A stretch of 64,000 nucleotides of DNA from Maribacter sp. Lineage in GTDB: Bacteria > Bacteroidota > Bacteroidia > Flavobacteriales > Flavobacteriaceae. The translations under genes were made by a program, and so were the position numbers. The notes under the pieces are model-generated. The model ran no database searches and was not told where the DNA came from. It saw only the letters and a program-made list of their open reading frames with translations. Below are positions 1 to 64,000 of the stretch, in pieces. Numbering within the stretch: the stretch's first letter is position 1; each line of letters begins with the position of its first letter. The DNA lies in NCBI GenBank assembly GCA_020629415.1, contig JAHDDL010000022.1:1816-65815 (forward strand), read 5' to 3'.

Positions 1-50
1 CATTTTTTAAAATTTGAATCTAAAGGGTGAACAAACAAAAAACTCTTTCG

Positions 51-893
51 ATGAATACAATTAAACTTTTAGTATACTCATTATTTATTATTTCCTCTCT
101 TTCAACAACTGCACAAGACTATCCTTTTAAAGTTGTAGTAATTGGTAAAGGCGAACCGATACTTTTATTTCCAGGCTTTGCATGTACAGGTGATGTTTGG
201 GACGCTACAGTTGCAGAGCTAGCAAAAGATTACGAATGTCATGTATTTACATTTGCCGGCTTTGGAGATGTACCTGCTATTGAAAAACCTTGGCTTCCCA
301 AAATAAAAAAAGGAGTTGTGAAATATATATCAGAAAATAAATTAGAGAACGCTATTTTAATAGGTCATAGTCTAGGTGGCGCATTAGCACTTTGGATGGC
401 TACTGAAAGTGAATTTTATAATAAGTTGATTATTGTAGATGCATTACCGTCCACCGGTGCTTTAATGATGCCTAACTTTAAAAGTGATTATATGGTATAT
501 GATTCACCTTATAACAAACAAGTACTGGCAATGAATGCAAACGATTTTGAAGCTATGGCAACTCAAATGGCTAACGGTATGACCAAAGAAAAGGTATATC
601 AAGAAAAAATTAAAGATTGGATGACAATAGCTGACCGAGAAACTTATGTTTATGGTTATACAGATTTGTTAAAGTTAGATTTAAGAGAAGATTTGGCTGA
701 GATTAATACGCCGGTTACAATACTTGCCGCTACGGAACCTTATGGTTTAGAAATGGCCAAATCTACTTATGAACTACAATATAAAGCGCTTAATGAATAT
801 AGCATTGAATTTGCTAATGGGGCATCTCACTTTATCATGTATGACCAACCACAATGGTTTATTGAGAATGTTAAAACTGCGTTGAACGACTAA
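51..893 (+). CDS. Secreted alpha/beta-fold hydrolase
   Basis: A 280-residue alpha/beta hydrolase. The ATG at 51 is chosen over an upstream GTG at 27 because it begins directly with a signal peptide (basic/polar start, hydrophobic run, ending near TTAQ at about residue 22), so the enzyme is probably periplasmic or exported. The nucleophile elbow GHSLGG lies at residues 105-110 (Ser107), an oxyanion-region motif LFPGFACTG is near residue 39, and the likely catalytic His is in GASHF near residue 260. The acid residue is not obvious. The substrate cannot be told from sequence. The stop codon overlaps the start of the following ECF sigma gene by one base (TAATG), so the two are probably translationally coupled. 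Confidence 0.85.
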   Translation: MNTIKLLVYSLFIISSLSTTAQDYPFKVVVIGKGEPILLFPGFACTGDVWDATVAELAKDYECHVFTFAGFGDVPAIEKPWLPKIKKGVVKYISENKLENAILIGHSLGGALALWMATESEFYNKLIIVDALPSTGALMMPNFKSDYMVYDSPYNKQVLAMNANDFEAMATQMANGMTKEKVYQEKIKDWMTIADRETYVYGYTDLLKLDLREDLAEINTPVTILAATEPYGLEMAKSTYELQYKALNEYSIEFANGASHFIMYDQPQWFIENVKTALND

Positions 894-1387
894 TGGGTAA
901 CAAAGAAAACACATATCAGAAGATATATGATGAAAATTACCCTAAAGTAATGCGATTATGCATGGGGTATACTGGGGGTAACGAGTCTCTAGCTAAAGAT
1001 TTGGTTCAGGAAACTTTTATAAAAATTTGGCAAAATTTAGACCAATTTAGAAATGAAAGCGTAATAGGTACTTGGATTTACCGTATTTGTGTAAATACTT
1101 GCTTAGCCGAAATAAAGCGGGAACGTAAAAAGGACAGGGAGCTTCAAATTGAAAGTCTTCAGGTTAGTAATAGTGATGATATTTCTGTTGAGAAAGAAGA
1201 GATGTTAATGCAATTGTATTCATGTATCAATAGCTTGAATAGTACTAATAAGGCAATTATTTTATTGGAACTGGAAGGATTGCCTCAACTGGAAATTTCG
1301 GAAATAATCGGGATTAAGCATGAAGCTATCAGGACTAGGGTACATAGAATAAAACAACAACTTACAAAATGTGTAAACAATGGATAA
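893..1387 (+). CDS. ECF-type RNA polymerase sigma factor
   Basis: A 164-residue sigma-70 family protein of extracytoplasmic-function size. Region 2 is seen in DLVQETFIKIWQNLDQF (residues about 36-55) followed by a W-x-YRIxxN stretch, and region 4 is the C-terminal helix-turn-helix with LEGLPQLEISEIIG and the recognition helix near IRTRVHRIKQQL. It would redirect RNA polymerase to a small regulon in response to an envelope or cytoplasmic signal. It overlaps the hydrolase upstream by one base and the membrane protein downstream by eight bases, so all three form one operon. The membrane protein is the natural candidate for its controller. Confidence 0.92.
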   Translation: MGNKENTYQKIYDENYPKVMRLCMGYTGGNESLAKDLVQETFIKIWQNLDQFRNESVIGTWIYRICVNTCLAEIKRERKKDRELQIESLQVSNSDDISVEKEEMLMQLYSCINSLNSTNKAIILLELEGLPQLEISEIIGIKHEAIRTRVHRIKQQLTKCVNNG

Positions 1388-1940
1388 TTTTAAGGAATTG
1401 CAAAATAAATGGCAGAACCAAACAAAGGTATCTGCAACCGAAGATGGGTTTCAAACGCTTTTAAAAAATGTAAAATCTATAGAGAACAAGCAAAAAACCG
1501 GTAATATAGTTTTAACGCTTACTATTATAATATTGGTTTCTTACTTAATATACGTATCAGGATATAAGAGCGCTACATTCATGCTTGGTATCGGCTTAAT
1601 GATTGGTAGTTTAGTAATAAGAATTGCTGTTGAATTATTTAGTTTAAAGAAATTGAGTAGAATAAATTTTAGTAAGGATTCCAGTACTTTTAAAAGTGAT
1701 TTAGCCAACTATTATAGTTTCAGAAAATATACCCATTATTTAATTACACCTATAGCATTGGTAACCTACGTTATTGGATTTGTAATTTTATTACCGCAAT
1801 TTAAAGCTACGTTATCTCATGGGTTTTATCTTTATATATTGTTCTCGGCAATTGTGTTACTAATAATTTTTTGTGTTTTTATGTATAAACAAATTAAAAA
1901 CGAACTTGGAAAATTGAAACAATTACAAATACAGGATTAA
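1380..1940 (+). CDS. Four-helix membrane protein, probable sigma-factor partner
   Basis: A 186-residue protein with a soluble N-terminus of about 40 residues containing FKELQNKWQNQ, then hydrophobic segments at about 41-60, 66-86, 119-138 and 148-168. It is not a classical single-pass anti-sigma factor, but Bacteroidota ECF genes are often followed by a small membrane protein whose short cytoplasmic N-terminus binds the sigma factor, and the 8-base overlap with the sigma gene supports such a pairing. No catalytic motif is visible. Function as an anti-sigma factor is inference. Confidence 0.7.
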   Translation: MDNFKELQNKWQNQTKVSATEDGFQTLLKNVKSIENKQKTGNIVLTLTIIILVSYLIYVSGYKSATFMLGIGLMIGSLVIRIAVELFSLKKLSRINFSKDSSTFKSDLANYYSFRKYTHYLITPIALVTYVIGFVILLPQFKATLSHGFYLYILFSAIVLLIIFCVFMYKQIKNELGKLKQLQIQD

Positions 1941-2019
1941 TGGTTATTTATGATAGCAATGTTAAATGACCAATTATACCCATATTACTTCATATCTTTA
2001 TAAGAATAATATGGTTTCA

Positions 2020-2460
2020 ATGAAATATTTAAATAGTTGTTTTTTACTTTTTTGCCTTTGTCTAACGAGCTGTACTTCTCAGAAAAATTTACAGACAGAA
2101 ATTCCTTTTGAAATAGGGAAAGCTACTTGCCAACAGTATGTTGGTGGAAGAGAGGAAAGTGGTTCCGGTATTGAATTAAGAATTCCCGTATCCTTAATGG
2201 ATAATTCTGAGATTAAGGTAGGTGAAGTTTATTTTAGGGGTAAACAAGTAAAAGCTCTTATGGATACTATTGAAGATAACAAGGTGATTGTTGTTAGAAT
2301 GCCTGATAATAGTCCAGAATCGTCAGAAACAAAGAGTTTTTCATTAAAAATCGATGAAGCAATTGTTAGTTATCTTGAAAATGGTGAAACAAAATATACC
2401 AAGGTAGAGGGTATAAAACAAAAGCAACCATTAATTTATAAGGGAGCACTAAAAAACTAA
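2020..2460 (+). CDS. Small lipoprotein of unknown function
   Basis: About 146 residues with a lipoprotein signal ending LCLTSC, so Cys18 would be lipidated. An ATG at 2011 is an alternative start three codons upstream; starts further upstream (1966) would bury the signal peptide and are unlikely. The mature part is rich in beta-type sequence and has no motif I recognise. It follows the ECF operon in the same direction by about 80 bases and could be a regulon member or the last gene of that operon. Confidence 0.7.
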   Translation: MKYLNSCFLLFCLCLTSCTSQKNLQTEIPFEIGKATCQQYVGGREESGSGIELRIPVSLMDNSEIKVGEVYFRGKQVKALMDTIEDNKVIVVRMPDNSPESSETKSFSLKIDEAIVSYLENGETKYTKVEGIKQKQPLIYKGALKN

Positions 2461-2511
2461 CTTTGTAACTAGGCTTTTAATAGGTACTTTTATCACTTGA
2501 ATGTATAGTGC

Positions 2512-3969
2512 TTGAATCCACTCAAAAAACTTTTTAAACAAACTGCGATCTATGGCTTGGCAACTGTCTTGCCTAGGATGCTTAATGTCATACTAGTGCC
2601 CATTTATACGGGTGTTATGTTGCCAAGTTCTTATGGGCAGGTGGTGGTGATTTATGCATATTTTGCCATATTCAATATTTTTTTGGCATATGGTATGGAA
2701 ACTGCTTTTTTTAGATTTTACAAGGATTCTGAAAATAAGAAAAGGGTTGTTTCCACTTCTTTATTGTCCATTTTAGGCTCTACATTAATATTTATGATTG
2801 TTGGATTTTTGTTTAAGTCTCCACTATCAAATTTTCTGGAAATATCAATAGAATATATTGGTTATGTCTTTTGGATTTTAGCTTTAGATGCCTTGGTCAT
2901 CATACCTTTTGCATGGTTAAGGGCCAATGAAAGACCTATGCGCTTTGCCATAATTAAATTGATCAATGTAGTTTTGAACTTAGGGCTCAACTCCTTTTTC
3001 TTACTATTACTGCCAAAAATGGCAATGGACAGTGATGGTGTTCTAGCTTCAATATATAAACCGGATTATGAGATTTTGTATATTCTAATTTCAAATCTTG
3101 TATCAAGTGCCGTTACTCTTATGCTAATGTTACGGGTATATCTAAGAAGACCTTATGTTTTTGATACGGATATTTGGAAAAGAATGTTAAAATACGCCAT
3201 GCCGGTAATGGTGGCAGGTATTGCATTTACCGTTAATGAAGTATTGGATAAAATCTTGCTCGAGAAAATTTTACCAGTTGAAATAGCTAGTGAAGAAGTG
3301 GGTAAATATGGTGCTTGCGTAAAGTTGGCAGTGTTCATGACATTGTTTATTACTGCGTTTAGAATGGGTATTGAACCTTTCTTTTTTAGCCACTCGGATA
3401 CCAAGTACCCTCAAAAGGCATATGCCCAAATAACGAATTATTTTGTGGTACTGGGGAGTATTATTTTACTAGCGGTAATTGTTTTTTCTGATGTCTTAAA
3501 AGTGCTCTTTGTGCGTGATGAAGCTTATTGGGAGGCCATGCCAGTAGTACCGTTAATTTTGTTGGCCGCTTTCTTCTTAGGAATTTACCATAACCTATCC
3601 GTTTGGTATAAAGTTACGGATCGCACCAAATTTGGAGCCTATATATCAATGATCGGTGCCGTTTTGACCATCATTGTCAATTTAATTTTCATTCCGTATT
3701 TTGGGTATATGGCATCGGCAGTAGCTACGTTAATGGCTTACGGAACCATGATGTTGCTTTCGTTTTATTTCGGGCGTATGTATTATCCTATTCCATATAA
3801 CTTTAGAAAAATTATCTTTTATTTAGGAATTTCCATCTTGTTTTCTATCCTTTCATTTTACATTTTTGATAGAAACCTATTTGTTGGTATACCGTTATTA
3901 ATTTTGTTCTTGGGCTTGGTCTATAAACTGGAGTTTGAGAATCTTAAAAAACTATTTGTAAACAGATGA
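2512..3969 (+). CDS. Wzx/MATE-type oligosaccharide flippase
   Basis: A 485-residue polytopic membrane protein of the polysaccharide-biosynthesis (MOP) superfamily with about 12-14 hydrophobic segments over its whole length. The N-terminus ([21 protein letters not shown]) is the typical beginning of the family in flavobacteria; the only start that includes it is a TTG at 2512, so an unusual start codon is proposed. It would flip lipid-linked saccharides or a related lipid across the inner membrane. Its stop overlaps the dut start by four bases (ATGA), so the two are co-translated, and the downstream envelope genes suggest a role in cell-wall or surface polysaccharide assembly. Confidence 0.88.
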
Positions 3970-4400
3970 ACATAAAAATTATTAATAAATCAGCCCATGA
4001 TTTGCCGCATTACGAAACAAATGCATCTGCTGGTATGGATTTGAGGGCAAACCTTACGGAACCTATAGTTCTTCAGCCTATGGGCAGAGCAATAATACCA
4101 ACCGGTCTTTTCATTGAATTACCCGTAGGTGTTGAAGCTCAAGTAAGACCAAGAAGCGGTCTGGCCGCAAAAAAAGGAGTAACCGTACTTAATGCTCCCG
4201 GTACTGTTGATGCTGATTATAGAGGTGAAGTGGGTGTAATTTTGATCAACTTGGGTAGTGAAGATTTTATAGTGGAAAACGGTGAACGTATAGCGCAATT
4301 AGTTATTGCAAAACATGAGCGTGCGGAGTGGAACCCAGTTGATAGTTTGTCTGAAACTGCCAGGGGCGAAGGCGGTTTTGGTAGTACGGGTGTCAAGTAG
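3966..4400 (+). CDS. dut: dUTP diphosphatase
   Basis: A 144-residue trimeric-type dUTPase that converts dUTP to dUMP and pyrophosphate, keeping uracil out of DNA and feeding dTMP synthesis. All five family motifs are present: SAGMDLRA (21-28), [11 protein letters not shown] (61-71), [13 protein letters not shown] (76-88, with catalytic Asp82), GERIAQL (106-112) and the flexible C-terminal P-loop-like [10 protein letters not shown] (133-142). Length is standard. It overlaps the flippase gene by four bases and is followed 15 bases later by the TPR gene. Confidence 0.97.
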
Positions 4401-4415
4401 TTTTATAGTCAAAAG

Positions 4416-5348
4416 ATGAATAAATTGACTTTTTTGGGCTTTCTTTTCGGTGTTTTAGTTACACCGAAATTCATACATGCGCAAGAAAATCAAGAATTGG
4501 CAGTGGAGCAAAGCTCAGAGGTTTTTTTAGAAGAATACTCAGATGCTTTTCAAGAAAATTTTTTTGAGGGCTTAAAGCAAATGGGCATTAGAAATTATGA
4601 CCGTGCCATCACCTATTTTTTAGAATGCAAACGTCTGCAGCCTCAAAATACCGTGGTCTCTTTTGAACTTGCCAAATTTCATTTATATGACAAGCAACTG
4701 ATACTTGCTCAAGAGTATGCATTGGAAGCGCTTAATGGTGAGCCAGAGAATTATTGGTATGCAGAAACTTTGGTTGATGTAGTAGATGCCAACAAATCTG
4801 CCATTGAAGAGGTAAAGGGAAATTTACCGTGGAGTAATGTTGCACTTAGAGGAAATTTGGCGGAAATCTATTATCTAAATGAAGATTACCTTACCGCTAA
4901 GGCAATGTTGAAGGGAATTAAAACTTCCAAAAAACAGGAATACCTTGAGCGTAAAATAAATGACTCCATTGCGCATCAACAAAAGAAGTTGGTTCCCGGT
5001 ATAAAGCCCAACAATGTTATTGCTTCAAAAGAATTAAATAATGTAGAGGGCTATACAGCTAAAATTGAAAGTCTGTTGGCATCAGCCAGTGACAATGCTA
5101 AATTGCTTGCTACAACTGAAGAGGCTATGGAACGTTTTCCCTCTCAGCCTTATTTTTATTATGCAAACGGTACGGCATTAAATAAAAACTTAAAGCATAA
5201 TGACGCTATAGAAATTTTAGAAACAGCTTTAGATTATCTAATTGATGATACGCCGTTAGAAAATGCTATTTATAAAGAATTGGCAAATGCATATACCTCA
5301 ACCAATAATACCTCTAAAGCAAATATGTACCTTAGTAAAATTAAATAG
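4416..5348 (+). CDS. Exported tetratricopeptide-repeat protein
   Basis: A 310-residue protein with a signal peptide ending near FIHAQ (residue about 23) and several helical repeats of TPR type, for example GIRNYDRAITYFLECKRLQP near residues 56-75 and a C-terminal set around HNDAIEILETALDYL. TPR domains are protein-binding scaffolds; the exported location suggests the periplasm or inner face of the outer membrane. It sits between dut and a DUF4292 lipoprotein in what looks like one operon, an order I associate with flavobacterial genomes. The binding partner is unknown. Confidence 0.85.
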   Translation: MNKLTFLGFLFGVLVTPKFIHAQENQELAVEQSSEVFLEEYSDAFQENFFEGLKQMGIRNYDRAITYFLECKRLQPQNTVVSFELAKFHLYDKQLILAQEYALEALNGEPENYWYAETLVDVVDANKSAIEEVKGNLPWSNVALRGNLAEIYYLNEDYLTAKAMLKGIKTSKKQEYLERKINDSIAHQQKKLVPGIKPNNVIASKELNNVEGYTAKIESLLASASDNAKLLATTEEAMERFPSQPYFYYANGTALNKNLKHNDAIEILETALDYLIDDTPLENAIYKELANAYTSTNNTSKANMYLSKIK

Positions 5349-5378
5349 GCATTTTAGATAACGAAGTTTTTGGATACA

Positions 5379-6143
5379 ATGAAGATAAAATATGTTTTAC
5401 TGCTGGTAGTTATTGTTTTTACCGCATCTTGTAAAAGTACAAAGGTAATTTCCGGTGGTACAGTAGATGCTAAATTGTCGTCTAAATCGGTTATAAAAGC
5501 GCATTACCAAAATGAAGCTGGTTTTAAGACATTGGCAGGGAGGGTAAAAATAAATTATTCCGATGGCGAAAGTTCGCAAGGTGTTTCCGTCAGTTTACGA
5601 ATGGAAAAGGATAAAGCTATTTGGATGAGCGCACCCTTAGGTATTGTTAAGGCATATATTACTCCAGATAGGGTATCGTTTTACAACAAATTGGAAAACG
5701 AATATTTTGATGGTGATTTTTCTTATTTAAGTGATTTGTTAGGAACAGATGTCGATTTTTCTATTTTACAAAATCTATTGACCGGACAGGCAATAGTAGA
5801 TTTAAGAGAAGAAAAATATAATATTGGTATTTCTGAAGATGCCTACAAGCTTACCCCAAAGCAGCAAGGTACTTTGTACAAAACCTTGTTTCAAATAGAG
5901 CCTAAAAATTTTAAAATGGCATTGCAACAGCTTTCTCAACCCGCCGATAAGCGGTTGTTGGAAATAGCCTATAAAAATTATCAAAGTATAGATAAAGAAG
6001 TTTTGCCTAATGAGATTATGGTAAAGGCCATAAGTAAGGATAAGGAAAATACGATAGACCTTGAGTTTAAGAATTTAGAATTGAACGGAAAAGTTAACTT
6101 TCCATATTCAATTCCAAAAGGGTTTAATGAAATAGAGTTGTAA
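5379..6143 (+). CDS. DUF4292 lipoprotein (LolB-like fold)
   Basis: About 254 residues starting at the ATG at 5379, which directly precedes a lipoprotein signal (Cys18 after FTAS). The body matches the DUF4292 family of Bacteroidota, with the typical FKTLAGRVKINYSDG and SAPLGIVKAYITPDRVSFYN stretches. The family is thought to share the open beta-sheet fold of the lipoprotein receptor LolB and the lipoprotein chaperone LolA, so handling of hydrophobic envelope components is a reasonable inference. It lies five bases upstream of the EnvC-like gene and shares its operon. Confidence 0.82.
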   Translation: MKIKYVLLLVVIVFTASCKSTKVISGGTVDAKLSSKSVIKAHYQNEAGFKTLAGRVKINYSDGESSQGVSVSLRMEKDKAIWMSAPLGIVKAYITPDRVSFYNKLENEYFDGDFSYLSDLLGTDVDFSILQNLLTGQAIVDLREEKYNIGISEDAYKLTPKQQGTLYKTLFQIEPKNFKMALQQLSQPADKRLLEIAYKNYQSIDKEVLPNEIMVKAISKDKENTIDLEFKNLELNGKVNFPYSIPKGFNEIEL

Positions 6144-6147
6144 GAGA

Positions 6148-7371
6148 ATGTTGTTCAAAATAAAGTTTGTTTCTTTTCTATTGGTCCTGTTCACTACGGT
6201 ATCTGTTTTTGCGCAGACCAGTGAGCAAAAAGCTTTGGAGGAAAAACGAGCGCAACTTCAATCAGAAATACGTGATATTAACCGGTTGCTTTTTGCCGAG
6301 AAAAAGGAAAAAGGAAATGTCTTGGATCAAATGGAGGCATTGGATAAAAAAATTACCGTACGCCAACAACTAATTCGGGTTACCAATCAACAATCTAATT
6401 TGTTGAACAGGCAGATAAATACCAATATCAGAAACATTGGCAAGTTAAAAACAGAACTGCAAGAAGTAAAGGACGAGTACGCTAAAATGATTCAGAAATC
6501 ATATCAGAACAAATCCAAACAGAATAGATTAATGTTCTTGTTATCTTCAGAAAGCTTTTTTCAGGCATTTAAAAGGCTTCAGTATATGAAGCAGTATACA
6601 GATTATAGAAAAGAGCAAGGAGCTCAAATATTGGCTAAAACCGAGGAACTTTCGCGTTTAAATGCAGATTTGAACGAAGAGCGAAAAGTGAAAGAGGTTT
6701 TGTTGGCGCAAAACAAAAAGGCAAAAAACCAATTATTTGCTGAAATTCAGACCCAGAAAGCATTGTTAGGTACTATACGCAAGAATGAGAGCAAGTATAC
6801 AAGTGCCATTGATAAGAAAAAGAAGGAAGCTAGAAAGATCGATCAACAGATAGAAAAGTTGATTAGAAGCGCCATTGCCGCATCAAACAAAAAGTCGGGT
6901 AGTTCTACCAAAAATTCTAGTAAGTTCGTATTAACTCCTGAAGCTACCGTAATTGCAAATAATTTTTCTGCCAACAAGGGTAAATTGATCTGGCCGGTTG
7001 AGAAAGGTGTAAAAAGTCAAGGTTTTGGAGTATATGCCGATCCGGTCTATCCGGGAATTAAGCACCAAAGTAACGGAGTTATCATTGCTACCGATGAGGG
7101 TTCTAAAGCTCGCGCTATTTTTGAAGGAGAAGTCATTGCTATTTTGGCCGTACCAGGTGGTAATAAGGGTGTTCAGATCAAACATGGTAATTTCATTAGT
7201 ACATATTACAATCTTTCTGAGCTATATGTTAAAAAGGGAGATAAAGTAGCCAGTAAAGAAGAACTTGGTGTCGTTTATACCAATAAGAACAATGGTCAGA
7301 CCAGATTAAAATTCTATCTATATCAAGATACAGCTCGCCTTAACCCAGAAGAGTGGGTGTATCGCCTTTAA
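6148..7371 (+). CDS. EnvC-like murein hydrolase activator (degenerate M23)
   Basis: A 407-residue protein with a signal peptide (cleavage near VFAQ, residue 23), long coiled coils over about residues 25-110 and 150-240, a low-complexity linker and a C-terminal M23/LytM domain. The architecture is that of EnvC, which does not cut peptidoglycan but activates amidases at the division septum. Supporting this, the M23 metal ligands look lost: the usual H-x(3)-D is HQSNGVI and the usual H-x-H region reads TYYNLS. It probably regulates cell-wall cleavage. It follows the DUF4292 gene by four bases. Confidence 0.87.
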   Translation: MLFKIKFVSFLLVLFTTVSVFAQTSEQKALEEKRAQLQSEIRDINRLLFAEKKEKGNVLDQMEALDKKITVRQQLIRVTNQQSNLLNRQINTNIRNIGKLKTELQEVKDEYAKMIQKSYQNKSKQNRLMFLLSSESFFQAFKRLQYMKQYTDYRKEQGAQILAKTEELSRLNADLNEERKVKEVLLAQNKKAKNQLFAEIQTQKALLGTIRKNESKYTSAIDKKKKEARKIDQQIEKLIRSAIAASNKKSGSSTKNSSKFVLTPEATVIANNFSANKGKLIWPVEKGVKSQGFGVYADPVYPGIKHQSNGVIIATDEGSKARAIFEGEVIAILAVPGGNKGVQIKHGNFISTYYNLSELYVKKGDKVASKEELGVVYTNKNNGQTRLKFYLYQDTARLNPEEWVYRL

Positions 7372-7382
7372 AATTTACTCTT

Positions 7383-8228
7383 ATGAAAAACGAACCTATT
7401 ATCACAGATATTAAAGGAAGCTTTGAATTACGTAATGGGGTAAAGATGCCATATTTAGGCTTAGGCACTTACCTATCAGATAATGATCAAGAGGTTGTAG
7501 ATGCCGTTAAAAGTGCACTTCAGTTAGGCTATCGTCATATAGATACCGCCGCAGCTTATAAGAATGAAGAGGGCGTAGGTAAAGGCATACGTGAAAGCGG
7601 AGTAGATAGAAATGATATTTTCCTGGTATCCAAAGTCTGGAACGATGATCAGGGATATGAAGAAACACTAAAGGCTTTTGATGCTAGTTTAGAACGTTTG
7701 TGTGTAGATTACTTGGATCTTTATTTAATTCACTGGCCGGTTAAAGGTAAATACAAAGATACTTGGAGAGCTTTAGAGCATTTGTACGCGCAAAAAAAAA
7801 TTAAGGCTATTGGTGTCAGTAATTTTCTAAAACATCATTTAGAGGATGTCATGAGTGATTGTAAGGTAGTGCCTATGGTGAACCAAATGGAGTTTCATCC
7901 GCATTTAGTACAACAAGAGCTAATAGATTTTTGTGTCGATAACGGAATTCAATACGAATCTTGGTCTCCTTTTATGCAGGGCAAGGTCTTTAAATTGGAT
8001 ATTTTTTCAGATTTAGCCGAAAAATATAATAAGAGCGTAGCACAGATTATTTTACGCTACAATCTACAAAAAGGTGTTGTTGCTATTCCCAAATCTGTAC
8101 ATGCAAAACGTATTGCTTCTAACGCAGATATTTTTGATTTTGAGCTTTCTAATGAAGATATTGCCTTTTTAGATGGATTGGAGACTGGCGAACGTACCGG
8201 TCCGGATCCCGATAACTTCAATTTTTAG
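7383..8228 (+). CDS. Aldo/keto reductase
   Basis: A 281-residue NADPH-dependent aldo/keto reductase with the full catalytic tetrad: Asp and Tyr in HIDTAAAYKNE, Lys in LVSKVW and His in LIHWP. The C-terminal cofactor loop IPKSVHAKRIASN binds the 2'-phosphate of NADPH. The ATG at 7383 is used because the N-terminal beta-hairpin (LRNGVKMPYLGLGTY) follows at the usual distance; the upstream ATG at 7353 lies inside the preceding gene. Members reduce a broad range of aldehydes and ketones, so the true substrate is unknown. Confidence 0.93.
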   Translation: MKNEPIITDIKGSFELRNGVKMPYLGLGTYLSDNDQEVVDAVKSALQLGYRHIDTAAAYKNEEGVGKGIRESGVDRNDIFLVSKVWNDDQGYEETLKAFDASLERLCVDYLDLYLIHWPVKGKYKDTWRALEHLYAQKKIKAIGVSNFLKHHLEDVMSDCKVVPMVNQMEFHPHLVQQELIDFCVDNGIQYESWSPFMQGKVFKLDIFSDLAEKYNKSVAQIILRYNLQKGVVAIPKSVHAKRIASNADIFDFELSNEDIAFLDGLETGERTGPDPDNFNF

Positions 8229-8307
8229 TAGGTAATTTTATCAGTATTATTTTTTTGGTATTTGAATAATATCAATTCTTTAAATTAGTGTTATCATATT
8301 GATTTTC

Positions 8308-8323
8308 ATTGGATTATGTAGTT
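8308..8323 (+). repeat. 16-bp direct repeat, left copy
   Basis: ATTGGATTATGTAGTT, identical to 8708-8723 and exactly 400 bp apart, so that the pair flanks the 103-codon gene. The next bases of both copies also resemble each other (TTGATT, T-rich, CCGAA). Confidence 0.8.
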
Positions 8324-8379
8324 GTGGGTTGATTAATTTTTCCGAATTTTACAGTATTAATCAGTAAAACGGAACTATC

Positions 8380-8691
8380 ATGGGCAACACAATCACTTTA
8401 AATTCAGAGTCTACTCAAAATCAATTAGATAAAAATACGAAATCACCTAGTTTTAATTTAAGCTGGTCGCTTAGACCAATAGTAGTTTATGTTGTTTTCT
8501 TAGCTACATGTTTAACTTTGGCTTTTGGCGGACTAGTTGCTTTTTCTATTGCCTTTTTCATAATAGGGAGCATAGGTTTGGCTGCACTTTATATCTGGGA
8601 CAATGCAACAAAAATGGAAATGGACCTTTCCTTTAAGGTTGATTTAGAGCAGTCAGAATTGGAAAAAGATTTGTACAGAGAGGCTATTTAG
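8380..8691 (+). CDS. Small two-helix membrane protein
   Basis: A 103-residue protein with a polar Ser/Asn/Gln-rich N-terminus of about 30 residues, two adjacent hydrophobic helices (about residues 35-55 and 57-77, with a Gly-rich turn FGGLVAF) and an acidic C-terminal tail. It has normal codon use for the region but no motif I recognise. It is monocistronic and flanked by two 16-bp direct repeats. Possibly a membrane-stress or envelope accessory protein; no function is claimed. Confidence 0.7.
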   Translation: MGNTITLNSESTQNQLDKNTKSPSFNLSWSLRPIVVYVVFLATCLTLAFGGLVAFSIAFFIIGSIGLAALYIWDNATKMEMDLSFKVDLEQSELEKDLYREAI

Positions 8692-8707
8692 TCTGTAATG
8701 GTTGAAG

Positions 8708-8723
8708 ATTGGATTATGTAGTT
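8708..8723 (+). repeat. 16-bp direct repeat, right copy
   Basis: Second copy of ATTGGATTATGTAGTT, starting 17 bases after the stop codon of the small membrane protein gene. Confidence 0.8.
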
Positions 8724-8730
8724 TGATTTT

Positions 8731-8747
8731 ACCGAACTAAGTTCGGT
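8731..8747. other. Hairpin between convergent genes
   Basis: ACCGAAC-TAA-GTTCGGT, a perfect 7-bp stem with a 3-base loop between the plus-strand gene ending at 8691 and the minus-strand gene ending at 8755. It lacks a clear T-run on either side, so it may be a weak shared terminator or an RNA-stabilising end. Confidence 0.5.
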
Positions 8748-8754
8748 TATAGTC

Positions 8755-8943
8755 TCAGTCGTTTATCCAGTTCATCAACTCATGTTTATCAATTATAGAC
8801 CAACTATGCGGATGCCTTTCTCCGTTAGCTCGATACCCCTTATTCTGTGTTGGGATGTATTCTATTGGGTTAAACCCTGCTTCTTCTAAGTCTTTAGAAA
8901 GGCTTTTGATGTAATAACTGTTCAATTGGTCATAATCTGCCAT
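8755..8943 (-). CDS. Small hypothetical protein
   Basis: A 62-residue soluble protein of mixed charge, with Tyr-rich N-terminus and a distinctive GERHPHSWSI segment near residues 41-50. Composition is protein-like and the reading frame is closed by normal start and stop codons. A near-consensus promoter (TACCCTTTG on the minus strand, 8960-8968, one base too many between TA and TTTG) precedes it. I recognise no family. It could be a small regulatory or DNA-binding protein, but nothing in the sequence decides this. Confidence 0.55.
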   Translation of the reverse strand: MADYDQLNSYYIKSLSKDLEEAGFNPIEYIPTQNKGYRANGERHPHSWSIIDKHELMNWIND

Positions 8944-9065
8944 TCTGTTCTTTTTCCACCAAAGGGTATATACATCGGTATATAGCCTAATTAGCTTTCC
9001 CGATCAAGTATTATTGCTTAGATTGTACTTAGAACCGAAATTATAAAAATAATACAGAGCGCTAT

Positions 9066-9578
9066 TTACTTCGTAAACAAAGCTTTAAGTTCGGTAGCAT
9101 TATCCGGTTTCATTTTACCGGCTAATACTAAACTTAATTGCTTTCTACGTAGTGCACCTTCAAAGCGGGTAATCTCTAGAGGGGTTTCTGGTTTCAGTTC
9201 AGGTACTTCAGTTGGTTTTCCTGTTTCATCAACGGCAACAAAAGTATAGATAGCTTCATTTGCCTTTGTGCTCTTGCCACTGTATCGGTCTTCTATCCAA
9301 ACATCAATATATACCTCCATAGAGGTGTTATATGCTCTAGAAACGGCTGCTTCTACGGTAACGACACTACCAAGTGGAATGGCTAAATTAAAAGCTACAT
9401 GGTTTACGGATGCGGTCACTGTAATTCTACGGCTATGTCTTCCGGCGGCAATACTGGCGGCACGATCCATTCGCGCTAATAATTCTCCACCAAATAAATT
9501 TTGAAGTGCATTGGTTTCACTTGGGAGAACCAAATCGGTCATTGTTGTACGTGATGCTGCAGGAGTCTTTGCTTCCAT
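9066..9578 (-). CDS. Acyl-CoA thioesterase, hotdog fold
   Basis: A 170-residue hotdog-fold protein of the YciA/BACH group, hydrolysing acyl-CoA to free acid and CoA in the cytoplasm. The family signature NALQNLFGGELLARMD (about residues 19-34), the central SVNHVAF and the second half AVSRAYNTSMEVYIDVWIE are present. Length is typical of a single hotdog domain, so it would act as a hexamer of domains. It is a single-gene unit with a TAnnTTTG promoter 17 bases upstream. Confidence 0.92.
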   Translation of the reverse strand: MEAKTPAASRTTMTDLVLPSETNALQNLFGGELLARMDRAASIAAGRHSRRITVTASVNHVAFNLAIPLGSVVTVEAAVSRAYNTSMEVYIDVWIEDRYSGKSTKANEAIYTFVAVDETGKPTEVPELKPETPLEITRFEGALRRKQLSLVLAGKMKPDNATELKALFTK

Positions 9579-9595
9579 TAATCTGAAATTTTTCG

Positions 9596-9603
9596 CAAAG
9601 ATA
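9596..9603 (-). promoter_or_regulatory. Promoter -7 element for the thioesterase
   Basis: TATCTTTG on the minus strand matches the Bacteroidota TAnnTTTG element, 17 bases before the thioesterase start codon. No well-spaced TTG -33 element is seen. Confidence 0.55.
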
Positions 9604-9638
9604 CGGGCATCAATACTACTTATAAAATGTGTACGTGT

Positions 9639-10610
9639 TTATTTTTCGGTTAATAACCAAGCATCTTTAGACTGCGTACGTTTAATTTCACGCAAGGCAT
9701 TTAAAGCATCGTTTGCATTGGTATAACTATCAAAAGTTACCATATGAAGACCATATGCATTAGTGCCATAATAACCGGCATTAAATCCATTTGCTTTAAG
9801 TTGTTCTATTTTTCTATCTGCATTGCCCTTAACCCTAAATGCACCTGCAACTATAAAATGTGTTGCTTCACCTTTGTTTGTAGCAGGTCTTGTTGCTGAA
9901 GTTGTTGTAGCATCAACAGTAACCGTTGGCAATTCTAAAGGAGATAAATCAAAAAAGGTTGCTTCTTGAATTTGTTTATTTACAAACTCTTCAGCATCCT
10001 GTCTTGCTACTTGTTCGTTTGTATGCTGCTGTTGGTAAGCACGGTAACCGGTTATGCCAGTAGAAAATGCCAACATTAAAATAGCGGCATATTTTAGATA
10101 AGGTCTAAAACCTTTTGTTTCTCTGCGCTCAGGACTGATAACGAACGGTATTTTTTCTTCAATTTCTTCTACTTCAACCTTTAAAACTTCTCTAGTTACA
10201 GGAATAGAATTAAAGTTAGAAAGACCAAATGATGATGTTAAATAGTTTGTTTCGTTAGTAGGTTGAAACAATATTTTATCTTCTTCATTTCTGGTTAGAG
10301 AACCAATATTCTTTAGGTGTAAAGAAGTTTCTTTAATTAAAACCTCTTGCCAAGATTTTACCTGTTTTTCAATTTCAACCAATGCAGTTTCATAAGAAAC
10401 CTTCTCTGCATTTGACACATAAGAAACCAAAAGCCCATCATTAGAGATGAGTTGTCTATTAAAAACAATAGATTTATTCGGCGCGCTAAACGTGTTTGTA
10501 ACTACATTTAATTGGGCTGAATTTTTTTGGGTAAGGAATGCTCCAAAACCAGGAACAACAACACAGTTGTACCTATAAAGTAAATCGCTTATATAGTGTT
10601 CTAAAACCAT
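9639..10610 (-). CDS. HU-CCDC81 and SPOR domain membrane protein
   Basis: A 323-residue protein. The N-terminal 130 residues match the tandem HU-like (CCDC81-type) domains found in Bacteroidota (ISDLLYRYNCVVVPGFGAF at the start). A single transmembrane helix lies at about 172-190 (after a basic stretch), then a linker rich in Thr/Ala, and a C-terminal SPOR domain from about residue 247 (HFIVAGAFRVKGNADRKIEQL). SPOR domains bind denuded septal peptidoglycan; HU-like folds bind DNA or protein. The topology is cytoplasmic HU, periplasmic SPOR, suggesting a link between nucleoid and division site. That role is inference. It is divergent from dprA. Confidence 0.88.
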   Translation of the reverse strand: MVLEHYISDLLYRYNCVVVPGFGAFLTQKNSAQLNVVTNTFSAPNKSIVFNRQLISNDGLLVSYVSNAEKVSYETALVEIEKQVKSWQEVLIKETSLHLKNIGSLTRNEEDKILFQPTNETNYLTSSFGLSNFNSIPVTREVLKVEVEEIEEKIPFVISPERRETKGFRPYLKYAAILMLAFSTGITGYRAYQQQHTNEQVARQDAEEFVNKQIQEATFFDLSPLELPTVTVDATTTSATRPATNKGEATHFIVAGAFRVKGNADRKIEQLKANGFNAGYYGTNAYGLHMVTFDSYTNANDALNALREIKRTQSKDAWLLTEK

Positions 10611-10702
10611 AGGATCACAAATATGAAAAAAATAAAGAGGTATAAAAACCCCTTTGGTAACTTTTTATTAACATATTTTTTTCGCTTATTTGTGAACAAG
10701 AA

Positions 10703-11827
10703 ATGAAAACTACACAACATACTGCTGATGAACTTGTTGCAATTCTTCGTTTGCAACATGTGCCAAATATTGGAGATGTACTTGCAAAGAAATTAATTTC
10801 GCATTGCGGTAGTCCATCCGCAATTTTCGAAGATAAAAAGCAAAATCTACTTAAAATTGATGGTATAGGTACACATACGATCAAGCATTTATTTGATGTG
10901 GAGCATGTAGAGGCCGCGGAGTCTGAATACAATTATATTTTAAAGAACGATATAAGTTGCACGTATTTTTTAGATGATGACTATCCTAAGTATTTAAAGC
11001 ATTGTATAGACGGTCCTATTTTGTTATTCAAAAAAGGAAATATTGATTTACAGAACCGTAAACTTATAAGCGTAGTAGGCACACGTAAGATTACCAGTTA
11101 CGGAACGTCTTTTTGCGAAAAGTTTATTGAGGAGGTGGCGCCATTGAATCCTGTAATCATTAGTGGTTTTGCATACGGTGTAGATATTTGCATTCAGAGA
11201 GAGGCCGTAAAGCATGGTCTGCAAACCGTAGGTTGTCTAGCCCACGGCTTAAATCAAATCTACCCAAAGGTACATGCCAAATATCAGGCAGATGTTTTAA
11301 GGAACGGCGGTTTTTATACCGAATTTTGGAGTACAAGTAATCCTGAACGTGAAAATTTTTTAAAGCGTAACCGAATAATTGCCGGGATAAGCGAAGCTAC
11401 CGTGGTAGTGGAATCTGCTGAAAAAGGCGGAAGCTTGGTTACTGCCGATATTGCCAACAGTTATAATAGAGATGTTTTTGCCGTACCAGGCAGAACAACG
11501 GATAAATATAGTCTGGGCTGTAATAACCTGATCAAGCAGCAAAAAGCTCATGTAATGACATCGGCTGCAGATTTAATTTATTTGTTGGATTGGGATATTG
11601 AGGAGAAACAGAATAAGAGCAAGAGCATTCAAAAACAATTGTTCATTGAATTGGATGATATAGAACAGAATATTTATACTTACTTACAGAATAACGGCAA
11701 GCAAATTTTAGACAGTATCGCCCTAGATTGTAAGCTGCCAATTTTTAGAACATCTTCTACCTTGTTGACCATGGAAATGAAAGGGGTAATACGGCCACTG
11801 CCTGGTAAATTGTTCGAGGCTATTTAA
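10703..11827 (+). CDS. dprA: DNA-processing protein DprA
   Basis: A 374-residue DprA/Smf protein, which loads RecA on incoming single-stranded DNA during natural transformation. An N-terminal helical (SAM-like) region is followed by the Rossmann core with ISVVGTRKITSYG, VISGFAYGVD and AHGLNQIYPKVH, and a C-terminal winged-helix (DML1) domain begins about residue 310. Length is standard. It is transcribed away from the SPOR gene and toward trpS, with a shared bidirectional terminator downstream. Confidence 0.96.
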   Translation: MKTTQHTADELVAILRLQHVPNIGDVLAKKLISHCGSPSAIFEDKKQNLLKIDGIGTHTIKHLFDVEHVEAAESEYNYILKNDISCTYFLDDDYPKYLKHCIDGPILLFKKGNIDLQNRKLISVVGTRKITSYGTSFCEKFIEEVAPLNPVIISGFAYGVDICIQREAVKHGLQTVGCLAHGLNQIYPKVHAKYQADVLRNGGFYTEFWSTSNPERENFLKRNRIIAGISEATVVVESAEKGGSLVTADIANSYNRDVFAVPGRTTDKYSLGCNNLIKQQKAHVMTSAADLIYLLDWDIEEKQNKSKSIQKQLFIELDDIEQNIYTYLQNNGKQILDSIALDCKLPIFRTSSTLLTMEMKGVIRPLPGKLFEAI

Positions 11828-11954
11828 AAATTTTACAAACCACTCAGTTTGTTTTTTGAATTTTAAAAGAACAACAGGAACTAATTCAGCACTTTATCGA
11901 TAAAATGCTATTTTATATCAGAAAACTAGAAGAACACTCAAGTTTCATTGAAAC

Positions 11955-11982
11955 AAAAAACCGACCACTAGGTCGGTTTTTT
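11955..11982. terminator. Bidirectional terminator, dprA/trpS
   Basis: A6-CCGACC-ACTA-GGTCGG-T6: a GC-rich 6-bp core extended by A-T pairs, symmetrical, so it can end both converging transcripts (dprA on plus, trpS on minus). Confidence 0.9.
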
Positions 11983-12008
11983 CAATATGATGTTTTTTGA
12001 AGTATTTT

Positions 12009-12977
12009 TTAATAACCTAACTTTTCACGAACCCTTTCTAGTACTCCGTCCGCTACTTTTCTGGCTTTTTCCGCGCCTAAAGCTAAAGCATCGTCCAGTT
12101 CTTCTAAGTGATTCATATAGTACTCAAACTTCTCGCGAGGTTCTTCAAATTTATTGACGATGACTTCGTAAAGTGCTTGTTTTGCATGCCCATACCCATA
12201 GTTTCCTGCTAAGTAATTGGCGCTCATTTCTTCTATTTGAGGTTGACTGGCCAAAATTTGATAAAGGGCGAATACATTATCGTTAGTTGGGTCTTTTGGA
12301 TCTTCCATTGGGGTACTATCCGTTTGTATGCCCATAATCTGTTTGCGTAGTTTTTTATCCGATTGAAACAGACTGATCAAATTACCCTTGCTCTTACTCA
12401 TTTTGGCACCATCCGTACCAGGTATATACATGGTTTCTTCTTGTACCTTGCCTTCCGGTAAAACAAATGTTTCTCCCAATTGAGCATGAAAACGAGAAGC
12501 AACATCCCTGGTCATTTCTATGTGTTGCATTTGATCTTTGCCTACAGGTACAATATTTGCATCATACAACAATATATCTGCAGCCATTAACATTGGGTAG
12601 GTAAATAGTCCGGCATTTACGTCGTCCAATCTATCTGCCTTGTCTTTAAAAGAATGGGCAAGTGTTAAACGTTGGTATGGAAAAAAACAGCTTAGGTACC
12701 AAGATAACTCGGTAGTCTGTGGCACATCGCTCTGTCTATAGAAGACAGTATTTTCTATATCTAACCCAAAAGCTAGCCACGTTGCGGCAACGGCATAGGT
12801 GTTATGGCGTAATTCCGCGCCATTTTTGATCTGGGTCAATGAATGCATATCCGCTATAAATAGAAAAGATTCGTTAGAAGGATCATTTGCCATTTCAATT
12901 GCCGGTTTGATCGCCCCAAGAATGTTACCTAAATGCGGAGTTCCTGTACTTTGTATGCCTGTTAAAATTCTTGCCAT
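12009..12977 (-). CDS. trpS: Tryptophanyl-tRNA synthetase
   Basis: A 322-residue class I aminoacyl-tRNA synthetase charging tRNA-Trp. The HIGH-type motif appears as TGTPHLGN (about residues 11-18) and the KMSKS loop as AKMSKSKGN (about 190-198). Supporting signatures are PVGKDQMQHIEMTRD and the N-terminal GIQSTG. Length matches bacterial TrpRS (about 325-330). It is a single gene with a TAnnTTTG promoter about 20 bases upstream, divergent from plsC. Confidence 0.98.
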   Translation of the reverse strand: MARILTGIQSTGTPHLGNILGAIKPAIEMANDPSNESFLFIADMHSLTQIKNGAELRHNTYAVAATWLAFGLDIENTVFYRQSDVPQTTELSWYLSCFFPYQRLTLAHSFKDKADRLDDVNAGLFTYPMLMAADILLYDANIVPVGKDQMQHIEMTRDVASRFHAQLGETFVLPEGKVQEETMYIPGTDGAKMSKSKGNLISLFQSDKKLRKQIMGIQTDSTPMEDPKDPTNDNVFALYQILASQPQIEEMSANYLAGNYGYGHAKQALYEVIVNKFEEPREKFEYYMNHLEELDDALALGAEKARKVADGVLERVREKLGY

Positions 12978-12996
12978 TTTCTTTATTCTAAAAAAG

Positions 12997-13004
12997 CAAA
13001 GGTA
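12997..13004 (-). promoter_or_regulatory. Promoter -7 element for trpS
   Basis: TACCTTTG on the minus strand, matching TAnnTTTG, 19 bases before the trpS start codon. Confidence 0.5.
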
Positions 13005-13036
13005 AAAACAAATACAAAAAAACTATCGTAAATACC

Positions 13037-13044
13037 TACTTTTG
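13037..13044 (+). promoter_or_regulatory. Promoter -7 element for plsC, implying a leaderless mRNA
   Basis: TACTTTTG matches TAnnTTTG and ends only four bases before the plsC ATG at 13049. Transcription would start at or next to the start codon. Confidence 0.45.
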
Positions 13045-13048
13045 ATTT

Positions 13049-13789
13049 ATGCTTAAATTGGTAAAACACGCCGGTCAAACAATATATCGAATTTGGTTTT
13101 ATATTCTTGTGGCCATTCCTATCCTGATCTTTTTTCCATTTCTTGTCATATTCGCTTCAAGAGAAGCGTGGTATCCACAATTTTTTTGGATGGCCAGAAA
13201 TCTATGGGCCAGATTTATACTATATGGTATGTTTTGCTTTCCAAAGGTAACCTATGAGCAGAAGTTGATTAAAAATAAGAGCTATATGCTAGTTGCCAAT
13301 CATACCAGTATGCTTGATATTATGCTGATGTTAATAGTAAGTAGAAACCCCTTTGTTTTCGTTGGAAAAAAGGAATTGGTTAAAATACCTTTATTCGGCT
13401 TTTTCTATAAACGTGTATGTATTATGGTAGATCGTGATAATACCCAAAGTAGAACCGCGGTTTATAGACGTGCTCAAAAAAGATTACAACAGGGTTTAAG
13501 TATCTGTATTTTTCCTGAAGGTGGTGTGCCCGAGGAGCATGTGCTGTTAGATAAGTTTAAAGATGGAGCCTTTAAAATGGCTATTGCCCATAAAATACCC
13601 GTAGTACCCATGACCTTTTATGATAATAAGCAAAGGTTTTCATTTACATTTTTTAGCGGTGGTCCGGGTAAATGTAGGGCAAGGGTACATTCCTTTGTTG
13701 AGACGCACTCTATACGCCCAGAAGATACGGCAGAGCTTAGAAATAACGTTAGGGAAACAATACTTAAAGATTTAACGGCTAATGGCTAA
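13049..13789 (+). CDS. plsC: 1-acyl-sn-glycerol-3-phosphate acyltransferase
   Basis: A 246-residue inner-membrane-associated acyltransferase that makes phosphatidic acid from lysophosphatidic acid and an acyl donor. It has an N-terminal hydrophobic helix (residues about 15-35), the catalytic NHTSMLD box (HX4D, near residue 88), the VGKKEL block and the FPEGGVPEE glycerol-phosphate binding motif. Length is typical. The last four bases overlap the convergent barrel gene on the other strand. Confidence 0.93.
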   Translation: MLKLVKHAGQTIYRIWFYILVAIPILIFFPFLVIFASREAWYPQFFWMARNLWARFILYGMFCFPKVTYEQKLIKNKSYMLVANHTSMLDIMLMLIVSRNPFVFVGKKELVKIPLFGFFYKRVCIMVDRDNTQSRTAVYRRAQKRLQQGLSICIFPEGGVPEEHVLLDKFKDGAFKMAIAHKIPVVPMTFYDNKQRFSFTFFSGGPGKCRARVHSFVETHSIRPEDTAELRNNVRETILKDLTANG

Positions 13790-14340
13790 AATCTATAACC
13801 TAAATTTATTCCACCTTTTCCAATGATAGTAAAGTCCCTATCGTTTTTAAATAGGTTACGGCCTATGCCCAAATCTATTTCTACAATAAAACCTCTCTTG
13901 GTAATTAATTTTACACCTGTGCCAATACCCAGGGCAAAATCTACAACGTTGTCATCATAACCGGAATTTGAATAATAGGTGTCAGTTAGTTCGTCATAAT
14001 AGGAGTCGTAGGTGTAATCATCTACGGAATTAAGCATTCCAAAGGCTTCCACAAAAAATCCTGTTGCATACTTCTTACCAAAATATTGACGGTAGTAAGG
14101 GGAAACATAGTAGTTGACATCAATAGTTTCGTCATCAAAAGCAAATAAAACATCTAGGCCTATGGCAGACTCTTCATTAAGCAAATATTGATAATCTACT
14201 TCAATGGCGCCCAAGATTAAAAAAAGGCCGTTTACTTTTAATTCGTGACGTTCTTGTGATGTGGCGTACTCATTATCTTGGTCTTGAGAGTAGGCAAAAA
14301 CACTAAAAAGACAAAGACAGCTTAAAATATACTTTTTCAT
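13786..14340 (-). CDS. Small outer-membrane beta-barrel protein
   Basis: A 184-residue protein with a signal peptide (residues 1-19, cleaved near FAYSQ) and alternating beta-strand sequence ending in LGYRF, the aromatic C-terminus expected of outer-membrane barrels. An acidic, Tyr-rich loop (DDYTYDSYYDE region, residues about 100-125) probably faces outside. It starts nine bases after the dual-membrane protein gene, so it is the last gene of the sigma-factor operon and could be the sensor's partner or regulated product. Confidence 0.8.
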   Translation of the reverse strand: MKKYILSCLCLFSVFAYSQDQDNEYATSQERHELKVNGLFLILGAIEVDYQYLLNEESAIGLDVLFAFDDETIDVNYYVSPYYRQYFGKKYATGFFVEAFGMLNSVDDYTYDSYYDELTDTYYSNSGYDDNVVDFALGIGTGVKLITKRGFIVEIDLGIGRNLFKNDRDFTIIGKGGINLGYRF

Positions 14341-14349
14341 ATGTATTTT

Positions 14350-15870
14350 TTAAAATTGAAAGGTGAGTCCGCTGTAAACCCCAACCGAATATGGTCTAAA
14401 CGTTCCGTTTACATCAGAAAAGGTGTTTAATTGATATTTAAATATTGGTTCTATATTTAACCTAATTTTCTGTGAGAAACTATAGTTAAGTCCTAGGCCC
14501 ATATTGGCACTAAAGTTTAGGTCGTTTATATTATTTGCCTCTCCAATTTCTGTAGTTAAATCTCCAGAGGTCAAGGATACCGTATTATCAATTAAAAATA
14601 GCGAGCTTACACCACCAATAAGATTTACACCTAACTTTTTATCGATTAAGGCATAATTTAATTCTACAGGTAGTTCAACATAACCGAATTGTTGGGACAT
14701 ATAACCTTCTCTTGTAGGGCTTTTTGCGGTTATATCTTGGGCAGAATTCATAGTGTTGAATTTATCTGAAGCAACCCTATTACTAGAAATTTTTAAGGTG
14801 CTAGATGTTTCTGCATAATTAATTGTTGCCAGTTGGCCTTCATTAGAATCTAGACCGGCCGTAGATGAAAAAGCTACATCTTCGGTGTCATAACCGTAAT
14901 CAACTTTATTGATACCTGAACGTATCGTCAGTTTTTTAGTTACTGCATAAGCTACCGATACACCGTAGCTCATATTTACATTACCTGATTTTGCATTGGG
15001 ACTAAAAATAGAGTTTACCGGTGAACCTTCGCCAAGTGCATTAAAATATACCGGTGCAACATTAGGTCCTGCAGACCATCTGTTACTGGTAACTTTTTCC
15101 TTTTTCAATTCTTTTTGGTCCTCTATTTCTTCAAAAATAGATTTCTTTTCAGGTTCAAGTTTTTTGGCAGCATCTTCAGTAGAAGTATTTGCGGCAATAT
15201 CGTTTTCTTTACCGATAATATTTGGGTCTGACTGAATAACAGCATCCGCCTTGTTGATAGCTACTGTTTCATTTATATTTTGAATATTGGATAATGAATT
15301 TTTGCTATCACTCTCGTTCATTGCAGTGCTCAAAGTATTTTTAGCAATCAAATCTTCTTGGACCAAAACATTGTTTTCCGGACTGTTTTTCTTCTGTTCG
15401 GCTACAGCATTTGCAATACCTGAGTTCTTATGCGTGTCAGTTTTTTTAATGGTTAACGCAGCATTGTTAGATTCGTTTTCAGTGTTAGACAAAAAATTCT
15501 CTTTACCTAAAGACTGTTTTTCATTGACCCTGGTAGTCTGTTCAACTATTTGGTCAGTGTTTGTGTTTATAGTATCAACATGAGCATTAGCTTCTGTAGT
15601 GGGTTGAATGTCTTCTATTATTTTAGATTTATTATCTGTATCTACCAAAATTTCATTGGTAGTGTGTTCTTCTGTAAAAGAATTAAATACTAATAGACCG
15701 ATCACTAAAGCGGCAGCTATACCACCAAATGACCACCATAAGGGTATAATTCTTTTCTTTTTACGTTTGTCCAGTGACGCATCAATCGCACGCCAAACTT
15801 TATTGTCAGGGGTTTGCTTGAAATCCGATAACTTATCTCGGAAAAGTTCGTCTATATTTTTCTTCTGCAT
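14350..15870 (-). CDS. Dual-membrane protein: cytoplasmic anti-sigma-like N-terminus plus outer-membrane barrel
   Basis: A 506-residue protein with an unusual layout. Residues 1-40 are charged and cytoplasmic (FRDKLSDFKQTPDNKVWRAID, then KRKKKR); a single transmembrane helix lies at about 41-64; residues about 65-260 are a long polar Asn/Thr/Glu/Lys-rich linker; residues about 262-506 are a PorT-like outer-membrane beta-barrel ending in GLTFQF. The linker is long enough to cross the periplasm, so one chain would span both membranes. It lies 32 bases downstream of an ECF sigma gene. This matches the dual membrane-spanning anti-sigma factors (Dma) reported in Bacteroides thetaiotaomicron. The anti-sigma role here is inferred from architecture and position. 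Confidence 0.8.
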   Translation of the reverse strand: MQKKNIDELFRDKLSDFKQTPDNKVWRAIDASLDKRKKKRIIPLWWSFGGIAAALVIGLLVFNSFTEEHTTNEILVDTDNKSKIIEDIQPTTEANAHVDTINTNTDQIVEQTTRVNEKQSLGKENFLSNTENESNNAALTIKKTDTHKNSGIANAVAEQKKNSPENNVLVQEDLIAKNTLSTAMNESDSKNSLSNIQNINETVAINKADAVIQSDPNIIGKENDIAANTSTEDAAKKLEPEKKSIFEEIEDQKELKKEKVTSNRWSAGPNVAPVYFNALGEGSPVNSIFSPNAKSGNVNMSYGVSVAYAVTKKLTIRSGINKVDYGYDTEDVAFSSTAGLDSNEGQLATINYAETSSTLKISSNRVASDKFNTMNSAQDITAKSPTREGYMSQQFGYVELPVELNYALIDKKLGVNLIGGVSSLFLIDNTVSLTSGDLTTEIGEANNINDLNFSANMGLGLNYSFSQKIRLNIEPIFKYQLNTFSDVNGTFRPYSVGVYSGLTFQF

Positions 15871-15902
15871 CTAGTACTGTTTCTATTTATAGTTAAATTG
15901 AA

Positions 15903-16469
15903 CTATAAAAAGTGTGTTGATATTATAATTAAGATACTTACAATAGATTTTGTAATCTTAGTTTCTATTTTTTCTTTTAACAATGCACGGGCCCTGGCAA
16001 GATTAGATTTAGATGTGCCAACTGTTGTTCCCATCATTTCGCTAATTTCTTTGTGTGTGTACCCGTCCATAACATAAAGGTTGAATGTAGCCCGATATTT
16101 ATCGGGTAATTCCTGTATGTAGCTTAAAAGTGTTTGTAAGCTAATGTCGCAAAAATCATTATCTACTGTTACCTCTTCTTCCGTATTGTCCGTAACTACG
16201 TTTAAATATTCTTGTTTTCTATATTTTTGTAGCGCCGTGTTTACCGTAATTCTTTTCATCCACCCTTCAAAAGACCCTTTATTTTTAAATTGGCCAATTT
16301 TATCATAAATGGTCATAAAGCTGTCATGTAGGGTATCTTCTGCCTGAGATTTGGATTTGGAGTATTTAAGGCATATACCAAATAGCGTAGTGGCATAGGC
16401 TCTATATAATAGTTCCTGTGCTTTACGGTCACCTTTTTTGCAATTATGTATGAGTTCTTCTAGACTCAC
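15903..16469 (-). CDS. ECF-type RNA polymerase sigma factor
   Basis: A 188-residue sigma factor with region 2 (AEDTLHDSFMTIYDKIGQF, WMKRITVNTAL) and region 4 (LPDKYRATFNLYVMDGYTHKEISEMMG, then SNLARARALLKEK). An odd feature is the hydrophobic C-terminal tail, SIVSILIIISTHFL, which is not usual for a sigma factor and could touch the membrane. It is followed by the dual-membrane protein and preceded 15 bases upstream by a lipoprotein gene, so it is likely part of a four-gene operon in which the dual-membrane protein holds it inactive. Confidence 0.93.
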   Translation of the reverse strand: MSLEELIHNCKKGDRKAQELLYRAYATTLFGICLKYSKSKSQAEDTLHDSFMTIYDKIGQFKNKGSFEGWMKRITVNTALQKYRKQEYLNVVTDNTEEEVTVDNDFCDISLQTLLSYIQELPDKYRATFNLYVMDGYTHKEISEMMGTTVGTSKSNLARARALLKEKIETKITKSIVSILIIISTHFL

Positions 16470-16484
16470 AAATGGTTGGTTGTT

Positions 16485-16910
16485 TTAAGGGTTGTTTACT
16501 GGAACTACAATTTCCATATATTCTGCCTCTCCGTCACTATTATCGCCTTTATAAAATTTAAATGTATAAGGTTCTTTATAAATTACTTGGAAGTTGAAAG
16601 ACGCTGTTTCTTGAATTATTTCTTCCATACAATCATCAAAATCAGTTCTTACTGCCCCAATGGCAACAACACTTCTAACGGTCAGGGAATCTTTAACAAC
16701 GTCAAAACCTTCATAGTACGTACAACTATCGGGTTTTAAATAATTTACAGAAATCGTATAAACCTCGTTAAGGTCAAAAGATTCCGGTACTTCTGCATCA
16801 ACAATCTCCAATGCCGTGAAATGGAAATTGGCATCATCATCATCAATAGAACAACCATTGCATAAAAATGCTAAGACCAATGTCAATAACATCAACTTAA
16901 TTTTCATCAT
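16485..16910 (-). CDS. Small acidic lipoprotein
   Basis: About 141 residues from the ATG at 16910 (or 140 from 16907). The signal ends LCNGC, giving a lipidated Cys followed by SIDDDD, an acidic stretch of the sort associated with surface export in Bacteroidota. The upstream start at 16946 would add an unneeded second hydrophobic stretch. Four Cys residues beyond the lipidated one could form disulfides. Function is unknown; it lies just upstream of the ECF sigma gene and downstream of recA in the same direction. Confidence 0.75.
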   Translation of the reverse strand: MMKIKLMLLTLVLAFLCNGCSIDDDDANFHFTALEIVDAEVPESFDLNEVYTISVNYLKPDSCTYYEGFDVVKDSLTVRSVVAIGAVRTDFDDCMEEIIQETASFNFQVIYKEPYTFKFYKGDNSDGEAEYMEIVVPVNNP

Positions 16911-16988
16911 ACAACTATTTTGTAGTAAGATGAAAATTAGACGCAATGGTTGCGTAAACTAAATTATGTTTGCTTAATTCAAATTAAA

Positions 16989-17996
16989 TTAAGCATTTAA
17001 AGCTGCAATGGCTTCTCTGATCTTACCATCTAATTCCTCGAACAATTCTGGATTGTCTAAAAGTAGATTTTTAACCGCATCACGCCCTTGCCCTAATTTT
17101 GTATCTCCATAGCTAAACCATGAACCACTCTTTTTAACTATTTCGTATTCAACACCTAAGTCAATCACTTCGCCAACTTTTGAAATACCTTCACCATACA
17201 TTATGTCGAACTCGGTTGTACGGAAAGGAGGGGCTACTTTATTTTTTACGACCTTAACCCTGGTCTTGTTACCTTGAACATTTCCATCGGTATCTTTTAT
17301 TTGTGTTGACCTTCTAATGTCTAAACGAACAGATGCGTAAAATTTAAGTGCATTACCACCGGTAGTTGTTTCTGGGTTACCGAACATAACGCCAATTTTT
17401 TCACGTAACTGGTTTATGAATATTACGGTACAGTTTGTTTTACTGATAGAACCGGTAAGTTTTCTAAGTGCCTGTGACATTAAACGAGCATGAAGGCCCA
17501 TTTTAGAATCTCCCATCTCGCCTTCAATCTCACTCTTTGGCGTTAAAGCGGCAACAGAATCGACTACAACGATGTCTATAGCTCCAGATCTAATTAGGTT
17601 ATCTGCAATTTCTAAAGCTTGCTCCCCATTATCTGGCTGAGAAATAATCAAGTTGTCAATATCTACACCTAGTTTTTGAGCGTAAAAACGATCAAAGGCA
17701 TGTTCCGCATCTATAAACGCTGCAATCCCTCCATTTTTTTGTGCTTCGGCAATTGCGTGTAAGGTAAGGGTAGTTTTACCTGAAGATTCCGGACCGTAAA
17801 TTTCTATTACACGACCCCTTGGGTAACCACCTACGCCTAATGCTATATCTAAACCTAAAGAACCAGAAGGTATTACTTCCACATCTGCAACAACACTATC
17901 TCCTAATTTCATTACAGCGCCCTTACCGTAGGTTTTATCCATCTTGTCAAGGGTCAACTTTAACGCTTTTAATTTTGCTTCTTTTTCAGAACTCAT
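16989..17996 (-). CDS. recA: Recombinase RecA
   Basis: A 335-residue RecA, the ATP-dependent strand-exchange protein and SOS co-protease. The Walker A motif GPESSGKT is at 68-75; Walker B lies in [15 protein letters not shown]; the L2/ATP-sensing region [20 protein letters not shown] is intact. The C-terminus ends with REAIAALNA and lacks the long acidic tail of enterobacterial RecA. No SOS box can be assigned with confidence in the 370-bp upstream region, which also holds a plus-strand transcription unit. Confidence 0.99.
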
Positions 17997-18167
17997 TCTC
18001 TATTTTTTTGGAAAGCTAAATTACCAAATCTTTTTTGAATTGAACAATATTGAAATGATTACGCAACCAATTTTAATAAACATCATCTTTTATTAAATAT
18101 AAGTTACTTAATTGGTTATCAATCACTTTTTAGAGTAAGTGATTATAGGTGGTTATCTCCTTCATGT

Positions 18168-18209
18168 ATGTTTTTCAAGAAAGCTATGAAAAAGAGAAGA
18201 ATGGAATAA
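18168..18209 (+). CDS. Possible 13-codon peptide
   Basis: ATG to TAA encoding the strongly basic peptide MFFKKAMKKRRME, ending eight bases before a terminator stem. It may be a leader or tiny membrane-active peptide, or simply chance within a structured RNA. An overlapping ATG at 18164 reads 28 codons through the terminator and is less likely. Confidence 0.2.
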   Translation: MFFKKAMKKRRME

Positions 18210-18216
18210 CCAATAA

Positions 18217-18248
18217 AGAGTCTTGTTTACATACAAGGCTCTTTTTTT
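18217..18248 (+). terminator. Intrinsic terminator of the recA-trhO intergenic unit
   Basis: AGAGTCTTGT (18217-18226) pairs with ACAAGGCTCT (18233-18242), ten pairs including one G-T, with a 6-base loop and a T-run. No annotated gene lies upstream on this strand, so it implies a short independent transcript. Confidence 0.85.
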
Positions 18249-18302
18249 AATTTAAAGATGGTTAAGCTTAATGAAAAAAGGTGCTTTTTTCATTATTATA
18301 CC

Positions 18303-18310
18303 TATTTTTG
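18303..18310 (+). promoter_or_regulatory. Promoter -7 element for trhO
   Basis: TATTTTTG matches TAnnTTTG, 59 bases before the trhO start. No TTG at the usual -33 distance. Confidence 0.5.
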
Positions 18311-18369
18311 CCATTCAAAAATTTTCTATAAATCTTCTGCCTAACGGCAGCTTAAATTATTAGTATAGC

Positions 18370-19401
18370 ATGCAACTGTACAATACGTTAAGTGCAATAG
18401 AAAGAGCGGCTTTAATTGAAGAAGCGGGCAAGGAGCGCCTTACAATCTCTTTTTATACCTATGCACACATTGGTAATACCAATATATTCAGAAATCACCT
18501 TTTTATTAATTGGAACGAGATGGATGTTCTTGGGCGAATTTACGTGGCTCATGAGGGCATAAATGCCCAGCTTTCCGTTCCTGCCGAAAATTTCAATGTT
18601 TTTAAAGAGCATTTAGATAGTATTTCTTTTTTAAAGAATGTGAGACTCAATATTGCCATAGAACAAGACAATCTTTCTTTCTTGAAGTTGAAAGTGAAAG
18701 TTAGAAATAAAATTGTGGCAGACGGTCTTGAGGATAATTCATTTGATGTAACCAATAAAGGTATTCATGTTGGTGCAGAGAAGTTCAATGAGCTTATAGA
18801 AGATCCGGATACTGTTTTGGTAGATATGCGTAACCATTACGAAAGTGAAATAGGACACTTTAAGAATGCCATAACTCCCGATGTTGATACGTTTAGAGAT
18901 TCTCTTGATATTATTGAACGTGATTTGGCCGATCATAAGAAAGATAAGAAACTTGTGATGTACTGTACCGGTGGTATTCGATGTGAAAAAGCCAGTGCAT
19001 ATTATAAGCATAAAGGTTTTGAGCAGGTATATCAGTTAGAAGGTGGGATAATTGAATATACAAGACAGGTAGAAAAAAATAATCTTGAAAATAAATTTAG
19101 GGGTAAAAACTTTGTGTTTGACCATAGAAGGGGAGAACGTATTAGTGATGATATAATTGCCAATTGTCATCAATGTGGCCAGCCGTGCGATGATCATGTA
19201 AATTGTGCTAACGAAGCTTGTCACCTATTATTTATTCAATGTAAATCTTGTGCGGAAAAAATGAACAACTGCTGTTCAGATGACTGTAAAGAAGTACATG
19301 AGCTGCCCTATGAAGAGCAAAAAGCTTTGAGAAGGGGAAAAGTGGTCAGTAATAAAATATTTAAAAAAGGACGATCAGAAGTATTGAAATTTAAAAAATA
19401 A
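18370..19401 (+). CDS. trhO: tRNA uridine(34) hydroxylase, rhodanese family
   Basis: A 343-residue member of the UPF0176/YceA family, now called TrhO, which hydroxylates U34 of certain tRNAs using oxygen. It has an N-terminal acylphosphatase-like domain, a rhodanese domain with active-site loop CTGGIRCEKAS (Cys199) and a Cys-rich C-terminal region (CHQCGQPC, CKSC, CCSDDC) typical of the family and probably metal-binding. Length matches long-form TrhO. It is monocistronic with a terminator 50 bases downstream. Confidence 0.92.
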   Translation: MQLYNTLSAIERAALIEEAGKERLTISFYTYAHIGNTNIFRNHLFINWNEMDVLGRIYVAHEGINAQLSVPAENFNVFKEHLDSISFLKNVRLNIAIEQDNLSFLKLKVKVRNKIVADGLEDNSFDVTNKGIHVGAEKFNELIEDPDTVLVDMRNHYESEIGHFKNAITPDVDTFRDSLDIIERDLADHKKDKKLVMYCTGGIRCEKASAYYKHKGFEQVYQLEGGIIEYTRQVEKNNLENKFRGKNFVFDHRRGERISDDIIANCHQCGQPCDDHVNCANEACHLLFIQCKSCAEKMNNCCSDDCKEVHELPYEEQKALRRGKVVSNKIFKKGRSEVLKFKK

Positions 19402-19451
19402 ACCACTTGGTATAATTAGATTTAAGAGCTTAAACAGAACAATTAATTATA

Positions 19452-19480
19452 AAAAAAACGGCTATTTATGCCGTTTTTTT
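19452..19480 (+). terminator. Terminator downstream of trhO
   Basis: A-run, ACGGC, 7-base loop, GCCGT, then seven T. The hairpin is symmetrical enough to work on both strands, but only trhO ends here. Confidence 0.85.
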
Positions 19481-19645
19481 ATGTAATAGAAATGGTCCTT
19501 GGTTTTTGCTGATGTCTCTATTTAAAACCATCACCGCCAATTTCACTTTTATTTCACATTAAAAAAACTGTATCTTTACCTATAAGTTTTTTATGAACCT
19601 TTTTTGGTGAATTTTATATAATTCGACCAAACCAATATATAAAAT

Positions 19646-20842
19646 ATGAGTTGTAGTAGTTGTTCTACCGGTAAGGATGGACAACCAAAGGGATGCAAGA
19701 ATAACGGTACTTGCGGTACAGATGGTTGCAATAAACTGACAGTTTTTGACTGGCTTTCAAATATGTCGCTCCCCAACGGGGAACGACCATTCGATTTTGT
19801 TGAAGTAAGATTTAAAAATAGTAGAAAAGAGTTTTTTAGAAATACAGAGAATCTCTCACTTTCCATAGGCGATATAGTTGCTACACAGGCACAATCTGGT
19901 CATGACATTGGTATGGTTACCTTGACCGGTGAACTTGTTCGTGTTCAAATGAAAAGAAAAAAAGTTTCTTTCACAGATGAAGAAGCGCCTAAGGTTTACC
20001 GAAAAGCTAGCCAGAAAGACATTGATATTTGGCAGAAATGTAGGGACAGGGAAGAAGAAATTAAGAAAAGAGCCCGTGAAATTGCTATTATCTTGAAGCT
20101 TCAGATGAAAATTTCTGATGTGGAATTTCAAGGAGATGGCTCTAAAGCTACGTTCTATTATACGGCAGATGAACGTGTAGATTTTCGTCAGTTGATAAAA
20201 GACATGGCAAAAGCTTTCGGTATTCGTATTGAAATGCGTCAAATTGGGTATCGTCAAGAAGCTCAACGACTTGGTGGTATTGGTTCTTGTGGTAGGGAAT
20301 TGTGTTGCTCTACCTGGCTTACGGATTTTAGATCGGTAAGTACTTCGGCGGCACGTTACCAACAACTGTCATTAAATCCACAGAAACTTGCTGGTCAATG
20401 CGGTAAGTTAAAGTGTTGTTTAAATTATGAGCTGGATGTGTATTTAGATGCACTTAAAGATTTTCCTTCCCAAGACACAAAATTGTTTACCGAGAAAGGA
20501 CTCGCTTTTTGTCAGAAAACAGATATTTTTAAAGAAATGCTCTGGTTTTCATATAAAGAGGATCCAGGTAACTGGCATGTTCTTTCTAAAGATCAGGTAA
20601 TTGAAATTTTAGCGAAGAACAAGAAAAAAGAAAAAGTTTCTAGCTTGGAGATGTACGCAATGGAAGTTGTCGTAGAAGAAAAAGTTGTTTTTGAAAATGT
20701 AGTTGGTCAAGATAGCCTTACCCGTTTTGACAAGCCTAAAGGCGGAGGTAACAGAAATAAAAACAGAAACAAGAACAAGAATAGAAACCGCAATAAGAAC
20801 AAGAACAGAAATCGTAATAGAAATCAAAAGAAGAATGCGTAG
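19646..20842 (+). CDS. ricT: RicT-family PSP1 domain iron-sulfur protein
   Basis: A 398-residue PSP1 (YaaT/RicT) family protein. In Bacillus RicT works with RicA and RicF in an Fe-S-containing complex that controls RNase Y maturation; in Bacteroidota the partners are not known. Core Cys motifs are GGIGSCGRELCCSTW and GQCGKLKCC. Two additions stand out: a Cys-rich N-terminus (Cys3, 6, 17, 23, 28) that could hold another metal centre, and a C-terminal tail (about 363-398) made almost only of Asn, Lys and Arg, likely nucleic-acid binding. The gene overlaps gldH by eight bases. Confidence 0.88.
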   Translation: MSCSSCSTGKDGQPKGCKNNGTCGTDGCNKLTVFDWLSNMSLPNGERPFDFVEVRFKNSRKEFFRNTENLSLSIGDIVATQAQSGHDIGMVTLTGELVRVQMKRKKVSFTDEEAPKVYRKASQKDIDIWQKCRDREEEIKKRAREIAIILKLQMKISDVEFQGDGSKATFYYTADERVDFRQLIKDMAKAFGIRIEMRQIGYRQEAQRLGGIGSCGRELCCSTWLTDFRSVSTSAARYQQLSLNPQKLAGQCGKLKCCLNYELDVYLDALKDFPSQDTKLFTEKGLAFCQKTDIFKEMLWFSYKEDPGNWHVLSKDQVIEILAKNKKKEKVSSLEMYAMEVVVEEKVVFENVVGQDSLTRFDKPKGGGNRNKNRNKNKNRNRNKNKNRNRNRNQKKNA

Positions 20843-21320
20843 TATATTTTGTTGTTTTTTAGCACTTGTGCTCTTTGCTTCTTGTGACAGCAATATTATT
20901 AAAACAGAATACCAAACCTTAGAAGATGGGGTTTGGAACAAAGACAATGTTCTTAAATTCTCATTGTCTAAAATGGATACCGTTGCACCTCATGATATCT
21001 TTATCAATGTACGTAACGATAATTCTTTTCCGTATAGCAATTTATTCATTATTGCAGCTTTGACCACACCTGAAGGTGAAGTAACTACGGACACCTTAGA
21101 ATATGCAATGTCTTTGCCAGATGGTACTTGGCTTGGTAAGGGCAGTGGCAGTATCAAGGAAAATAAATTATGGTATAAAGAAAACATCGTTTTTTCATCT
21201 TCTGGCGTATATACTATTGAGGTATCCCAGGCGATGCGTAAAAATGGTAATGTTTCTGGAATTATTGGTCTAGAGGGCATTACAGATGTAGGTATAGAAG
21301 TAACAAAAAGCACCCCGTAA
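20835..21320 (+). CDS. gldH: Gliding motility lipoprotein GldH
   Basis: A 161-residue lipoprotein (signal ending LFASC, Cys17) matching GldH, needed in flavobacteria for gliding and linked to the T9SS. Typical segments are TEYQTLEDGVWNKDNVLKF, NVRNDNSFPYSNLFI and LPDGTWLGKGSGSIKENKLWY. The ATG at 20835 is used since upstream in-frame codons read the Asn/Lys-rich tail of ricT out of frame. It overlaps ricT by eight bases and precedes PBP1A by three, an order I associate with flavobacterial genomes. Confidence 0.93.
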   Translation: MRSIFCCFLALVLFASCDSNIIKTEYQTLEDGVWNKDNVLKFSLSKMDTVAPHDIFINVRNDNSFPYSNLFIIAALTTPEGEVTTDTLEYAMSLPDGTWLGKGSGSIKENKLWYKENIVFSSSGVYTIEVSQAMRKNGNVSGIIGLEGITDVGIEVTKSTP

Positions 21321-21323
21321 ACA

Positions 21324-23669
21324 ATGGCAAAGCAGGTAAAGAAAAAAACAACGAATAATTTTTCGAAATTTATATTATGGTTTTGGATTTTGTTTGCATC
21401 GGGTATTGCTATTGTGGCTTTGATATTTTTATCGGCCTCATGGGGATTGTTCGGTGAATTACCGCCTTATGAGTATTTAGAAAATCCGCAGACAAACTTG
21501 GCTTCACAAATTATCTCTTCTGATGGTAATTTGTTGGGTAAGTTCTATTTAGATGATAACCGTACAGATGTAAAGTTTGATGAGTTGCCAGATAACTTGG
21601 TAAATGCCTTGATTGCGACTGAAGATGCACGTTTTCAAGATCACTCCGGTATTGATGCTAGAGGAACTTTAAGGGCATTTGCTTACTTAGGTAGTAAAGG
21701 TGGGGCAAGTACCATTTCTCAGCAATTGGCACGTCAACTTTTTGTGGGTGTACGCTCAAGAAGTAAATTCGATGCTGTAAAACAAAAGATTAAAGAGTGG
21801 GTGTTAGCGATACGCTTAGAGCGCAGTTATACCAAAGAAGAAATCATTAGTATGTATTTTAATATTTATGATTTTGGTAATAATGCCGATGGTATTCGTT
21901 CTGCTGCCCGTATTTATTTTGGTAAAGAACCTAAAGACCTTAAGATTGAAGAATCTGCCATGCTAGTTGGTATGTTCAAAAATTCATCTCTATTCAACCC
22001 TATGCGTAGGGAAGAAATGGTTAAGGACCGTAGAGATGTAGTACTCGCCCAAATGGCAAAATATGACTACATCACCGAAACAGAGAAAGATTCGCTACAG
22101 GCATTGAAGATGGATATTAACTATAATCCAGAAACGCATAGTGTAGGTTTGGCTACTTATTTTAGAATGTATCTACAGCGCTTTATGAAAGATTGGATAG
22201 ATAAAAATCCAAAACCAGCAATAGGTGATGAACCAGATAAGTATAATCTGTATTTAGACGGACTAAAAATCTACACGACTATTGACTCTAAAATGCAAGC
22301 TAATGCAGAAGAGGCGGTCAATGAGCATATGACAAAACTGCAAGCCGAGTTTTTTCATCAAAATACACCAGACAGGAATAAAACAGCACCTTTCCTAGAT
22401 ATTAACCCAGAGGAAACCAAGAGTATAATGGAACGTGCCATGAAGAATTCTGAGCGTTGGAAGATTATGAAGGCCGCAGGAAAATCTGAAAAAGAGATTC
22501 GTGAATCTTTTGATAAAAAGACCGAAATGACGGTTTTTGATTGGAAAAGCCCTACTAAAGAAAAAGATACTGTTCTTACTCCAAGAGATTCCATTCGTTA
22601 TTACAAAGCTTTTTTAAGAACGGCGATGATGTCTATGGAACCACAAACGGGTCATGTTAAGGCATGGGTAGGTGGTATCAATTACAAGCATTTTCAATAT
22701 GATAATGTTATACAAGGTGCAAGACAGGCAGGTTCTACGTTTAAACCTTTTGTCTATGCTGCGGCAATAGATCAATTACGACTATCACCTTGCGAAACTC
22801 GCCCAGATACGCAATACTGTATCGAGGCCGGTAAGCACGGTAATGTTGAACCATGGTGCCCAAGAAATTCTAACCTTAAATATTCTGGTAATAGCTATAC
22901 CTTAAAAAAGGCATTAGCAAACTCTGTAAATACGGTTACTGCCCAATTAATAGATGAGGTTGGGCCAAAATCAGTGGTCAGTATGGTACGTAACTTAGGA
23001 CTAAGCGGAGATATCTTGGAAGTACCTTCAATTGCGTTGGGTACCGTAGATGTTAATGTCTATGAAATGGTAGGTGCCTATGGTGCCTTTGCCAACCAAG
23101 GGGTGTACGTGAAACCGGTAATGGTAACCCGTATAGAAAATAAAGATGGTACCGTTTTATATGAGTATGTTCCTGAAACTAAAGATGTGTTGAGTAAAGA
23201 TGTTTCATATGCCATACTAGATTTAATGAAAGGGGTTACCCAAGGTGGTTCCGGTACGCGGTTACGTACCACGGGCTTTAATAAGTGGAGACCGGAATAT
23301 GATGAAATTATTACAGGGTATCCTTATAAGCTAACGAATCCTATTGCAGGTAAGACGGGTACTACGCAAAATAATAGTGATGGGTGGTTTATGGGTATGG
23401 TTCCTAATCTAGTTACCGGTGTTTGGGTAGGAGGTGAAGAAAGAGCCGTACACTTTAAAAGTATTACATACGGTCAAGGAGCATCTATGGCACTACCAAT
23501 TTGGGGCTTGTATATGACCAAGAATTATGCAGACGAAGAGTTGGGTATTTCAAAAGAGGATTTTGAAAGACCTAGTAATATGTCAATAGAAATAGATTGC
23601 GATAAATTTACCGAAGGTGTTGAAGAAAACAATGATATTGAAGATGATCTAGAAGATTTAGATTTCTAA
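21324..23669 (+). CDS. Penicillin-binding protein 1A, bifunctional
   Basis: A 781-residue class A PBP. Order: short cytoplasmic tail, transmembrane helix (about 17-38), GT51 glycosyltransferase domain with catalytic ATEDARFQDHSGID and GGASTISQQLARQ, a linker, and the transpeptidase domain with STFK (in GSTFKPF), SVN (in LANSVNTV) and KTGT (in GKTGTTQNN). It polymerises and cross-links peptidoglycan. A short acidic C-terminus follows. It closes the ricT-gldH-pbp operon and has its own terminator. Confidence 0.97.
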   Translation: MAKQVKKKTTNNFSKFILWFWILFASGIAIVALIFLSASWGLFGELPPYEYLENPQTNLASQIISSDGNLLGKFYLDDNRTDVKFDELPDNLVNALIATEDARFQDHSGIDARGTLRAFAYLGSKGGASTISQQLARQLFVGVRSRSKFDAVKQKIKEWVLAIRLERSYTKEEIISMYFNIYDFGNNADGIRSAARIYFGKEPKDLKIEESAMLVGMFKNSSLFNPMRREEMVKDRRDVVLAQMAKYDYITETEKDSLQALKMDINYNPETHSVGLATYFRMYLQRFMKDWIDKNPKPAIGDEPDKYNLYLDGLKIYTTIDSKMQANAEEAVNEHMTKLQAEFFHQNTPDRNKTAPFLDINPEETKSIMERAMKNSERWKIMKAAGKSEKEIRESFDKKTEMTVFDWKSPTKEKDTVLTPRDSIRYYKAFLRTAMMSMEPQTGHVKAWVGGINYKHFQYDNVIQGARQAGSTFKPFVYAAAIDQLRLSPCETRPDTQYCIEAGKHGNVEPWCPRNSNLKYSGNSYTLKKALANSVNTVTAQLIDEVGPKSVVSMVRNLGLSGDILEVPSIALGTVDVNVYEMVGAYGAFANQGVYVKPVMVTRIENKDGTVLYEYVPETKDVLSKDVSYAILDLMKGVTQGGSGTRLRTTGFNKWRPEYDEIITGYPYKLTNPIAGKTGTTQNNSDGWFMGMVPNLVTGVWVGGEERAVHFKSITYGQGASMALPIWGLYMTKNYADEELGISKEDFERPSNMSIEIDCDKFTEGVEENNDIEDDLEDLDF

Positions 23670-23692
23670 AGGTTTTATAGAATCATATAAAG

Positions 23693-23723
23693 AAGGTCTT
23701 GGCGAATGCTGAGACCTTTTTTA
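23693..23723 (+). terminator. Terminator after PBP1A
   Basis: AAGGTCT (23693-23699), 12-base loop, AGACCTT (23712-23718), then a T-run. It lies inside the extended reading frame of the next gene and so supports the downstream start at 23775 for scoA. Confidence 0.8.
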
Positions 23724-23774
23724 TTTTATACCGTTTATATTCGGTATTTTAGTAACAAGATAATTAATGACAAA

Positions 23775-24473
23775 ATGATACGTAGAACAGTAGCAAATGT
23801 AACTGAAGCTTTAGCGGGTGTACAAAACGGAATGACCTTTATGTTGGGTGGATTTGGACTTTGTGGTATTCCTGAAAATGCCATTAGCGAATTAGTAAGA
23901 TTAGGAGTAAAGGATATAACCTGCATTTCTAATAACGCGGGAGTAGACGATTTTGGCTTGGGATTATTGTTGCATAAACATCAAATTAAAAAAATGGTGT
24001 CTTCCTACGTTGGGGAGAATGATGAATTTGAAAGACAAATGCTAAGCGGAGAACTAGAGGTAGAACTTACTCCCCAGGGTACGCTAGCGGAAAAGTGTAG
24101 GGCCGCACAAGCAGGTTTCCCTGCATTTTATACTCCAGCAGGTTATGGTACGGAAGTGGCAGAAGGAAAGGAAGTAAGAGAGTTTAATGGTAAAATGTAT
24201 ATTCTAGAAGAAGCATTTAAGGCAGATTTTTCTTTTGTTAAAGCTTGGAAAGGCGATGCTGCCGGTAATCTAATTTTTAAGGGAACGGCGCGTAATTTTA
24301 ACCCTTGTATGTGTGGTGCGGCTACTATTACCGTTGCTGAGGTTGAGGAATTGGTGCCAGAAGGTGAACTGGATCCTAACCAAATACACATTCCAGGAAT
24401 ATTTGTGCAACGCATATTTCAAGGAAAGGATTATGAGAAGAGAATAGAACAAAGAACTGTACGTCAAAAATAA
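23775..24473 (+). CDS. scoA: 3-oxoacid CoA-transferase, subunit A
   Basis: A 232-residue alpha subunit of a succinyl-CoA:3-ketoacid-type CoA transferase, with the CoA-transferase 1 signature [11 protein letters not shown] and the C-terminal [15 protein letters not shown] motif. With subunit B it moves CoA between succinyl-CoA and acetoacetate, for ketone body or acetoacetate use. The start at 23775 is preferred over 23706, which lies inside the previous terminator. Subunit B follows after four bases. Confidence 0.94.
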
Positions 24474-24477
24474 GCTC

Positions 24478-25131
24478 ATGTTAGATAAAAACGGAATTGC
24501 AAAAAGAATTGCACAAGAAGTAGAAGACGGTTATTATGTTAATCTAGGTATTGGTATCCCTACCTTGGTCGCAAATTATGTGCGTAATGATATTAGTGTT
24601 GAATTTCAAAGTGAAAACGGTATTTTAGGTATGGGACCTTTTCCTGTTGATGGGGAAGAAGATGCAGATTTGATCAATGCCGGTAAGCAAACCATTACTG
24701 CATTGCCCGGGGCATCCTATTTTGATTCTGCTACTAGCTTTGCCATGATTAGAGGCAAACATGTAGACCTTACCATATTAGGGGCAATGGAAGTCGCTGA
24801 GAACGGCGATATTGCCAACTGGAAAATTCCTGGTAAAATGGTTAAAGGTATGGGTGGTGCAATGGATCTTGTGGCATCTGCAGAAAATATTATCGTGGCC
24901 ATGATGCATACGAATAGAGCGGGGGAATCCAAATTGTTGAAACGCTGTAGTTTGCCATTGACAGGTGTAGGCTGTGTTAAGAAGATTGTAACCAATTTGG
25001 CGGTACTTGAAGTCACTGAAGACGGCTTCTTGTTATTGGAGCGCGCCCCTGGTGTAACTGTAGAAGAAATAAAAGCAGCTACTGAAGGGAAGTTAATTGT
25101 AAAAGGAGAAGTTATGGAGATGAAGGTGTAA
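24478..25131 (+). CDS. scoB: 3-oxoacid CoA-transferase, subunit B
   Basis: A 217-residue beta subunit. The catalytic glutamate is in the SENGILGMGPFP motif (residues about 48-59), where the enzyme-CoA thioester forms; GIGIPTLVANYV and LPGASYFDSATSF are further family blocks. Length is typical of separated B subunits. It forms a two-gene operon with scoA and is followed by an AT-rich hairpin with T-run. Confidence 0.95.
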   Translation: MLDKNGIAKRIAQEVEDGYYVNLGIGIPTLVANYVRNDISVEFQSENGILGMGPFPVDGEEDADLINAGKQTITALPGASYFDSATSFAMIRGKHVDLTILGAMEVAENGDIANWKIPGKMVKGMGGAMDLVASAENIIVAMMHTNRAGESKLLKRCSLPLTGVGCVKKIVTNLAVLEVTEDGFLLLERAPGVTVEEIKAATEGKLIVKGEVMEMKV

Positions 25132-25152
25132 TTGGGTTAGGTAATTCATCGG

Positions 25153-25175
25153 TAAAATTGGGATTTTATTTTTTT
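25153..25175 (+). terminator. Weak AT-rich terminator after scoB
   Basis: TAAAAT-TGGG-ATTTTA followed by seven T. The stem has no GC pairs, so termination would be weak. Confidence 0.45.
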
Positions 25176-25232
25176 CACAACAGCTTGGGTTCGGTACACA
25201 ACAATTATGATATAAATTCTAAAGAACTAATG

Positions 25233-25240
25233 TATTTTTG
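25233..25240 (+). promoter_or_regulatory. Promoter -7 element for the 35-residue peptide gene
   Basis: TATTTTTG matches TAnnTTTG, ending 41 bases before the ATG at 25282. No well-placed TTG is visible upstream. Confidence 0.45.
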
Positions 25241-25281
25241 TCACTCAAACAAACCCATAACCTATTAATTACTTAACCGTC

Positions 25282-25389
25282 ATGAATTCTCAAATAAACC
25301 ACGCTGCAAACGAATATAAAGTACAAGTGTATAGAAATGATTTCTTTAGCGGATTTCTAAGACTTACCAAAAAGTTATTTATGTTGTAG
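25282..25389 (+). CDS. Candidate 35-residue peptide
   Basis: In the 493-bp space between scoB and the next lipoprotein gene, an ORF of 35 codons runs from ATG 25282 to TAG 25389. It starts polar (MNSQINHAANEY), turns amphipathic and basic, and ends RLTKKLFML. A promoter -7 match stands upstream and a strong terminator begins 22 bases after the stop, so a short separate transcript is well supported even if the peptide is not. No family is recognised. It may be a small membrane-associated peptide or an sRNA with a chance ORF. Confidence 0.45.
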   Translation: MNSQINHAANEYKVQVYRNDFFSGFLRLTKKLFML

Positions 25390-25410
25390 ATTACTTTAAA
25401 AAATTATAAA

Positions 25411-25442
25411 AGAGCGACTTTTTAAGTCGCTCTTTTTTTTTT
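25411..25442 (+). terminator. Strong terminator after the 35-codon ORF
   Basis: AGAGCGACTT-TTT-AAGTCGCTCT, a perfect 10-bp stem with a 3-base loop, followed by about nine T. Confidence 0.92.
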
Positions 25443-25548
25443 GCATGTTGTTTTTAATGCAACTTTCCATTCATATAATGCATTACTTTAATAAACTAAC
25501 TTCCCTAAGTTCACCACATTTTTAATAAGTTTTACCACAAATAATTTA

Positions 25549-25575
25549 TTGTAAGAAAAAGACTACATATATTTG
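25549..25575 (+). promoter_or_regulatory. Promoter for the lipocalin-like lipoprotein gene
   Basis: TTG (25549-25551), 16-base spacer, TATATTTG (25568-25575), fitting the Bacteroidota TTG/TAnnTTTG pattern though with a slightly short spacer, 49 bases before the ATG. Confidence 0.55.
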
Positions 25576-25624
25576 TAATGTAATAAAAAGTGAATCCCAA
25601 ATCGCTTTTAAAACTTAGCCTAAA

Positions 25625-25993
25625 ATGAAGTACGTATTTAGTTGCCTAATCTTGATGGTATTTATTACCTCATGTTCAAAAATTGAAGAGAATAATGATC
25701 CAATAATCGGTATTTGGAACCATACGGTTAAAACGGCTACCAATACTAATAAGATGGTTGTTGATAATGAAGAGTGGATTTTTAATGATGTATACTTAGG
25801 TAGATTCCATGGCTATAAAGATGGACAGGTTGTTTATTTAACAGATTTTAACTGGACCGTTAACGGTGATATTTATATAGTTAGCTACCCAGGAACAGAT
25901 TTCCCCGATGATTTAGTGAAAATGCAAGAAACTGAAGAAGGCACTATTCTATTAAGAACAGAAGGTGAAGTCTTTGCGGAAAAACAAAAATAA
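25625..25993 (+). CDS. Small lipocalin-like lipoprotein
   Basis: A 122-residue lipoprotein: signal ends FITSC (Cys17), followed by SKIEENNDPIIGIWNHT. The DPIIGIWN start of the mature chain is typical of Bacteroidota lipocalin-like proteins, whose small beta-barrels bind unknown lipophilic ligands. It has its own promoter and terminator and so is monocistronic. No specific function can be given. Confidence 0.72.
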   Translation: MKYVFSCLILMVFITSCSKIEENNDPIIGIWNHTVKTATNTNKMVVDNEEWIFNDVYLGRFHGYKDGQVVYLTDFNWTVNGDIYIVSYPGTDFPDDLVKMQETEEGTILLRTEGEVFAEKQK

Positions 25994-26098
25994 ACGCGTA
26001 AATGAAAAATGCCCATGAGTATTACTATTTGTAATAGATAATAGTATGAAGAACAGATAAGTTATCAAATCAACCTTTTTATAATATTTCCCCCGATT

Positions 26099-26127
26099 AG
26101 GAGCAAAGTAATTTGCTCCTTTTTTTA
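26099..26127 (+). terminator. Terminator after the lipocalin-like gene
   Basis: AGGAGCAAA-GTAA-TTTGCTCCT, perfect 9-bp stem with tetraloop, followed by seven T. Confidence 0.92.
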
Positions 26128-26137
26128 TTTTAGGACT

Positions 26138-26662
26138 ATGGAACTAAAATTTAAATTGTGTACACTTAGTAATCTTCATCAATTAAGACTTATTTCTGAA
26201 CAAACCTTTGTAACGGCTTTTGAGAAAGATAATGATCCTATAGATTTCAAAAAATATATTGAACAAGCTTTTGCATCCGTAAAAATCAAGAATGAACTTT
26301 TAAATTCTGAAAGTGAATTTTACTTTGCATATAAAAATGATGAGGTAGTCGGTTATTTCAAATTAAATGTAGGTGAAGCACAATCAGAACTAAAACATGA
26401 ATACAGCATTGAATTAGAGCGTATTTATGTGTTAGAAAGGTTTCAAGGTATGGGTTATGGAGAACAGTTTCTTCAGCACATAAAGTATATAGCTAAGAAC
26501 AGTAGTAAAGATATTTTATGGTTAGGTGTGTGGCAAAAGAACAAACGAGCTATACGGTTTTATGAACGTCACGGTTTTTATAAGTTTGATACTCACCCTT
26601 ATTTCATAGGCTCAGATAAGCAAACAGATTGGTTAATGCGTTTCAATTTAAGTACCTTGTAA
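26138..26662 (+). CDS. GNAT-family N-acetyltransferase
   Basis: A 174-residue acetyl-CoA-dependent acetyltransferase. Motif A, with the acetyl-CoA pyrophosphate loop, is RFQGMGYG (about residues 101-108), preceded by the typical beta-strand ELERIYVL and followed by WLGVWQKNKRAIRFYERHGF (motif B). The substrate could be a polyamine, amino sugar or protein N-terminus; sequence does not decide. It starts just after a terminator and is followed 16 bases later by a serine hydrolase gene, possibly in one operon. Confidence 0.9.
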   Translation: MELKFKLCTLSNLHQLRLISEQTFVTAFEKDNDPIDFKKYIEQAFASVKIKNELLNSESEFYFAYKNDEVVGYFKLNVGEAQSELKHEYSIELERIYVLERFQGMGYGEQFLQHIKYIAKNSSKDILWLGVWQKNKRAIRFYERHGFYKFDTHPYFIGSDKQTDWLMRFNLSTL

Positions 26663-26678
26663 CAACAAACTAATTCTC

Positions 26679-27827
26679 ATGAAATTACATCTTATTACTT
26701 TACTTGTGCTTTTTGGCATTCTTAACCTACAAGCACAAGAATACTATTTTCCAGAACGCAATGTTGATTGGGAAGTAAAATCTCCTGAAAATTTTAAAAT
26801 AAATAGTGCAAATCTTAAAGAAGCAGTAAATTTTGCAGAAGCAAATGAATACTCTGGTTCTAGAGATTTACGAATTGCAATTGTAAAAGGATTTGAAAAA
26901 GAACCGTTTCATAAAATACTAGGTCCGACAAAAAAGAGAGGTGGTCCTGCAGGTATGATTCTCAAAAAAGGGTATGTAGTTGCACAATGGGGAAATACTA
27001 AAAGAGTAGATATGACTTTTAGTGTCACCAAGAGTTTTTTAAGTACTATGGCAGGTCTTGCAGAAGACGAAGGAATTATTACTAACACCAAAAATTTGGT
27101 TGGTGAGTATATTTGGGATGGTACTTTTGACGGAGCGCATAATTCCAAGATTACTTGGGAGCATCTGTTGCAGCAAAATTCCGCTTGGTCTGGTGAACTG
27201 TGGGGAGGTAAAGATTGGGCGGATAGACCACCAAGTAATGGAGATATTGATGATTGGAAGTTAGCTATACCTAAAGAACCGGGTACGGTTATGGAGTATA
27301 ACGATGTGCGGGTAAACGTATTGGCATATTCGTTAACACATGTATGGCGCAAACCAATGCCGTTAGTCCTGAAAGAAAAAATTATGGACAAAATTGGTGC
27401 TTCATCTACATGGCGCTGGTTTGGCTATGATAATGCTTGGACAGAAATTGACGGGCTACAAATGAAATCTGTTACCGGTGGCGGGCATTCTGGTGCTGGA
27501 ATATTCATTAGTACACAAGATATGGCCCGTTTTGGTATGCTTTTCTTAAATAATGGTAAGTGGAAGAATGAAAGATTGATTTCTGAAGGTTGGATAAAAA
27601 AGGCAACTACACCGTCAATACCTAATGCTAATTATGGGTATATGTGGTGGTTAAATAAGAAAGGGGCTAGACATTGGGAAGGACTATCTGAAAATATTTT
27701 TTACGCTGCCGGTTTTGGGGGTAATTTCATTATCGTAGATAAAGAAAATGATGTTGTTGTGGTTACACGCTGGTTAGAGCCTAGTAAAGTTGGAGAGTTT
27801 ATGACCAAGGTAAATGCTGCTTTTTAA
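26679..27827 (+). CDS. Exported serine hydrolase, beta-lactamase/class C type
   Basis: A 382-residue protein with a signal peptide (cleaved near LNLQAQ, residue 20) and the penicillin-recognising fold: SxxK in FSVTKSF (Ser nucleophile), a YxN-like EYNDVRVN, and GGHSGAG in the place of the KTG box. Such proteins act as peptidases, esterases or amide hydrolases in the periplasm; true beta-lactamase activity is not implied. It converges with the aminotransferase gene, only nine bases separating the two ends. Confidence 0.88.
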   Translation: MKLHLITLLVLFGILNLQAQEYYFPERNVDWEVKSPENFKINSANLKEAVNFAEANEYSGSRDLRIAIVKGFEKEPFHKILGPTKKRGGPAGMILKKGYVVAQWGNTKRVDMTFSVTKSFLSTMAGLAEDEGIITNTKNLVGEYIWDGTFDGAHNSKITWEHLLQQNSAWSGELWGGKDWADRPPSNGDIDDWKLAIPKEPGTVMEYNDVRVNVLAYSLTHVWRKPMPLVLKEKIMDKIGASSTWRWFGYDNAWTEIDGLQMKSVTGGGHSGAGIFISTQDMARFGMLFLNNGKWKNERLISEGWIKKATTPSIPNANYGYMWWLNKKGARHWEGLSENIFYAAGFGGNFIIVDKENDVVVVTRWLEPSKVGEFMTKVNAAF

Positions 27828-27836
27828 CAATACCCT

Positions 27837-28994
27837 TTAGAGCTTGCATAAAATCTCTACTGCTTTCTCTAAGGTTTCTTTCTTTTTGGCAAAGCAGAAC
27901 CTTAGCATAAAATCATTTCTGTTATCAACATTAAATGATGAAATAGGAATAGAGGCCAATCCATTTTCTATAATTATACGTCTGCTAATATCTTCATCTT
28001 CTTCCTTGGAAATGTTGGTATAATCTAATAATTGAAAATAGGTTCCTAGAGAAGGTTTGAACTTAAACTTGGACGATTTTAATCCATTTAGGAAGAAATC
28101 TCGTTTTTCTTGGTAAAAATTGTTCAAATCTAAATAATGTGATGGGTGCTTTAAATAATCAGCCATTGCACGTTGTACCGGATGATCTACACAGAAAACC
28201 GCAAATTGATGTACTTTTCTAAATTCGGCCATCAATTCAGCAGGAGCTACGCAATAGCCAATTTTCCACCCCGTTACATGAAACGTTTTCCCAAAAGAAG
28301 CACAGACAAAACTTCTACTGGCTAAATCAGGAAATTTTGAAGCACTTTCATGAACTTGTCCATCAAAAGTGATATGCTCATAAACCTCGTCGCTCAAAAG
28401 GATGATATTGGTGGGTTTTAATATCCTTTCTAACTCTTCCATATCGGATTTTGTTAGAACGGTACCAGTGGGGTTGTGGGGTGTATTTAAAATTACCATT
28501 TTGGTTTTATCGGTAATCTTATTTTCAAAGGCTGACCAATCTATTTTATAATCTGGGGCATCTAATTGGACATAAACAGGTATTCCTCCATTTAACGTAA
28601 TTGCAGGCTCATAACAATCGTAGGCTGGTTTTATAATAATTACCTCATCACCTTTGTTGATAAAGGCTGTAATGGCGGTAAAAATAGCTTGAGTGGCTCC
28701 TACAGTTATTGTTACTTCATCAGCGGGAGAATAAGTACGTTGATGTAACGATGCGATTTTCTCTGAAATAATCTCTCTTAGGCTAAAATATCCTTGCATG
28801 GGTGCATATTGGTTATGACCATTAATTAATGCATCGTTAACCAATGATATTAATTTCTCATCTGCCTTAAAATTGGGGAAACCTTGTGAGAGATCAAGTG
28901 CAGCATGCTTTCTCGCAAGGTTGCCTACTGTAGTAAATATGGTAGTTTTTACATCTGGTAGTTTTGATGCCCGTTTGTACTGATTATAATCCAT
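27837..28994 (-). CDS. Methionine aminotransferase, PLP class I
   Basis: A 385-residue fold-type I aminotransferase closest to YbdL, which moves the amino group of methionine (and aromatic amino acids) to a keto acid. The Schiff-base lysine lies in SFGKTFHVTGWKIGY; other blocks are LSQGFPNF, GATQAIF and NTPHNPTG. The start at 28994 (MDYNQYKRAS) is preferred since the longer frame adds 11 residues unlike the family. Role in methionine salvage is likely but not certain. Confidence 0.88.
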   Translation of the reverse strand: MDYNQYKRASKLPDVKTTIFTTVGNLARKHAALDLSQGFPNFKADEKLISLVNDALINGHNQYAPMQGYFSLREIISEKIASLHQRTYSPADEVTITVGATQAIFTAITAFINKGDEVIIIKPAYDCYEPAITLNGGIPVYVQLDAPDYKIDWSAFENKITDKTKMVILNTPHNPTGTVLTKSDMEELERILKPTNIILLSDEVYEHITFDGQVHESASKFPDLASRSFVCASFGKTFHVTGWKIGYCVAPAELMAEFRKVHQFAVFCVDHPVQRAMADYLKHPSHYLDLNNFYQEKRDFFLNGLKSSKFKFKPSLGTYFQLLDYTNISKEEDEDISRRIIIENGLASIPISSFNVDNRNDFMLRFCFAKKKETLEKAVEILCKL

Positions 28995-29027
28995 AGTGGT
29001 AAAAGTAATAATTTTAATTACGGACAT

Positions 29028-29062
29028 AAAAAAAGCTCAACCAACTGGTTGAGCTTTTTTTT
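29028..29062. terminator. Bidirectional terminator downstream of the PfpI gene
   Basis: A7-GCTCAACC-AACT-GGTTGAGC-T8, perfect symmetrical hairpin. It ends the minus-strand transcript of the DJ-1/PfpI gene before the aminotransferase gene. Confidence 0.92.
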
Positions 29063-29078
29063 GTTTTAATCAATTTAA

Positions 29079-29624
29079 TTAGGCATGTTGCATTTCATGC
29101 TTTCCTTCTTTAATTTCCTCAATTAATTTAGAATTAAAAGCAGGTAAATCATCAGGATTTCTACTGGTTACAAATCCTTCATCAACTACGACCTCTTGGT
29201 CCACCCAATTGGCTCCGGCATTGATCAAATCATCCTTAATTGAATTAAATGAAGTCATTTTTCTCCCTTTTACAACACCTGCACTTATCAATGTCCATGG
29301 TGCATGGCAAATAGCTGCTACAGGTTTTTTCAATTTAAAAAAGTCTCTTACAAAATCTAATGCCGTCTCTTCCCTTCTTAGTAAATCAGGGTTTATTACC
29401 CCGCCTGGTAACACCAATGCGTTGTAGTCCTCTGCTCTAACTTCGTTCAAGGTTTTATCTACAGTGTAGCTGTTAGTCCAGTTTCCATCTGCCCAACCTT
29501 TTATTTCTCCTTTTTCTAAACTTACTATTTCAACATTAAAGCCTTCTTTTTCCATGGCTTCTTTTGGAGATTTTAATTCACTTTCCTCAAATCCATTTGT
29601 AGCTAATATTGCTATCCTCTTCAT
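29079..29624 (-). CDS. DJ-1/PfpI-family protein
   Basis: A 181-residue class I glutamine-amidotransferase-like protein of the PfpI/YhbO type. The nucleophile Cys sits in VAAICHAPW (about residue 107), with the following His, and the conserved Glu is in FEESELKSP near the N-terminus. Family members act as stress-protective deglycases, chaperones or proteases; the sequence fits any of these. Monocistronic, ended by a strong terminator. Confidence 0.92.
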   Translation of the reverse strand: MKRIAILATNGFEESELKSPKEAMEKEGFNVEIVSLEKGEIKGWADGNWTNSYTVDKTLNEVRAEDYNALVLPGGVINPDLLRREETALDFVRDFFKLKKPVAAICHAPWTLISAGVVKGRKMTSFNSIKDDLINAGANWVDQEVVVDEGFVTSRNPDDLPAFNSKLIEEIKEGKHEMQHA

Positions 29625-29755
29625 AATATATAGTTTTTAACGATTAATAATTTCTTTGATACTAAGTTACATATCATAGAAGGCAATGTCCGTTAAAGGT
29701 CTATTAATAAAGGGCTGGCAAGGGTTAAACATTTATTAAATGAACTTGATAAAAT

Positions 29756-30238
29756 TCAGTATGTGCTCATTTGCACTCTATTTAAGTGTCGCAAGGTCTT
29801 TTCTAAACATTGTTCTAAGTTTTTTTTGATATCCGTTTCCCAAAATCTAAATACGGTATAACCCATAGCGATTAGTTTTTCGTTTACTTCAGCGTCTCGC
29901 TGCATATTGCGTTCTATTTTGGCTATCCAAAATTCTCTGTTAGTTTTTACTTTAGGTTTACGTTCTTCCCAGTTTTTACCATGCCAATATTCGCCATCTA
30001 TAAATATGACCGTTTTATATTTGGGTAGTGCTATGTCAGGTTTGCCTATTAACTTTTTATAATCGATACGATATCTATATCCAGCGGCATAAAGGGCTTT
30101 TCTAAAAGCAAGTTCCGGTTTTGTGTTCTTGCCTTTTATTTTGCTCATTATTTTAGAGCGTTGTGGCGTAGTATAGAAACCGGACGCTTCGTTGAACCTG
30201 GGTACTTTTATTCGTTCTTTGGAATAGTCTTTGGACAT
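29756..30238 (-). CDS. Very short patch repair-type endonuclease (Vsr fold), orphan
   Basis: A 160-residue Vsr-family nuclease with the restriction-endonuclease-like core: MSKIKGKNTKPELAFRKAL, GKPDIALPKYKTVIFIDGEYWHG (catalytic Asp near residue 75 and metal-site residues) and the FWxxKIxRNxxRD helix. Classical Vsr nicks at T:G mismatches made by deamination of 5-methylcytosine and is encoded beside a dcm-type methylase. No methylase gene is present in this window, so the target is unclear. A short N-terminal extension precedes the core. Confidence 0.85.
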   Translation of the reverse strand: MSKDYSKERIKVPRFNEASGFYTTPQRSKIMSKIKGKNTKPELAFRKALYAAGYRYRIDYKKLIGKPDIALPKYKTVIFIDGEYWHGKNWEERKPKVKTNREFWIAKIERNMQRDAEVNEKLIAMGYTVFRFWETDIKKNLEQCLEKTLRHLNRVQMSTY

Positions 30239-30250
30239 CTCTTAAAAATA

Positions 30251-30283
30251 AAAAATCTCGAACCTTTACGGTCGAGATTTTTT
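30251..30283. terminator. Terminator downstream of sdhB
   Basis: TCTCGA-A-CC / GG-TCGAGA stem with one bulged A, 5-base loop and A/T runs on both flanks, placed 20 bases after the sdhB stop on the minus strand. Confidence 0.85.
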
Positions 30284-30303
30284 AAAACTTTATGATTCTA
30301 AGC

Positions 30304-31050
30304 TTAACTTTTTACATTAGCGCTTAAAAATTCTCTGTTCATTCTTGCAATGTTTTCCAAAGAAATTCCTTTAGGACATTCAACTTCACAGGCACCTGTA
30401 TTCGTGCAATTCCCAAAACCTTCTAGATCCATTTGGGCAACCATATTCTTAACACGGTCAACAGCTTCTACCTGACCTTGTGGCAATAAAGCATATTGTG
30501 ACACTTTTGCACCTACAAATAACATAGCCGAAGCATTTTTACAGCTTGCTACACAAGCACCGCAGCCAATACAGGTTGCTGCATCCATAGCCTCATCAGC
30601 TGCATGTTTGGAAATAAGCGTTGCGTTTGCATCTTGCGTATTACCTGATGTATTTACAGAGATATAACCTCCGGCGTGTTGTATACGATCAAAAGCACTT
30701 CTGTCAACAACCAAATCTTTTATAACCGGAAAGGCTTTTGCCCTAAAAGGCTCTATAGTTATGGTATCACCGTCTTTGAACATTCTCATGTGCAATTGAC
30801 AAGTGGTTACTCCTCTATCCGGTCCATGAGCCTCACCATTAATGAACATAGAGCACATACCACAAATACCTTCCCTACAATCATGATCAAAAGCTACAGG
30901 CTCTTCGCCTTTATTTATTAATTGTTCGTTAAGAACATCCATCATTTCTAAAAAGGACATGTGTTCAGATATTTCTGTCACTTTATAGTCGACCATTTTA
31001 CCCTTGTCGTTCGCGTCTGATTGACGCCAAATTTTAAGTGTTAAGTTCAT
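30304..31050 (-). CDS. sdhB: Succinate dehydrogenase/fumarate reductase iron-sulfur subunit
   Basis: A 248-residue subunit carrying three Fe-S centres. The [2Fe-2S] site is CREGICGMC (about residues 59-67) with a later Cys; the ferredoxin-type part has [11 protein letters not shown] and [12 protein letters not shown], the second set with spacing expected for the [3Fe-4S]/[4Fe-4S] pair. It passes electrons from SdhA to the membrane quinone site. Last gene of sdhCAB, ten bases after sdhA. Confidence 0.97.
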
Positions 31051-31060
31051 GTTACCTTCT

Positions 31061-33061
31061 TTATTTATAACTTCTTTCTTTAACTTCTATATTTTCATAA
31101 ACGAGTTCTTCTTTATGCAATACAGCATCTTTTGGTTCTCCTTTATACTCCCAAGCAGAAACAAATTGAAACTCTGATAGTCTTTTTGCTTCACCTTCTT
31201 CTGTTTGATGTTCTTCTCTAAAGTGGCCACCTGCAGACTCTTCCCTAACAAGTGCATCTTTAGCGAATAATTCTCCTAACTCCAAGAAATCTGCAACTCT
31301 TCCTGCTTTTGCTAATTGCTCGTTGTATTCGGTTGTTGTTCCCGGAACATTTACGTTTTTCCAGAAATCTTTTCTAAGGGCCGATATTTCATCGATTGCA
31401 CTTTTCAATCCTTCTGCATTACGTGACATACCACATTTATCCCACATGATCTTACCTAATTTCTTATGGTAATAATCTACAGAATGTTCTCCTTTATTAT
31501 TGATAAAAAAGTTTATTCTATCGGTTACTTCTTTTTCCGCGGCATCGAATTCTGGTGTGTCGGTAGGTATTTTACCTGTTATAATGTCATTAGATAAATA
31601 ATCGCCAATAGTATATGGTAAAACAAAATAACCATCTGCCAAACCTTGCATAAGTGCAGAAGCACCTAATCGGTTTGCACCATGATCAGAGAAGTTGGCT
31701 TCACCAATAGCATAACACCCAGGTATTGTAGTCATTAAATTGTAATCTACCCAAACACCTCCCATGGTATAATGAACAGCTGGATAGATCATCATAGGTG
31801 TCTTATATGGGTCTTGATCAACGATTTTCTCATACATTTGAAAAAGGTTACCATATTTTGCTTTTACGATAGCGGCACCTAGTTCATAAATTTTGTCTGC
31901 AGATGCATTGTTGATACCGTGTATCTTTGCTTGCTCCTTTCCGTATCTTTCAATAGCGGCTGCAAAATCCAAATAAACAGCTTCACCTGTTGCATTTACT
32001 CCGTAACCGGCATCACAACGTTCTTTTGCTGCTCTAGATGCAACATCACGTGGTACAAGGTTACCAAATGCAGGGTACCTTCTTTCTAAGTAGTAATCTC
32101 TTTCGTCTTCAGATAGATCGGTCGGTTTTTTCTTGCCTTCACGTATTGCCTTAACATCTTCAAGATTTTTAGGAACCCAAATACGTCCATCATTACGCAA
32201 AGACTCTGACATTAACGTAAGTTTAGACTGGTAGTCTCCTGAACGTGGAATACACGTTGGGTGGATTTGAGTATAACATGGGTTGGCAAAAAAAGCTCCC
32301 TTTTTATGTATTTTCCAAGATGCGGTAACGTTAGATCCCATTGCATTTGTAGATAGGAAATATACATTTCCATAACCACCTGATGCTATAACCACTGCAT
32401 GTGCGGAATGACGTTCTATTTCACCGGTAACTAAATTACGGGCAATAATACCACGTGCCTTGCCGTCTATCTTAACAACATCTAACATTTCATGACGGTT
32501 GAACGGAGTAATTTTACCTCGTGCAATTTGTCTGTTCATGGCAGAATAGGCACCTAATAATAATTGTTGTCCTGTCTGTCCTTTTGCGTAAAAAGTTCTT
32601 GAAACCAATACACCACCAAACGAACGGTTGTCTAGTAGTCCGCCATAATCACGTGCAAAAGGAACCCCTTGTGCTACACATTGGTCAATAATATTCGCAG
32701 AAACTTCTGCCAATCTATATACGTTTGCTTCTCTTGAACGGTAATCACCACCTTTTACGGTATCGTAAAATAAACGGTAGGTAGAATCACCATCTCCTTG
32801 ATAGTTCTTTGCAGCGTTAATACCACCTTGTGCAGCAATAGAGTGCGCTCTTCTTGGAGAATCTTGATAGCAAAATGTTTTTACATTATAGCCTAATTCC
32901 GCTAAAGTTGCGGCAGCGGAACCCCCTGCCAATCCTGTTCCAACAACTATAATGTCAATATTACGTTTGTTGGCAGGGTTAACCAAATCTATATGATTCT
33001 TATAATCGGTCCACTTCGTTTCCAACGGACCTTTAGGTACTTTTGAGTCTAATACAGACAT
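31061..33061 (-). CDS. sdhA: Succinate dehydrogenase/fumarate reductase flavoprotein subunit
   Basis: A 666-residue flavoprotein that oxidises succinate to fumarate in the TCA cycle. FAD-binding [19 protein letters not shown] (about 42-60), the flavin-linking His region [14 protein letters not shown], and the substrate arginine/histidine blocks near HPTCIPRSG and [11 protein letters not shown] are intact. The long form is that of the type-B enzymes of Bacteroidota and epsilon-proteobacteria. It lies between sdhC and sdhB with short gaps (12 and 10 bases). Confidence 0.98.
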
Positions 33062-33073
33062 AAGTAATAGGTA

Positions 33074-33754
33074 TTAATGATGATTAAAATGATGAAAAAG
33101 AGCAATGAAAATAAATCCTAAAGGAATTATTATAGCATACGCTTTACCAAACAATTGTAATTTTTCTTTTCTCATACTAGATGCACCTGCAGATTGAAAT
33201 GCAGAACTAAAACCGTGCATTAGATGAAGCGATAAGAATACGAAGGCTATTACATAAGCGCCAACACGTAATGGGCTTTCGAATTTATGGGCAAGTTCCT
33301 GATAATAACGAAAACCTTCACCGTTACCCAATAATCCGGACATATCACCCTGAATGTATTTGGTGTTTATTTCTGGAAACCAGAAATCTATGAAATGCAG
33401 TACAAGGAATGCCAAAATGCATAAACCACTGTAAATCATGTTTCGGCTCATCCAAGATGAATTGGCAGCCCCATTGTTCTTAGCATATTTTTTCACTCTT
33501 GCACTTCTATTTCTGGCTTCTAAAATGAAACCCATCACAAAATGATAGATAACACCAAAAATTAAAATTGGTTGCAAAACATATTGTACGGCCCAAAAGG
33601 TCCCCATAAAATGCGATGCTTCATTAAACGCATCGGGGCTAAAAACCGATAAGATGTTTATTGCAAAATGCTGAAGTAGAAAAAACATTAAAAAGAAAGC
33701 AGAAAGTGCCATTGCGTACTTTCTACCAATCGAAGATTTAAAAAATCCGCTCAT
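33074..33754 (-). CDS. sdhC: Succinate dehydrogenase cytochrome b subunit
   Basis: A 226-residue membrane subunit with five hydrophobic helices and several His residues in helices (HFAINIL, HFVMGFI, LHFIDFW, HLMHGFSSAFQSAG) that fit the two haem b groups of single-subunit type-B anchors. It anchors SdhAB and passes electrons to menaquinone. First gene of the sdhCAB operon; the upstream 180 bases contain a perfect 18-bp palindrome. Confidence 0.95.
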   Translation of the reverse strand: MSGFFKSSIGRKYAMALSAFFLMFFLLQHFAINILSVFSPDAFNEASHFMGTFWAVQYVLQPILIFGVIYHFVMGFILEARNRSARVKKYAKNNGAANSSWMSRNMIYSGLCILAFLVLHFIDFWFPEINTKYIQGDMSGLLGNGEGFRYYQELAHKFESPLRVGAYVIAFVFLSLHLMHGFSSAFQSAGASSMRKEKLQLFGKAYAIIIPLGFIFIALFHHFNHH

Positions 33755-33834
33755 TAGTCGTTAATTTTATATGCGAAGTTACATCACAAGCTAGTTATTA
33801 ACAAGAATTAAGCAGTTTTAGTATATCAATTTAG

Positions 33835-33852
33835 ATTGATTTTAAAATCAAT
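33835..33852. promoter_or_regulatory. 18-bp perfect palindrome upstream of sdhCAB
   Basis: ATTGATTTTAAAATCAAT, 81 bases upstream of the sdhC start on the minus strand and about 80 bases beyond the end of the next gene. It may be an operator for a dimeric regulator, or a weak hairpin; AT-rich content makes chance possible. Confidence 0.35.
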
Positions 33853-33933
33853 TTTGTAGATGTTTAATAAATTTTGAAAATATATGCTTCTATTTTGATA
33901 AACATTCAACAAAAAAAATGGCATCTCTGAATT

Positions 33934-34353
33934 TTATTTTGATTTTTTTGAAATCTCCAGAGCCCAAACAACAGCTTCATCCAAATCTGTGAATGATTTG
34001 ATCCTTTTTGGGAAAATTAATTTCTTTATTATGGAGCTTAATAAATTGTTTTTCAATGGCCCTACCGAAGCTATATACTGCATGTCAAAACGATTTTTAT
34101 GATACTTGAACCATTCAAAAGGAGCTACACGATATTTGTTTACCCTGTTGGCAATATAGATTAGTGGAATGTCATTATCATATATTTCCTGGGCGGCGTA
34201 CACTGTTTTTTTTGCATTTTGCCATTTAAAATGTGCTCCCTCATTCATTTCAGAGATGACAATACCTCCTTTGAAGAAATAGAATACACCAAATTCAAAT
34301 TCTCTAATCTCCTTAATTTGATTAATCAATTCGAGTTCTCGAACTCTTTTCAT
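33934..34353 (-). CDS. STAS/SpoIIAA-like hypothetical protein
   Basis: A 139-residue soluble protein. The pattern of strands (FEFGVFYFFKGGIVISEMNEG) and the segment DMQYIASVGPLKNNLLSSIIKKLI, with Val-Trp-Ala-Leu near the end (LDEAVVWAL), resemble flavobacterial STAS-like proteins I cannot name. It is monocistronic, with TAnnTTTG upstream. Role unknown. Confidence 0.65.
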   Translation of the reverse strand: MKRVRELELINQIKEIREFEFGVFYFFKGGIVISEMNEGAHFKWQNAKKTVYAAQEIYDNDIPLIYIANRVNKYRVAPFEWFKYHKNRFDMQYIASVGPLKNNLLSSIIKKLIFPKRIKSFTDLDEAVVWALEISKKSK

Positions 34354-34372
34354 GCCTATTATTGTCAGATGT

Positions 34373-34380
34373 CAAAGATA
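34373..34380 (-). promoter_or_regulatory. Promoter -7 element for the STAS-like gene
   Basis: TATCTTTG on the minus strand, 19 bases before the start codon at 34353. Confidence 0.5.
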
Positions 34381-34462
34381 CTGGTTATTAAGCCAATAGC
34401 TTGTAAAAACATCGACGAACGGTATGGTTATTAGTTAGGAGCCTTTTCTAGATATGTATCAA

Positions 34463-34852
34463 TTATTTCTCCATATCCTTCAACTGAATTTCTAATGCTT
34501 TGGTCGATAATTGAACCTCTATCAATGACAAGACCAACGATACCATCAATGCGAATAAACTAATACTAAATATCAAATTAGCCCAAAATGCAAGTTCTAC
34601 GTAAATTAAGGTCATTGTAATTACTGCCAATAAAAAACTGAAAATGGCAGTGGCTTGCATGTTTTTGATAATGGTGAGTCGTTTACGTAATTTTTGAACT
34701 TGTAGCCCAACGGATTGCGATGCCGTTTCTTGATATTTTTGATGTAATTGGCGTATTAATGCGGCAATGGCCAAGTATCTTGCATTGTATGCCAGCATTG
34801 TTAATGAAATGGCAGGGAAAAGTAGTGCCGGTATGCCTAAAGTGAGTTCCAT
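34463..34852 (-). CDS. DUF2721 membrane protein
   Basis: A 129-residue protein with an N-terminal hydrophobic helix (about 4-25, LGIPALLFPAISLTMLAYNARY), a central basic helix and two C-terminal hydrophobic helices (about 70-112). The pattern fits DUF2721, small integral membrane proteins of unknown function. It follows the cupin gene by 12 bases and is the last gene of the peptidase/propeller unit. Confidence 0.78.
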   Translation of the reverse strand: MELTLGIPALLFPAISLTMLAYNARYLAIAALIRQLHQKYQETASQSVGLQVQKLRKRLTIIKNMQATAIFSFLLAVITMTLIYVELAFWANLIFSISLFALMVSLVLSLIEVQLSTKALEIQLKDMEK

Positions 34853-34864
34853 AAATAATAATTC

Positions 34865-35203
34865 TTAATCTGTAGCTATTCCAAAATAGGTCCAAGTTAC
34901 ATTTTGGTCAAATGGGTTATGTTGGCCATGTAATTCACCAGGGGCTATGGTGATGCATTTTCCAGGACCAACCTCATAATCCTTTCCTGAAATAGTAAAT
35001 ACGGCTTTACCGGTCTGTATATGAAAGACTTCAAACATAGTATCATGTTTATGAAGCTCAACTTTTTGACCAGGTTTAAAAATAGCGGTACCGTACATCA
35101 TTAATTGTGGTATTTCACCACGATTTATCAATGTCTTTTTCTTAATACTTGGGTCATGGCTAACACCTAGTTCCGGTAACTCGTTCCAATCTACTATTTT
35201 CAT
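34865..35203 (-). CDS. Single-domain cupin protein
   Basis: A 112-residue small-barrel cupin. Cupin motif 1 is seen in KVELHKHDTMFEVFHIQTGKA (metal-type His/His/Glu) and motif 2 in PGELHGQHNP. Such proteins bind a metal ion and a small ligand, acting as enzymes, sensors or storage proteins; which is not decidable here. It begins four bases after the Asp-box propeller gene, so the two are co-transcribed. Confidence 0.85.
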   Translation of the reverse strand: MKIVDWNELPELGVSHDPSIKKKTLINRGEIPQLMMYGTAIFKPGQKVELHKHDTMFEVFHIQTGKAVFTISGKDYEVGPGKCITIAPGELHGQHNPFDQNVTWTYFGIATD

Positions 35204-35207
35204 TGTG

Positions 35208-38054
35208 CTATTCTATATCAAAAGTTGCTTTTTCAACAGTTCCGTTTCCTTTAATTTCTACGGTATAGGTTCCCTTTGGTAAATAGGTACTTCCATTATC
35301 AGCTTGTTTTAAAACAGTTTTGTGCTTTTTAAGGTGATTCATCTTGCCAATTTTAGAGAAAGCAACATCATATGATAAAACATTTAAACCTTTGTCTGCA
35401 ATAATTTCAGTTTCACTGACTACGATATCATCTGAAGATAGTATTTTGGCTTCATACACATCATCACTATCAGAGTAGAAGGTGATGTCTAATCCTGGTG
35501 TTCTAGGTTTTGACCAAGAGCTCCAAGAATTACCCCAACGTGAAGAATGTTTACTATTTTCTAGCGCATATACGTGCAGTGCTTTGTTCTGAACTTCTGA
35601 AGTCAAATTTTGAAGCGCAGCGATATTTGCGGTATAAATACTTCTACCATGCGTACCCACCACTAAATGTTTAGCATCTTCTTGTATGACCAAATCATGA
35701 ACGGCAACATAGGGCATTCCATTTTGGAAAGACTGCCATGTTGTTCCCCTATCCAATGAAACGTATAAGCCATTATCCGTACCAACAAATAAAAGGTTTT
35801 CATTTTCCGGGTCTTCTACTATAACATTCACGGCAGATGTAGGTATGTTATTAGAAATGTTTTTCCAAGTAGACCCTTTGTCATCACTTACAAAAACATA
35901 GGGAGTAAAGTCGTCTGAACGGTAACCGTTTAATGTAGCATATACTCTATTTTCGTTATGTTTTGAAGCAATGACCCTGCTTACCCATAAATTTTGAGGT
36001 AGGTTATTAGATACGGTTATCCAACTACCACCACCATTATCAGTTCGTTGAATTAGACCATCGTCACTACCGGTATATAACAGTCCGAATTTATAGGTAG
36101 ATTCAGAAATTGTGGTCAAGGTGCCATAAGCTACATTACCTTGTTTTCCTCCTTGGGTCAGGTCAGCTGAAACAGTTTCCCATGTATCTCCTTTATTTAA
36201 GGAACGATGCATTTTATTACTGCCAATATATAAAATATCTTGGTTATGGGGAGAAAGTAAAATTGGAGTTTGCCAGTTGAAACGGTAAGGAGCCTCGCCT
36301 AGCTCATGTTTTGGTTGAATATAATTTCTTTGGTCTTTTTCTAAATCGATTCTAAAATAATTTCCGAATTGATATCCCGTGTAAACGATATTAGCGTTGC
36401 GATCGTCAATCTCTACTTGCATACCATCTCCACCTAAAATAGATTTCCAAGGGTATTGCCCTGTTTGCTGCCATTCACTGTTTTCCTCTGCATTGTGCGG
36501 TCCCATCCAAACTCCGTTATCTTGTAATCCGCCATATATGTTATATGGTTTTTCATTATCTACGGCAATGGCATAAAACTGACCAACTGTGGGAGAGTTG
36601 TTCTTAAACCAATTTTTACCGTCATCATAGCTCGTGTTAACTCCGCCATCATTTCCATTAATAAGATGACCGGGTAATTTTGGATTGATCCATAACGCAT
36701 GGTGATCTGAATGAACGTTGTCACCATTTATTGACATATATGTTTTACCACCATCTTTAGATGCTATAATGGGTACACCGGCTAAGTAAATGGCATCAAC
36801 ATTATTAGGATCAACAGTAACCTGGGCAAAATAATACCCGTAGCTATAAAAAAGGTCGTCTATATAGTCTTCGTTTTGTTTTGACCAAGTTTTACCGCCA
36901 TCATTACTTCGGTAGACTTCTGCACCAATAACCGGCGTATCGAACAGCATACTGTTGGCATCTTCTAAATATAACGCTAAGTCTGCCGGTTGTACTGTAT
37001 TACTACGAACCATTTGCTTGACATTGGCAGCTCTATATTTTTCGTGAAAATTATTGGTTTTTAGAAATTCGTTCAGCTCTTTGTCGTTCACGGCCAAGAA
37101 CTGTTCTTTGGAGAGCGATTTAAAATCATCTTTTGTTAAGCCCGACTGTTTCTCCTTTTTTTCTTTGGATTTTTCTCTTCTAAATTGATTGTCATGAACT
37201 GCATAAACAATGTTGTCATCAAAAACGGCCAAGCCAATTCTACCAACTCCTTCTCCCGTAGGAAATCCGCTTGAGGGTGTTGAAATTTTTGTCCATGTGG
37301 TGCCGGCATCTGTACTTTTGTAAATGCCAGAACCTTCTCCGCTACCGTTAAAATTCCATGCTTTTCTATCTTTTTGCCATGCTGCCGCGTATTGAATTAG
37401 ATAATTATTAGGGGAAACCGCAACATCGATGATGCCTGTATTGTCATCAATGAACAAAGTTTTTTTCCAAGTTTTACCACCATCTGTGGTTTTGTAAATG
37501 CCGCGTTCTTTGTTAGGAGAATATAAATGACCAGTTACGCCTACGGTTACTTCATTTGCATTATCAGGATTTATTATAATGCGCCCAATATGGTGCGAAT
37601 CTGATAAGCCCATATGTTGCCAGGTTTTACCCTTATCGGTAGACTTTAATATCCCGATACCGGGGTATGAGGAACGCGATGAGTTATTTTCTCCCGTACC
37701 TGCCCAAATGGTTCCGCTTTGCCAATGAACCGCAATGTCACCAAGGTTTTGGGTTTGGGTTTCATCCATTACCGGAGTAAAGGTGTTGCCGTTATTGTTG
37801 GTGTACCATAATCCACCAGAAGCGTATGCTACGTAATATTCTGTTGGGTTGTTGTCGTTGACGGCTAAATCTACTACACGACCACTCATTACAGACGGAC
37901 CTACATTTTTTAATGGAATATTTTTGACCAGTGAATTGGCATCCATAGCCTGTTTGGCAATCAATGATTCCTCTATTTTTTTAGATGTAGTTGGTTGAAC
38001 CTGTGCCGATACTATTGAAATACCGGTTAGTAGTAGAAAGTATAATTGTTTCAT
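35208..38054 (-). CDS. Exported Asp-box (sortilin/BNR-like) propeller protein
   Basis: A 948-residue protein with a signal peptide (residues 1-17, VSAQ) and at least nine Asp-box repeats of S-x-D-x-G-x-T-W type (STDKGKTW, TTDGGKTW, STDAGTTW, SNDGGKTW, SKDGGKTY, SDDKGSTW, SLDRGTTW among them), forming one or two large beta-propellers, followed by a C-terminal beta-sandwich-like part. This is the VPS10/sortilin-like group often annotated as glycosyl hydrolase, though no glycosidase catalytic set is evident. It lies 3' of two M28 peptidases, suggesting peptide or protein binding and degradation. Confidence 0.85.
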   Translation of the reverse strand: MKQLYFLLLTGISIVSAQVQPTTSKKIEESLIAKQAMDANSLVKNIPLKNVGPSVMSGRVVDLAVNDNNPTEYYVAYASGGLWYTNNNGNTFTPVMDETQTQNLGDIAVHWQSGTIWAGTGENNSSRSSYPGIGILKSTDKGKTWQHMGLSDSHHIGRIIINPDNANEVTVGVTGHLYSPNKERGIYKTTDGGKTWKKTLFIDDNTGIIDVAVSPNNYLIQYAAAWQKDRKAWNFNGSGEGSGIYKSTDAGTTWTKISTPSSGFPTGEGVGRIGLAVFDDNIVYAVHDNQFRREKSKEKKEKQSGLTKDDFKSLSKEQFLAVNDKELNEFLKTNNFHEKYRAANVKQMVRSNTVQPADLALYLEDANSMLFDTPVIGAEVYRSNDGGKTWSKQNEDYIDDLFYSYGYYFAQVTVDPNNVDAIYLAGVPIIASKDGGKTYMSINGDNVHSDHHALWINPKLPGHLINGNDGGVNTSYDDGKNWFKNNSPTVGQFYAIAVDNEKPYNIYGGLQDNGVWMGPHNAEENSEWQQTGQYPWKSILGGDGMQVEIDDRNANIVYTGYQFGNYFRIDLEKDQRNYIQPKHELGEAPYRFNWQTPILLSPHNQDILYIGSNKMHRSLNKGDTWETVSADLTQGGKQGNVAYGTLTTISESTYKFGLLYTGSDDGLIQRTDNGGGSWITVSNNLPQNLWVSRVIASKHNENRVYATLNGYRSDDFTPYVFVSDDKGSTWKNISNNIPTSAVNVIVEDPENENLLFVGTDNGLYVSLDRGTTWQSFQNGMPYVAVHDLVIQEDAKHLVVGTHGRSIYTANIAALQNLTSEVQNKALHVYALENSKHSSRWGNSWSSWSKPRTPGLDITFYSDSDDVYEAKILSSDDIVVSETEIIADKGLNVLSYDVAFSKIGKMNHLKKHKTVLKQADNGSTYLPKGTYTVEIKGNGTVEKATFDIE

Positions 38055-38091
38055 TATAATGTTTTTGATGCTGCAGATGGTAAGTTACTGA

Positions 38092-39858
38092 TTAGTTTTT
38101 AGAGCTGGAATTCAAGTTCTTGATCAATTCTTGTGATTTTAATGTTACCCTTGATTGTGATTCTTTTATGGCGTCTTTAATATTGCCGTTTGATTTTGAA
38201 ACTACATCGTTGGTGGTTGAGATGGCTTTAACGTACCAATCTTCCCAAGCTTCTAGAATAGCCTTTTCATTCTCAATGGCGTTGCCATTTTTAATAGCGT
38301 TTACGCTTAACTGAAATTCAATTTGTAAACGATCTATGGCTTTTTGTTCCAATAAGGATATTTGTTCTAAGGCAAATGCCGTAGATGAATTTACTAGGGT
38401 GAGTCCGCTCACTAGTGCCGCAGTACCCACATTTTTCATGGTTTCTTTTGAAACCTTGTCAATACGGTCATTATCGGTATGGTAAAATTGGTCTGTAAAA
38501 TGCCAAAGTAAAAGTCCGGGAATATCAGCTCGTAAAAAAGGAGTGTGATCACTTCCACCTTCAAACGGGTTGGTTTCTACCGCCCAATTCGCAAAATTGC
38601 CCTGTTTTTTAAAGGTCGATGTTATAAAATCATTTAAATAGTGTGGTTTCATGTCTTCTAACTTTAAAACATCACCGCCCCATTCACTGTGTTTATCATT
38701 GCCACGAGTCCAAATAGCACTGGGGTCTGGCATTTTTTCAATCAAGAAAGTGCCGCCCGTTACTGCAGTATTTTCGCCTACCATATCAAGACTAATTCCC
38801 CATTTAATTCCTTTTGCACGCTCTGGATTTTCTTGAATATACCGGTTGGTAGAAACAATTTCATCGCCCCATAAAAAAGTCATGGTTCTTTTAAATGCTA
38901 TTTTATTTTCGCCGAATAATTTGGCTGCGGTTTTAGCCATTTCTAATTGCGTGCCAACACCCGTTGCATTGTCATTGGCACCGGGTTCTTGAACATGTGC
39001 GCTGTACACCAAACGTTCATTGGGCAATTCACTTCCTTTAATATCTGCAACAATGGTCAGTTCTTCGGATGGATATCTTTTAATGTCTATCTTTACTTGA
39101 ACTTCAGTAGTACCTGTTTTGAGTTGCGCCACTAATTTTTCTTTTGCTTCATATGACAGGGCAATGCCCCAGAAATCACTATCATATTGTGAAGGAAGAC
39201 TTCTAAATTGAATTGAAGTGGTATTTTTCTCTGGTTGTAAATACCCTGGGTTGTCATAGGTGAGAATTCCTATTGCCCCGTTTTTCATTGCGGTTTTGTA
39301 CAACTTTCTAGCACTCATTTCTGCAAAAACTACTTTTCCTTTCATGGAGGCGGACTCCATATCTTCAACAGATTTTACCCATAGAACATCTGCCTTAATA
39401 CCCTCTTTTGGGGTAGAAGCAGAATTTAAATAGGTCATGTTCCTATTGGTTTGTGAAAGTAGCAAGGGTATTTCTTGACCTACAATTTGCAGTGATGCCG
39501 AAACAGGTTCCCAGGTTTGGCGGTTCATTGCTCGCTTTTCAATACGGTAGGTAAACCGGTCACCAATTTTTGCATCCTCTTCTAATACATAACCTGCAGC
39601 TTTTAGACTATCTGCAATAAGGTGAATTGTTTTGTTGAAACCTGTGTTGCCCACAACACGCCAATAATCTTCTACAAAATCTGTAGTTTCATAGGCAAGC
39701 TGACCCGTGAATTCTGGGCGAACAAGCTCAAAATAATCTACTGGTTTTTCTTCAGGCTGCTGAGAGCATCCTGCTAAAAAAGAAAGGCAGAGTAATGCGG
39801 GTACAATGCCCTGCCTTAATAATATTCTTTTGATGGAGATTACTCTTCCCATTTCCAT
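38092..39858 (-). CDS. M28-family peptidase lipoprotein
   Basis: A 588-residue zinc aminopeptidase-type lipoprotein (signal ends SFLAGC). A PA-type inserted domain occupies roughly residues 140-250. M28 metal ligands are placed in SAHVQEPGANDNATGVG, FLWGDEI, SLDMVGEN and the C-terminal FTDQFYHTDNDRID. The GDE in place of the usual GEE is a minor change. It overlaps the upstream M28 gene by up to 19 bases (13 if the second ATG at 39852 is used), so the pair is translationally coupled. Confidence 0.9.
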   Translation of the reverse strand: MEMGRVISIKRILLRQGIVPALLCLSFLAGCSQQPEEKPVDYFELVRPEFTGQLAYETTDFVEDYWRVVGNTGFNKTIHLIADSLKAAGYVLEEDAKIGDRFTYRIEKRAMNRQTWEPVSASLQIVGQEIPLLLSQTNRNMTYLNSASTPKEGIKADVLWVKSVEDMESASMKGKVVFAEMSARKLYKTAMKNGAIGILTYDNPGYLQPEKNTTSIQFRSLPSQYDSDFWGIALSYEAKEKLVAQLKTGTTEVQVKIDIKRYPSEELTIVADIKGSELPNERLVYSAHVQEPGANDNATGVGTQLEMAKTAAKLFGENKIAFKRTMTFLWGDEIVSTNRYIQENPERAKGIKWGISLDMVGENTAVTGGTFLIEKMPDPSAIWTRGNDKHSEWGGDVLKLEDMKPHYLNDFITSTFKKQGNFANWAVETNPFEGGSDHTPFLRADIPGLLLWHFTDQFYHTDNDRIDKVSKETMKNVGTAALVSGLTLVNSSTAFALEQISLLEQKAIDRLQIEFQLSVNAIKNGNAIENEKAILEAWEDWYVKAISTTNDVVSKSNGNIKDAIKESQSRVTLKSQELIKNLNSSSKN

Positions 39859-41291
39859 TCGTTGCCAATGATCAATTTCTCTTTTAAATCATTTTTGATC
39901 ATGAATTCTTTAGTGGTTTCACTATCCATTTTTGTTGCTGGTAAAGTATCGGCATTTGCCAGAGCATACAACATCATTGTGCCAAAACGTGCCGTATTTT
40001 TCATATGGTCTTCATTCACCAAATGAAAATCGTCACAATCAGAATGGTAGCATCCGTAGATAGAGCGGTCTAAATTACTATGTACCGATAAAATGGGCAC
40101 TCCCTCAAGCATAAAAGGTTGGTGATCGCTATGTAGCCCAGATTTGTTGGAGAATTTGTTTTGATAAATAGTGTCCTGTTTTTGAATGGCAGCACCTAAA
40201 TCTTTAAAGAACTGTTCATTATCTAATTTACCGCCCGCATTCATACCTATTGGGTTACCGGACATATCTAAGTTCATCATGTATTTAATATTCTCAATAG
40301 TCTTGTTCTCAATAGCCTGCTCAACTAAAAATTTAGAACCAAGTAGCCCTTGTTCTTCTCCCATGAACATTACGAATTTTACCGTACGTTTTGGATGAAG
40401 GTTATTTGCTTTAAAAGCTCTTGCAATATCTAAAACAGCAAAAGAACCAATACCGTTATCTATGGCACCGGTAGCCAGATCCCAAGAATCTAAATGACCA
40501 CCAATGACAATTTCTTCTTGAGGTATTTCCGTACCAGGTAATGTTGCAACTACGTTTCTTGCCTTAATCATATCGCTTGTATTGGTCATATCAATTTTGG
40601 CGGTAGCTTTTTTGGTCTTCAACGTTTCTTTTAATGCCATGCCATCTTCCTTGCCAATACATACGGCAGGTATTGGAATCAACTCTCCGGTAACGGAAGC
40701 TGTACCTGTAAGTAAAACGCCATTATCCACTTGATTAATTATAATAATACCAATAGCACCATATTTTATGGCTAAAGCCGTTTTCTCGCTACGGTGTAAA
40801 TTGCTTAACCCTTCTTCGCTGCCTGGTAGAATATTAATATATACCAAAGCTATTTTTCCTTTTACGGCATCTGGGTTGGCAGCGTAGTCTGCATCTAGTC
40901 CATTGCCCATGTCTACAATTTCACCGGTAACGTGTGCTTCTACAGGTGCATGACCTAAGGTCACTACCTTAACATCATCCTCGTTGATGGTTAAAGCAAC
41001 TTCGCCTCTTGCCCATGCTTCAACTTCAAAAGTTTGGTAAACAACATCTTCAAAACCATATTCCTTGAATTTGTTATAGGTGTATTCTTCTGCCTGTGCA
41101 CCGTTGGTTGATCCTGTTAACCTATGACCTATAGTTTCGGTAGCTTCCTTTAACGTGCTATAGCCTTTGGAATTTTGTTTTATTTCGGTATCAATACGGG
41201 CAAAAAGATCGGATTGTGTTTCTTCTTTCGGCATTTCTGAACATGCCTGTAGGCATAGTGCACCTAAGATGAGGTAAGCAATTTTTCTCAT
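39840..41291 (-). CDS. M28-family aminopeptidase lipoprotein
   Basis: A 483-residue lipoprotein (signal ends LCLQAC, Cys17). It has a PA domain (residues about 130-230) and a full M28 zinc site: GGHLDSWD, GAIDNGIG, FMGEEQGLLGS, MMNLDMSG and the final HSDCDDFH. It should remove N-terminal amino acids from peptides in the periplasm or at the cell surface. It heads the minus-strand unit of two peptidases, an Asp-box propeller, cupin and DUF2721. Confidence 0.93.
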   Translation of the reverse strand: MRKIAYLILGALCLQACSEMPKEETQSDLFARIDTEIKQNSKGYSTLKEATETIGHRLTGSTNGAQAEEYTYNKFKEYGFEDVVYQTFEVEAWARGEVALTINEDDVKVVTLGHAPVEAHVTGEIVDMGNGLDADYAANPDAVKGKIALVYINILPGSEEGLSNLHRSEKTALAIKYGAIGIIIINQVDNGVLLTGTASVTGELIPIPAVCIGKEDGMALKETLKTKKATAKIDMTNTSDMIKARNVVATLPGTEIPQEEIVIGGHLDSWDLATGAIDNGIGSFAVLDIARAFKANNLHPKRTVKFVMFMGEEQGLLGSKFLVEQAIENKTIENIKYMMNLDMSGNPIGMNAGGKLDNEQFFKDLGAAIQKQDTIYQNKFSNKSGLHSDHQPFMLEGVPILSVHSNLDRSIYGCYHSDCDDFHLVNEDHMKNTARFGTMMLYALANADTLPATKMDSETTKEFMIKNDLKEKLIIGNEWKWEE

Positions 41292-41438
41292 GAGTTGTCT
41301 TTGTTTGGTTTAGGTTAACAAGTTAGCCATTTTGTAGCTAAGAAGTTGTGCTAACATTCTTGTAAATTTTATAATTCCATGCCCTATTTTTTAAGGAAAC
41401 AACACATAATGCGTAATTTTATATCAAAATATAAATTC

Positions 41439-42731
41439 ATGAAATACGATCAAATACCTAACTCCCTATTTATAAAGAACCGTAAGAAATTTATGGACCG
41501 CATGCAACCTAAAAGTATTGCAGTTTTTAACTCTAACGATATTTACCCGATAGGAGCCGATAGTGTTTTGCCTTTTGAGCAACATAGAGATATATTTTAC
41601 CTATCTGGTGCTGATCAAGAAGAAACGATACTGGTGTTGTTTCCCGATGCTGTAAATAAAAAACATCGCGAAGTTTTGTTTGTTCGTGAAACCAATGAGC
41701 ATATTGCCATTTGGGAAGGTGAAAAATTAACCAAAGAAAAGGCTACGGAAGTGTCTGGGATAAAAACCATTTGTTGGTTGCAAGATTTTGATAAAATCTT
41801 CTTCGATCTAATGACCGAAGCCGAGACTATTTATTTTAATACAAACGAACATTACAGGCAGGCGGTAGAAACACAGACTAGAGAAGATCGGTTTATTGAA
41901 AAATGTAAGCGCGAATACCCTGCTCATCGCGTAGCAAAAAGTAATCCTATTTTGCAGGAAATTAGAGGTGTAAAAGAGCCTGAGGAAATTGATATTATGC
42001 AAACCGCATGTAATATCACTGAAAAAGGATTTCGCAGACTGCTTGGTTTTGTGAAACCGGGCGTAATGGAATATGAGATTGAAGCAGAACTTTTACATGA
42101 ATTCGTACGAAATAGATCTAAAGGTTTTGCTTACCAGCCAATTATTGCTTCTGGTAATAATGCGAATGTATTGCACTACTTAGAGAATAATAAGCCTTGT
42201 AATGATGGCGATTTAATTTTGATGGATGTTGCAGCAGAGTATGCAAATTACTCAAGTGACTTAACAAGGACTATTCCTGTAAACGGTACATTTACAAAGC
42301 GCCAAAAAGAGGTATACAATGCTGTTTTGCGTGTAAAAGACGATGCTACCAAAATGTTGGTGCCTGGTACGCTTTGGGCAGAATATCACAAGGAATGTGG
42401 TAAAATAATGACCTCAGAACTTTTAGGTCTTGGTTTGTTAGATAAAGCCGATGTACAAAATGAAAATCCCGAATGGCCTGCATACAAGAAATACTTCATG
42501 CACGGTACAAGTCACCATATTGGTTTAAATACACATGATTACGGGGCTTTGAAAACACCAATGAAAGCGAATATGGTGTTTACCGTAGAGCCGGGTATTT
42601 ATATACCTGCAGAAAATATGGGTATTCGTTTAGAAGATGATGTGGTTATTCAAGAAAAGGGAGAACCTTTTAACTTAATGGCGAATATTCCGATTAAGGC
42701 AGATGAGATAGAGGAATTAATGAACAACTAA
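41439..42731 (+). CDS. pepP: Xaa-Pro aminopeptidase
   Basis: A 430-residue M24B metallopeptidase that removes N-terminal residues preceding proline. An N-terminal creatinase-like domain with QPKSIAVFNSNDIYP is followed by the pita-bread domain with dinuclear metal ligands: DVAAEYANYSSDLTR (Asp, Asp), HGTSHHIGLNTHD (His), VEPGIYIP (Glu) and RLEDDVVI (Glu). The ATG at 41439 is preferred; the longer frame starts at 41379 add a Phe/Lys-rich stretch unlike the family. Cytoplasmic. Confidence 0.95.
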   Translation: MKYDQIPNSLFIKNRKKFMDRMQPKSIAVFNSNDIYPIGADSVLPFEQHRDIFYLSGADQEETILVLFPDAVNKKHREVLFVRETNEHIAIWEGEKLTKEKATEVSGIKTICWLQDFDKIFFDLMTEAETIYFNTNEHYRQAVETQTREDRFIEKCKREYPAHRVAKSNPILQEIRGVKEPEEIDIMQTACNITEKGFRRLLGFVKPGVMEYEIEAELLHEFVRNRSKGFAYQPIIASGNNANVLHYLENNKPCNDGDLILMDVAAEYANYSSDLTRTIPVNGTFTKRQKEVYNAVLRVKDDATKMLVPGTLWAEYHKECGKIMTSELLGLGLLDKADVQNENPEWPAYKKYFMHGTSHHIGLNTHDYGALKTPMKANMVFTVEPGIYIPAENMGIRLEDDVVIQEKGEPFNLMANIPIKADEIEELMNN

Positions 42732-42740
42732 ATAACAAGC

Positions 42741-43511
42741 ATGAAATTAGTATCGTGGAACGTAAATGGAATTAGGGCTTCGGTTAAAAAGGGATTTGAG
42801 GATATTGTAAAGGAATTTGATGCCGATGTGTTTTGTGTTCAAGAAACCAAAGCGCAAGATGATCAGGTTGCCGAAGCATTGAAAGATATTACAGACTATG
42901 AACTGTTTAGTAATAGTGCCGAAAGAAAAGGGTATTCTGGTACCGTGATTTTATCTAAACAAGCGCCTGTGAAGTTTGATAAGGACATGGGAATTGAAGC
43001 GCATGATTTAGAAGGAAGGATTACACATTCTGAATTTGAACACTTTCATTTGGTGAACGTCTATATTCCAAATAGTGGTAGTGGATTAAAAAGATTGGAT
43101 TACCGTGCCGGATGGGATAAAGATTTTACCAATTACCTAAAAGAGCTTTCAAAATCAAAACCGTTGATCATTACAGGTGATTTTAACGTGGCACATACTG
43201 AGAACGATTTAGCCAACCCCAAAAGTAATTACAATAAGACATCAGGATTTACCCAAGTGGAAATAGATGGATTTGACCATATGTTGAAAGAGGTCAATTT
43301 AGTTGATAGTTTTAGAAAACTACACCCAACTACGTTCAATAAATATACCTTTTGGAGTGCACGTGGTGGTGCAAGGGCTAGAAACGTGGGCTGGCGTTTA
43401 GACTACTTTTTGGTAAGTGAATCTATTTGGGACAAAGTAAAGTCCGCCGAAATTCATGATCAGGTTATGGGCAGTGACCATTGCCCGATCAGTTTAGAAA
43501 TTGAATTTTAG
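42741..43511 (+). CDS. xth: Exodeoxyribonuclease III
   Basis: A 256-residue AP endonuclease/3'-5' exonuclease of base-excision repair. Motifs are SWNVNGIRA (residues about 4-12), VQETKAQ, GDFNVAHTENDLANP, and the C-terminal GSDHCPISLE with the catalytic Asp-His. Length is standard. It starts nine bases after pepP and likely shares its transcript. Confidence 0.96.
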   Translation: MKLVSWNVNGIRASVKKGFEDIVKEFDADVFCVQETKAQDDQVAEALKDITDYELFSNSAERKGYSGTVILSKQAPVKFDKDMGIEAHDLEGRITHSEFEHFHLVNVYIPNSGSGLKRLDYRAGWDKDFTNYLKELSKSKPLIITGDFNVAHTENDLANPKSNYNKTSGFTQVEIDGFDHMLKEVNLVDSFRKLHPTTFNKYTFWSARGGARARNVGWRLDYFLVSESIWDKVKSAEIHDQVMGSDHCPISLEIEF

Positions 43512-43520
43512 AAATTCGCT

Positions 43521-44798
43521 TTAATCTGTATTTGTTCTGGCTAAAAGATTGGTCAGAACAAATGCTAAAAGTGCCGGAAAGACCCAGCCTAAACTATACT
43601 GCTGAAGCGGAATCCACGAAAACGTATTTGCTTCAGGTGTTACTGCTTCAATACTTCCCAAGAAATCAGGAATACTAAATAGTATGGTGGCTATGGTTAC
43701 CGCTCTAAATACCAATGACGATGCATATTTATCTGGCACTACATTCAAAACAATGAGTATAATGGTAATGGGGTAAATGAACATTAAAGAGGGTATGGCT
43801 ACGGCAATAATATAAGCTACATTGAACTGACCAACAAGAACACCTAATACACTACCAATAATAGCCATAATGGTATATGCCGATTTTGACTCATTAAATC
43901 TTGATGCTACAAAATCTGCCGTACCGGTTACGATACCTACTGCGGTGGTAAAACATGCTAAACCTACCAGTATACTTAAGAACAAATTACCGATGTTACC
44001 TAAACTCTGTTTTGCTAAACCGGATAATATTTCTGTTCTCGTGGTATCGACATCGAATACAGAATGGACTAAGGATCCAGAAAGAATAAGCCCCATATAA
44101 ATTAAAAACAAGGCCAAACCGGCAAACCAAGCAGCATTTCTAATTAATGTTTTCTTTTCGTCATAGGTTGCATCAACATATTTTAGGTTGATGGATATGA
44201 TGATTACCCCACCAACAACTACAGCGCCAATGGCATCGAATGTTTGGTAGCCTTCCAGTATTCCGTTGGCAAACGGACTGGCAATCGTAGTGCTTCCAAA
44301 ATCAAAGGGGAAAGAGAAAATCGTTATTCCTATTACCAAAAGTAGAATTAGGATTATTGCCGGCGTCAATATTTTGCCCAGTATATTCAATATTTTAGAA
44401 CGGTTAAGTGCAAACAATAACACCAAAGCAAAATAGATACTACTGGTGTACCAGGAAGATATATCCCAAAATGGCTGAATGGCCATTTCATGCGTTACAG
44501 ATGCTGTTCTAGGGCTGGGAAGTGCTATGGCAATGGCGTATATGAAAAATGCATATATTAAGCTGAAAGTAGGTGATACCTTATTGCCAAAGTCTATAAG
44601 GGAACCTTGTAATTTTGCATGGGCCAAAATACCAAAAATGGGAATGGCAACCGCAGAGAGTCCAAAACCGATAGTAACTACCAACCATTGGTCACCAGAA
44701 TTGAAGCCTAGTAAAGGAGGTAAAATAAGGTTGCCTGCTCCAAAAAAAAGAGAGAATAGGGCAAAAGCTGTAATTAGGGTTTCCTTCTTCTTGAACAT
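43521..44798 (-). CDS. brnQ: Branched-chain amino acid:cation symporter BrnQ
   Basis: A 425-residue inner-membrane protein with about 12 hydrophobic helices and the family start KKETLITAFALFSLFFGAGN, which also forms the first discontinuous helix (FGAGNLILP). It imports leucine, isoleucine and valine with Na+ or H+. Convergent with xth, whose end lies nine bases away. Confidence 0.95.
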   Translation of the reverse strand: MFKKKETLITAFALFSLFFGAGNLILPPLLGFNSGDQWLVVTIGFGLSAVAIPIFGILAHAKLQGSLIDFGNKVSPTFSLIYAFFIYAIAIALPSPRTASVTHEMAIQPFWDISSWYTSSIYFALVLLFALNRSKILNILGKILTPAIILILLLVIGITIFSFPFDFGSTTIASPFANGILEGYQTFDAIGAVVVGGVIIISINLKYVDATYDEKKTLIRNAAWFAGLALFLIYMGLILSGSLVHSVFDVDTTRTEILSGLAKQSLGNIGNLFLSILVGLACFTTAVGIVTGTADFVASRFNESKSAYTIMAIIGSVLGVLVGQFNVAYIIAVAIPSLMFIYPITIILIVLNVVPDKYASSLVFRAVTIATILFSIPDFLGSIEAVTPEANTFSWIPLQQYSLGWVFPALLAFVLTNLLARTNTD

Positions 44799-45050
44799 GA
44801 ATGCAAAGTAAGTGAAAGATTATTAAATAACAGGAGGTAGAGGTTTTTTCAATTTTTATAACCGCAAAAAAAAGTGCATTGACAACATGTTAGATCAAAC
44901 TCACAACAAATAGTGGTGCAGACCTTTAATATACAGTACTTTAACCAAAGGAAATAAAGCTTATGCAATTTTCCGTTAGTTTCAATTTAAAATATTAATA
45001 GCATTTTCTCGATCACCCAAATCGAAATTTTTGCAAAAACATCCTACAGC
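44799..45050. other. Intergenic region between brnQ and the small zinc protein
   Basis: 252 bp, divergent promoter space. I see no ORF or strong hairpin. A near-match to the -7 element, AATTTTTG at 45026-45033, precedes the plus-strand gene by 17 bases. Confidence 0.4.
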
Positions 45051-45275
45051 ATGAAAAAAATATTCTGCAGCATTTTTGGCCATCACTATTCAATATCCAA
45101 AAAAGTAACATCTCATATTAAAGAGTATAAATGTATACATTGTCAAAAAGAAGTAACTACTGATGTAAGTGGTAAACTTTCTGCTTTGACACCTGAATTA
45201 CAAGATATCAATAGAACTTTAGAACATATATACCAAAGAAGACATACTACCGCTGCACAACAGCAAGTAGCCTAA
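45051..45275 (+). CDS. Small putative zinc-binding protein
   Basis: A 74-residue protein. A Cys and His-His in FCSIFGHHYS (residues 5-14) and CIHC about 20 residues later form a likely Cys/His/Cys/Cys zinc site, a pattern shared with small DUF1660-like and other ribbon proteins. The C-terminal half is helical, Gln/Arg/His-rich. Function unknown; it converges with thiL with ten bases between ends. Confidence 0.6.
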   Translation: MKKIFCSIFGHHYSISKKVTSHIKEYKCIHCQKEVTTDVSGKLSALTPELQDINRTLEHIYQRRHTTAAQQQVA

Positions 45276-45285
45276 TTGTCCGCTT

Positions 45286-46329
45286 TTAGTTAAATGAATT
45301 CCAACCCTGTGCGGTTAACGGAATCTTAGTATTGTTCCTGGAAATTAAGTAAGCCCCTTCGTCTTTTCCCGTGGTATGCCCTATGACGGTCAAGTGTGGA
45401 TTGCCCTTTATTTTTGGGAATTCTTTTTGGTCTATTGTAAACAATAGTTCATAGTCCTCGCCACCGCTTAACGCTACAAGGGTGCTGTCTATCTTGAATT
45501 CTTCACATGCAGATATTACGGTAGGGTCTAACGGAATTTTGTCTTCGTACAAGTCAATTCCCAATCCGCTGCTTTTACTCAAATGAAGAATTTCTGAAGA
45601 AAGTCCGTCACTAATATCGATCATAGATGTTGGGTGAACTTCCAATTGTTTCAATAACTCAGGAATATCTTTTCTGGCTTCAGGCTTTAACTGTCGCTCC
45701 ACAATGTAAGAATATGGTTCTAGGTCTGGCTGACTATTAGGGTTCACTTTAAATACTTCTTTTTCTCGCTCCAATACCTGTAAGCCCATATATGCTGCAC
45801 CTAAATCACCGGATACTACCAAAAGATCATTTGGTTTTGCACCAGAACGGTAAGCAATGTCTTTTTCTTTTGCAATTCCAATTGCGGTAACGCTGATCAT
45901 TAATCCTGTTTTTGATGAGGTTGTATCACCGCCCACCAAATCCACATTGTATGTTTTGCATGCCGTTGCCACACCTGCATAAAATTCCTCAAGTGCCTCT
46001 AGCGGAAATCTATTTGATACCGCTAAGGAAACTGTTACTTGTGTAGCTGTTGCGTTCATGGCATAGATGTCAGAAAGATTTACCATGATAGATTTATAAC
46101 CTAAATGTTTTAACGGCATGTAGGCAAGATCAAAGTGCACGCCCTCTATTAATAGATCGGTACTTAATACTGTCTTTGTTTTTTCATAATCTAGCACGGC
46201 GGCATCATCGCCAATTCCTTTTACGGTAGATTTTTGAGTAAGTTCAAAATCTTTGGTGAGGTGTTCTATAAGCCCGAATTCACCTAATTTCTCTAATGAT
46301 GTTCTTTCTTGTTCTTTATCTTCTAGCAT
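45286..46329 (-). CDS. thiL: Thiamine-monophosphate kinase
   Basis: A 347-residue PurM-like kinase that phosphorylates thiamine monophosphate to the active cofactor thiamine pyrophosphate. Blocks are KGIGDDAAVLD (ATP/Mg), DLLIEGVHFDL, VGGDTTSS and SIDISDGLSSEI-like DISDGLSSE, and GGEDYELLFT. Length is typical. A -7 element sits four bases upstream of the start, so the mRNA may be leaderless. Confidence 0.96.
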   Translation of the reverse strand: MLEDKEQERTSLEKLGEFGLIEHLTKDFELTQKSTVKGIGDDAAVLDYEKTKTVLSTDLLIEGVHFDLAYMPLKHLGYKSIMVNLSDIYAMNATATQVTVSLAVSNRFPLEALEEFYAGVATACKTYNVDLVGGDTTSSKTGLMISVTAIGIAKEKDIAYRSGAKPNDLLVVSGDLGAAYMGLQVLEREKEVFKVNPNSQPDLEPYSYIVERQLKPEARKDIPELLKQLEVHPTSMIDISDGLSSEILHLSKSSGLGIDLYEDKIPLDPTVISACEEFKIDSTLVALSGGEDYELLFTIDQKEFPKIKGNPHLTVIGHTTGKDEGAYLISRNNTKIPLTAQGWNSFN

Positions 46330-46333
46330 GTTG

Positions 46334-46341
46334 CAAAAATA
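46334..46341 (-). promoter_or_regulatory. Promoter -7 element for thiL, implying a leaderless mRNA
   Basis: TATTTTTG on the minus strand, ending four bases before the thiL start codon. Confidence 0.45.
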
Positions 46342-46370
46342 AGAAGTAAAACAAGATGTACCGCATAAAA

Positions 46371-46397
46371 AATCCGAAGCTATAAAGCATCGGATTT
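46371..46397 (-). terminator. Terminator after the Gfo/Idh gene
   Basis: On the minus strand AAATCCGA pairs with TCGGATTT, 12-base loop (with two further possible G-C pairs), then a T-run, 30 bases past the Gfo/Idh stop. Confidence 0.75.
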
Positions 46398-46426
46398 ACT
46401 GTTGAATTTTAGAATGGTATTGTAGT

Positions 46427-47884
46427 CTAACCTAACGAATACCCATCTCTATAATTGCGTTTTACATATTTGTTCGCAGGTTCAAAATTGGTAATTTTCA
46501 TATTTTCTGCATCCCATTGTAAACGTTTTCTACCATGGTACTGTTTTCCACCGCCCCAAAAGCTTGGATTTTCAACGGTGGGATCTATTTCAAAATAAGA
46601 TTTTAACGCCAAGTTACCAATTAAGATACTTTCGGTAAATGGTCCGGCGTAATCAAATGATGAACTGGTCTCTGCATTTCCGTAACCGGCCATACATGCA
46701 TTTACCCATTGCACGTAATGGCCTTCTGGTACGCGGGCTATTGTTTCTTCAACTTCAAACTGTTCATTTAGGCTCAGTGGAAGTAAACGCGGATTTGCAC
46801 CATAACAATCTGCCATTAACTTTCCTTTGGTACCTATGAACAATACGCCTCCGTCCCAGTTTCCTAAAGCTTCATCATCACCTAGTTCCTCTGGTCTTTC
46901 AGGTAATAGTCCGCCATCCATCCAAGTAACTTTAATCTTTCCTTTGCCATCCGTTCTTGGGTAGCTTAAATGTATTTTACTAGAATTAGGGAAACTTTTA
47001 GGGTAGTCTTTATATTGAAAATTTCCGCTGAAGGAGTCAGATACACTACATTCTACGGTATCCGGATATAAAATGGGTAATATTCTGTATACCGGATCCA
47101 TAATATGGCATGCCATGTCACCTAATGCACCCGTTCCAAAATCTGACCAGCCTCTCCAATCAAACGGAAGGTAGACGTCATTGTAATCTCGCATTGCAGC
47201 TGTATTTAACCAAAGATCCCAGTTTAGACCTTTGGGAATACGATCTTTTTTAGTCGGTGTTTGTAATGCCTGTGGCCAAATGGCTCTGTTGGTCCAACAT
47301 TTAACGGTATGTACCTCACCTATGATTCCAGTATCGTAAATTTCTTTCATGGTACGCACACCATCACCAGAACCGCCTTGGTTGCCCATTTGAGTAACAA
47401 CTTTGAATTTTTTAGCTGCTTCTGTTAACATTCTTGCTTCCCAAATATCATGGGTCAATGGTTTTTGAACATAAACATGCTTCCCCATGGACATTGCTTT
47501 ATAAGTGGCAACGGCATGGTTATGATCAGGGGTAGAGACAGAAACGGCATCTATGCTTTTGTCTTCCTTATCTAACATTTCCCTGTAATCATTGTAATAG
47601 GATGCTTTTGGAAAATTTGTTCTTGATGTAACCGCTTGTCTATCATCTACATCGCAAAGCGAAACAATATTTACATTGGGGCTTTCGGCAAAAGATGTAA
47701 TGTCGCTTTGTCCTTTTCCGCCCACACCTATACTTGCTATGTTTAGTTTATCGCTCGGGGCAACATATCCGTTTCCCCCTAAAACGTGTCTGGGTACGAT
47801 CATAAAACCTGCTGCTGCCATACCGGTATTTTTTATGAATGTTCGCCGGGTGTTGTCTTTGTCGTTAATTTCTTTGTTTGGCAT
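46427..47884 (-). CDS. Tat-exported Gfo/Idh/MocA-family oxidoreductase
   Basis: A 485-residue NAD(P)-dependent oxidoreductase with a twin-arginine-type N-terminus (RRTFIKNTGMAAAGFM at about residues 13-28), so it is folded before export. Rossmann motif SIGVGGKGQSD and the catalytic region YVQKPLTHD (Gln in place of the classical Glu of the EKP motif) are as seen in the exported Bacteroidota subfamily. Substrates of this group are sugars or inositols; none can be assigned. Single gene with terminator. Confidence 0.9.
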   Translation of the reverse strand: MPNKEINDKDNTRRTFIKNTGMAAAGFMIVPRHVLGGNGYVAPSDKLNIASIGVGGKGQSDITSFAESPNVNIVSLCDVDDRQAVTSRTNFPKASYYNDYREMLDKEDKSIDAVSVSTPDHNHAVATYKAMSMGKHVYVQKPLTHDIWEARMLTEAAKKFKVVTQMGNQGGSGDGVRTMKEIYDTGIIGEVHTVKCWTNRAIWPQALQTPTKKDRIPKGLNWDLWLNTAAMRDYNDVYLPFDWRGWSDFGTGALGDMACHIMDPVYRILPILYPDTVECSVSDSFSGNFQYKDYPKSFPNSSKIHLSYPRTDGKGKIKVTWMDGGLLPERPEELGDDEALGNWDGGVLFIGTKGKLMADCYGANPRLLPLSLNEQFEVEETIARVPEGHYVQWVNACMAGYGNAETSSSFDYAGPFTESILIGNLALKSYFEIDPTVENPSFWGGGKQYHGRKRLQWDAENMKITNFEPANKYVKRNYRDGYSLG

Positions 47885-48334
47885 ACGTTGTTGTTGTTTG
47901 ATTTGGTATTGAAGGTAATAGAAATCTGTTAGATTTATGTTGATTGTAAAATGATTTGATAGATAAAGTAGGAATTATTTAGGTACTAGTTGTTGATTGT
48001 TAGTTGATTAAGATGTTTGATTGAGTTTTACATTTGATAACAAAATTGTTTTAAAGGCGCATCATGTTAATTGTTGACGGTCTATGATTATAAGGTGTTT
48101 TACAGTGGGTAAGTATTAAATTTCTTAGGTATATACAGGCACATCATGTTTTTACTAAAGTGAATTTTGAGTAGTAGATTTATAAAAAAAGATAGCATAA
48201 AAAGATAATAATGCTTCTGTTTGAAACTATAGTATTTCTCTATTAGAATATACTTTATAATAATGTTAGGTTCTATGGTAAAAACCTACTTATAACGTAT
48301 ATTTGTAAACTATTTTAGATTAAATCGGGATATT
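47885..48334. other. 450-bp intergenic region upstream of the suf cluster
   Basis: Divergent control region between the Gfo/Idh gene and sufA. I see no convincing ORF. It contains three TTGATT words at 47993, 48004 and 48017 (about one helical turn apart), and the 13-base word GGCRCATCATGTT at 48057-48069 and 48138-48150. The sufA promoter lies at its right end. Confidence 0.5.
48298..48305 (+). promoter_or_regulatory. Promoter -7 element for the suf operon
   Basis: TATATTTG matches TAnnTTTG, 29 bases before the sufA ATG. No Fur or IscR-type site is recognised. Confidence 0.55.
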
Positions 48335-48664
48335 ATGATTCAAGTATCAGAAACGGCTAAACAGAAAGTCATCAGCCTTATGACAGAAGAGGGTTTTGAT
48401 GCTTCTAAAGATTTTGTGCGTGTTGGTGTTAAGAGTGGCGGGTGTAGTGGATTATCTTACGAGTTAAACTTCGATAATAAGAAAGATGAAGCTGATAAAG
48501 TGTTCGAAGACAATAACGTACGAATTATCGTAGATAAAAAGAGCTTTTTATATTTAGTAGGAACTGTGTTGGAATACTCAGGTGGTCTAAACGGAAAAGG
48601 ATTTGTTTTTAACAACCCTAACGCACAAAGAACCTGTGGTTGTGGCGAAAGTTTTTCATTATAA
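48335..48664 (+). CDS. sufA: SufA/IscA-type Fe-S cluster carrier
   Basis: A 109-residue HesB/YadR/YfhF (A-type) carrier. The three cluster-binding Cys are in SGGCSGLSYEL (residues about 30-40) and near the C-terminus in RTCGCGESF. It accepts clusters from the SufBCD scaffold and hands them to apo-proteins. First gene of the suf region, separated from sufB by a four-helix-bundle gene. Confidence 0.95.
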   Translation: MIQVSETAKQKVISLMTEEGFDASKDFVRVGVKSGGCSGLSYELNFDNKKDEADKVFEDNNVRIIVDKKSFLYLVGTVLEYSGGLNGKGFVFNNPNAQRTCGCGESFSL

Positions 48665-48706
48665 AATAAAGCAAAAAGAGAAAAAAGGAAATAAGTAAAG
48701 GTTATT

Positions 48707-49072
48707 ATGTATAGTTCTTTTGAAGATTTAGAAGTATACAAATTATCTATAACGTTTACAGGGAATATCTATAGTTTGCTAGAAAGGCAACCTCTGAAAA
48801 ATGATTTTGCAATGGTTGATCAATTAAGAAGAGCAACAATTTCAATTTCAAATAATATTTCCGAAGGTTTTGAACGAGAAACGGATAAGGAATTGATTAG
48901 GTTCCTATATTTTGCGAAAGGATCTTCAGGAGAAGTGAGAAATCTTTTCAATGTAATGGAGAAAGTAGGATATTTTGATAAAAGGGAATTAATAGAGTAT
49001 AGAGCGCAAATTGTGGTAATTTCAAAGCAGCTAGCAAACTATATTAAATATGTTAAGAGGAGATGTAGTTAA
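48707..49072 (+). CDS. Four-helix-bundle protein (S23/IVS type)
   Basis: A 121-residue protein of the 23S rRNA intervening-sequence (S23) family. Typical blocks: FEDLEVYKLSI at the start, QLRRATISISNNISEGFERET (about residues 44-64) and FLYFAKGSSGEVRNL. Relatives sit in 23S rRNA insertions, beside diversity-generating retroelements (Avd), or alone. Here it stands between sufA and sufB without a reverse transcriptase nearby, followed by a periodic AACT repeat, so it looks like a later insertion. Its function here is unknown. Confidence 0.9.
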   Translation: MYSSFEDLEVYKLSITFTGNIYSLLERQPLKNDFAMVDQLRRATISISNNISEGFERETDKELIRFLYFAKGSSGEVRNLFNVMEKVGYFDKRELIEYRAQIVVISKQLANYIKYVKRRCS

Positions 49073-49077
49073 TTTTT

Positions 49078-49104
49078 AACTCATTAACTTTCAACTTATT
49101 AACT
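49078..49104 (+). repeat. Periodic AACT repeat after the S23 gene
   Basis: AACT occurs at 49078, 49086, 49093 and 49101, spacing 7-8 bases, filling most of the gap between the S23 gene and sufB. It resembles short heptad-like satellites and may be part of the insertion that brought the S23 gene. Confidence 0.55.
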
Positions 49105-49112
49105 ATAAATAT

Positions 49113-50558
49113 ATGGCATATACAGAAGAAGAATTAAAGAAAGAACTGGAAACCAAAGAATATGAATACGGTTTCTATACAGATATTGAGTCCGAAACGT
49201 TTCCCAATGGTTTAAACGAAGAGATTGTTATTGCTATTTCTAAGAAAAAAGGAGAGCCGGAATGGATGACGCTTTGGAGATTGGAGGCTTTTAAGTACTG
49301 GAAAGAAATGGTGGAACCTGAATGGGCAAATGTTCATTATGAAAAGCCTGATTTTCAAGTGATATCTTACTACTCTGCCCCAAAGAAAGCAGATCCGAAT
49401 AAAACTTTAGATGATGTTGATCCAGAGTTGTTGGAGATGTACAAAAAGTTGGGAATATCTGTGGACGAGCAAAAGAAACTTCAAAACGTTGCGGTAGATA
49501 TTGTAATGGATTCCGTATCCGTAGCAACAACATTTAAGAAGACTTTGGCGGAAAAAGGTATTATTTTCTGTTCTATTTCAGAGGCTATAAAAGAGCATCC
49601 TGAATTGGTAAAGAAATATATTGGTTCTGTTGTTCCCCAGAGAGATAACTTCTATGCCGCTTTAAATTCCGCTGTTTTTTCAGATGGTAGTTTCTGTTAT
49701 ATTCCTAAAGGTGTTCGTTGTCCAATGGAATTATCGACATACTTCAGAATTAACCAAGCAGGTACAGGTCAGTTTGAGCGTACCTTGGTTATTGCAGATG
49801 AAGATAGTTATGTAAGTTACCTTGAAGGTTGTACAGCACCTTCTAGAGATGAAAACCAACTGCACGCTGCGGTTGTAGAACTTATTGCTTTAGATGGCGC
49901 CGAGATTAAATATTCAACGGTACAGAACTGGTTTCCTGGTAATAAAGAAGGTAAAGGTGGTGTGTACAACTTTGTAACCAAAAGAGCTTTGTGTGAAAAA
50001 AATGCAAAGGTATCTTGGACACAGGTTGAAACAGGTTCTGCAGTTACCTGGAAATATCCTTCTTGTATCTTAAAAGGGGATAATTCGATTGGTGAATTTT
50101 ATTCTATTGCAGTAACAAACAATTACCAACAAGCAGATACAGGAACTAAAATGATCCATATTGGTAAAAACACCAAGAGTACCATTATTTCTAAAGGTAT
50201 TTCTGCAGGTAAATCTCAAAATAGTTACCGTGGACTGGTGCAGGTGAACAGCCGTGCAGAAGGTGCACGAAACTTTTCTCAATGCGATTCTTTGTTGATG
50301 GGTAATGAATGTGGTGCACATACTTTTCCATACATAGAAGCAAAGAATAAGAGCGCTATGATAGAGCATGAGGCTACTACCAGTAAAATTGGTGAAGACC
50401 AAATATTCTATTGCAACCAGAGAGGTATTGATACAGAGAAGGCGATTGCATTAATTGTAAACGGTTTTAGTAAAGAAGTACTAAATAAGCTACCAATGGA
50501 ATTTGCTGTAGAGGCCCAAAAATTATTGGAAATTAGTTTAGAAGGTTCTGTAGGATAA
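49113..50558 (+). CDS. sufB: Fe-S cluster assembly scaffold SufB
   Basis: A 481-residue SufB, the scaffold subunit of SufBC2D where clusters are built. The beta-helix core has the conserved [22 protein letters not shown] region and the C-terminal catalytic zone [19 protein letters not shown] (Cys near residue 394) and [14 protein letters not shown]. Length is typical. Followed by sufC after about 60 bases. Confidence 0.97.
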
Positions 50559-50618
50559 ATAATAATTAAGATTTTTAGTAAAACGCCATAGGCGCCACAA
50601 TATTTAAAGTAACATATT

Positions 50619-51371
50619 ATGTTGAAAATTAAAGATCTGCATGCTAATGTAGAGGATAAGGAAATATTAAAAGGAATTAACTTAGAGGTAAAGGCAGGTG
50701 AGGTACATGCCATAATGGGACCAAATGGTTCAGGTAAGAGCACACTGGCTTCTGTAATTGCCGGAAACGAAAATTTTGAGGTTACCAAAGGCTCTATTGA
50801 ACTTAGTGGTGAAGATTTAGAAGATGTTTCTCCAGAAGAAAGAGCGCATAAAGGTGTTTTTCTTTCTTTCCAATATCCGGTTGAAATTCCTGGTGTTTCC
50901 GTAACCAACTTTATGAAAACGGCTATCAACGAATCTCGTAAGGCAAAAGGTTTAGAGGACATGCCTGCAAAGGATATGTTGAAATTAATTCGTGAGAAAT
51001 CTGAGTTACTTGAAATTGACCGTAAGTTCTTATCTAGATCTTTGAACGAGGGATTCTCTGGTGGTGAGAAAAAGAGAAACGAAATTTTTCAAATGGCAAT
51101 GTTAGAGCCTAAAGTTGCCATATTGGATGAAACCGATTCTGGTTTGGATATTGATGCCTTAAGAATTGTTGCTAGTGGTGTAAATAAGTTAAAGAGTAAG
51201 GATAATGCCGTAATCTTAATTACACACTACCAACGTTTGTTAGAATATATCGTGCCAGATTATGTACATGTTTTGCACAATGGTAAAATTGTGAAATCTG
51301 GTGGTAAAGAGCTTGCACTAGAGTTAGAAGAAAAAGGATACGACTGGTTAAAGCAAGAAACAGCGGTGTAA
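50619..51371 (+). CDS. sufC: Fe-S cluster assembly ATPase SufC
   Basis: A 250-residue ABC-type ATPase. Walker A is GPNGSGKS (about residues 34-41), the signature EGFSGGEKKRNE and Walker B KVAILDETDSGLD. It drives conformational changes in SufBD during cluster assembly in the cytoplasm. The gap to sufD holds an imperfect inverted heptad repeat. Confidence 0.97.
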   Translation: MLKIKDLHANVEDKEILKGINLEVKAGEVHAIMGPNGSGKSTLASVIAGNENFEVTKGSIELSGEDLEDVSPEERAHKGVFLSFQYPVEIPGVSVTNFMKTAINESRKAKGLEDMPAKDMLKLIREKSELLEIDRKFLSRSLNEGFSGGEKKRNEIFQMAMLEPKVAILDETDSGLDIDALRIVASGVNKLKSKDNAVILITHYQRLLEYIVPDYVHVLHNGKIVKSGGKELALELEEKGYDWLKQETAV

Positions 51372-51380
51372 TTAAGTATA

Positions 51381-51442
51381 CAGTATTCAGTGGCAGTAAT
51401 CAGAGATTATAACTGCCAACTGCTACTGCAAACTGGCAACTG
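51381..51442. repeat. Inverted heptad repeat between sufC and sufD
   Basis: CAG occurs at 51381, 51388, 51394 and 51401 (spacing 7, 6, 7), then CTG at 51413, 51420, 51426, 51433 and 51440 (7, 6, 7, 7). The two arms are thus imperfect reverse complements with matching period and could form a hairpin in DNA or mRNA. Units on the right read like CTGCCAA, CTGCTA, CTGCAAA, CTGGCAA. Confidence 0.7.
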
Positions 51443-51449
51443 AAAAAAT

Positions 51450-52766
51450 ATGGATTTAAAAGATAAATTGATTTCCTCTTTTATGGCGTTTGAGAACAAC
51501 GTGGATGTAGAGCATCCGGTACATGATGTTCGTATGGCGGCCATAAAAAACTTTGAGGAAAAAGGGTTTCCTTCTAAAAAGGAAGAGGCTTGGAAATATA
51601 CTTCGTTGAATAGTATTCAAAAAATAGATTTCAGCATATTTCCAAAAAAAGAAAATGCGTTGGAGTATAAGGATGTAAAACGCTATTTTATCCACGAAAT
51701 AGATACCTATAAGATTGTTTTTGTGGACGGTATTTACAGTTCTTACCTTTCTGAAACTACGCATGACGGTGTAGATATTTGTTTAATGAGTGCCGCACTG
51801 ACCAAACCGATGTATAAACCGGTTATAGATGTGTATTTCAATAAAGTAGCATCTAAAGACGAGTCGTTGACTTCATTGAATACGGCATTTAGTAGAGAAG
51901 GAGCTTATATTTACATACCTAAAAATAAAATGCCTAAAAAACCAATTGAGATTTTGCATTTCTCTACGGGTAATGAGGCATCTTTATTATTACAACCAAG
52001 AAATTTAATTGTAGTAGAAGAAAATGCTGAGGTTCAAATAATCGAACGTCACCAGAGTTTAACCTCTAACGAGGTACTTACCAATGCGGTTACGGAAATT
52101 TTTGCCGCTAAAAGTGCTATCGTAGATTTTTATAAGATTCAGAACGATGTTGAATCTGCATCATTAATTGACAATACCTATATTGATCAGAAAGACAAAA
52201 GTCTTGTAAAAGTACATACGTTCTCTTTTGGAGGTAAATTGACACGTAATAACCTCAACTTCTATCAAAACGGGGAGTATATAGACTCTACCATGAAAGG
52301 TGTTACTATATTAGGAGAAAAGCAGCATGTAGATCATCACACTTTAGTACATCATATAGAGCCAAATTGTGAAAGTCATCAAGATTATAAAGGAATCTAT
52401 GGTGATGCTTCTACAGGTGTTTTTAACGGTAAAATCATCGTTGATAAAATAGCTCAAAAGACCAATGCTTTTCAACAGAATAATAACATTCTAATTAGTG
52501 ATAAAGCTAGCATCAATACAAAGCCTCAATTAGAGATTTTTGCAGACGACGTAAAATGTTCTCACGGTTGTACTATTGGTCAATTAGATGAAGATGCATT
52601 GTTCTACCTACAATCTAGAGGTATTCCACAGAAAGAAGCAAGAGCATTATTGATGTATGCGTTTGCAAATAACGTTTTGTCTTCTGTTCGTATACCAGAA
52701 TTAAAAATTAGAATTAATAAATTGATTGCAGAAAAACTAGGGGTAAACCTTGGGTTTGATTTGTAA
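51450..52766 (+). CDS. sufD: Fe-S cluster assembly protein SufD
   Basis: A 438-residue SufD, partner of SufB in the SufBC2D complex, needed for iron entry and assembly. It has the helical N-terminus (SKKEEAWKYTSLNSI), the central beta-helix with the conserved HTLVHHIEPNCESHQDYKG block, and the C-terminal DDVKCSHGCTIGQLDEDALFYLQSRG. A terminator follows, so sufA-(S23)-BCD is one transcript. Confidence 0.97.
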   Translation: MDLKDKLISSFMAFENNVDVEHPVHDVRMAAIKNFEEKGFPSKKEEAWKYTSLNSIQKIDFSIFPKKENALEYKDVKRYFIHEIDTYKIVFVDGIYSSYLSETTHDGVDICLMSAALTKPMYKPVIDVYFNKVASKDESLTSLNTAFSREGAYIYIPKNKMPKKPIEILHFSTGNEASLLLQPRNLIVVEENAEVQIIERHQSLTSNEVLTNAVTEIFAAKSAIVDFYKIQNDVESASLIDNTYIDQKDKSLVKVHTFSFGGKLTRNNLNFYQNGEYIDSTMKGVTILGEKQHVDHHTLVHHIEPNCESHQDYKGIYGDASTGVFNGKIIVDKIAQKTNAFQQNNNILISDKASINTKPQLEIFADDVKCSHGCTIGQLDEDALFYLQSRGIPQKEARALLMYAFANNVLSSVRIPELKIRINKLIAEKLGVNLGFDL

Positions 52767-52792
52767 AATATTTCTATAGTAAGATGTATTTT

Positions 52793-52824
52793 AAGGATAG
52801 TTATTTCGTTAACTATCCTTTTTT
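52793..52824 (+). terminator. Terminator after sufD
   Basis: AAGGATAGTTA-TTTCGT-TAACTATCCTT, perfect 11-bp stem, then T-rich tail. Confidence 0.9.
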
Positions 52825-52882
52825 ATTTTAATCCGATGATGAACAAAATCATATTTCAATAATAATTGTTTTCATTATCGGG

Positions 52883-52890
52883 TATCTTTG
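52883..52890 (+). promoter_or_regulatory. Promoter -7 element for sufS
   Basis: TATCTTTG matches TAnnTTTG. It overlaps the extended frame starting at 52888, so it argues for the sufS start at 52909. Confidence 0.6.
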
Positions 52891-52908
52891 TATATAAGAA
52901 GATTGACT

Positions 52909-54123
52909 ATGTTAGATATTAAAAAAATAAGGGAAGATTTTCCAATACTTAAGCGTCAGGTAAATGGTAAGCCATTAGTTTATTTGGACAATGCCGCTAC
53001 ATCACAAACGCCACAACAGGTTATTGATGCTATTGTAGATTATTATCAGAACTACAATGCCAATATACATCGTGGGGTACATACGCTTTCTCAAGAGGCT
53101 ACAGATAAGTATGAGCAGGCTAGATTAAAAATTCAGAAGCATTTTAATGCCGCCAAATCTTATGAAATCATATTCACGTCCGGAACAACGCATAGTATAA
53201 ATCTTGTTGCCAACGGATTTTCCTCACTCATAAAGAAAGGAGATGAGGTTATAGTTTCAGCAATGGAGCATCATTCTAATATTGTGCCATGGCAAATGTT
53301 ATGTGAACGTACAGGGGCTGTTTTAAAGGTAATACCTATGAATTTGGATGGAGAATTGCTAATGGATGTTTATGAAGATTTACTATCGGATAAGACTAAG
53401 CTGGTTTTCTGTAATCATATTTCGAACGCGTTGGGTACTATTAACCCTATTGAAGAGATTATTGAAAAAGCACATGCAGTAGGTGCAGCCGTATTAATTG
53501 ATGGGGCACAGGCTGCTCCGCATTTAGTTGCTGATGTACAGGCATTAGATGTTGACTTTTATACCTGCTCGGCTCATAAAATATGTGGACCAACAGGTGT
53601 TGGTATGCTATACGGTAAAGAAGAGTGGTTAAATAAATTACCACCGTACCAAGGCGGTGGTGAAATGATTGCCGAGGTAACTTTTGAAAAAACGACCTAT
53701 GCAGATTTGCCGCATAAATTTGAAGCGGGTACGCCTAATATTTGTGGTGGTATTGCTTTTGGTGCCGCTCTAGACTATATGAACGCTATTGGCTTTGAAG
53801 AAATTGCCAAATATGAGCATGAGTTGTTAGAATATGCCACACAGGAGTTACTGAAGATAGAAGGACTAAAAATTTACGGTACGGCAAAAAACAAGACTTC
53901 TGTTATTTCTTTTAATATAGAAGGTGTACATCCATATGATATGGGTAGTATTTTAGATAAGTTGGGTATTGCGGTACGTACCGGGCACCATTGTGCACAA
54001 CCTATAATGGATTTCTTTAAAATACCAGGTACGGTGCGGGCAAGTTTTGCTTTTTACAACACAAAGGAAGAAGTAGATGTGTTGGTACAAGGTGTATTGA
54101 AAGCTAAAAGCATGTTGCTTTAA
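52909..54123 (+). CDS. sufS: Cysteine desulfurase SufS
   Basis: A 404-residue PLP-dependent class V aminotransferase-fold enzyme that takes sulfur from cysteine, giving alanine and an enzyme persulfide for Fe-S assembly. The PLP lysine is in CSAHKICGPTG; the active Cys in RTGHHCAQP near residue 365. The start MLDIKKIREDFPIL fits the family. It has its own promoter after the sufD terminator, so it is a separate unit from sufABCD. Confidence 0.97.
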   Translation: MLDIKKIREDFPILKRQVNGKPLVYLDNAATSQTPQQVIDAIVDYYQNYNANIHRGVHTLSQEATDKYEQARLKIQKHFNAAKSYEIIFTSGTTHSINLVANGFSSLIKKGDEVIVSAMEHHSNIVPWQMLCERTGAVLKVIPMNLDGELLMDVYEDLLSDKTKLVFCNHISNALGTINPIEEIIEKAHAVGAAVLIDGAQAAPHLVADVQALDVDFYTCSAHKICGPTGVGMLYGKEEWLNKLPPYQGGGEMIAEVTFEKTTYADLPHKFEAGTPNICGGIAFGAALDYMNAIGFEEIAKYEHELLEYATQELLKIEGLKIYGTAKNKTSVISFNIEGVHPYDMGSILDKLGIAVRTGHHCAQPIMDFFKIPGTVRASFAFYNTKEEVDVLVQGVLKAKSMLL

Positions 54124-54229
54124 AGCTTATTAATTATTTAATCATTATTGGTCTTATCGTAACATTTCTTTAACATAATGTTAATATTTTGTATATTAGG
54201 TCACACTAATTATAATACATTAACTATTT

Positions 54230-55297
54230 ATGAAAAAAGTAATTCTAAGCGCAGCTTTACTAGGCTTGTTTCTAGTCTCTTGCGAAAATGATTCCCCTAA
54301 CATTGATGATACTGTAGAAGATTTTCAGGAAGTACAGATAGATATGAGCGACTTTAGCTTATATGTCGATCAAGATGATATTGCAGGTAAATCTGCCAAT
54401 AGTATTGAAAAATGTGTTTCTATGAAAAACTTGGAATACAGATTGTCAAAAAATAAAGGTCTGGCTAAAAAGATGTATGATATTGAATACAATACTCGTA
54501 AAGCTATTGCATTAAAAAACCAAGGGAAAGGTAAACCCGGAGGAGGAAATGGTGGTGGAGGAAGTACACCCACAATATTTGAAGGGTCAATTACTATTCC
54601 TGTAGTTGTTAATATTATAGAACAGTTTTCAGGACAGGTTACCCAGAACCAAATCAACTCTCAGATAAGAGTTCTAAACGAGGACTTTCAAAATAATAAT
54701 AGTAATACGGTTGGGGTTCCTTCGGAATTTGCAGGTCTTGTTGCAGATGTTGATGTTGCTTTCGTATTAGCAGGTGTCAATAGAGTAGTAAATACCAAAG
54801 CATCTTGGGGAACTAATGATGCTATGAAAATCCCTTCTCAAGGTGGTATAGCACCAACAGATCCATCTAGTAACTTGAACTTATGGGTTTGTGAAATAGG
54901 TGGTGGTATACTTGGTTATGCACAATTTCCTGGTGGCTCAGAAGCTACTGATGGTGTTGTAATCGGTACCAATTTCTTTGGAGAAACCAATGCTGGAGGT
55001 ATTTATGGAAAAGGACGAACCGGAACTCACGAAGTAGGACATTGGCTGAATCTTCGTCATATTTGGGGTGATGGCAGATGTAATAGAGACGATTTCGTTG
55101 CGGATACACCTTCTTCAGATGCTCCTAACTATAACTGTCCATCATATCCTACAGTAAATTGTAGAACTGCGGATATGACAATGAATTATATGGATTATGT
55201 TCAAGATGATTGTATGTATATGTTCACTGCTGGTCAAAATGATCGTATGAGAGCATTATTTGTTGCAGGCGGACCAAAAGAAAGCTTTGTAAATTAA
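54230..55297 (+). CDS. M43-type zinc metalloprotease lipoprotein
   Basis: A 355-residue lipoprotein (signal ends FLVSC). A pro-like region is joined by a Gly-rich linker (residues about 100-112) to a pappalysin-like metzincin domain with zinc site HEVGHWLNLRH and Met-turn MNYMDY, plus several Cys typical of the family. Secreted protease, cell-surface anchored. It interrupts the suf region between sufS and sufE but has its own terminator, so it probably only shares the location. Whether it is activated from the pro-form is unknown. Confidence 0.9.
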   Translation: MKKVILSAALLGLFLVSCENDSPNIDDTVEDFQEVQIDMSDFSLYVDQDDIAGKSANSIEKCVSMKNLEYRLSKNKGLAKKMYDIEYNTRKAIALKNQGKGKPGGGNGGGGSTPTIFEGSITIPVVVNIIEQFSGQVTQNQINSQIRVLNEDFQNNNSNTVGVPSEFAGLVADVDVAFVLAGVNRVVNTKASWGTNDAMKIPSQGGIAPTDPSSNLNLWVCEIGGGILGYAQFPGGSEATDGVVIGTNFFGETNAGGIYGKGRTGTHEVGHWLNLRHIWGDGRCNRDDFVADTPSSDAPNYNCPSYPTVNCRTADMTMNYMDYVQDDCMYMFTAGQNDRMRALFVAGGPKESFVN

Positions 55298-55324
55298 ATA
55301 CGGTTAAAGCTATTTGATATTTAG

Positions 55325-55350
55325 GGACATCTTAAAAGATGTCCTTTTTT
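55325..55350 (+). terminator. Terminator after the M43 protease gene
   Basis: GGACATCT-TAAA-AGATGTCC, perfect 8-bp stem, then six T. Confidence 0.9.
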
Positions 55351-55495
55351 GATTTAAAAATTCTGAGAATGTAAAATTTTAAGTCCGTGTCAAAAGTAAT
55401 TTTCTCTATTTGTTAATTTTAAATAGTACTTTAAAAAAGGTTTTAAATAGAAAAAATTACTTTAATTAATTAAATAAGAGCTATTGCCAAAACTG

Positions 55496-55526
55496 TTGAT
55501 TGGCATAATTACTTGTTGTAATTTTG
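55496..55526 (+). promoter_or_regulatory. Promoter for the sufE operon
   Basis: TTG (55496-55498), 20-base spacer, TAATTTTG (55519-55526). The best full match to the Bacteroidota promoter in the window, 14 bases before the sufE start. Confidence 0.7.
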
Positions 55527-55540
55527 CATAAAATAAAGCA

Positions 55541-55966
55541 ATGGAAATTAAAGAGATACAAGAAGAGATTATTGATGAATTTTCCATGTTCGATGATTGG
55601 ATGCAGCGGTATGAGTATATGATTGAGTTGGGCAAATCTTTGCCATTGATCAAAGAAGAATTCAAGACCGATGATAATATTATAAAAGGTTGTCAAAGCA
55701 AGGTTTGGGTACATGCGGAGCTTATGGATAATAAGTTGGTTTTTACCGCGGATAGTGATGCTATTATTACAAAAGGTATTATTGCCATTTTAATAAGGGC
55801 GTTCAGTAATCAAAAGCCACAGGATATATTAGATGCTGACACTGAGTTTATTGATGAAATTGGATTAAAAGAGCATTTATCGCCTACGCGGGCAAATGGT
55901 TTGGTAAGTATGATCAAACAATTGAAGTTATACGCAGTGGCGTATCAAACACAAATTGAAGAATAG
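55541..55966 (+). CDS. sufE: Sulfur acceptor SufE
   Basis: A 141-residue SufE that accepts persulfide sulfur from SufS and boosts its activity. The acceptor Cys is in KGCQSKVW (about residue 52). Helical flanks YEYMIELGKSLP and DFI-like EFIDEIGL are typical. It begins a separate operon with sufT, DUF2480 and perhaps DUF3078. Confidence 0.96.
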   Translation: MEIKEIQEEIIDEFSMFDDWMQRYEYMIELGKSLPLIKEEFKTDDNIIKGCQSKVWVHAELMDNKLVFTADSDAIITKGIIAILIRAFSNQKPQDILDADTEFIDEIGLKEHLSPTRANGLVSMIKQLKLYAVAYQTQIEE

Positions 55967-55971
55967 AAATT

Positions 55972-56304
55972 ATGAGTGACGAAAATATAGCAGAGGATAG
56001 TGCAGAATTAGGGGAGAAAATCGTTAAGATCTTAAAGACCATTTATGACCCGGAAATTCCTGTAGACATCTATGAATTAGGTTTAATTTATGATGTTTTG
56101 GTAAACGAGGACAATGAAGTAAAGATTTTAATGACCCTTACTTCTCCTAATTGCCCCGTAGCGGAAAGCTTGCCTGCAGAGGTTGAAGAAAAGGTAAAAT
56201 CTTTGGATGCCATCAAAGATGCAGAGGTAGAAATTACTTTTGATCCACCTTGGACCCAAGATTTAATGAGCGAAGAAGCGAAATTGGAATTAGGATTACT
56301 TTAA
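55972..56304 (+). CDS. sufT: SufT/MIP18-family Fe-S maturation protein
   Basis: A 110-residue DUF59 protein. The conserved YDPEIPVDIYELGLIY and TSPNCPVAESLP (with the conserved Cys) are present. Homologues help load Fe-S clusters into target proteins. Six bases after sufE and 29 before the DUF2480 gene, in the same operon. Confidence 0.93.
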   Translation: MSDENIAEDSAELGEKIVKILKTIYDPEIPVDIYELGLIYDVLVNEDNEVKILMTLTSPNCPVAESLPAEVEEKVKSLDAIKDAEVEITFDPPWTQDLMSEEAKLELGLL

Positions 56305-56333
56305 TCATAAAAAGCAATTGATAACTTGCTTCT

Positions 56334-56840
56334 ATGGAAGATGAAATTGTAAATAAAGTTGCCCAAAGCAAATTGATCACCTTTAACCTTGAGGATTACT
56401 ACCCAAAAGGGGAAAGAATGGTTTTGGACATTAAAGACTGGCTGTATGAGGGCTTTATTCTCAAAGAAAAAGAATTTAGAGCCTTTGTTGATGCCCATGA
56501 CTGGTCTCGGTATAAAGATGCTTACGTTGCCATGCATTGTTCCACAGACGCTATAATACCTGGCTGGGCATACTTATTGCTAAGTGTAAAGCTTAGCGGT
56601 ATAGCCAAAAAAGCTATTCAAGGTAGTTTGGTAGATTTAGAAACAAGTATATACCAAAATGTTATTGAAAATATAGATGTTTCTGATTATCAAGATAAGT
56701 TGATCATTATAAAAGGCTGCAGTAAAAAACCTGTTCCTGCCAACGCTTATTTGTTTCTAGCAGAGCGTTTAAAACCAGTTGCAAAGTCCATTATGTATGG
56801 TGAGGCATGTTCTTCTGTGCCATTATATAAAAGAAAATAA
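56334..56840 (+). CDS. DUF2480 protein
   Basis: A 168-residue soluble protein matching DUF2480 of Bacteroidota, with the conserved NLEDYYPKGERMVLDIKDWL, HCSTDAIIPGWAYLL and KGCSKKPVPANAYLFLAE blocks. It has two or three conserved Cys/His positions, so metal or Fe-S handling is conceivable. Its constant place beside sufE/sufT suggests a link to Fe-S assembly, which is inference; no function is known to me. Confidence 0.85.
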   Translation: MEDEIVNKVAQSKLITFNLEDYYPKGERMVLDIKDWLYEGFILKEKEFRAFVDAHDWSRYKDAYVAMHCSTDAIIPGWAYLLLSVKLSGIAKKAIQGSLVDLETSIYQNVIENIDVSDYQDKLIIIKGCSKKPVPANAYLFLAERLKPVAKSIMYGEACSSVPLYKRK

Positions 56841-56874
56841 CATAATCGTGTTAAAAGAAGTTGCGAAGTATTAT

Positions 56875-56882
56875 TACCTTTG
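56875..56882 (+). promoter_or_regulatory. Promoter -7 element for the DUF3078 gene
   Basis: TACCTTTG matches TAnnTTTG, 30 bases before the ATG, allowing separate transcription from the sufE operon. Confidence 0.5.
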
Positions 56883-56912
56883 CGCCACTATAAATTATAA
56901 ACATTAATTATT

Positions 56913-57833
56913 ATGAAGAAAATTGTATTAACTCTAGCCCTTGCATTTGTTGCAACTGTTGGTTTTTCTCAGACAGAAGAGGAACTAAAAGGTCAATTAA
57001 GTGCAGCAAAAGATTCTATCGCGGCTATTCAAGGAAGAGCTGACGCTATTCAAGGTGCTATAGATGCATTGCCAGGATGGAAAAAAGGTGCATTCGGTAC
57101 TATCGGTGCCAACTTAAGTAGCTTTAACAACTGGTACGGTCAAGGTACTCCAGATTTATCTTCTGGTAACATTGGTGTAACCGTAAACGCTTTTGCTAAT
57201 TTAAACGAGGAGAAATTCTTCTGGAGAAACTCTGGTAACATTAATTTAGGATGGGTAAAGTTTGACGATAAGAACGATCCTACAGATGATGATAGCTTTA
57301 AACAAGGTACAGATGTATTCAATATTACTTCTCTTTACGGAAGAAAGCTTAGTGAAAAATGGGCTATTTCTGGTTTAGGCGAGTACAGAACCACAATATT
57401 GAACAACTTTAACGATCCAGGATACCTTGACTTAGGTGTTGGTGCTACTTGGACTCCTATTGCAGATTTAGTAGTTGTAATACACCCATTAAACTACAAC
57501 TTTGTATTTAGTGATAACGATGCAGTTTTTGAGTCTTCTTTAGGTGCTAAAATAGTTGCTGATTATACAAAACAAATAGGTGCGGTTAACTTTAAGTCTA
57601 ACCTTTCTATGTTCCAAAGCTATAAGAGCGGTGATCTTTCTAACTTAACTTGGATCAATTCATTTGGTTACACCTTATGGAACGGTATTGGTTTAGGTTT
57701 TGAATTTGGTTTGCGTGATAACAAGCAAGAAGCTTTAAATTTTGCATTGACTGATAACGTAAATGAAACGTTCGATACTGTTGACAATAAGTTACAAACG
57801 TATTTCTTAGTTGGTCTTAACTACTCTTTGTAG
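56913..57833 (+). CDS. DUF3078 outer-membrane barrel protein
   Basis: A 306-residue protein with signal peptide (residues 1-20, GFSQ), a short coiled coil (about 22-52) and a beta-barrel rich in alternating aromatic residues (SFNNWYGQG, WRNSGNINLGW) ending in GLNYSL. The family DUF3078 is common in Bacteroidota and predicted to be an outer-membrane barrel. The stable coding pattern and strong terminator suggest good expression. Function unknown. Confidence 0.88.
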   Translation: MKKIVLTLALAFVATVGFSQTEEELKGQLSAAKDSIAAIQGRADAIQGAIDALPGWKKGAFGTIGANLSSFNNWYGQGTPDLSSGNIGVTVNAFANLNEEKFFWRNSGNINLGWVKFDDKNDPTDDDSFKQGTDVFNITSLYGRKLSEKWAISGLGEYRTTILNNFNDPGYLDLGVGATWTPIADLVVVIHPLNYNFVFSDNDAVFESSLGAKIVADYTKQIGAVNFKSNLSMFQSYKSGDLSNLTWINSFGYTLWNGIGLGFEFGLRDNKQEALNFALTDNVNETFDTVDNKLQTYFLVGLNYSL

Positions 57834-57866
57834 TCTTAGATAGTATTTTAAATATTAGTATATATT

Positions 57867-57896
57867 AAAAAAGCCCTCTAATTAGAGGGCTTTTTT
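57867..57896. terminator. Bidirectional terminator after DUF3078
   Basis: A6-GCCCTCT-AATT-AGAGGGC-T6, a strong symmetrical hairpin between two converging genes. Confidence 0.92.
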
Positions 57897-58113
57897 CGGT
57901 TAAGTATTATCGTAAAATTTGGGGTTTTACTTTTTAGTTTTCATAAGTTAAATATCGATTTGGGGTCAAGACTTATCTTAAGTACACTGTAAAATTAATG
58001 CATAAGGTCTTGTTGCAAACAATTTATGTTGTGAACTGATCGCATAATGTGGTGAGATTTATCATCGGTTTAATTTCATCGATGAACTACATCTTTTCAC
58101 TTATAATTGGGTT
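57897..58113. other. Intergenic region between DUF3078 and hflX
   Basis: 217 bp without a convincing ORF. One AT-rich hairpin, GTAAAA-TTTGGGG-TTTTAC followed by five T, lies near its left end; nothing else stands out. Confidence 0.4.
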
Positions 58114-59325
58114 CTAATACTGATCTAAATGTTCTGGATAAAGAAAATTATTATAAGGAAAACGGGTTACGTGAATATCTCTGACTTCATCATAAACACG
58201 TTTTCTAAACTCATCTAGGTTCTCTTTATTCAATGCAGAAATAAAAATGACACGGTCGCCTACTTTTTCCATCCATGTTTGTTTCCAGTCATTAATGGTA
58301 AAATGCTTTCCGGTACGTTCGGTGACCAGATCATCATCATCAATAGTTTCGTGTTCATATTGATCGATCTTGTTGAAGATCATGATGCTTTTCTTATCTG
58401 AACTTTTAATTTCGGACAAAATTTGGTTTACAGATTCTATATGCTCCTCAAATTGCGGGTGGGAGATATCCACTACATGTAATAATAGATCTGCCTCCCT
58501 TACTTCATCTAAAGTACTTTTAAAGCTTTCCACTAATTGTGTAGGCAGTTTTCTTATAAATCCTACCGTATCACTTAATAAGAACGGTAAGTTCCCTATA
58601 ACTACCTTTCTTACCGTAGTATCCAAGGTGGCAAAAAGTTTGTTCTCTGCAAATACATCACTTTTACTAATGACGTTCATTAAGGTAGATTTACCAACAT
58701 TGGTATAGCCAACTAAGGCAACACGGACCAAAGCACCACGGTTGCCCCTTTGGGTCTCCATTTGTCGGTCAATTTTTTTCAGCTTGTTTTTAAGTAGTGT
58801 AATACGATCCCGTACAATACGTCTATCCGTTTCAATTTCCGTTTCCCCAGGTCCGCGCATACCTATACCACCTTTTTGTCTTTCAAGGTGAGTCCATAGA
58901 CCAGTAAGTCTTGGCAGCAAATATTCATATTGTGCTAGCTCTACCTGGGTTCTAGCGTAACTTGTTTGTGCACGTTGAGCAAAGATGTCCAATATTAAAC
59001 TGGTACGGTCAATTATTTTACATCGTAATTGTTTTTCTATATTACGTTGTTGACCTGGGGTAAGTTCATCATCAAAAATAACGGAACCTATTTTGTGTTC
59101 TTCTACATAACGTTCCACTTCATCCATCTTACCGCTTCCTATAAGAGTTTTTGGGTTGGGTACATCCATTCGTTGTATAAAGCGTTTGGTAACTTCACCA
59201 CCGGCCGTATAAGTAAGAAACTCTAGCTCATCTAGATATTCGTTTACTTTTTCCTCACTTTGTTCTTTATTGATAACACCAATAAGAACCGCTTTTTCAT
59301 AATCAATACTCTTCTTTTCTATCAT
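58114..59325 (-). CDS. hflX: Ribosome-associated GTPase HflX
   Basis: A 403-residue GTPase that binds the 50S subunit and helps recycle stalled ribosomes. N-terminal HflX domain with FDDELTPGQQRN, then RGPGETEIETDRR, and the G domain with GYTNVGKST (G1), DTVGFI (G3) and NKID (G4). The start at 59325 is supported by a TAnnTTTG promoter element that lies inside the longer frame. C-terminal extension is short. Confidence 0.95.
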   Translation of the reverse strand: MIEKKSIDYEKAVLIGVINKEQSEEKVNEYLDELEFLTYTAGGEVTKRFIQRMDVPNPKTLIGSGKMDEVERYVEEHKIGSVIFDDELTPGQQRNIEKQLRCKIIDRTSLILDIFAQRAQTSYARTQVELAQYEYLLPRLTGLWTHLERQKGGIGMRGPGETEIETDRRIVRDRITLLKNKLKKIDRQMETQRGNRGALVRVALVGYTNVGKSTLMNVISKSDVFAENKLFATLDTTVRKVVIGNLPFLLSDTVGFIRKLPTQLVESFKSTLDEVREADLLLHVVDISHPQFEEHIESVNQILSEIKSSDKKSIMIFNKIDQYEHETIDDDDLVTERTGKHFTINDWKQTWMEKVGDRVIFISALNKENLDEFRKRVYDEVRDIHVTRFPYNNFLYPEHLDQY

Positions 59326-59339
59326 AATACCGTAAAGTG

Positions 59340-59347
59340 CAAAATTA
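59340..59347 (-). promoter_or_regulatory. Promoter -7 element for hflX
   Basis: TAATTTTG on the minus strand, 14 bases before the hflX start at 59325. Confidence 0.5.
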
Positions 59348-59490
59348 AGCAATTACCGATAAGCTATTTTGTATTTTTAATGGCTCGATAATCGAGATAG
59401 TATACATTAAGACATTCTTCAAAATTTCAATTTTTTTATATGGAATTTCAAATGGTTGAATCTTAATGAAGTTACCCATTAAAAAGAAAC

Positions 59491-60468
59491 ATGCGATTTT
59501 CATTTTTTAAGAAAAAAACTAAAAAACAGCGCTATTCGGTTGCGTTCTACAATTTAGAAAATCTATTTGATCCAGAACGTAATACCAAGATTTTGGACAA
59601 AGATTATACACCAAATGGAGCAAAAAAATGGACAATGGAACGATACCATCGAAAACTTTACAAATTATCTAAGACCATTTTTAAGATCGGAGAGGAGGAT
59701 CATCCTTACCCACCTGTTTTATTAGGTGTTGCCGAAGCTGAAAATAAGAGTGTATTCAAAGCATTGTTAGAAACTAAAGCTTTGAAGGATATAGATTATG
59801 GATTTATACATTATGATTCTCCCGATGAACGCGGTATAGATACGGGGCTTATTTATCGCAAACGCTTTTTTAACGTGCTGCATTCAGAACCCTTAACGTT
59901 AATGGTAGATAATGCCGGTGGGGTAAGGGATACTACAAGAGATATACTATATGTAAAAGGCGAATTAAATAAAGAATTGGTGCATGTATTTGTAAACCAC
60001 TGGCCCTCTAGACGAGATGGCGGGGTAGAGACAGAATACAAAAGGGTTATTGCCGCAAATGAAATTGTTCAGAAAGTTGATATTATAAAGGAGACAGAAT
60101 TAGACCCCAATATTATTGTCATGGGCGATTTTAACGATGATCCCTCTTCAAAAAGTATGCAGATTTTAAAATCAGAGGCAGCTTTGTTCAATCCTTTTGA
60201 GACTTTACACATACCTGAAACTACGGGGTCTTCTGTATATGGTAATAAATGGAACATGTTCGATCAAATTTTGGTGTCGAATTCCTTTTTTAATTATCAA
60301 AAGAATACACATAGTTTTGATAATGCTGCCATATTTGATCATAAATCATTAAAGGAGAAGAAAGGAAAATATAAAGGATCACCTTACAGAACATTCGTTT
60401 CTGATCGATATATGGGTGGTTATAGTGATCATTTTCCGGTGTATGCCATGTTTACTTTTAATTCTTAA
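59491..60468 (+). CDS. Endonuclease/exonuclease/phosphatase-fold protein
   Basis: A 325-residue member of the EEP superfamily with AFYNLENLFDP (metal Asn/Glu), GVAEAENK, HWPSRRDGGVETEYKR, GDFNDDPSS and the C-terminal YSDHFPV (Asp-His). It begins with a basic cytosol-like N-terminus (FFKKKTKKQ), without a clear signal peptide. Substrate is unknown: relatives cut DNA, RNA, phosphoinositides or sphingomyelin. Confidence 0.92.
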   Translation: MRFSFFKKKTKKQRYSVAFYNLENLFDPERNTKILDKDYTPNGAKKWTMERYHRKLYKLSKTIFKIGEEDHPYPPVLLGVAEAENKSVFKALLETKALKDIDYGFIHYDSPDERGIDTGLIYRKRFFNVLHSEPLTLMVDNAGGVRDTTRDILYVKGELNKELVHVFVNHWPSRRDGGVETEYKRVIAANEIVQKVDIIKETELDPNIIVMGDFNDDPSSKSMQILKSEAALFNPFETLHIPETTGSSVYGNKWNMFDQILVSNSFFNYQKNTHSFDNAAIFDHKSLKEKKGKYKGSPYRTFVSDRYMGGYSDHFPVYAMFTFNS

Positions 60469-60631
60469 AAGCTTCGTTAATCGAGAGAATAATCTTACAC
60501 ATCGCAAATTGATGTTTTCACAACAGGTTCAACATTATGTTTAGGCATTTCGTCGAATAAAACTGTTCATTCATCGAAACCATAAACAAGGTTGGTATTA
60601 TTGTAGTCCAAATCTTACAAAAAACCTACAG

Positions 60632-62830
60632 ATGAATACGTACATTACCACCGATCGTACCTATAGTATCTTGTTTATACTATTCTTTGTTATCACGACA
60701 GCAAATGTCGCAAACGGACAAATCTCAACAGAGCGTCTTAAAATTAAGGCTAACAACAAGAAAATTGAACTTGCGAAATTCAAGTCTAATTTGGTTTCCG
60801 AGTATGACCTTGAAAGGACACATCTTAAAGAGGTAGCAAAGTTGAATAACTGGAAAGTCAAAGAAACTTTGGCTAACGGCAAAAAAATAGAGCTACAGGC
60901 TATTGGCGAAGATGGTAGTCCTTTGTATTATGAAACTTATGCTGACCAGGCCGGTGTAGTTTCTAGGGCAAGTGCATTAAATACAGATGGTCTATTGGGC
61001 TTGAATTTAGATGGTGATGGAATGGAAGTAGGTGTTTGGGATGCCGGTGTTGCCTTAACAAATCATGTTGAATATACATCTAGAGTTACAATAGGCGATA
61101 AAAGCACAGATGTTGATGCGCATGCAACCCATGTAACGGGTAGTATTATTTCTACAGGTATTAAAAGAGATGCTAAGGGCGTAGCCAATAAAGCTAAGGT
61201 AGTATCTCATGATTGGACAAGGGATAAAATTGAAGTTACCGAAGCTGCTGCCGAAGGTCTTCTTCTTTCTAACCATTCTTATGGTATTAAGGCCAGTCGT
61301 GTACCAGACTGGTATTTTGGTGCCTACACCAAAGTAGCACAGGATTGGGACAAGATTATGTACAATGCCCCTTATTATCTTATGGTCACCGCGGCCGGAA
61401 ATGCTCAAAAGAACAGGGATAATCTAGATCCTATATATGGTCAATCTGCAGATGGTTTTGATGTACTATTAGGATTTACCATTGCAAAAAATAATATTAC
61501 GGTTGCGGGAGCAAATTCTAAAGTTGATGCCAATGGAAATTTAAAAAGAGCAGATGTTTGTACCTATAGTAGTTTTGGTCCTGTTGATGATGGTAGAATA
61601 AAGCCGGATATTGCCGGTAACGGTGGTACCGTTCTATCTACTGATGCTGCTAGTAATACAAGTTATGAGACTTCTTCCGGTACTTCTATGGCTACGCCAG
61701 GTGTAACAGGATCCTTGTTATTGTTGCAACAGTACCACAAAGAATTATATGATACCTATATGAAAGCGGCAACTTTAAAAGGTCTTGCCCTACATACGGC
61801 AGATGATATAGACGCCTTAGGGCCGGATTATAAAATGGGATGGGGTATCATGAATTCTAAAACTGCTGCCGAACTATTGAACAACAAAGATTTTTCTAGC
61901 CATGTTTCAGAAGAATCGTTAGAAACCGGTAGTTCATTTTCATTTGATGTTACCGCAGAAGGTAATGAAACCTTGATAGCTTCTATTTCATGGACAGATG
62001 TACAATCTAGTTTCATCAATTCAGGTGATTTGAACAATAATACTGCCGCATTGGTAAACGATCTTGATATTAGGGTAACAAAAAACGGACAAACATTTTT
62101 ACCTTGGAAATTAAACCCTGCACAAGCAGAAAACAATGCAATTAAAGGAGATAATAAAGTTGATCCTTTTGAAAGAGTTGAAATACCTAATGCCAATGGT
62201 ACGTACACCATTACGGTTACACATAAAGGAGCGCTTGTAAATGATATACAGGATTTTTCTTTGATCGTTACCGGTGTTGCTATGACCACTTGTTCCCTTA
62301 ATGCGCCAGAAGTTAGTCTTAACGAGAAAAAGACTAGTAATGTTACCTTAGCCTGGAACGCTTCTGAAGAGGCTCTTTATGAAATTCAATACAAAGAGGT
62401 ACATGAAGAAAATTGGACTACGGAATACATCTCTGAAAATAACTTTAGCTGGAGCAATTTGTTGACAGATGCTACATATTCATTTAGAACAAGAACGTTC
62501 TGTTCTCAAAATATAGCTTCTGAATTTAGTGAAGTGGTCACATTTACTTTTAAAGGGGAAGATACCGAGTTAGAAAAATTAAACCTTATGAACCAAGGGT
62601 CTGCGATACCGTTTAACGTTTATCCAAATCCTGCGGTAAATGAAATTCATTTGAACGTAAAAACTTCGGAAAATACGGTTTATAGAATAATGAGCGTAAG
62701 CGGCGTACCTTTAAAGACAGATAAAGCTACAAGTTCTATTATAGATGTTTCTGAACTACCATCTGGTCTGTATGTATTGCAAATTCAAGATCAAACACTA
62801 AGTAAAAGCACAAAATTTTATAAATATTAA
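60632..62830 (+). CDS. Secreted S8 subtilisin-like protease with T9SS sorting domain
   Basis: A 732-residue exported protease. Signal peptide (about 1-30), a short propeptide, the peptidase S8 domain with catalytic Asp in GVWDAGVAL, His in DAHATHVTGS and Ser in SSGTSMATPG, oxyanion Asn in TAAGNAQ, then a beta-sandwich (P-domain-like), a fibronectin III-like domain (about 550-640) and a C-terminal type A T9SS domain (FNVYPNPAVNEIHL, ending TKFYKY). Exported through the T9SS and attached to or released from the cell surface. Single gene. Confidence 0.95.
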   Translation: MNTYITTDRTYSILFILFFVITTANVANGQISTERLKIKANNKKIELAKFKSNLVSEYDLERTHLKEVAKLNNWKVKETLANGKKIELQAIGEDGSPLYYETYADQAGVVSRASALNTDGLLGLNLDGDGMEVGVWDAGVALTNHVEYTSRVTIGDKSTDVDAHATHVTGSIISTGIKRDAKGVANKAKVVSHDWTRDKIEVTEAAAEGLLLSNHSYGIKASRVPDWYFGAYTKVAQDWDKIMYNAPYYLMVTAAGNAQKNRDNLDPIYGQSADGFDVLLGFTIAKNNITVAGANSKVDANGNLKRADVCTYSSFGPVDDGRIKPDIAGNGGTVLSTDAASNTSYETSSGTSMATPGVTGSLLLLQQYHKELYDTYMKAATLKGLALHTADDIDALGPDYKMGWGIMNSKTAAELLNNKDFSSHVSEESLETGSSFSFDVTAEGNETLIASISWTDVQSSFINSGDLNNNTAALVNDLDIRVTKNGQTFLPWKLNPAQAENNAIKGDNKVDPFERVEIPNANGTYTITVTHKGALVNDIQDFSLIVTGVAMTTCSLNAPEVSLNEKKTSNVTLAWNASEEALYEIQYKEVHEENWTTEYISENNFSWSNLLTDATYSFRTRTFCSQNIASEFSEVVTFTFKGEDTELEKLNLMNQGSAIPFNVYPNPAVNEIHLNVKTSENTVYRIMSVSGVPLKTDKATSSIIDVSELPSGLYVLQIQDQTLSKSTKFYKY

Positions 62831-62932
62831 TAGGCTTTAATGGCACCGCTAAAGAGTACTATACCGCGAGGCTTACCTGGAATTTAAAAATCTGTTTCCT
62901 GTGAATGCTAAATGGGCTTGCCCTGAGGTGTT

Positions 62933-63442
62933 TTACTTAATTCTTCTGGATTGGGTGGTGAAGGAAAGACCTTGCTGCCCAACGGTGGAGTTCATAATGC
63001 CTTCAAATAATGGTTCTGGGCTTGTTTTGGGCGCATGCCATTCAAAAATAAAATTAGAACCTGTGCCGCCTTCAACATCCATCTCGTCAATAATGATTTC
63101 AACGGTTTCAAGAGGTGCCAAATAGATAGGGTGAGTAAAGTAGTTGCGTAAGGATACGCCATGCGTATCAAAATACTCTGCCTTGGTCAAGTATATAGTG
63201 TCCACATCGCTGGTATTTCGTAAACTGACCATAGCCGTTAAATTGTGTGTCTTATGTTCAGAACTGCTATAAATTTGGGAATAGATGGATAAGTATGATT
63301 TTCCGTGTTCTAAAGAATCCATAGTTTTTATGGTAGCCTTTCTCTTGGTCCAGTTTTCAGGATTTATAGAGCTTATTTCCTTTTCTTGCACACAGCTTGC
63401 TACTAAGACAATTACCGAGAATAATAGGATAACTTTTTTCAT
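62933..63442 (-). CDS. DUF3124 lipoprotein
   Basis: A 169-residue lipoprotein (signal ends VASC, Cys17). The mature part fits DUF3124, with LTAMVSLRNTSDVDTIYLTKAEYFDTHG and a C-terminal GGTGSNFIFEWHA. The fold is probably a small beta-sandwich. Role unknown; convergent with the subtilase gene. Confidence 0.8.
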   Translation of the reverse strand: MKKVILLFSVIVLVASCVQEKEISSINPENWTKRKATIKTMDSLEHGKSYLSIYSQIYSSSEHKTHNLTAMVSLRNTSDVDTIYLTKAEYFDTHGVSLRNYFTHPIYLAPLETVEIIIDEMDVEGGTGSNFIFEWHAPKTSPEPLFEGIMNSTVGQQGLSFTTQSRRIK

Positions 63443-63534
63443 ACGTATGGTTTGTTTAAAACAAATGATGGTACCAACAAAATTACACCATTAGTGCTGT
63501 TTTTATATCGGCTAGTGCTAATTTTTACGTCATG

Positions 63535-64000
63535 CTATTCATTAGCTACCTTCTTTACCTCTATATCGGTTAATAGCGGTTGATTTCTAAGCCTTAAATA
63601 CACTTGTGCAGTTGTGAGGACATCTAACTCACAGTAGTTGACAATACGGTTTAAATTATTTTGCTCGTAATATACCACGCGCACCATACTGCCGTCAATA
63701 TCTTCTTTGGGTGATGGTATGCCCAGTACATGTGCCATTAATTTTAAAGAGGTATAGTGCTTGTAATCACCAAACTTCCAAAGCTCCATGGTATCTATAT
63801 GCGGAACTTCCCATGGTTTTTTGCCGAACAAGTCTAGTTTTTGAGGTAATGACATGCTGTGAATAATCATACGGCGAGCAATGTACGGAAAATCGAACTC
63901 CTTACCGTTATGGGCGCAAAGCACATGTTTGGCATGGTTAAAATGCTCGTCCAAAAGTTCCTTAAAATCCAGTAGTAGCTTATATTCTTCACCGTGAAAT
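63535..64000 (-). CDS. 3'-5' exonuclease, PolB-like, cut by window edge
   Basis: Partial gene: the frame stays open to the right edge and the N-terminus is outside the window. The visible 154 or so residues have the DnaQ-like ExoII motif HNGKEFDFPYIARRM and the ExoIII motif YCELDVLTTAQVYLRL; ExoI would be upstream. An apparent start at 63954 is an internal TTG. The pattern fits the predicted PolB-type exonuclease family (PF10108) and suggests a stand-alone DNA or RNA 3'-5' exonuclease. Confidence 0.85.
   Translation of the reverse strand, partial: FHGEEYKLLLDFKELLDEHFNHAKHVLCAHNGKEFDFPYIARRMIIHSMSLPQKLDLFGKKPWEVPHIDTMELWKFGDYKHYTSLKLMAHVLGIPSPKEDIDGSMVRVVYYEQNNLNRIVNYCELDVLTTAQVYLRLRNQPLLTDIEVKKVANE

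Follow-up and report, generated by a model that had tools for sequence, protein, structure and literature searches.

The closest described systems are those of Bacteroides and Phocaeicola. For Bacteroides thetaiotaomicron, the accessible text on the Dma1/Das1 and Dma2/Das2 pairs describes an anti-sigma region, a transmembrane helix, a disordered tether, a C-terminal barrel and an adjacent ECF sigma factor, and reports that deletion of Dma2 raises its own operon genes (PMC13088901). Dma proteins are characterised by an anti-sigma domain that binds and represses a sigma factor of group ECF21, and their loss alters vesicle output. The EcfO-Reo system of Phocaeicola vulgatus and Bacteroides fragilis exhibits an anti-sigma factor that spans all compartments and that, in the available parts of the sources, is proposed to be a sensor of outer-membrane stress; its regulon includes NigD surface lipoproteins (PMC13114119, PMC9308784). 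According to the same parts, loss of the anti-sigma factor or exposure to an envelope toxin leads in P. vulgatus to a longer O-antigen and to the induction of NigD lipoproteins (PMC9308784, PMC13114119). For F. psychrophilum, the text at hand describes an ECF motif, SM6, found at T9SS genes, at a sigma/anti-sigma pair, at a YceA rhodanese gene and at the RNA Rfp11 (PMC9723704).

The window, which is the whole 64,000-nucleotide stretch of Maribacter DNA that was analysed, exhibits on its minus strand four genes in the order lipoprotein, ECF sigma factor, 506-residue protein and small barrel:

16485..16910, minus strand: conserved lipoprotein of 141 amino acids, first gene of the operon, with its ATG at 16910 (presence in 78 of 80 loci; structural model)
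15903..16469, minus strand: ECF sigma factor of 188 amino acids, with a GTG start and a hydrophobic C-terminal tail (Pfam, alignment)
14350..15870, minus strand: candidate dual-membrane-spanning anti-sigma factor of the Dma/Reo type, 506 amino acids (homologues and AlphaFold2 model)
13786..14340, minus strand: optional small outer-membrane protein of 184 amino acids, DUF3575 (Pfam, comparison of loci)

All four genes given by the initial annotation are present, and its intergenic distances of 15 bases (lipoprotein/sigma), 32 bases (sigma/506-residue protein) and 9 bases (506-residue protein/small barrel) are correct. The order of the first three genes is conserved beyond chance. The lipoprotein and sigma genes stand ahead of the homologue of the 506-residue protein in 78 of 80 named loci, the remaining two being cut there, and the lipoprotein gene, which had been placed ahead of the sigma gene, is thus a conserved neighbour. 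The same 80 loci, several of which are cut by contig ends, comprise recA in 75, plsC in 78 and trpS in 75 cases. The nearest named locus is that of M. huludaoensis, with a 506-residue protein that is 96% identical. The source genome contains one match to this protein (E<=1). At E<=0.001, a match is found in 127 of 149 genomes of the family, two of these matches being weak (G127, 1.2e-6; G131, 1.7e-4), which does not support the locus being an isolated example. A phylum scan yielded 27 loci, 23 from the same family and four from other families. A sigma gene was found in each of the 27, and the open reading frame adjoining it exhibits a Dma-type N-terminus in 26 (the exception being L128), with an overlap of 4 nt between the two in 11 loci. 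Apparent gene fusions were rejected: in L059, a lipoprotein-sigma alignment ran beyond a stop codon, and the in-frame sigma-Dma candidates of L135 and L138 both end in stop codons.

The sigma factor matches Sigma70_r2 (4.5e-13) and Sigma70_r4_2 (1.3e-15) in Pfam, and general sigma70-ECF is the only model above cut-off among the NCBIfam matches listed. Its start position is conserved, and none of 78 named loci has ATG there (62 TTG, 16 GTG); in the wider set of loci the codon is mostly, not always, different from ATG, which is present in L124 and L125. The occurrence of a non-ATG codon at a conserved position suggests that synthesis of the sigma factor would be held low. The hydrophobic tail, described earlier as an unusual feature of this protein, is real but lineage-specific, with a mean hydropathy above 1.2 in 30 of the 78 loci considered, a set that includes 14 left unscored.

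With regard to the 506-residue protein, the homologues and an AlphaFold2 model built on an input alignment of 64 homologues delimit five regions:

15742..15870, minus strand: residues 1-43, predicted cytoplasmic region with a P21, V25-W26, I29, L33 pattern, putatively sigma-binding (alignment and model)
15685..15741, minus strand: residues 44-62, transmembrane helix (alignment and model)
15151..15684, minus strand: residues 63-240, disordered periplasmic tether of unconserved sequence (alignment and model)
15097..15144, minus strand: residues 243-258, helix of the KKSIFDEI type ahead of the barrel (alignment and model)
14353..15078, minus strand: residues 265-506, eight-stranded OmpA-like outer-membrane barrel (Pfam of homologues, model and PDB)

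The model exhibits helices at residues 6-14 and 23-34, a membrane helix at 44-62, a disordered stretch over 66-239, a further helix at 245-258 and eight strands over 265-501, with Phe506 as the last residue. Its mean pLDDT is 61.5 and its pTM 0.48, with block means of up to 94 in the barrel; the tether (residues 66-239) is below 50, with block means of about 31-37. OmpA is the best PDB match to the model. In Pfam, the Maribacter protein alone gives a weak OMP_b-brl match below cut-off (E 0.001), and among the homologues scanned at E<=1, OMP_b-brl is found in 23 of 23 and OMP_b-brl_2 in 20 of 23. Conservation is concentrated in the N-terminal P-VW-I-L pattern, in a WW-GG-AA stretch (P-WW-GG-AA being kept in the transmembrane region), in the KKSIFDEI-like motif and in the barrel, and the sequence of the tether varies. 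The arrangement proposed from the sequence, with an N-terminal region, a single transmembrane helix, a disordered linker and a barrel ending in Phe, is therefore borne out by the model, including the placement of a membrane helix at 44-62 in the full-length prediction. The linker is present as claimed, and its length is about 175 residues in the model instead of about 195. On this basis, the protein is predicted to span the inner membrane, the periplasm and the outer membrane, with its N-terminus in the cytoplasm.

An ordinary barrel that undergoes processing behind the N-terminal hydrophobic segment, and that signals by proteolysis or does not signal, is in our estimation very unlikely. Such a protein would agree with the lack of conservation of the tether and with the moderate confidence of the model over the first 60 residues (pLDDT block means 56-76). 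It does not fit the conservation of the 43-residue N-terminal region, which adjoins the sigma gene in those 26 of the 27 phylum-scan loci, or the length of this region, as usual signal-peptide n-regions are far shorter than 43 residues. The favoured reading is a membrane-tethered anti-sigma factor. It shares with Dma/Das a putative anti-sigma region, a transmembrane helix, a disordered tether, a barrel and an adjacent ECF sigma factor, and the likeness to Dma/Das noted in the initial annotation holds for both architecture and gene order. Since the modelled architecture matches that of the published Bacteroides Dma/Reo anti-sigma factors, the core of the locus is, as far as the models go, a member of an already published kind. 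The flavobacterial locus differs from Dma/Das in that it usually occurs once per genome, lies by recA and has a lipoprotein gene as the first gene of the operon; it also comes with a promoter that can be traced across the family and with an RNA gene. Beyond the known Dma/Reo core, the promoter type, its other targets and the RNA would be new. A literature search, with subscription papers and supplements outside its reach, found no description of the regulon or of the RNA.

Two promoters of one type are predicted around the recA side of the operon:

16926..16955, minus strand: operon promoter, ACGCAACC-N15-CATCTTA, with predicted autoregulation (comparison of loci)
18061..18090, plus strand: second promoter, likewise of this type and divergent from recA (score 19.4; one mismatch to the strict pattern)

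The initial annotation mentioned neither the promoter nor its other targets nor the RNA. The intergenic stretch between recA and the lipoprotein gene was inspected in the 75 named loci that hold both genes. A site of the ACGCAACC-N15-CATCTW type precedes the lipoprotein gene in all 75 and in the window. In these loci, the GCAACC/CATCT-type site has exact boxes and a spacing of 15 in 70 cases, a changed -10 base in four and a spacing of 14 in one. The same stretch was cut out in 18 of 20 more distant loci, and all 18 exhibit the site by eye, two with a degenerate -10 box and two with a spacing of 14. On the genome scale, the strict pattern ACGCAACCNTTN12CATCTW occurs at 256 sites in 99 of the 149 family genomes, whereas the reversed pattern used as a control occurs in none of the 149. 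Strict sites are present in 99 of the 127 genomes with a homologue of the 506-residue protein, the other 28 exhibiting none, versus 0 of the 22 without (Fisher p 8e-13, uncorrected for kinship; two of the 22 were assigned by elimination). The homologue-free genomes are mostly small, which confounds this absence test with genome size; at genome sizes of at least 2.5 Mb, the counts are 94 of 118 versus 0 of 4 (p 0.002). A looser core pattern gives 106 sites in 31 genomes of the genus versus 14 for its reversed control.

The operon's own sigma factor is the presumed reader of this promoter. The promoter might instead be read mainly by another ECF sigma factor, or by several, the operon being merely one target, which we regard as rather unlikely. 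The available text on F. psychrophilum lends this some weight, as SM6 was not attributed to any one of seven ECF sigma factors and illustrates that ECF promoters may serve several of them (PMC9723704). However, the site stands ahead of the operon in every one of the named loci inspected and in the window, and it is absent from the 22 homologue-free genomes of the family. Moreover, as far as SM6 is described there, the two promoters are alike in being of the ECF type and in standing before a sigma/anti-sigma pair, an RNA and YceA, and SM6 differs in including T9SS genes, in having a CGT -10 box versus the CATCT box of the operon promoter, and in being assigned to no single sigma factor (PMC9723704). 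Read by the operon's own sigma factor, the sites would mark its regulon, and comparison supports the prediction that its targets are the genes behind ACGCAACC-N15-CATCTW promoters.

These genes were characterised in 60 regions off the dma locus, taken from the sites listed and picked regardless of content, which contain 62 sites. The downstream open reading frames comprise 38 lipoproteins recognised by a regular expression, 7 proteins with other signal peptides, 6 other and 10 small frames, and one site has none. The same expression matches 11 of 510 frames in a rough background control, drawn from frames of at least 150 amino acids in the 80 loci and thus of another length class. Among the six other frames, four are also lipoproteins by eye (L241, L262, L270, L282), one is probably a lipoprotein with a TTG start (L299) and one is an RmlD-like reductase according to Pfam (L269). 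A Pfam search of 49 of the 51 longer frames yielded SusD-like proteins (5), TonB plug domains (3), LVIVD (4) and DUF3575 (2). Eight of the 10 small frames encode a membrane mini-protein. Seven of these have 28 amino acids and a single pattern, ending in F-S-x-N-K-K/R-T-D/E-P or similar, and the eighth, in L268, has 34 amino acids and differs from it. The remaining two both fall in L296 and resemble a tandem of RNA units that carry terminators. With a DUF3575 match just above the Pfam cut-off, the Maribacter small barrel is found in 8 of the 80 named loci, a count that does not support its being a regular partner. As DUF3575 proteins stand behind the same promoter elsewhere, it may be a recruited target of this promoter.

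In the source genome, seven sites with at most two mismatches are found versus 10 in the control. As this number is not above the control, the assignment of targets there rests on position and gene type. Five of the seven precede the operon (no mismatch), the RNA (one), a 28-residue mini-protein (one) and two lipoproteins (two each). The other two are chance-like: L306 falls within a long open frame, and L308 precedes an unrelated membrane gene. Seven loose-pattern matches with a spacing of 16 were rejected as promoters in this genome; they lack the pattern of a short leader followed by an exported protein, and several of them fall within open frames.

Like that of EcfO-Reo, the predicted flavobacterial regulon contains surface lipoproteins. 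Nevertheless, the EcfO-Reo lipoproteins are NigD proteins, whereas the flavobacterial ones have no NigD match. The operon lipoprotein exhibits a lipobox with Cys20, conserved Cys63 and Cys94, and a modelled seven-strand beta-sandwich (mean pLDDT 90.3). A scan of 21 members found no Pfam family, NigD included, and the model gave no PDB fold at E<=0.001; NigD was therefore rejected as the family of this protein. NigD is also absent from the Pfam matches of the 49 promoter-target proteins, and no NigD_C match above cut-off was found in the source genome. Across the phylum, NigD_C matches occur in 3 of 198 genomes, and no promoter of this type was found upstream of the three loci.

The second promoter is followed by a candidate RNA:

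18096..18248, plus strand: candidate structured small RNA of about 155 nt, its 5' end placed from the promoter and its 3' end from the terminator
18215..18244, plus strand: intrinsic terminator stem-loop of the RNA (terminator search)

The second site, upstream of recA and pointing away from it, is present in 65 of the 75 loci at a PWM score of at least 10 and, by eye, in about 13 of the 20 distant loci. By script criteria, 69 of 76 sequences (the 75 loci and the window) have both an NTG-containing motif and a terminator downstream of this site. An alignment that took in 48 of these 69 exhibits 26 pairs, 21 of them with compensatory changes on both sides, and 94.1% of its cells pair versus 84.8% in shuffles. 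None of 500 shuffles reaches the level of the alignment on any of five measures, and slid controls fall far below it. For the window copy, the folding energy is -39.2 kcal/mol (z -4.07). No Rfam family at gathering score was found in window positions 16400-18500, nor any Rfam match in 10 of the 75 loci. The best window match, GibS, reaches 26.1 bits against 115 and lies mainly in the terminator, and this identity was rejected. A coding function was rejected as well: the NTG triplet is kept (A in 42, T in 16 and G in 7 of 65), and the downstream frame is unconserved, running for 4 to 13 codons in 40 of 66 sequences and into the terminator in 26. In four distant loci (L192, L197, L206, L207), the transcript encodes, by eye, a mini-lipoprotein of about 30 residues ending in C-K-A-D-G-G. 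Under strict filters, the covariance model of the RNA matches 20 of the 149 family genomes, once each. The 16 strong matches (60 to 147 bits) all share a contig with the dma homologue and are no more than about 5 kb from it, and the four weak ones lie away from the dma locus. Because no more than these 20 genomes are found by the model, the RNA in its present form belongs to one lineage.

The RNA unit could also be the 5' leader or attenuator of the downstream rhodanese-type gene yceA, with no free small RNA, although we find this unlikely. Among the 69 loci with the RNA, 61 have this gene as the next one in the same orientation, and the accessible text on F. psychrophilum maps an ECF-type start before THC0290_0031, annotated as YceA (PMC9723704). 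A leader is harder to reconcile with the terminator, which closes the unit in the window and, by the script criterion, in those 69 of 76 sequences, and with a TAnnTTTG box between terminator and yceA in 57 of the 61 loci (the window copy is at 18303). In addition, yceA was not found within the stretch examined in 8 of the 69 loci, and RNA-like units also stand behind the promoter elsewhere, in L280 and L296. As a free small RNA, the transcript would, we infer, regulate mRNAs. The accessible parts of the EcfO-Reo sources make no mention of an RNA (PMC13114119, PMC9308784), in contrast to the candidate of the flavobacterial locus.

Taken together, the locus is probably a flavobacterial version of Dma/Reo, in which the tethered anti-sigma factor holds the sigma factor and the promoter-linked lipoproteins, barrels, mini-protein and RNA are its targets. 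In the proposed mechanism, residues 1-43 of the 506-residue protein would hold the ECF sigma factor, which would be freed when, under outer-membrane stress, the barrel does not assemble, is pulled or is modified. The freed sigma factor would then act on its own lipoprotein-sigma-Dma operon, providing feedback, as well as on outer-membrane lipoproteins including SusD types, SusC receptors and small barrels, on the membrane mini-protein of 28-34 amino acids and on the structured RNA of about 155 nt divergent from recA. The output would probably be a remodelling of the surface lipoproteins and of the make-up of the outer membrane, with the RNA and the mini-protein as a second arm. The published effects of losing the anti-sigma factor in P. 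vulgatus and Dma2 in B. thetaiotaomicron agree with this mechanism.

With somewhat less confidence, we favour the broader view that this is a core envelope stress response of the Flavobacteriaceae, in which a barrel wired to a sigma factor controls lipoproteins, a small RNA and the 28-34-residue membrane protein, as a counterpart of the sigma-E/small RNA system. Sigma-E of E. coli is an envelope sigma factor that also makes the small RNAs MicA and RybB. FoxJ of Fusobacterium is likewise described, in the text available, as a small RNA made by an envelope sigma factor (PMC11005410). The likeness lies in the combination of an envelope sigma factor with small RNAs; both cases belong to other phyla and are compared by description. 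A regulon of this type could explain the response of F. johnsoniae to depletion of the essential TamL: of 47 affected outer-membrane lipoproteins, 31 went up, and vesicles were released. The available part of the source does not link this response to the sigma factor considered here (PMC12045153). The Dma/Reo literature found concerns gut Bacteroides and Phocaeicola, whereas the locus described here is widespread in a large environmental family, with 127 of 149 genomes, and its promoter is sharp enough for much of the regulon to be read from DNA alone. With a locus so widespread and a promoter so sharp, what Dma senses, why its output consists of lipoproteins and whether the Bacteroidota have a small RNA arm of the envelope stress response would, in tractable species, become directly testable.

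The conserved start of the sigma gene (window positions 15903-16469, minus strand) and of its homologues is TTG in 62 and GTG in 16 of the 78 named loci, and ATG in none. In Dma, the candidate dual-membrane-spanning anti-sigma protein encoded next to it, residues 243-258 (15097-15144) form a KKSIFDEI-like helix, with an unconserved tether on one side and the barrel on the other. Behind a sigma gene in two loci of another family of the same order, L135 and L138, lie ORFs of 622 and 612 residues, respectively, which begin with a Dma-type N-terminus; a search of both for the Dma barrel gave no match. At 13786-13789, the small barrel gene overlaps a convergent plsC-like gene by four bases.

With regard to the divergent transcript upstream of recA, inspection by eye of four loci from other genomes (L192, L197, L206, and L207) indicated that it encodes a mini-lipoprotein of about 30 residues with a C-terminal CKADGG, the stop region of which seemingly lies within the same helix as in the Maribacter RNA.

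The promoter type predicted for the sigma factor (GCAACC-N15-CATCTW) repeatedly precedes a gene for a 28-residue single-helix membrane protein (L244, L247, L260, L264, L267, L276, and L278). The mini-protein behind the promoter in L268 differs from that of these seven loci. In L296, two near-identical promoter-plus-terminator units stand in tandem, with no obvious gene. In the window's own genome (L305), a mini-protein similar to the 28-residue protein is encoded downstream of a promoter-type site.
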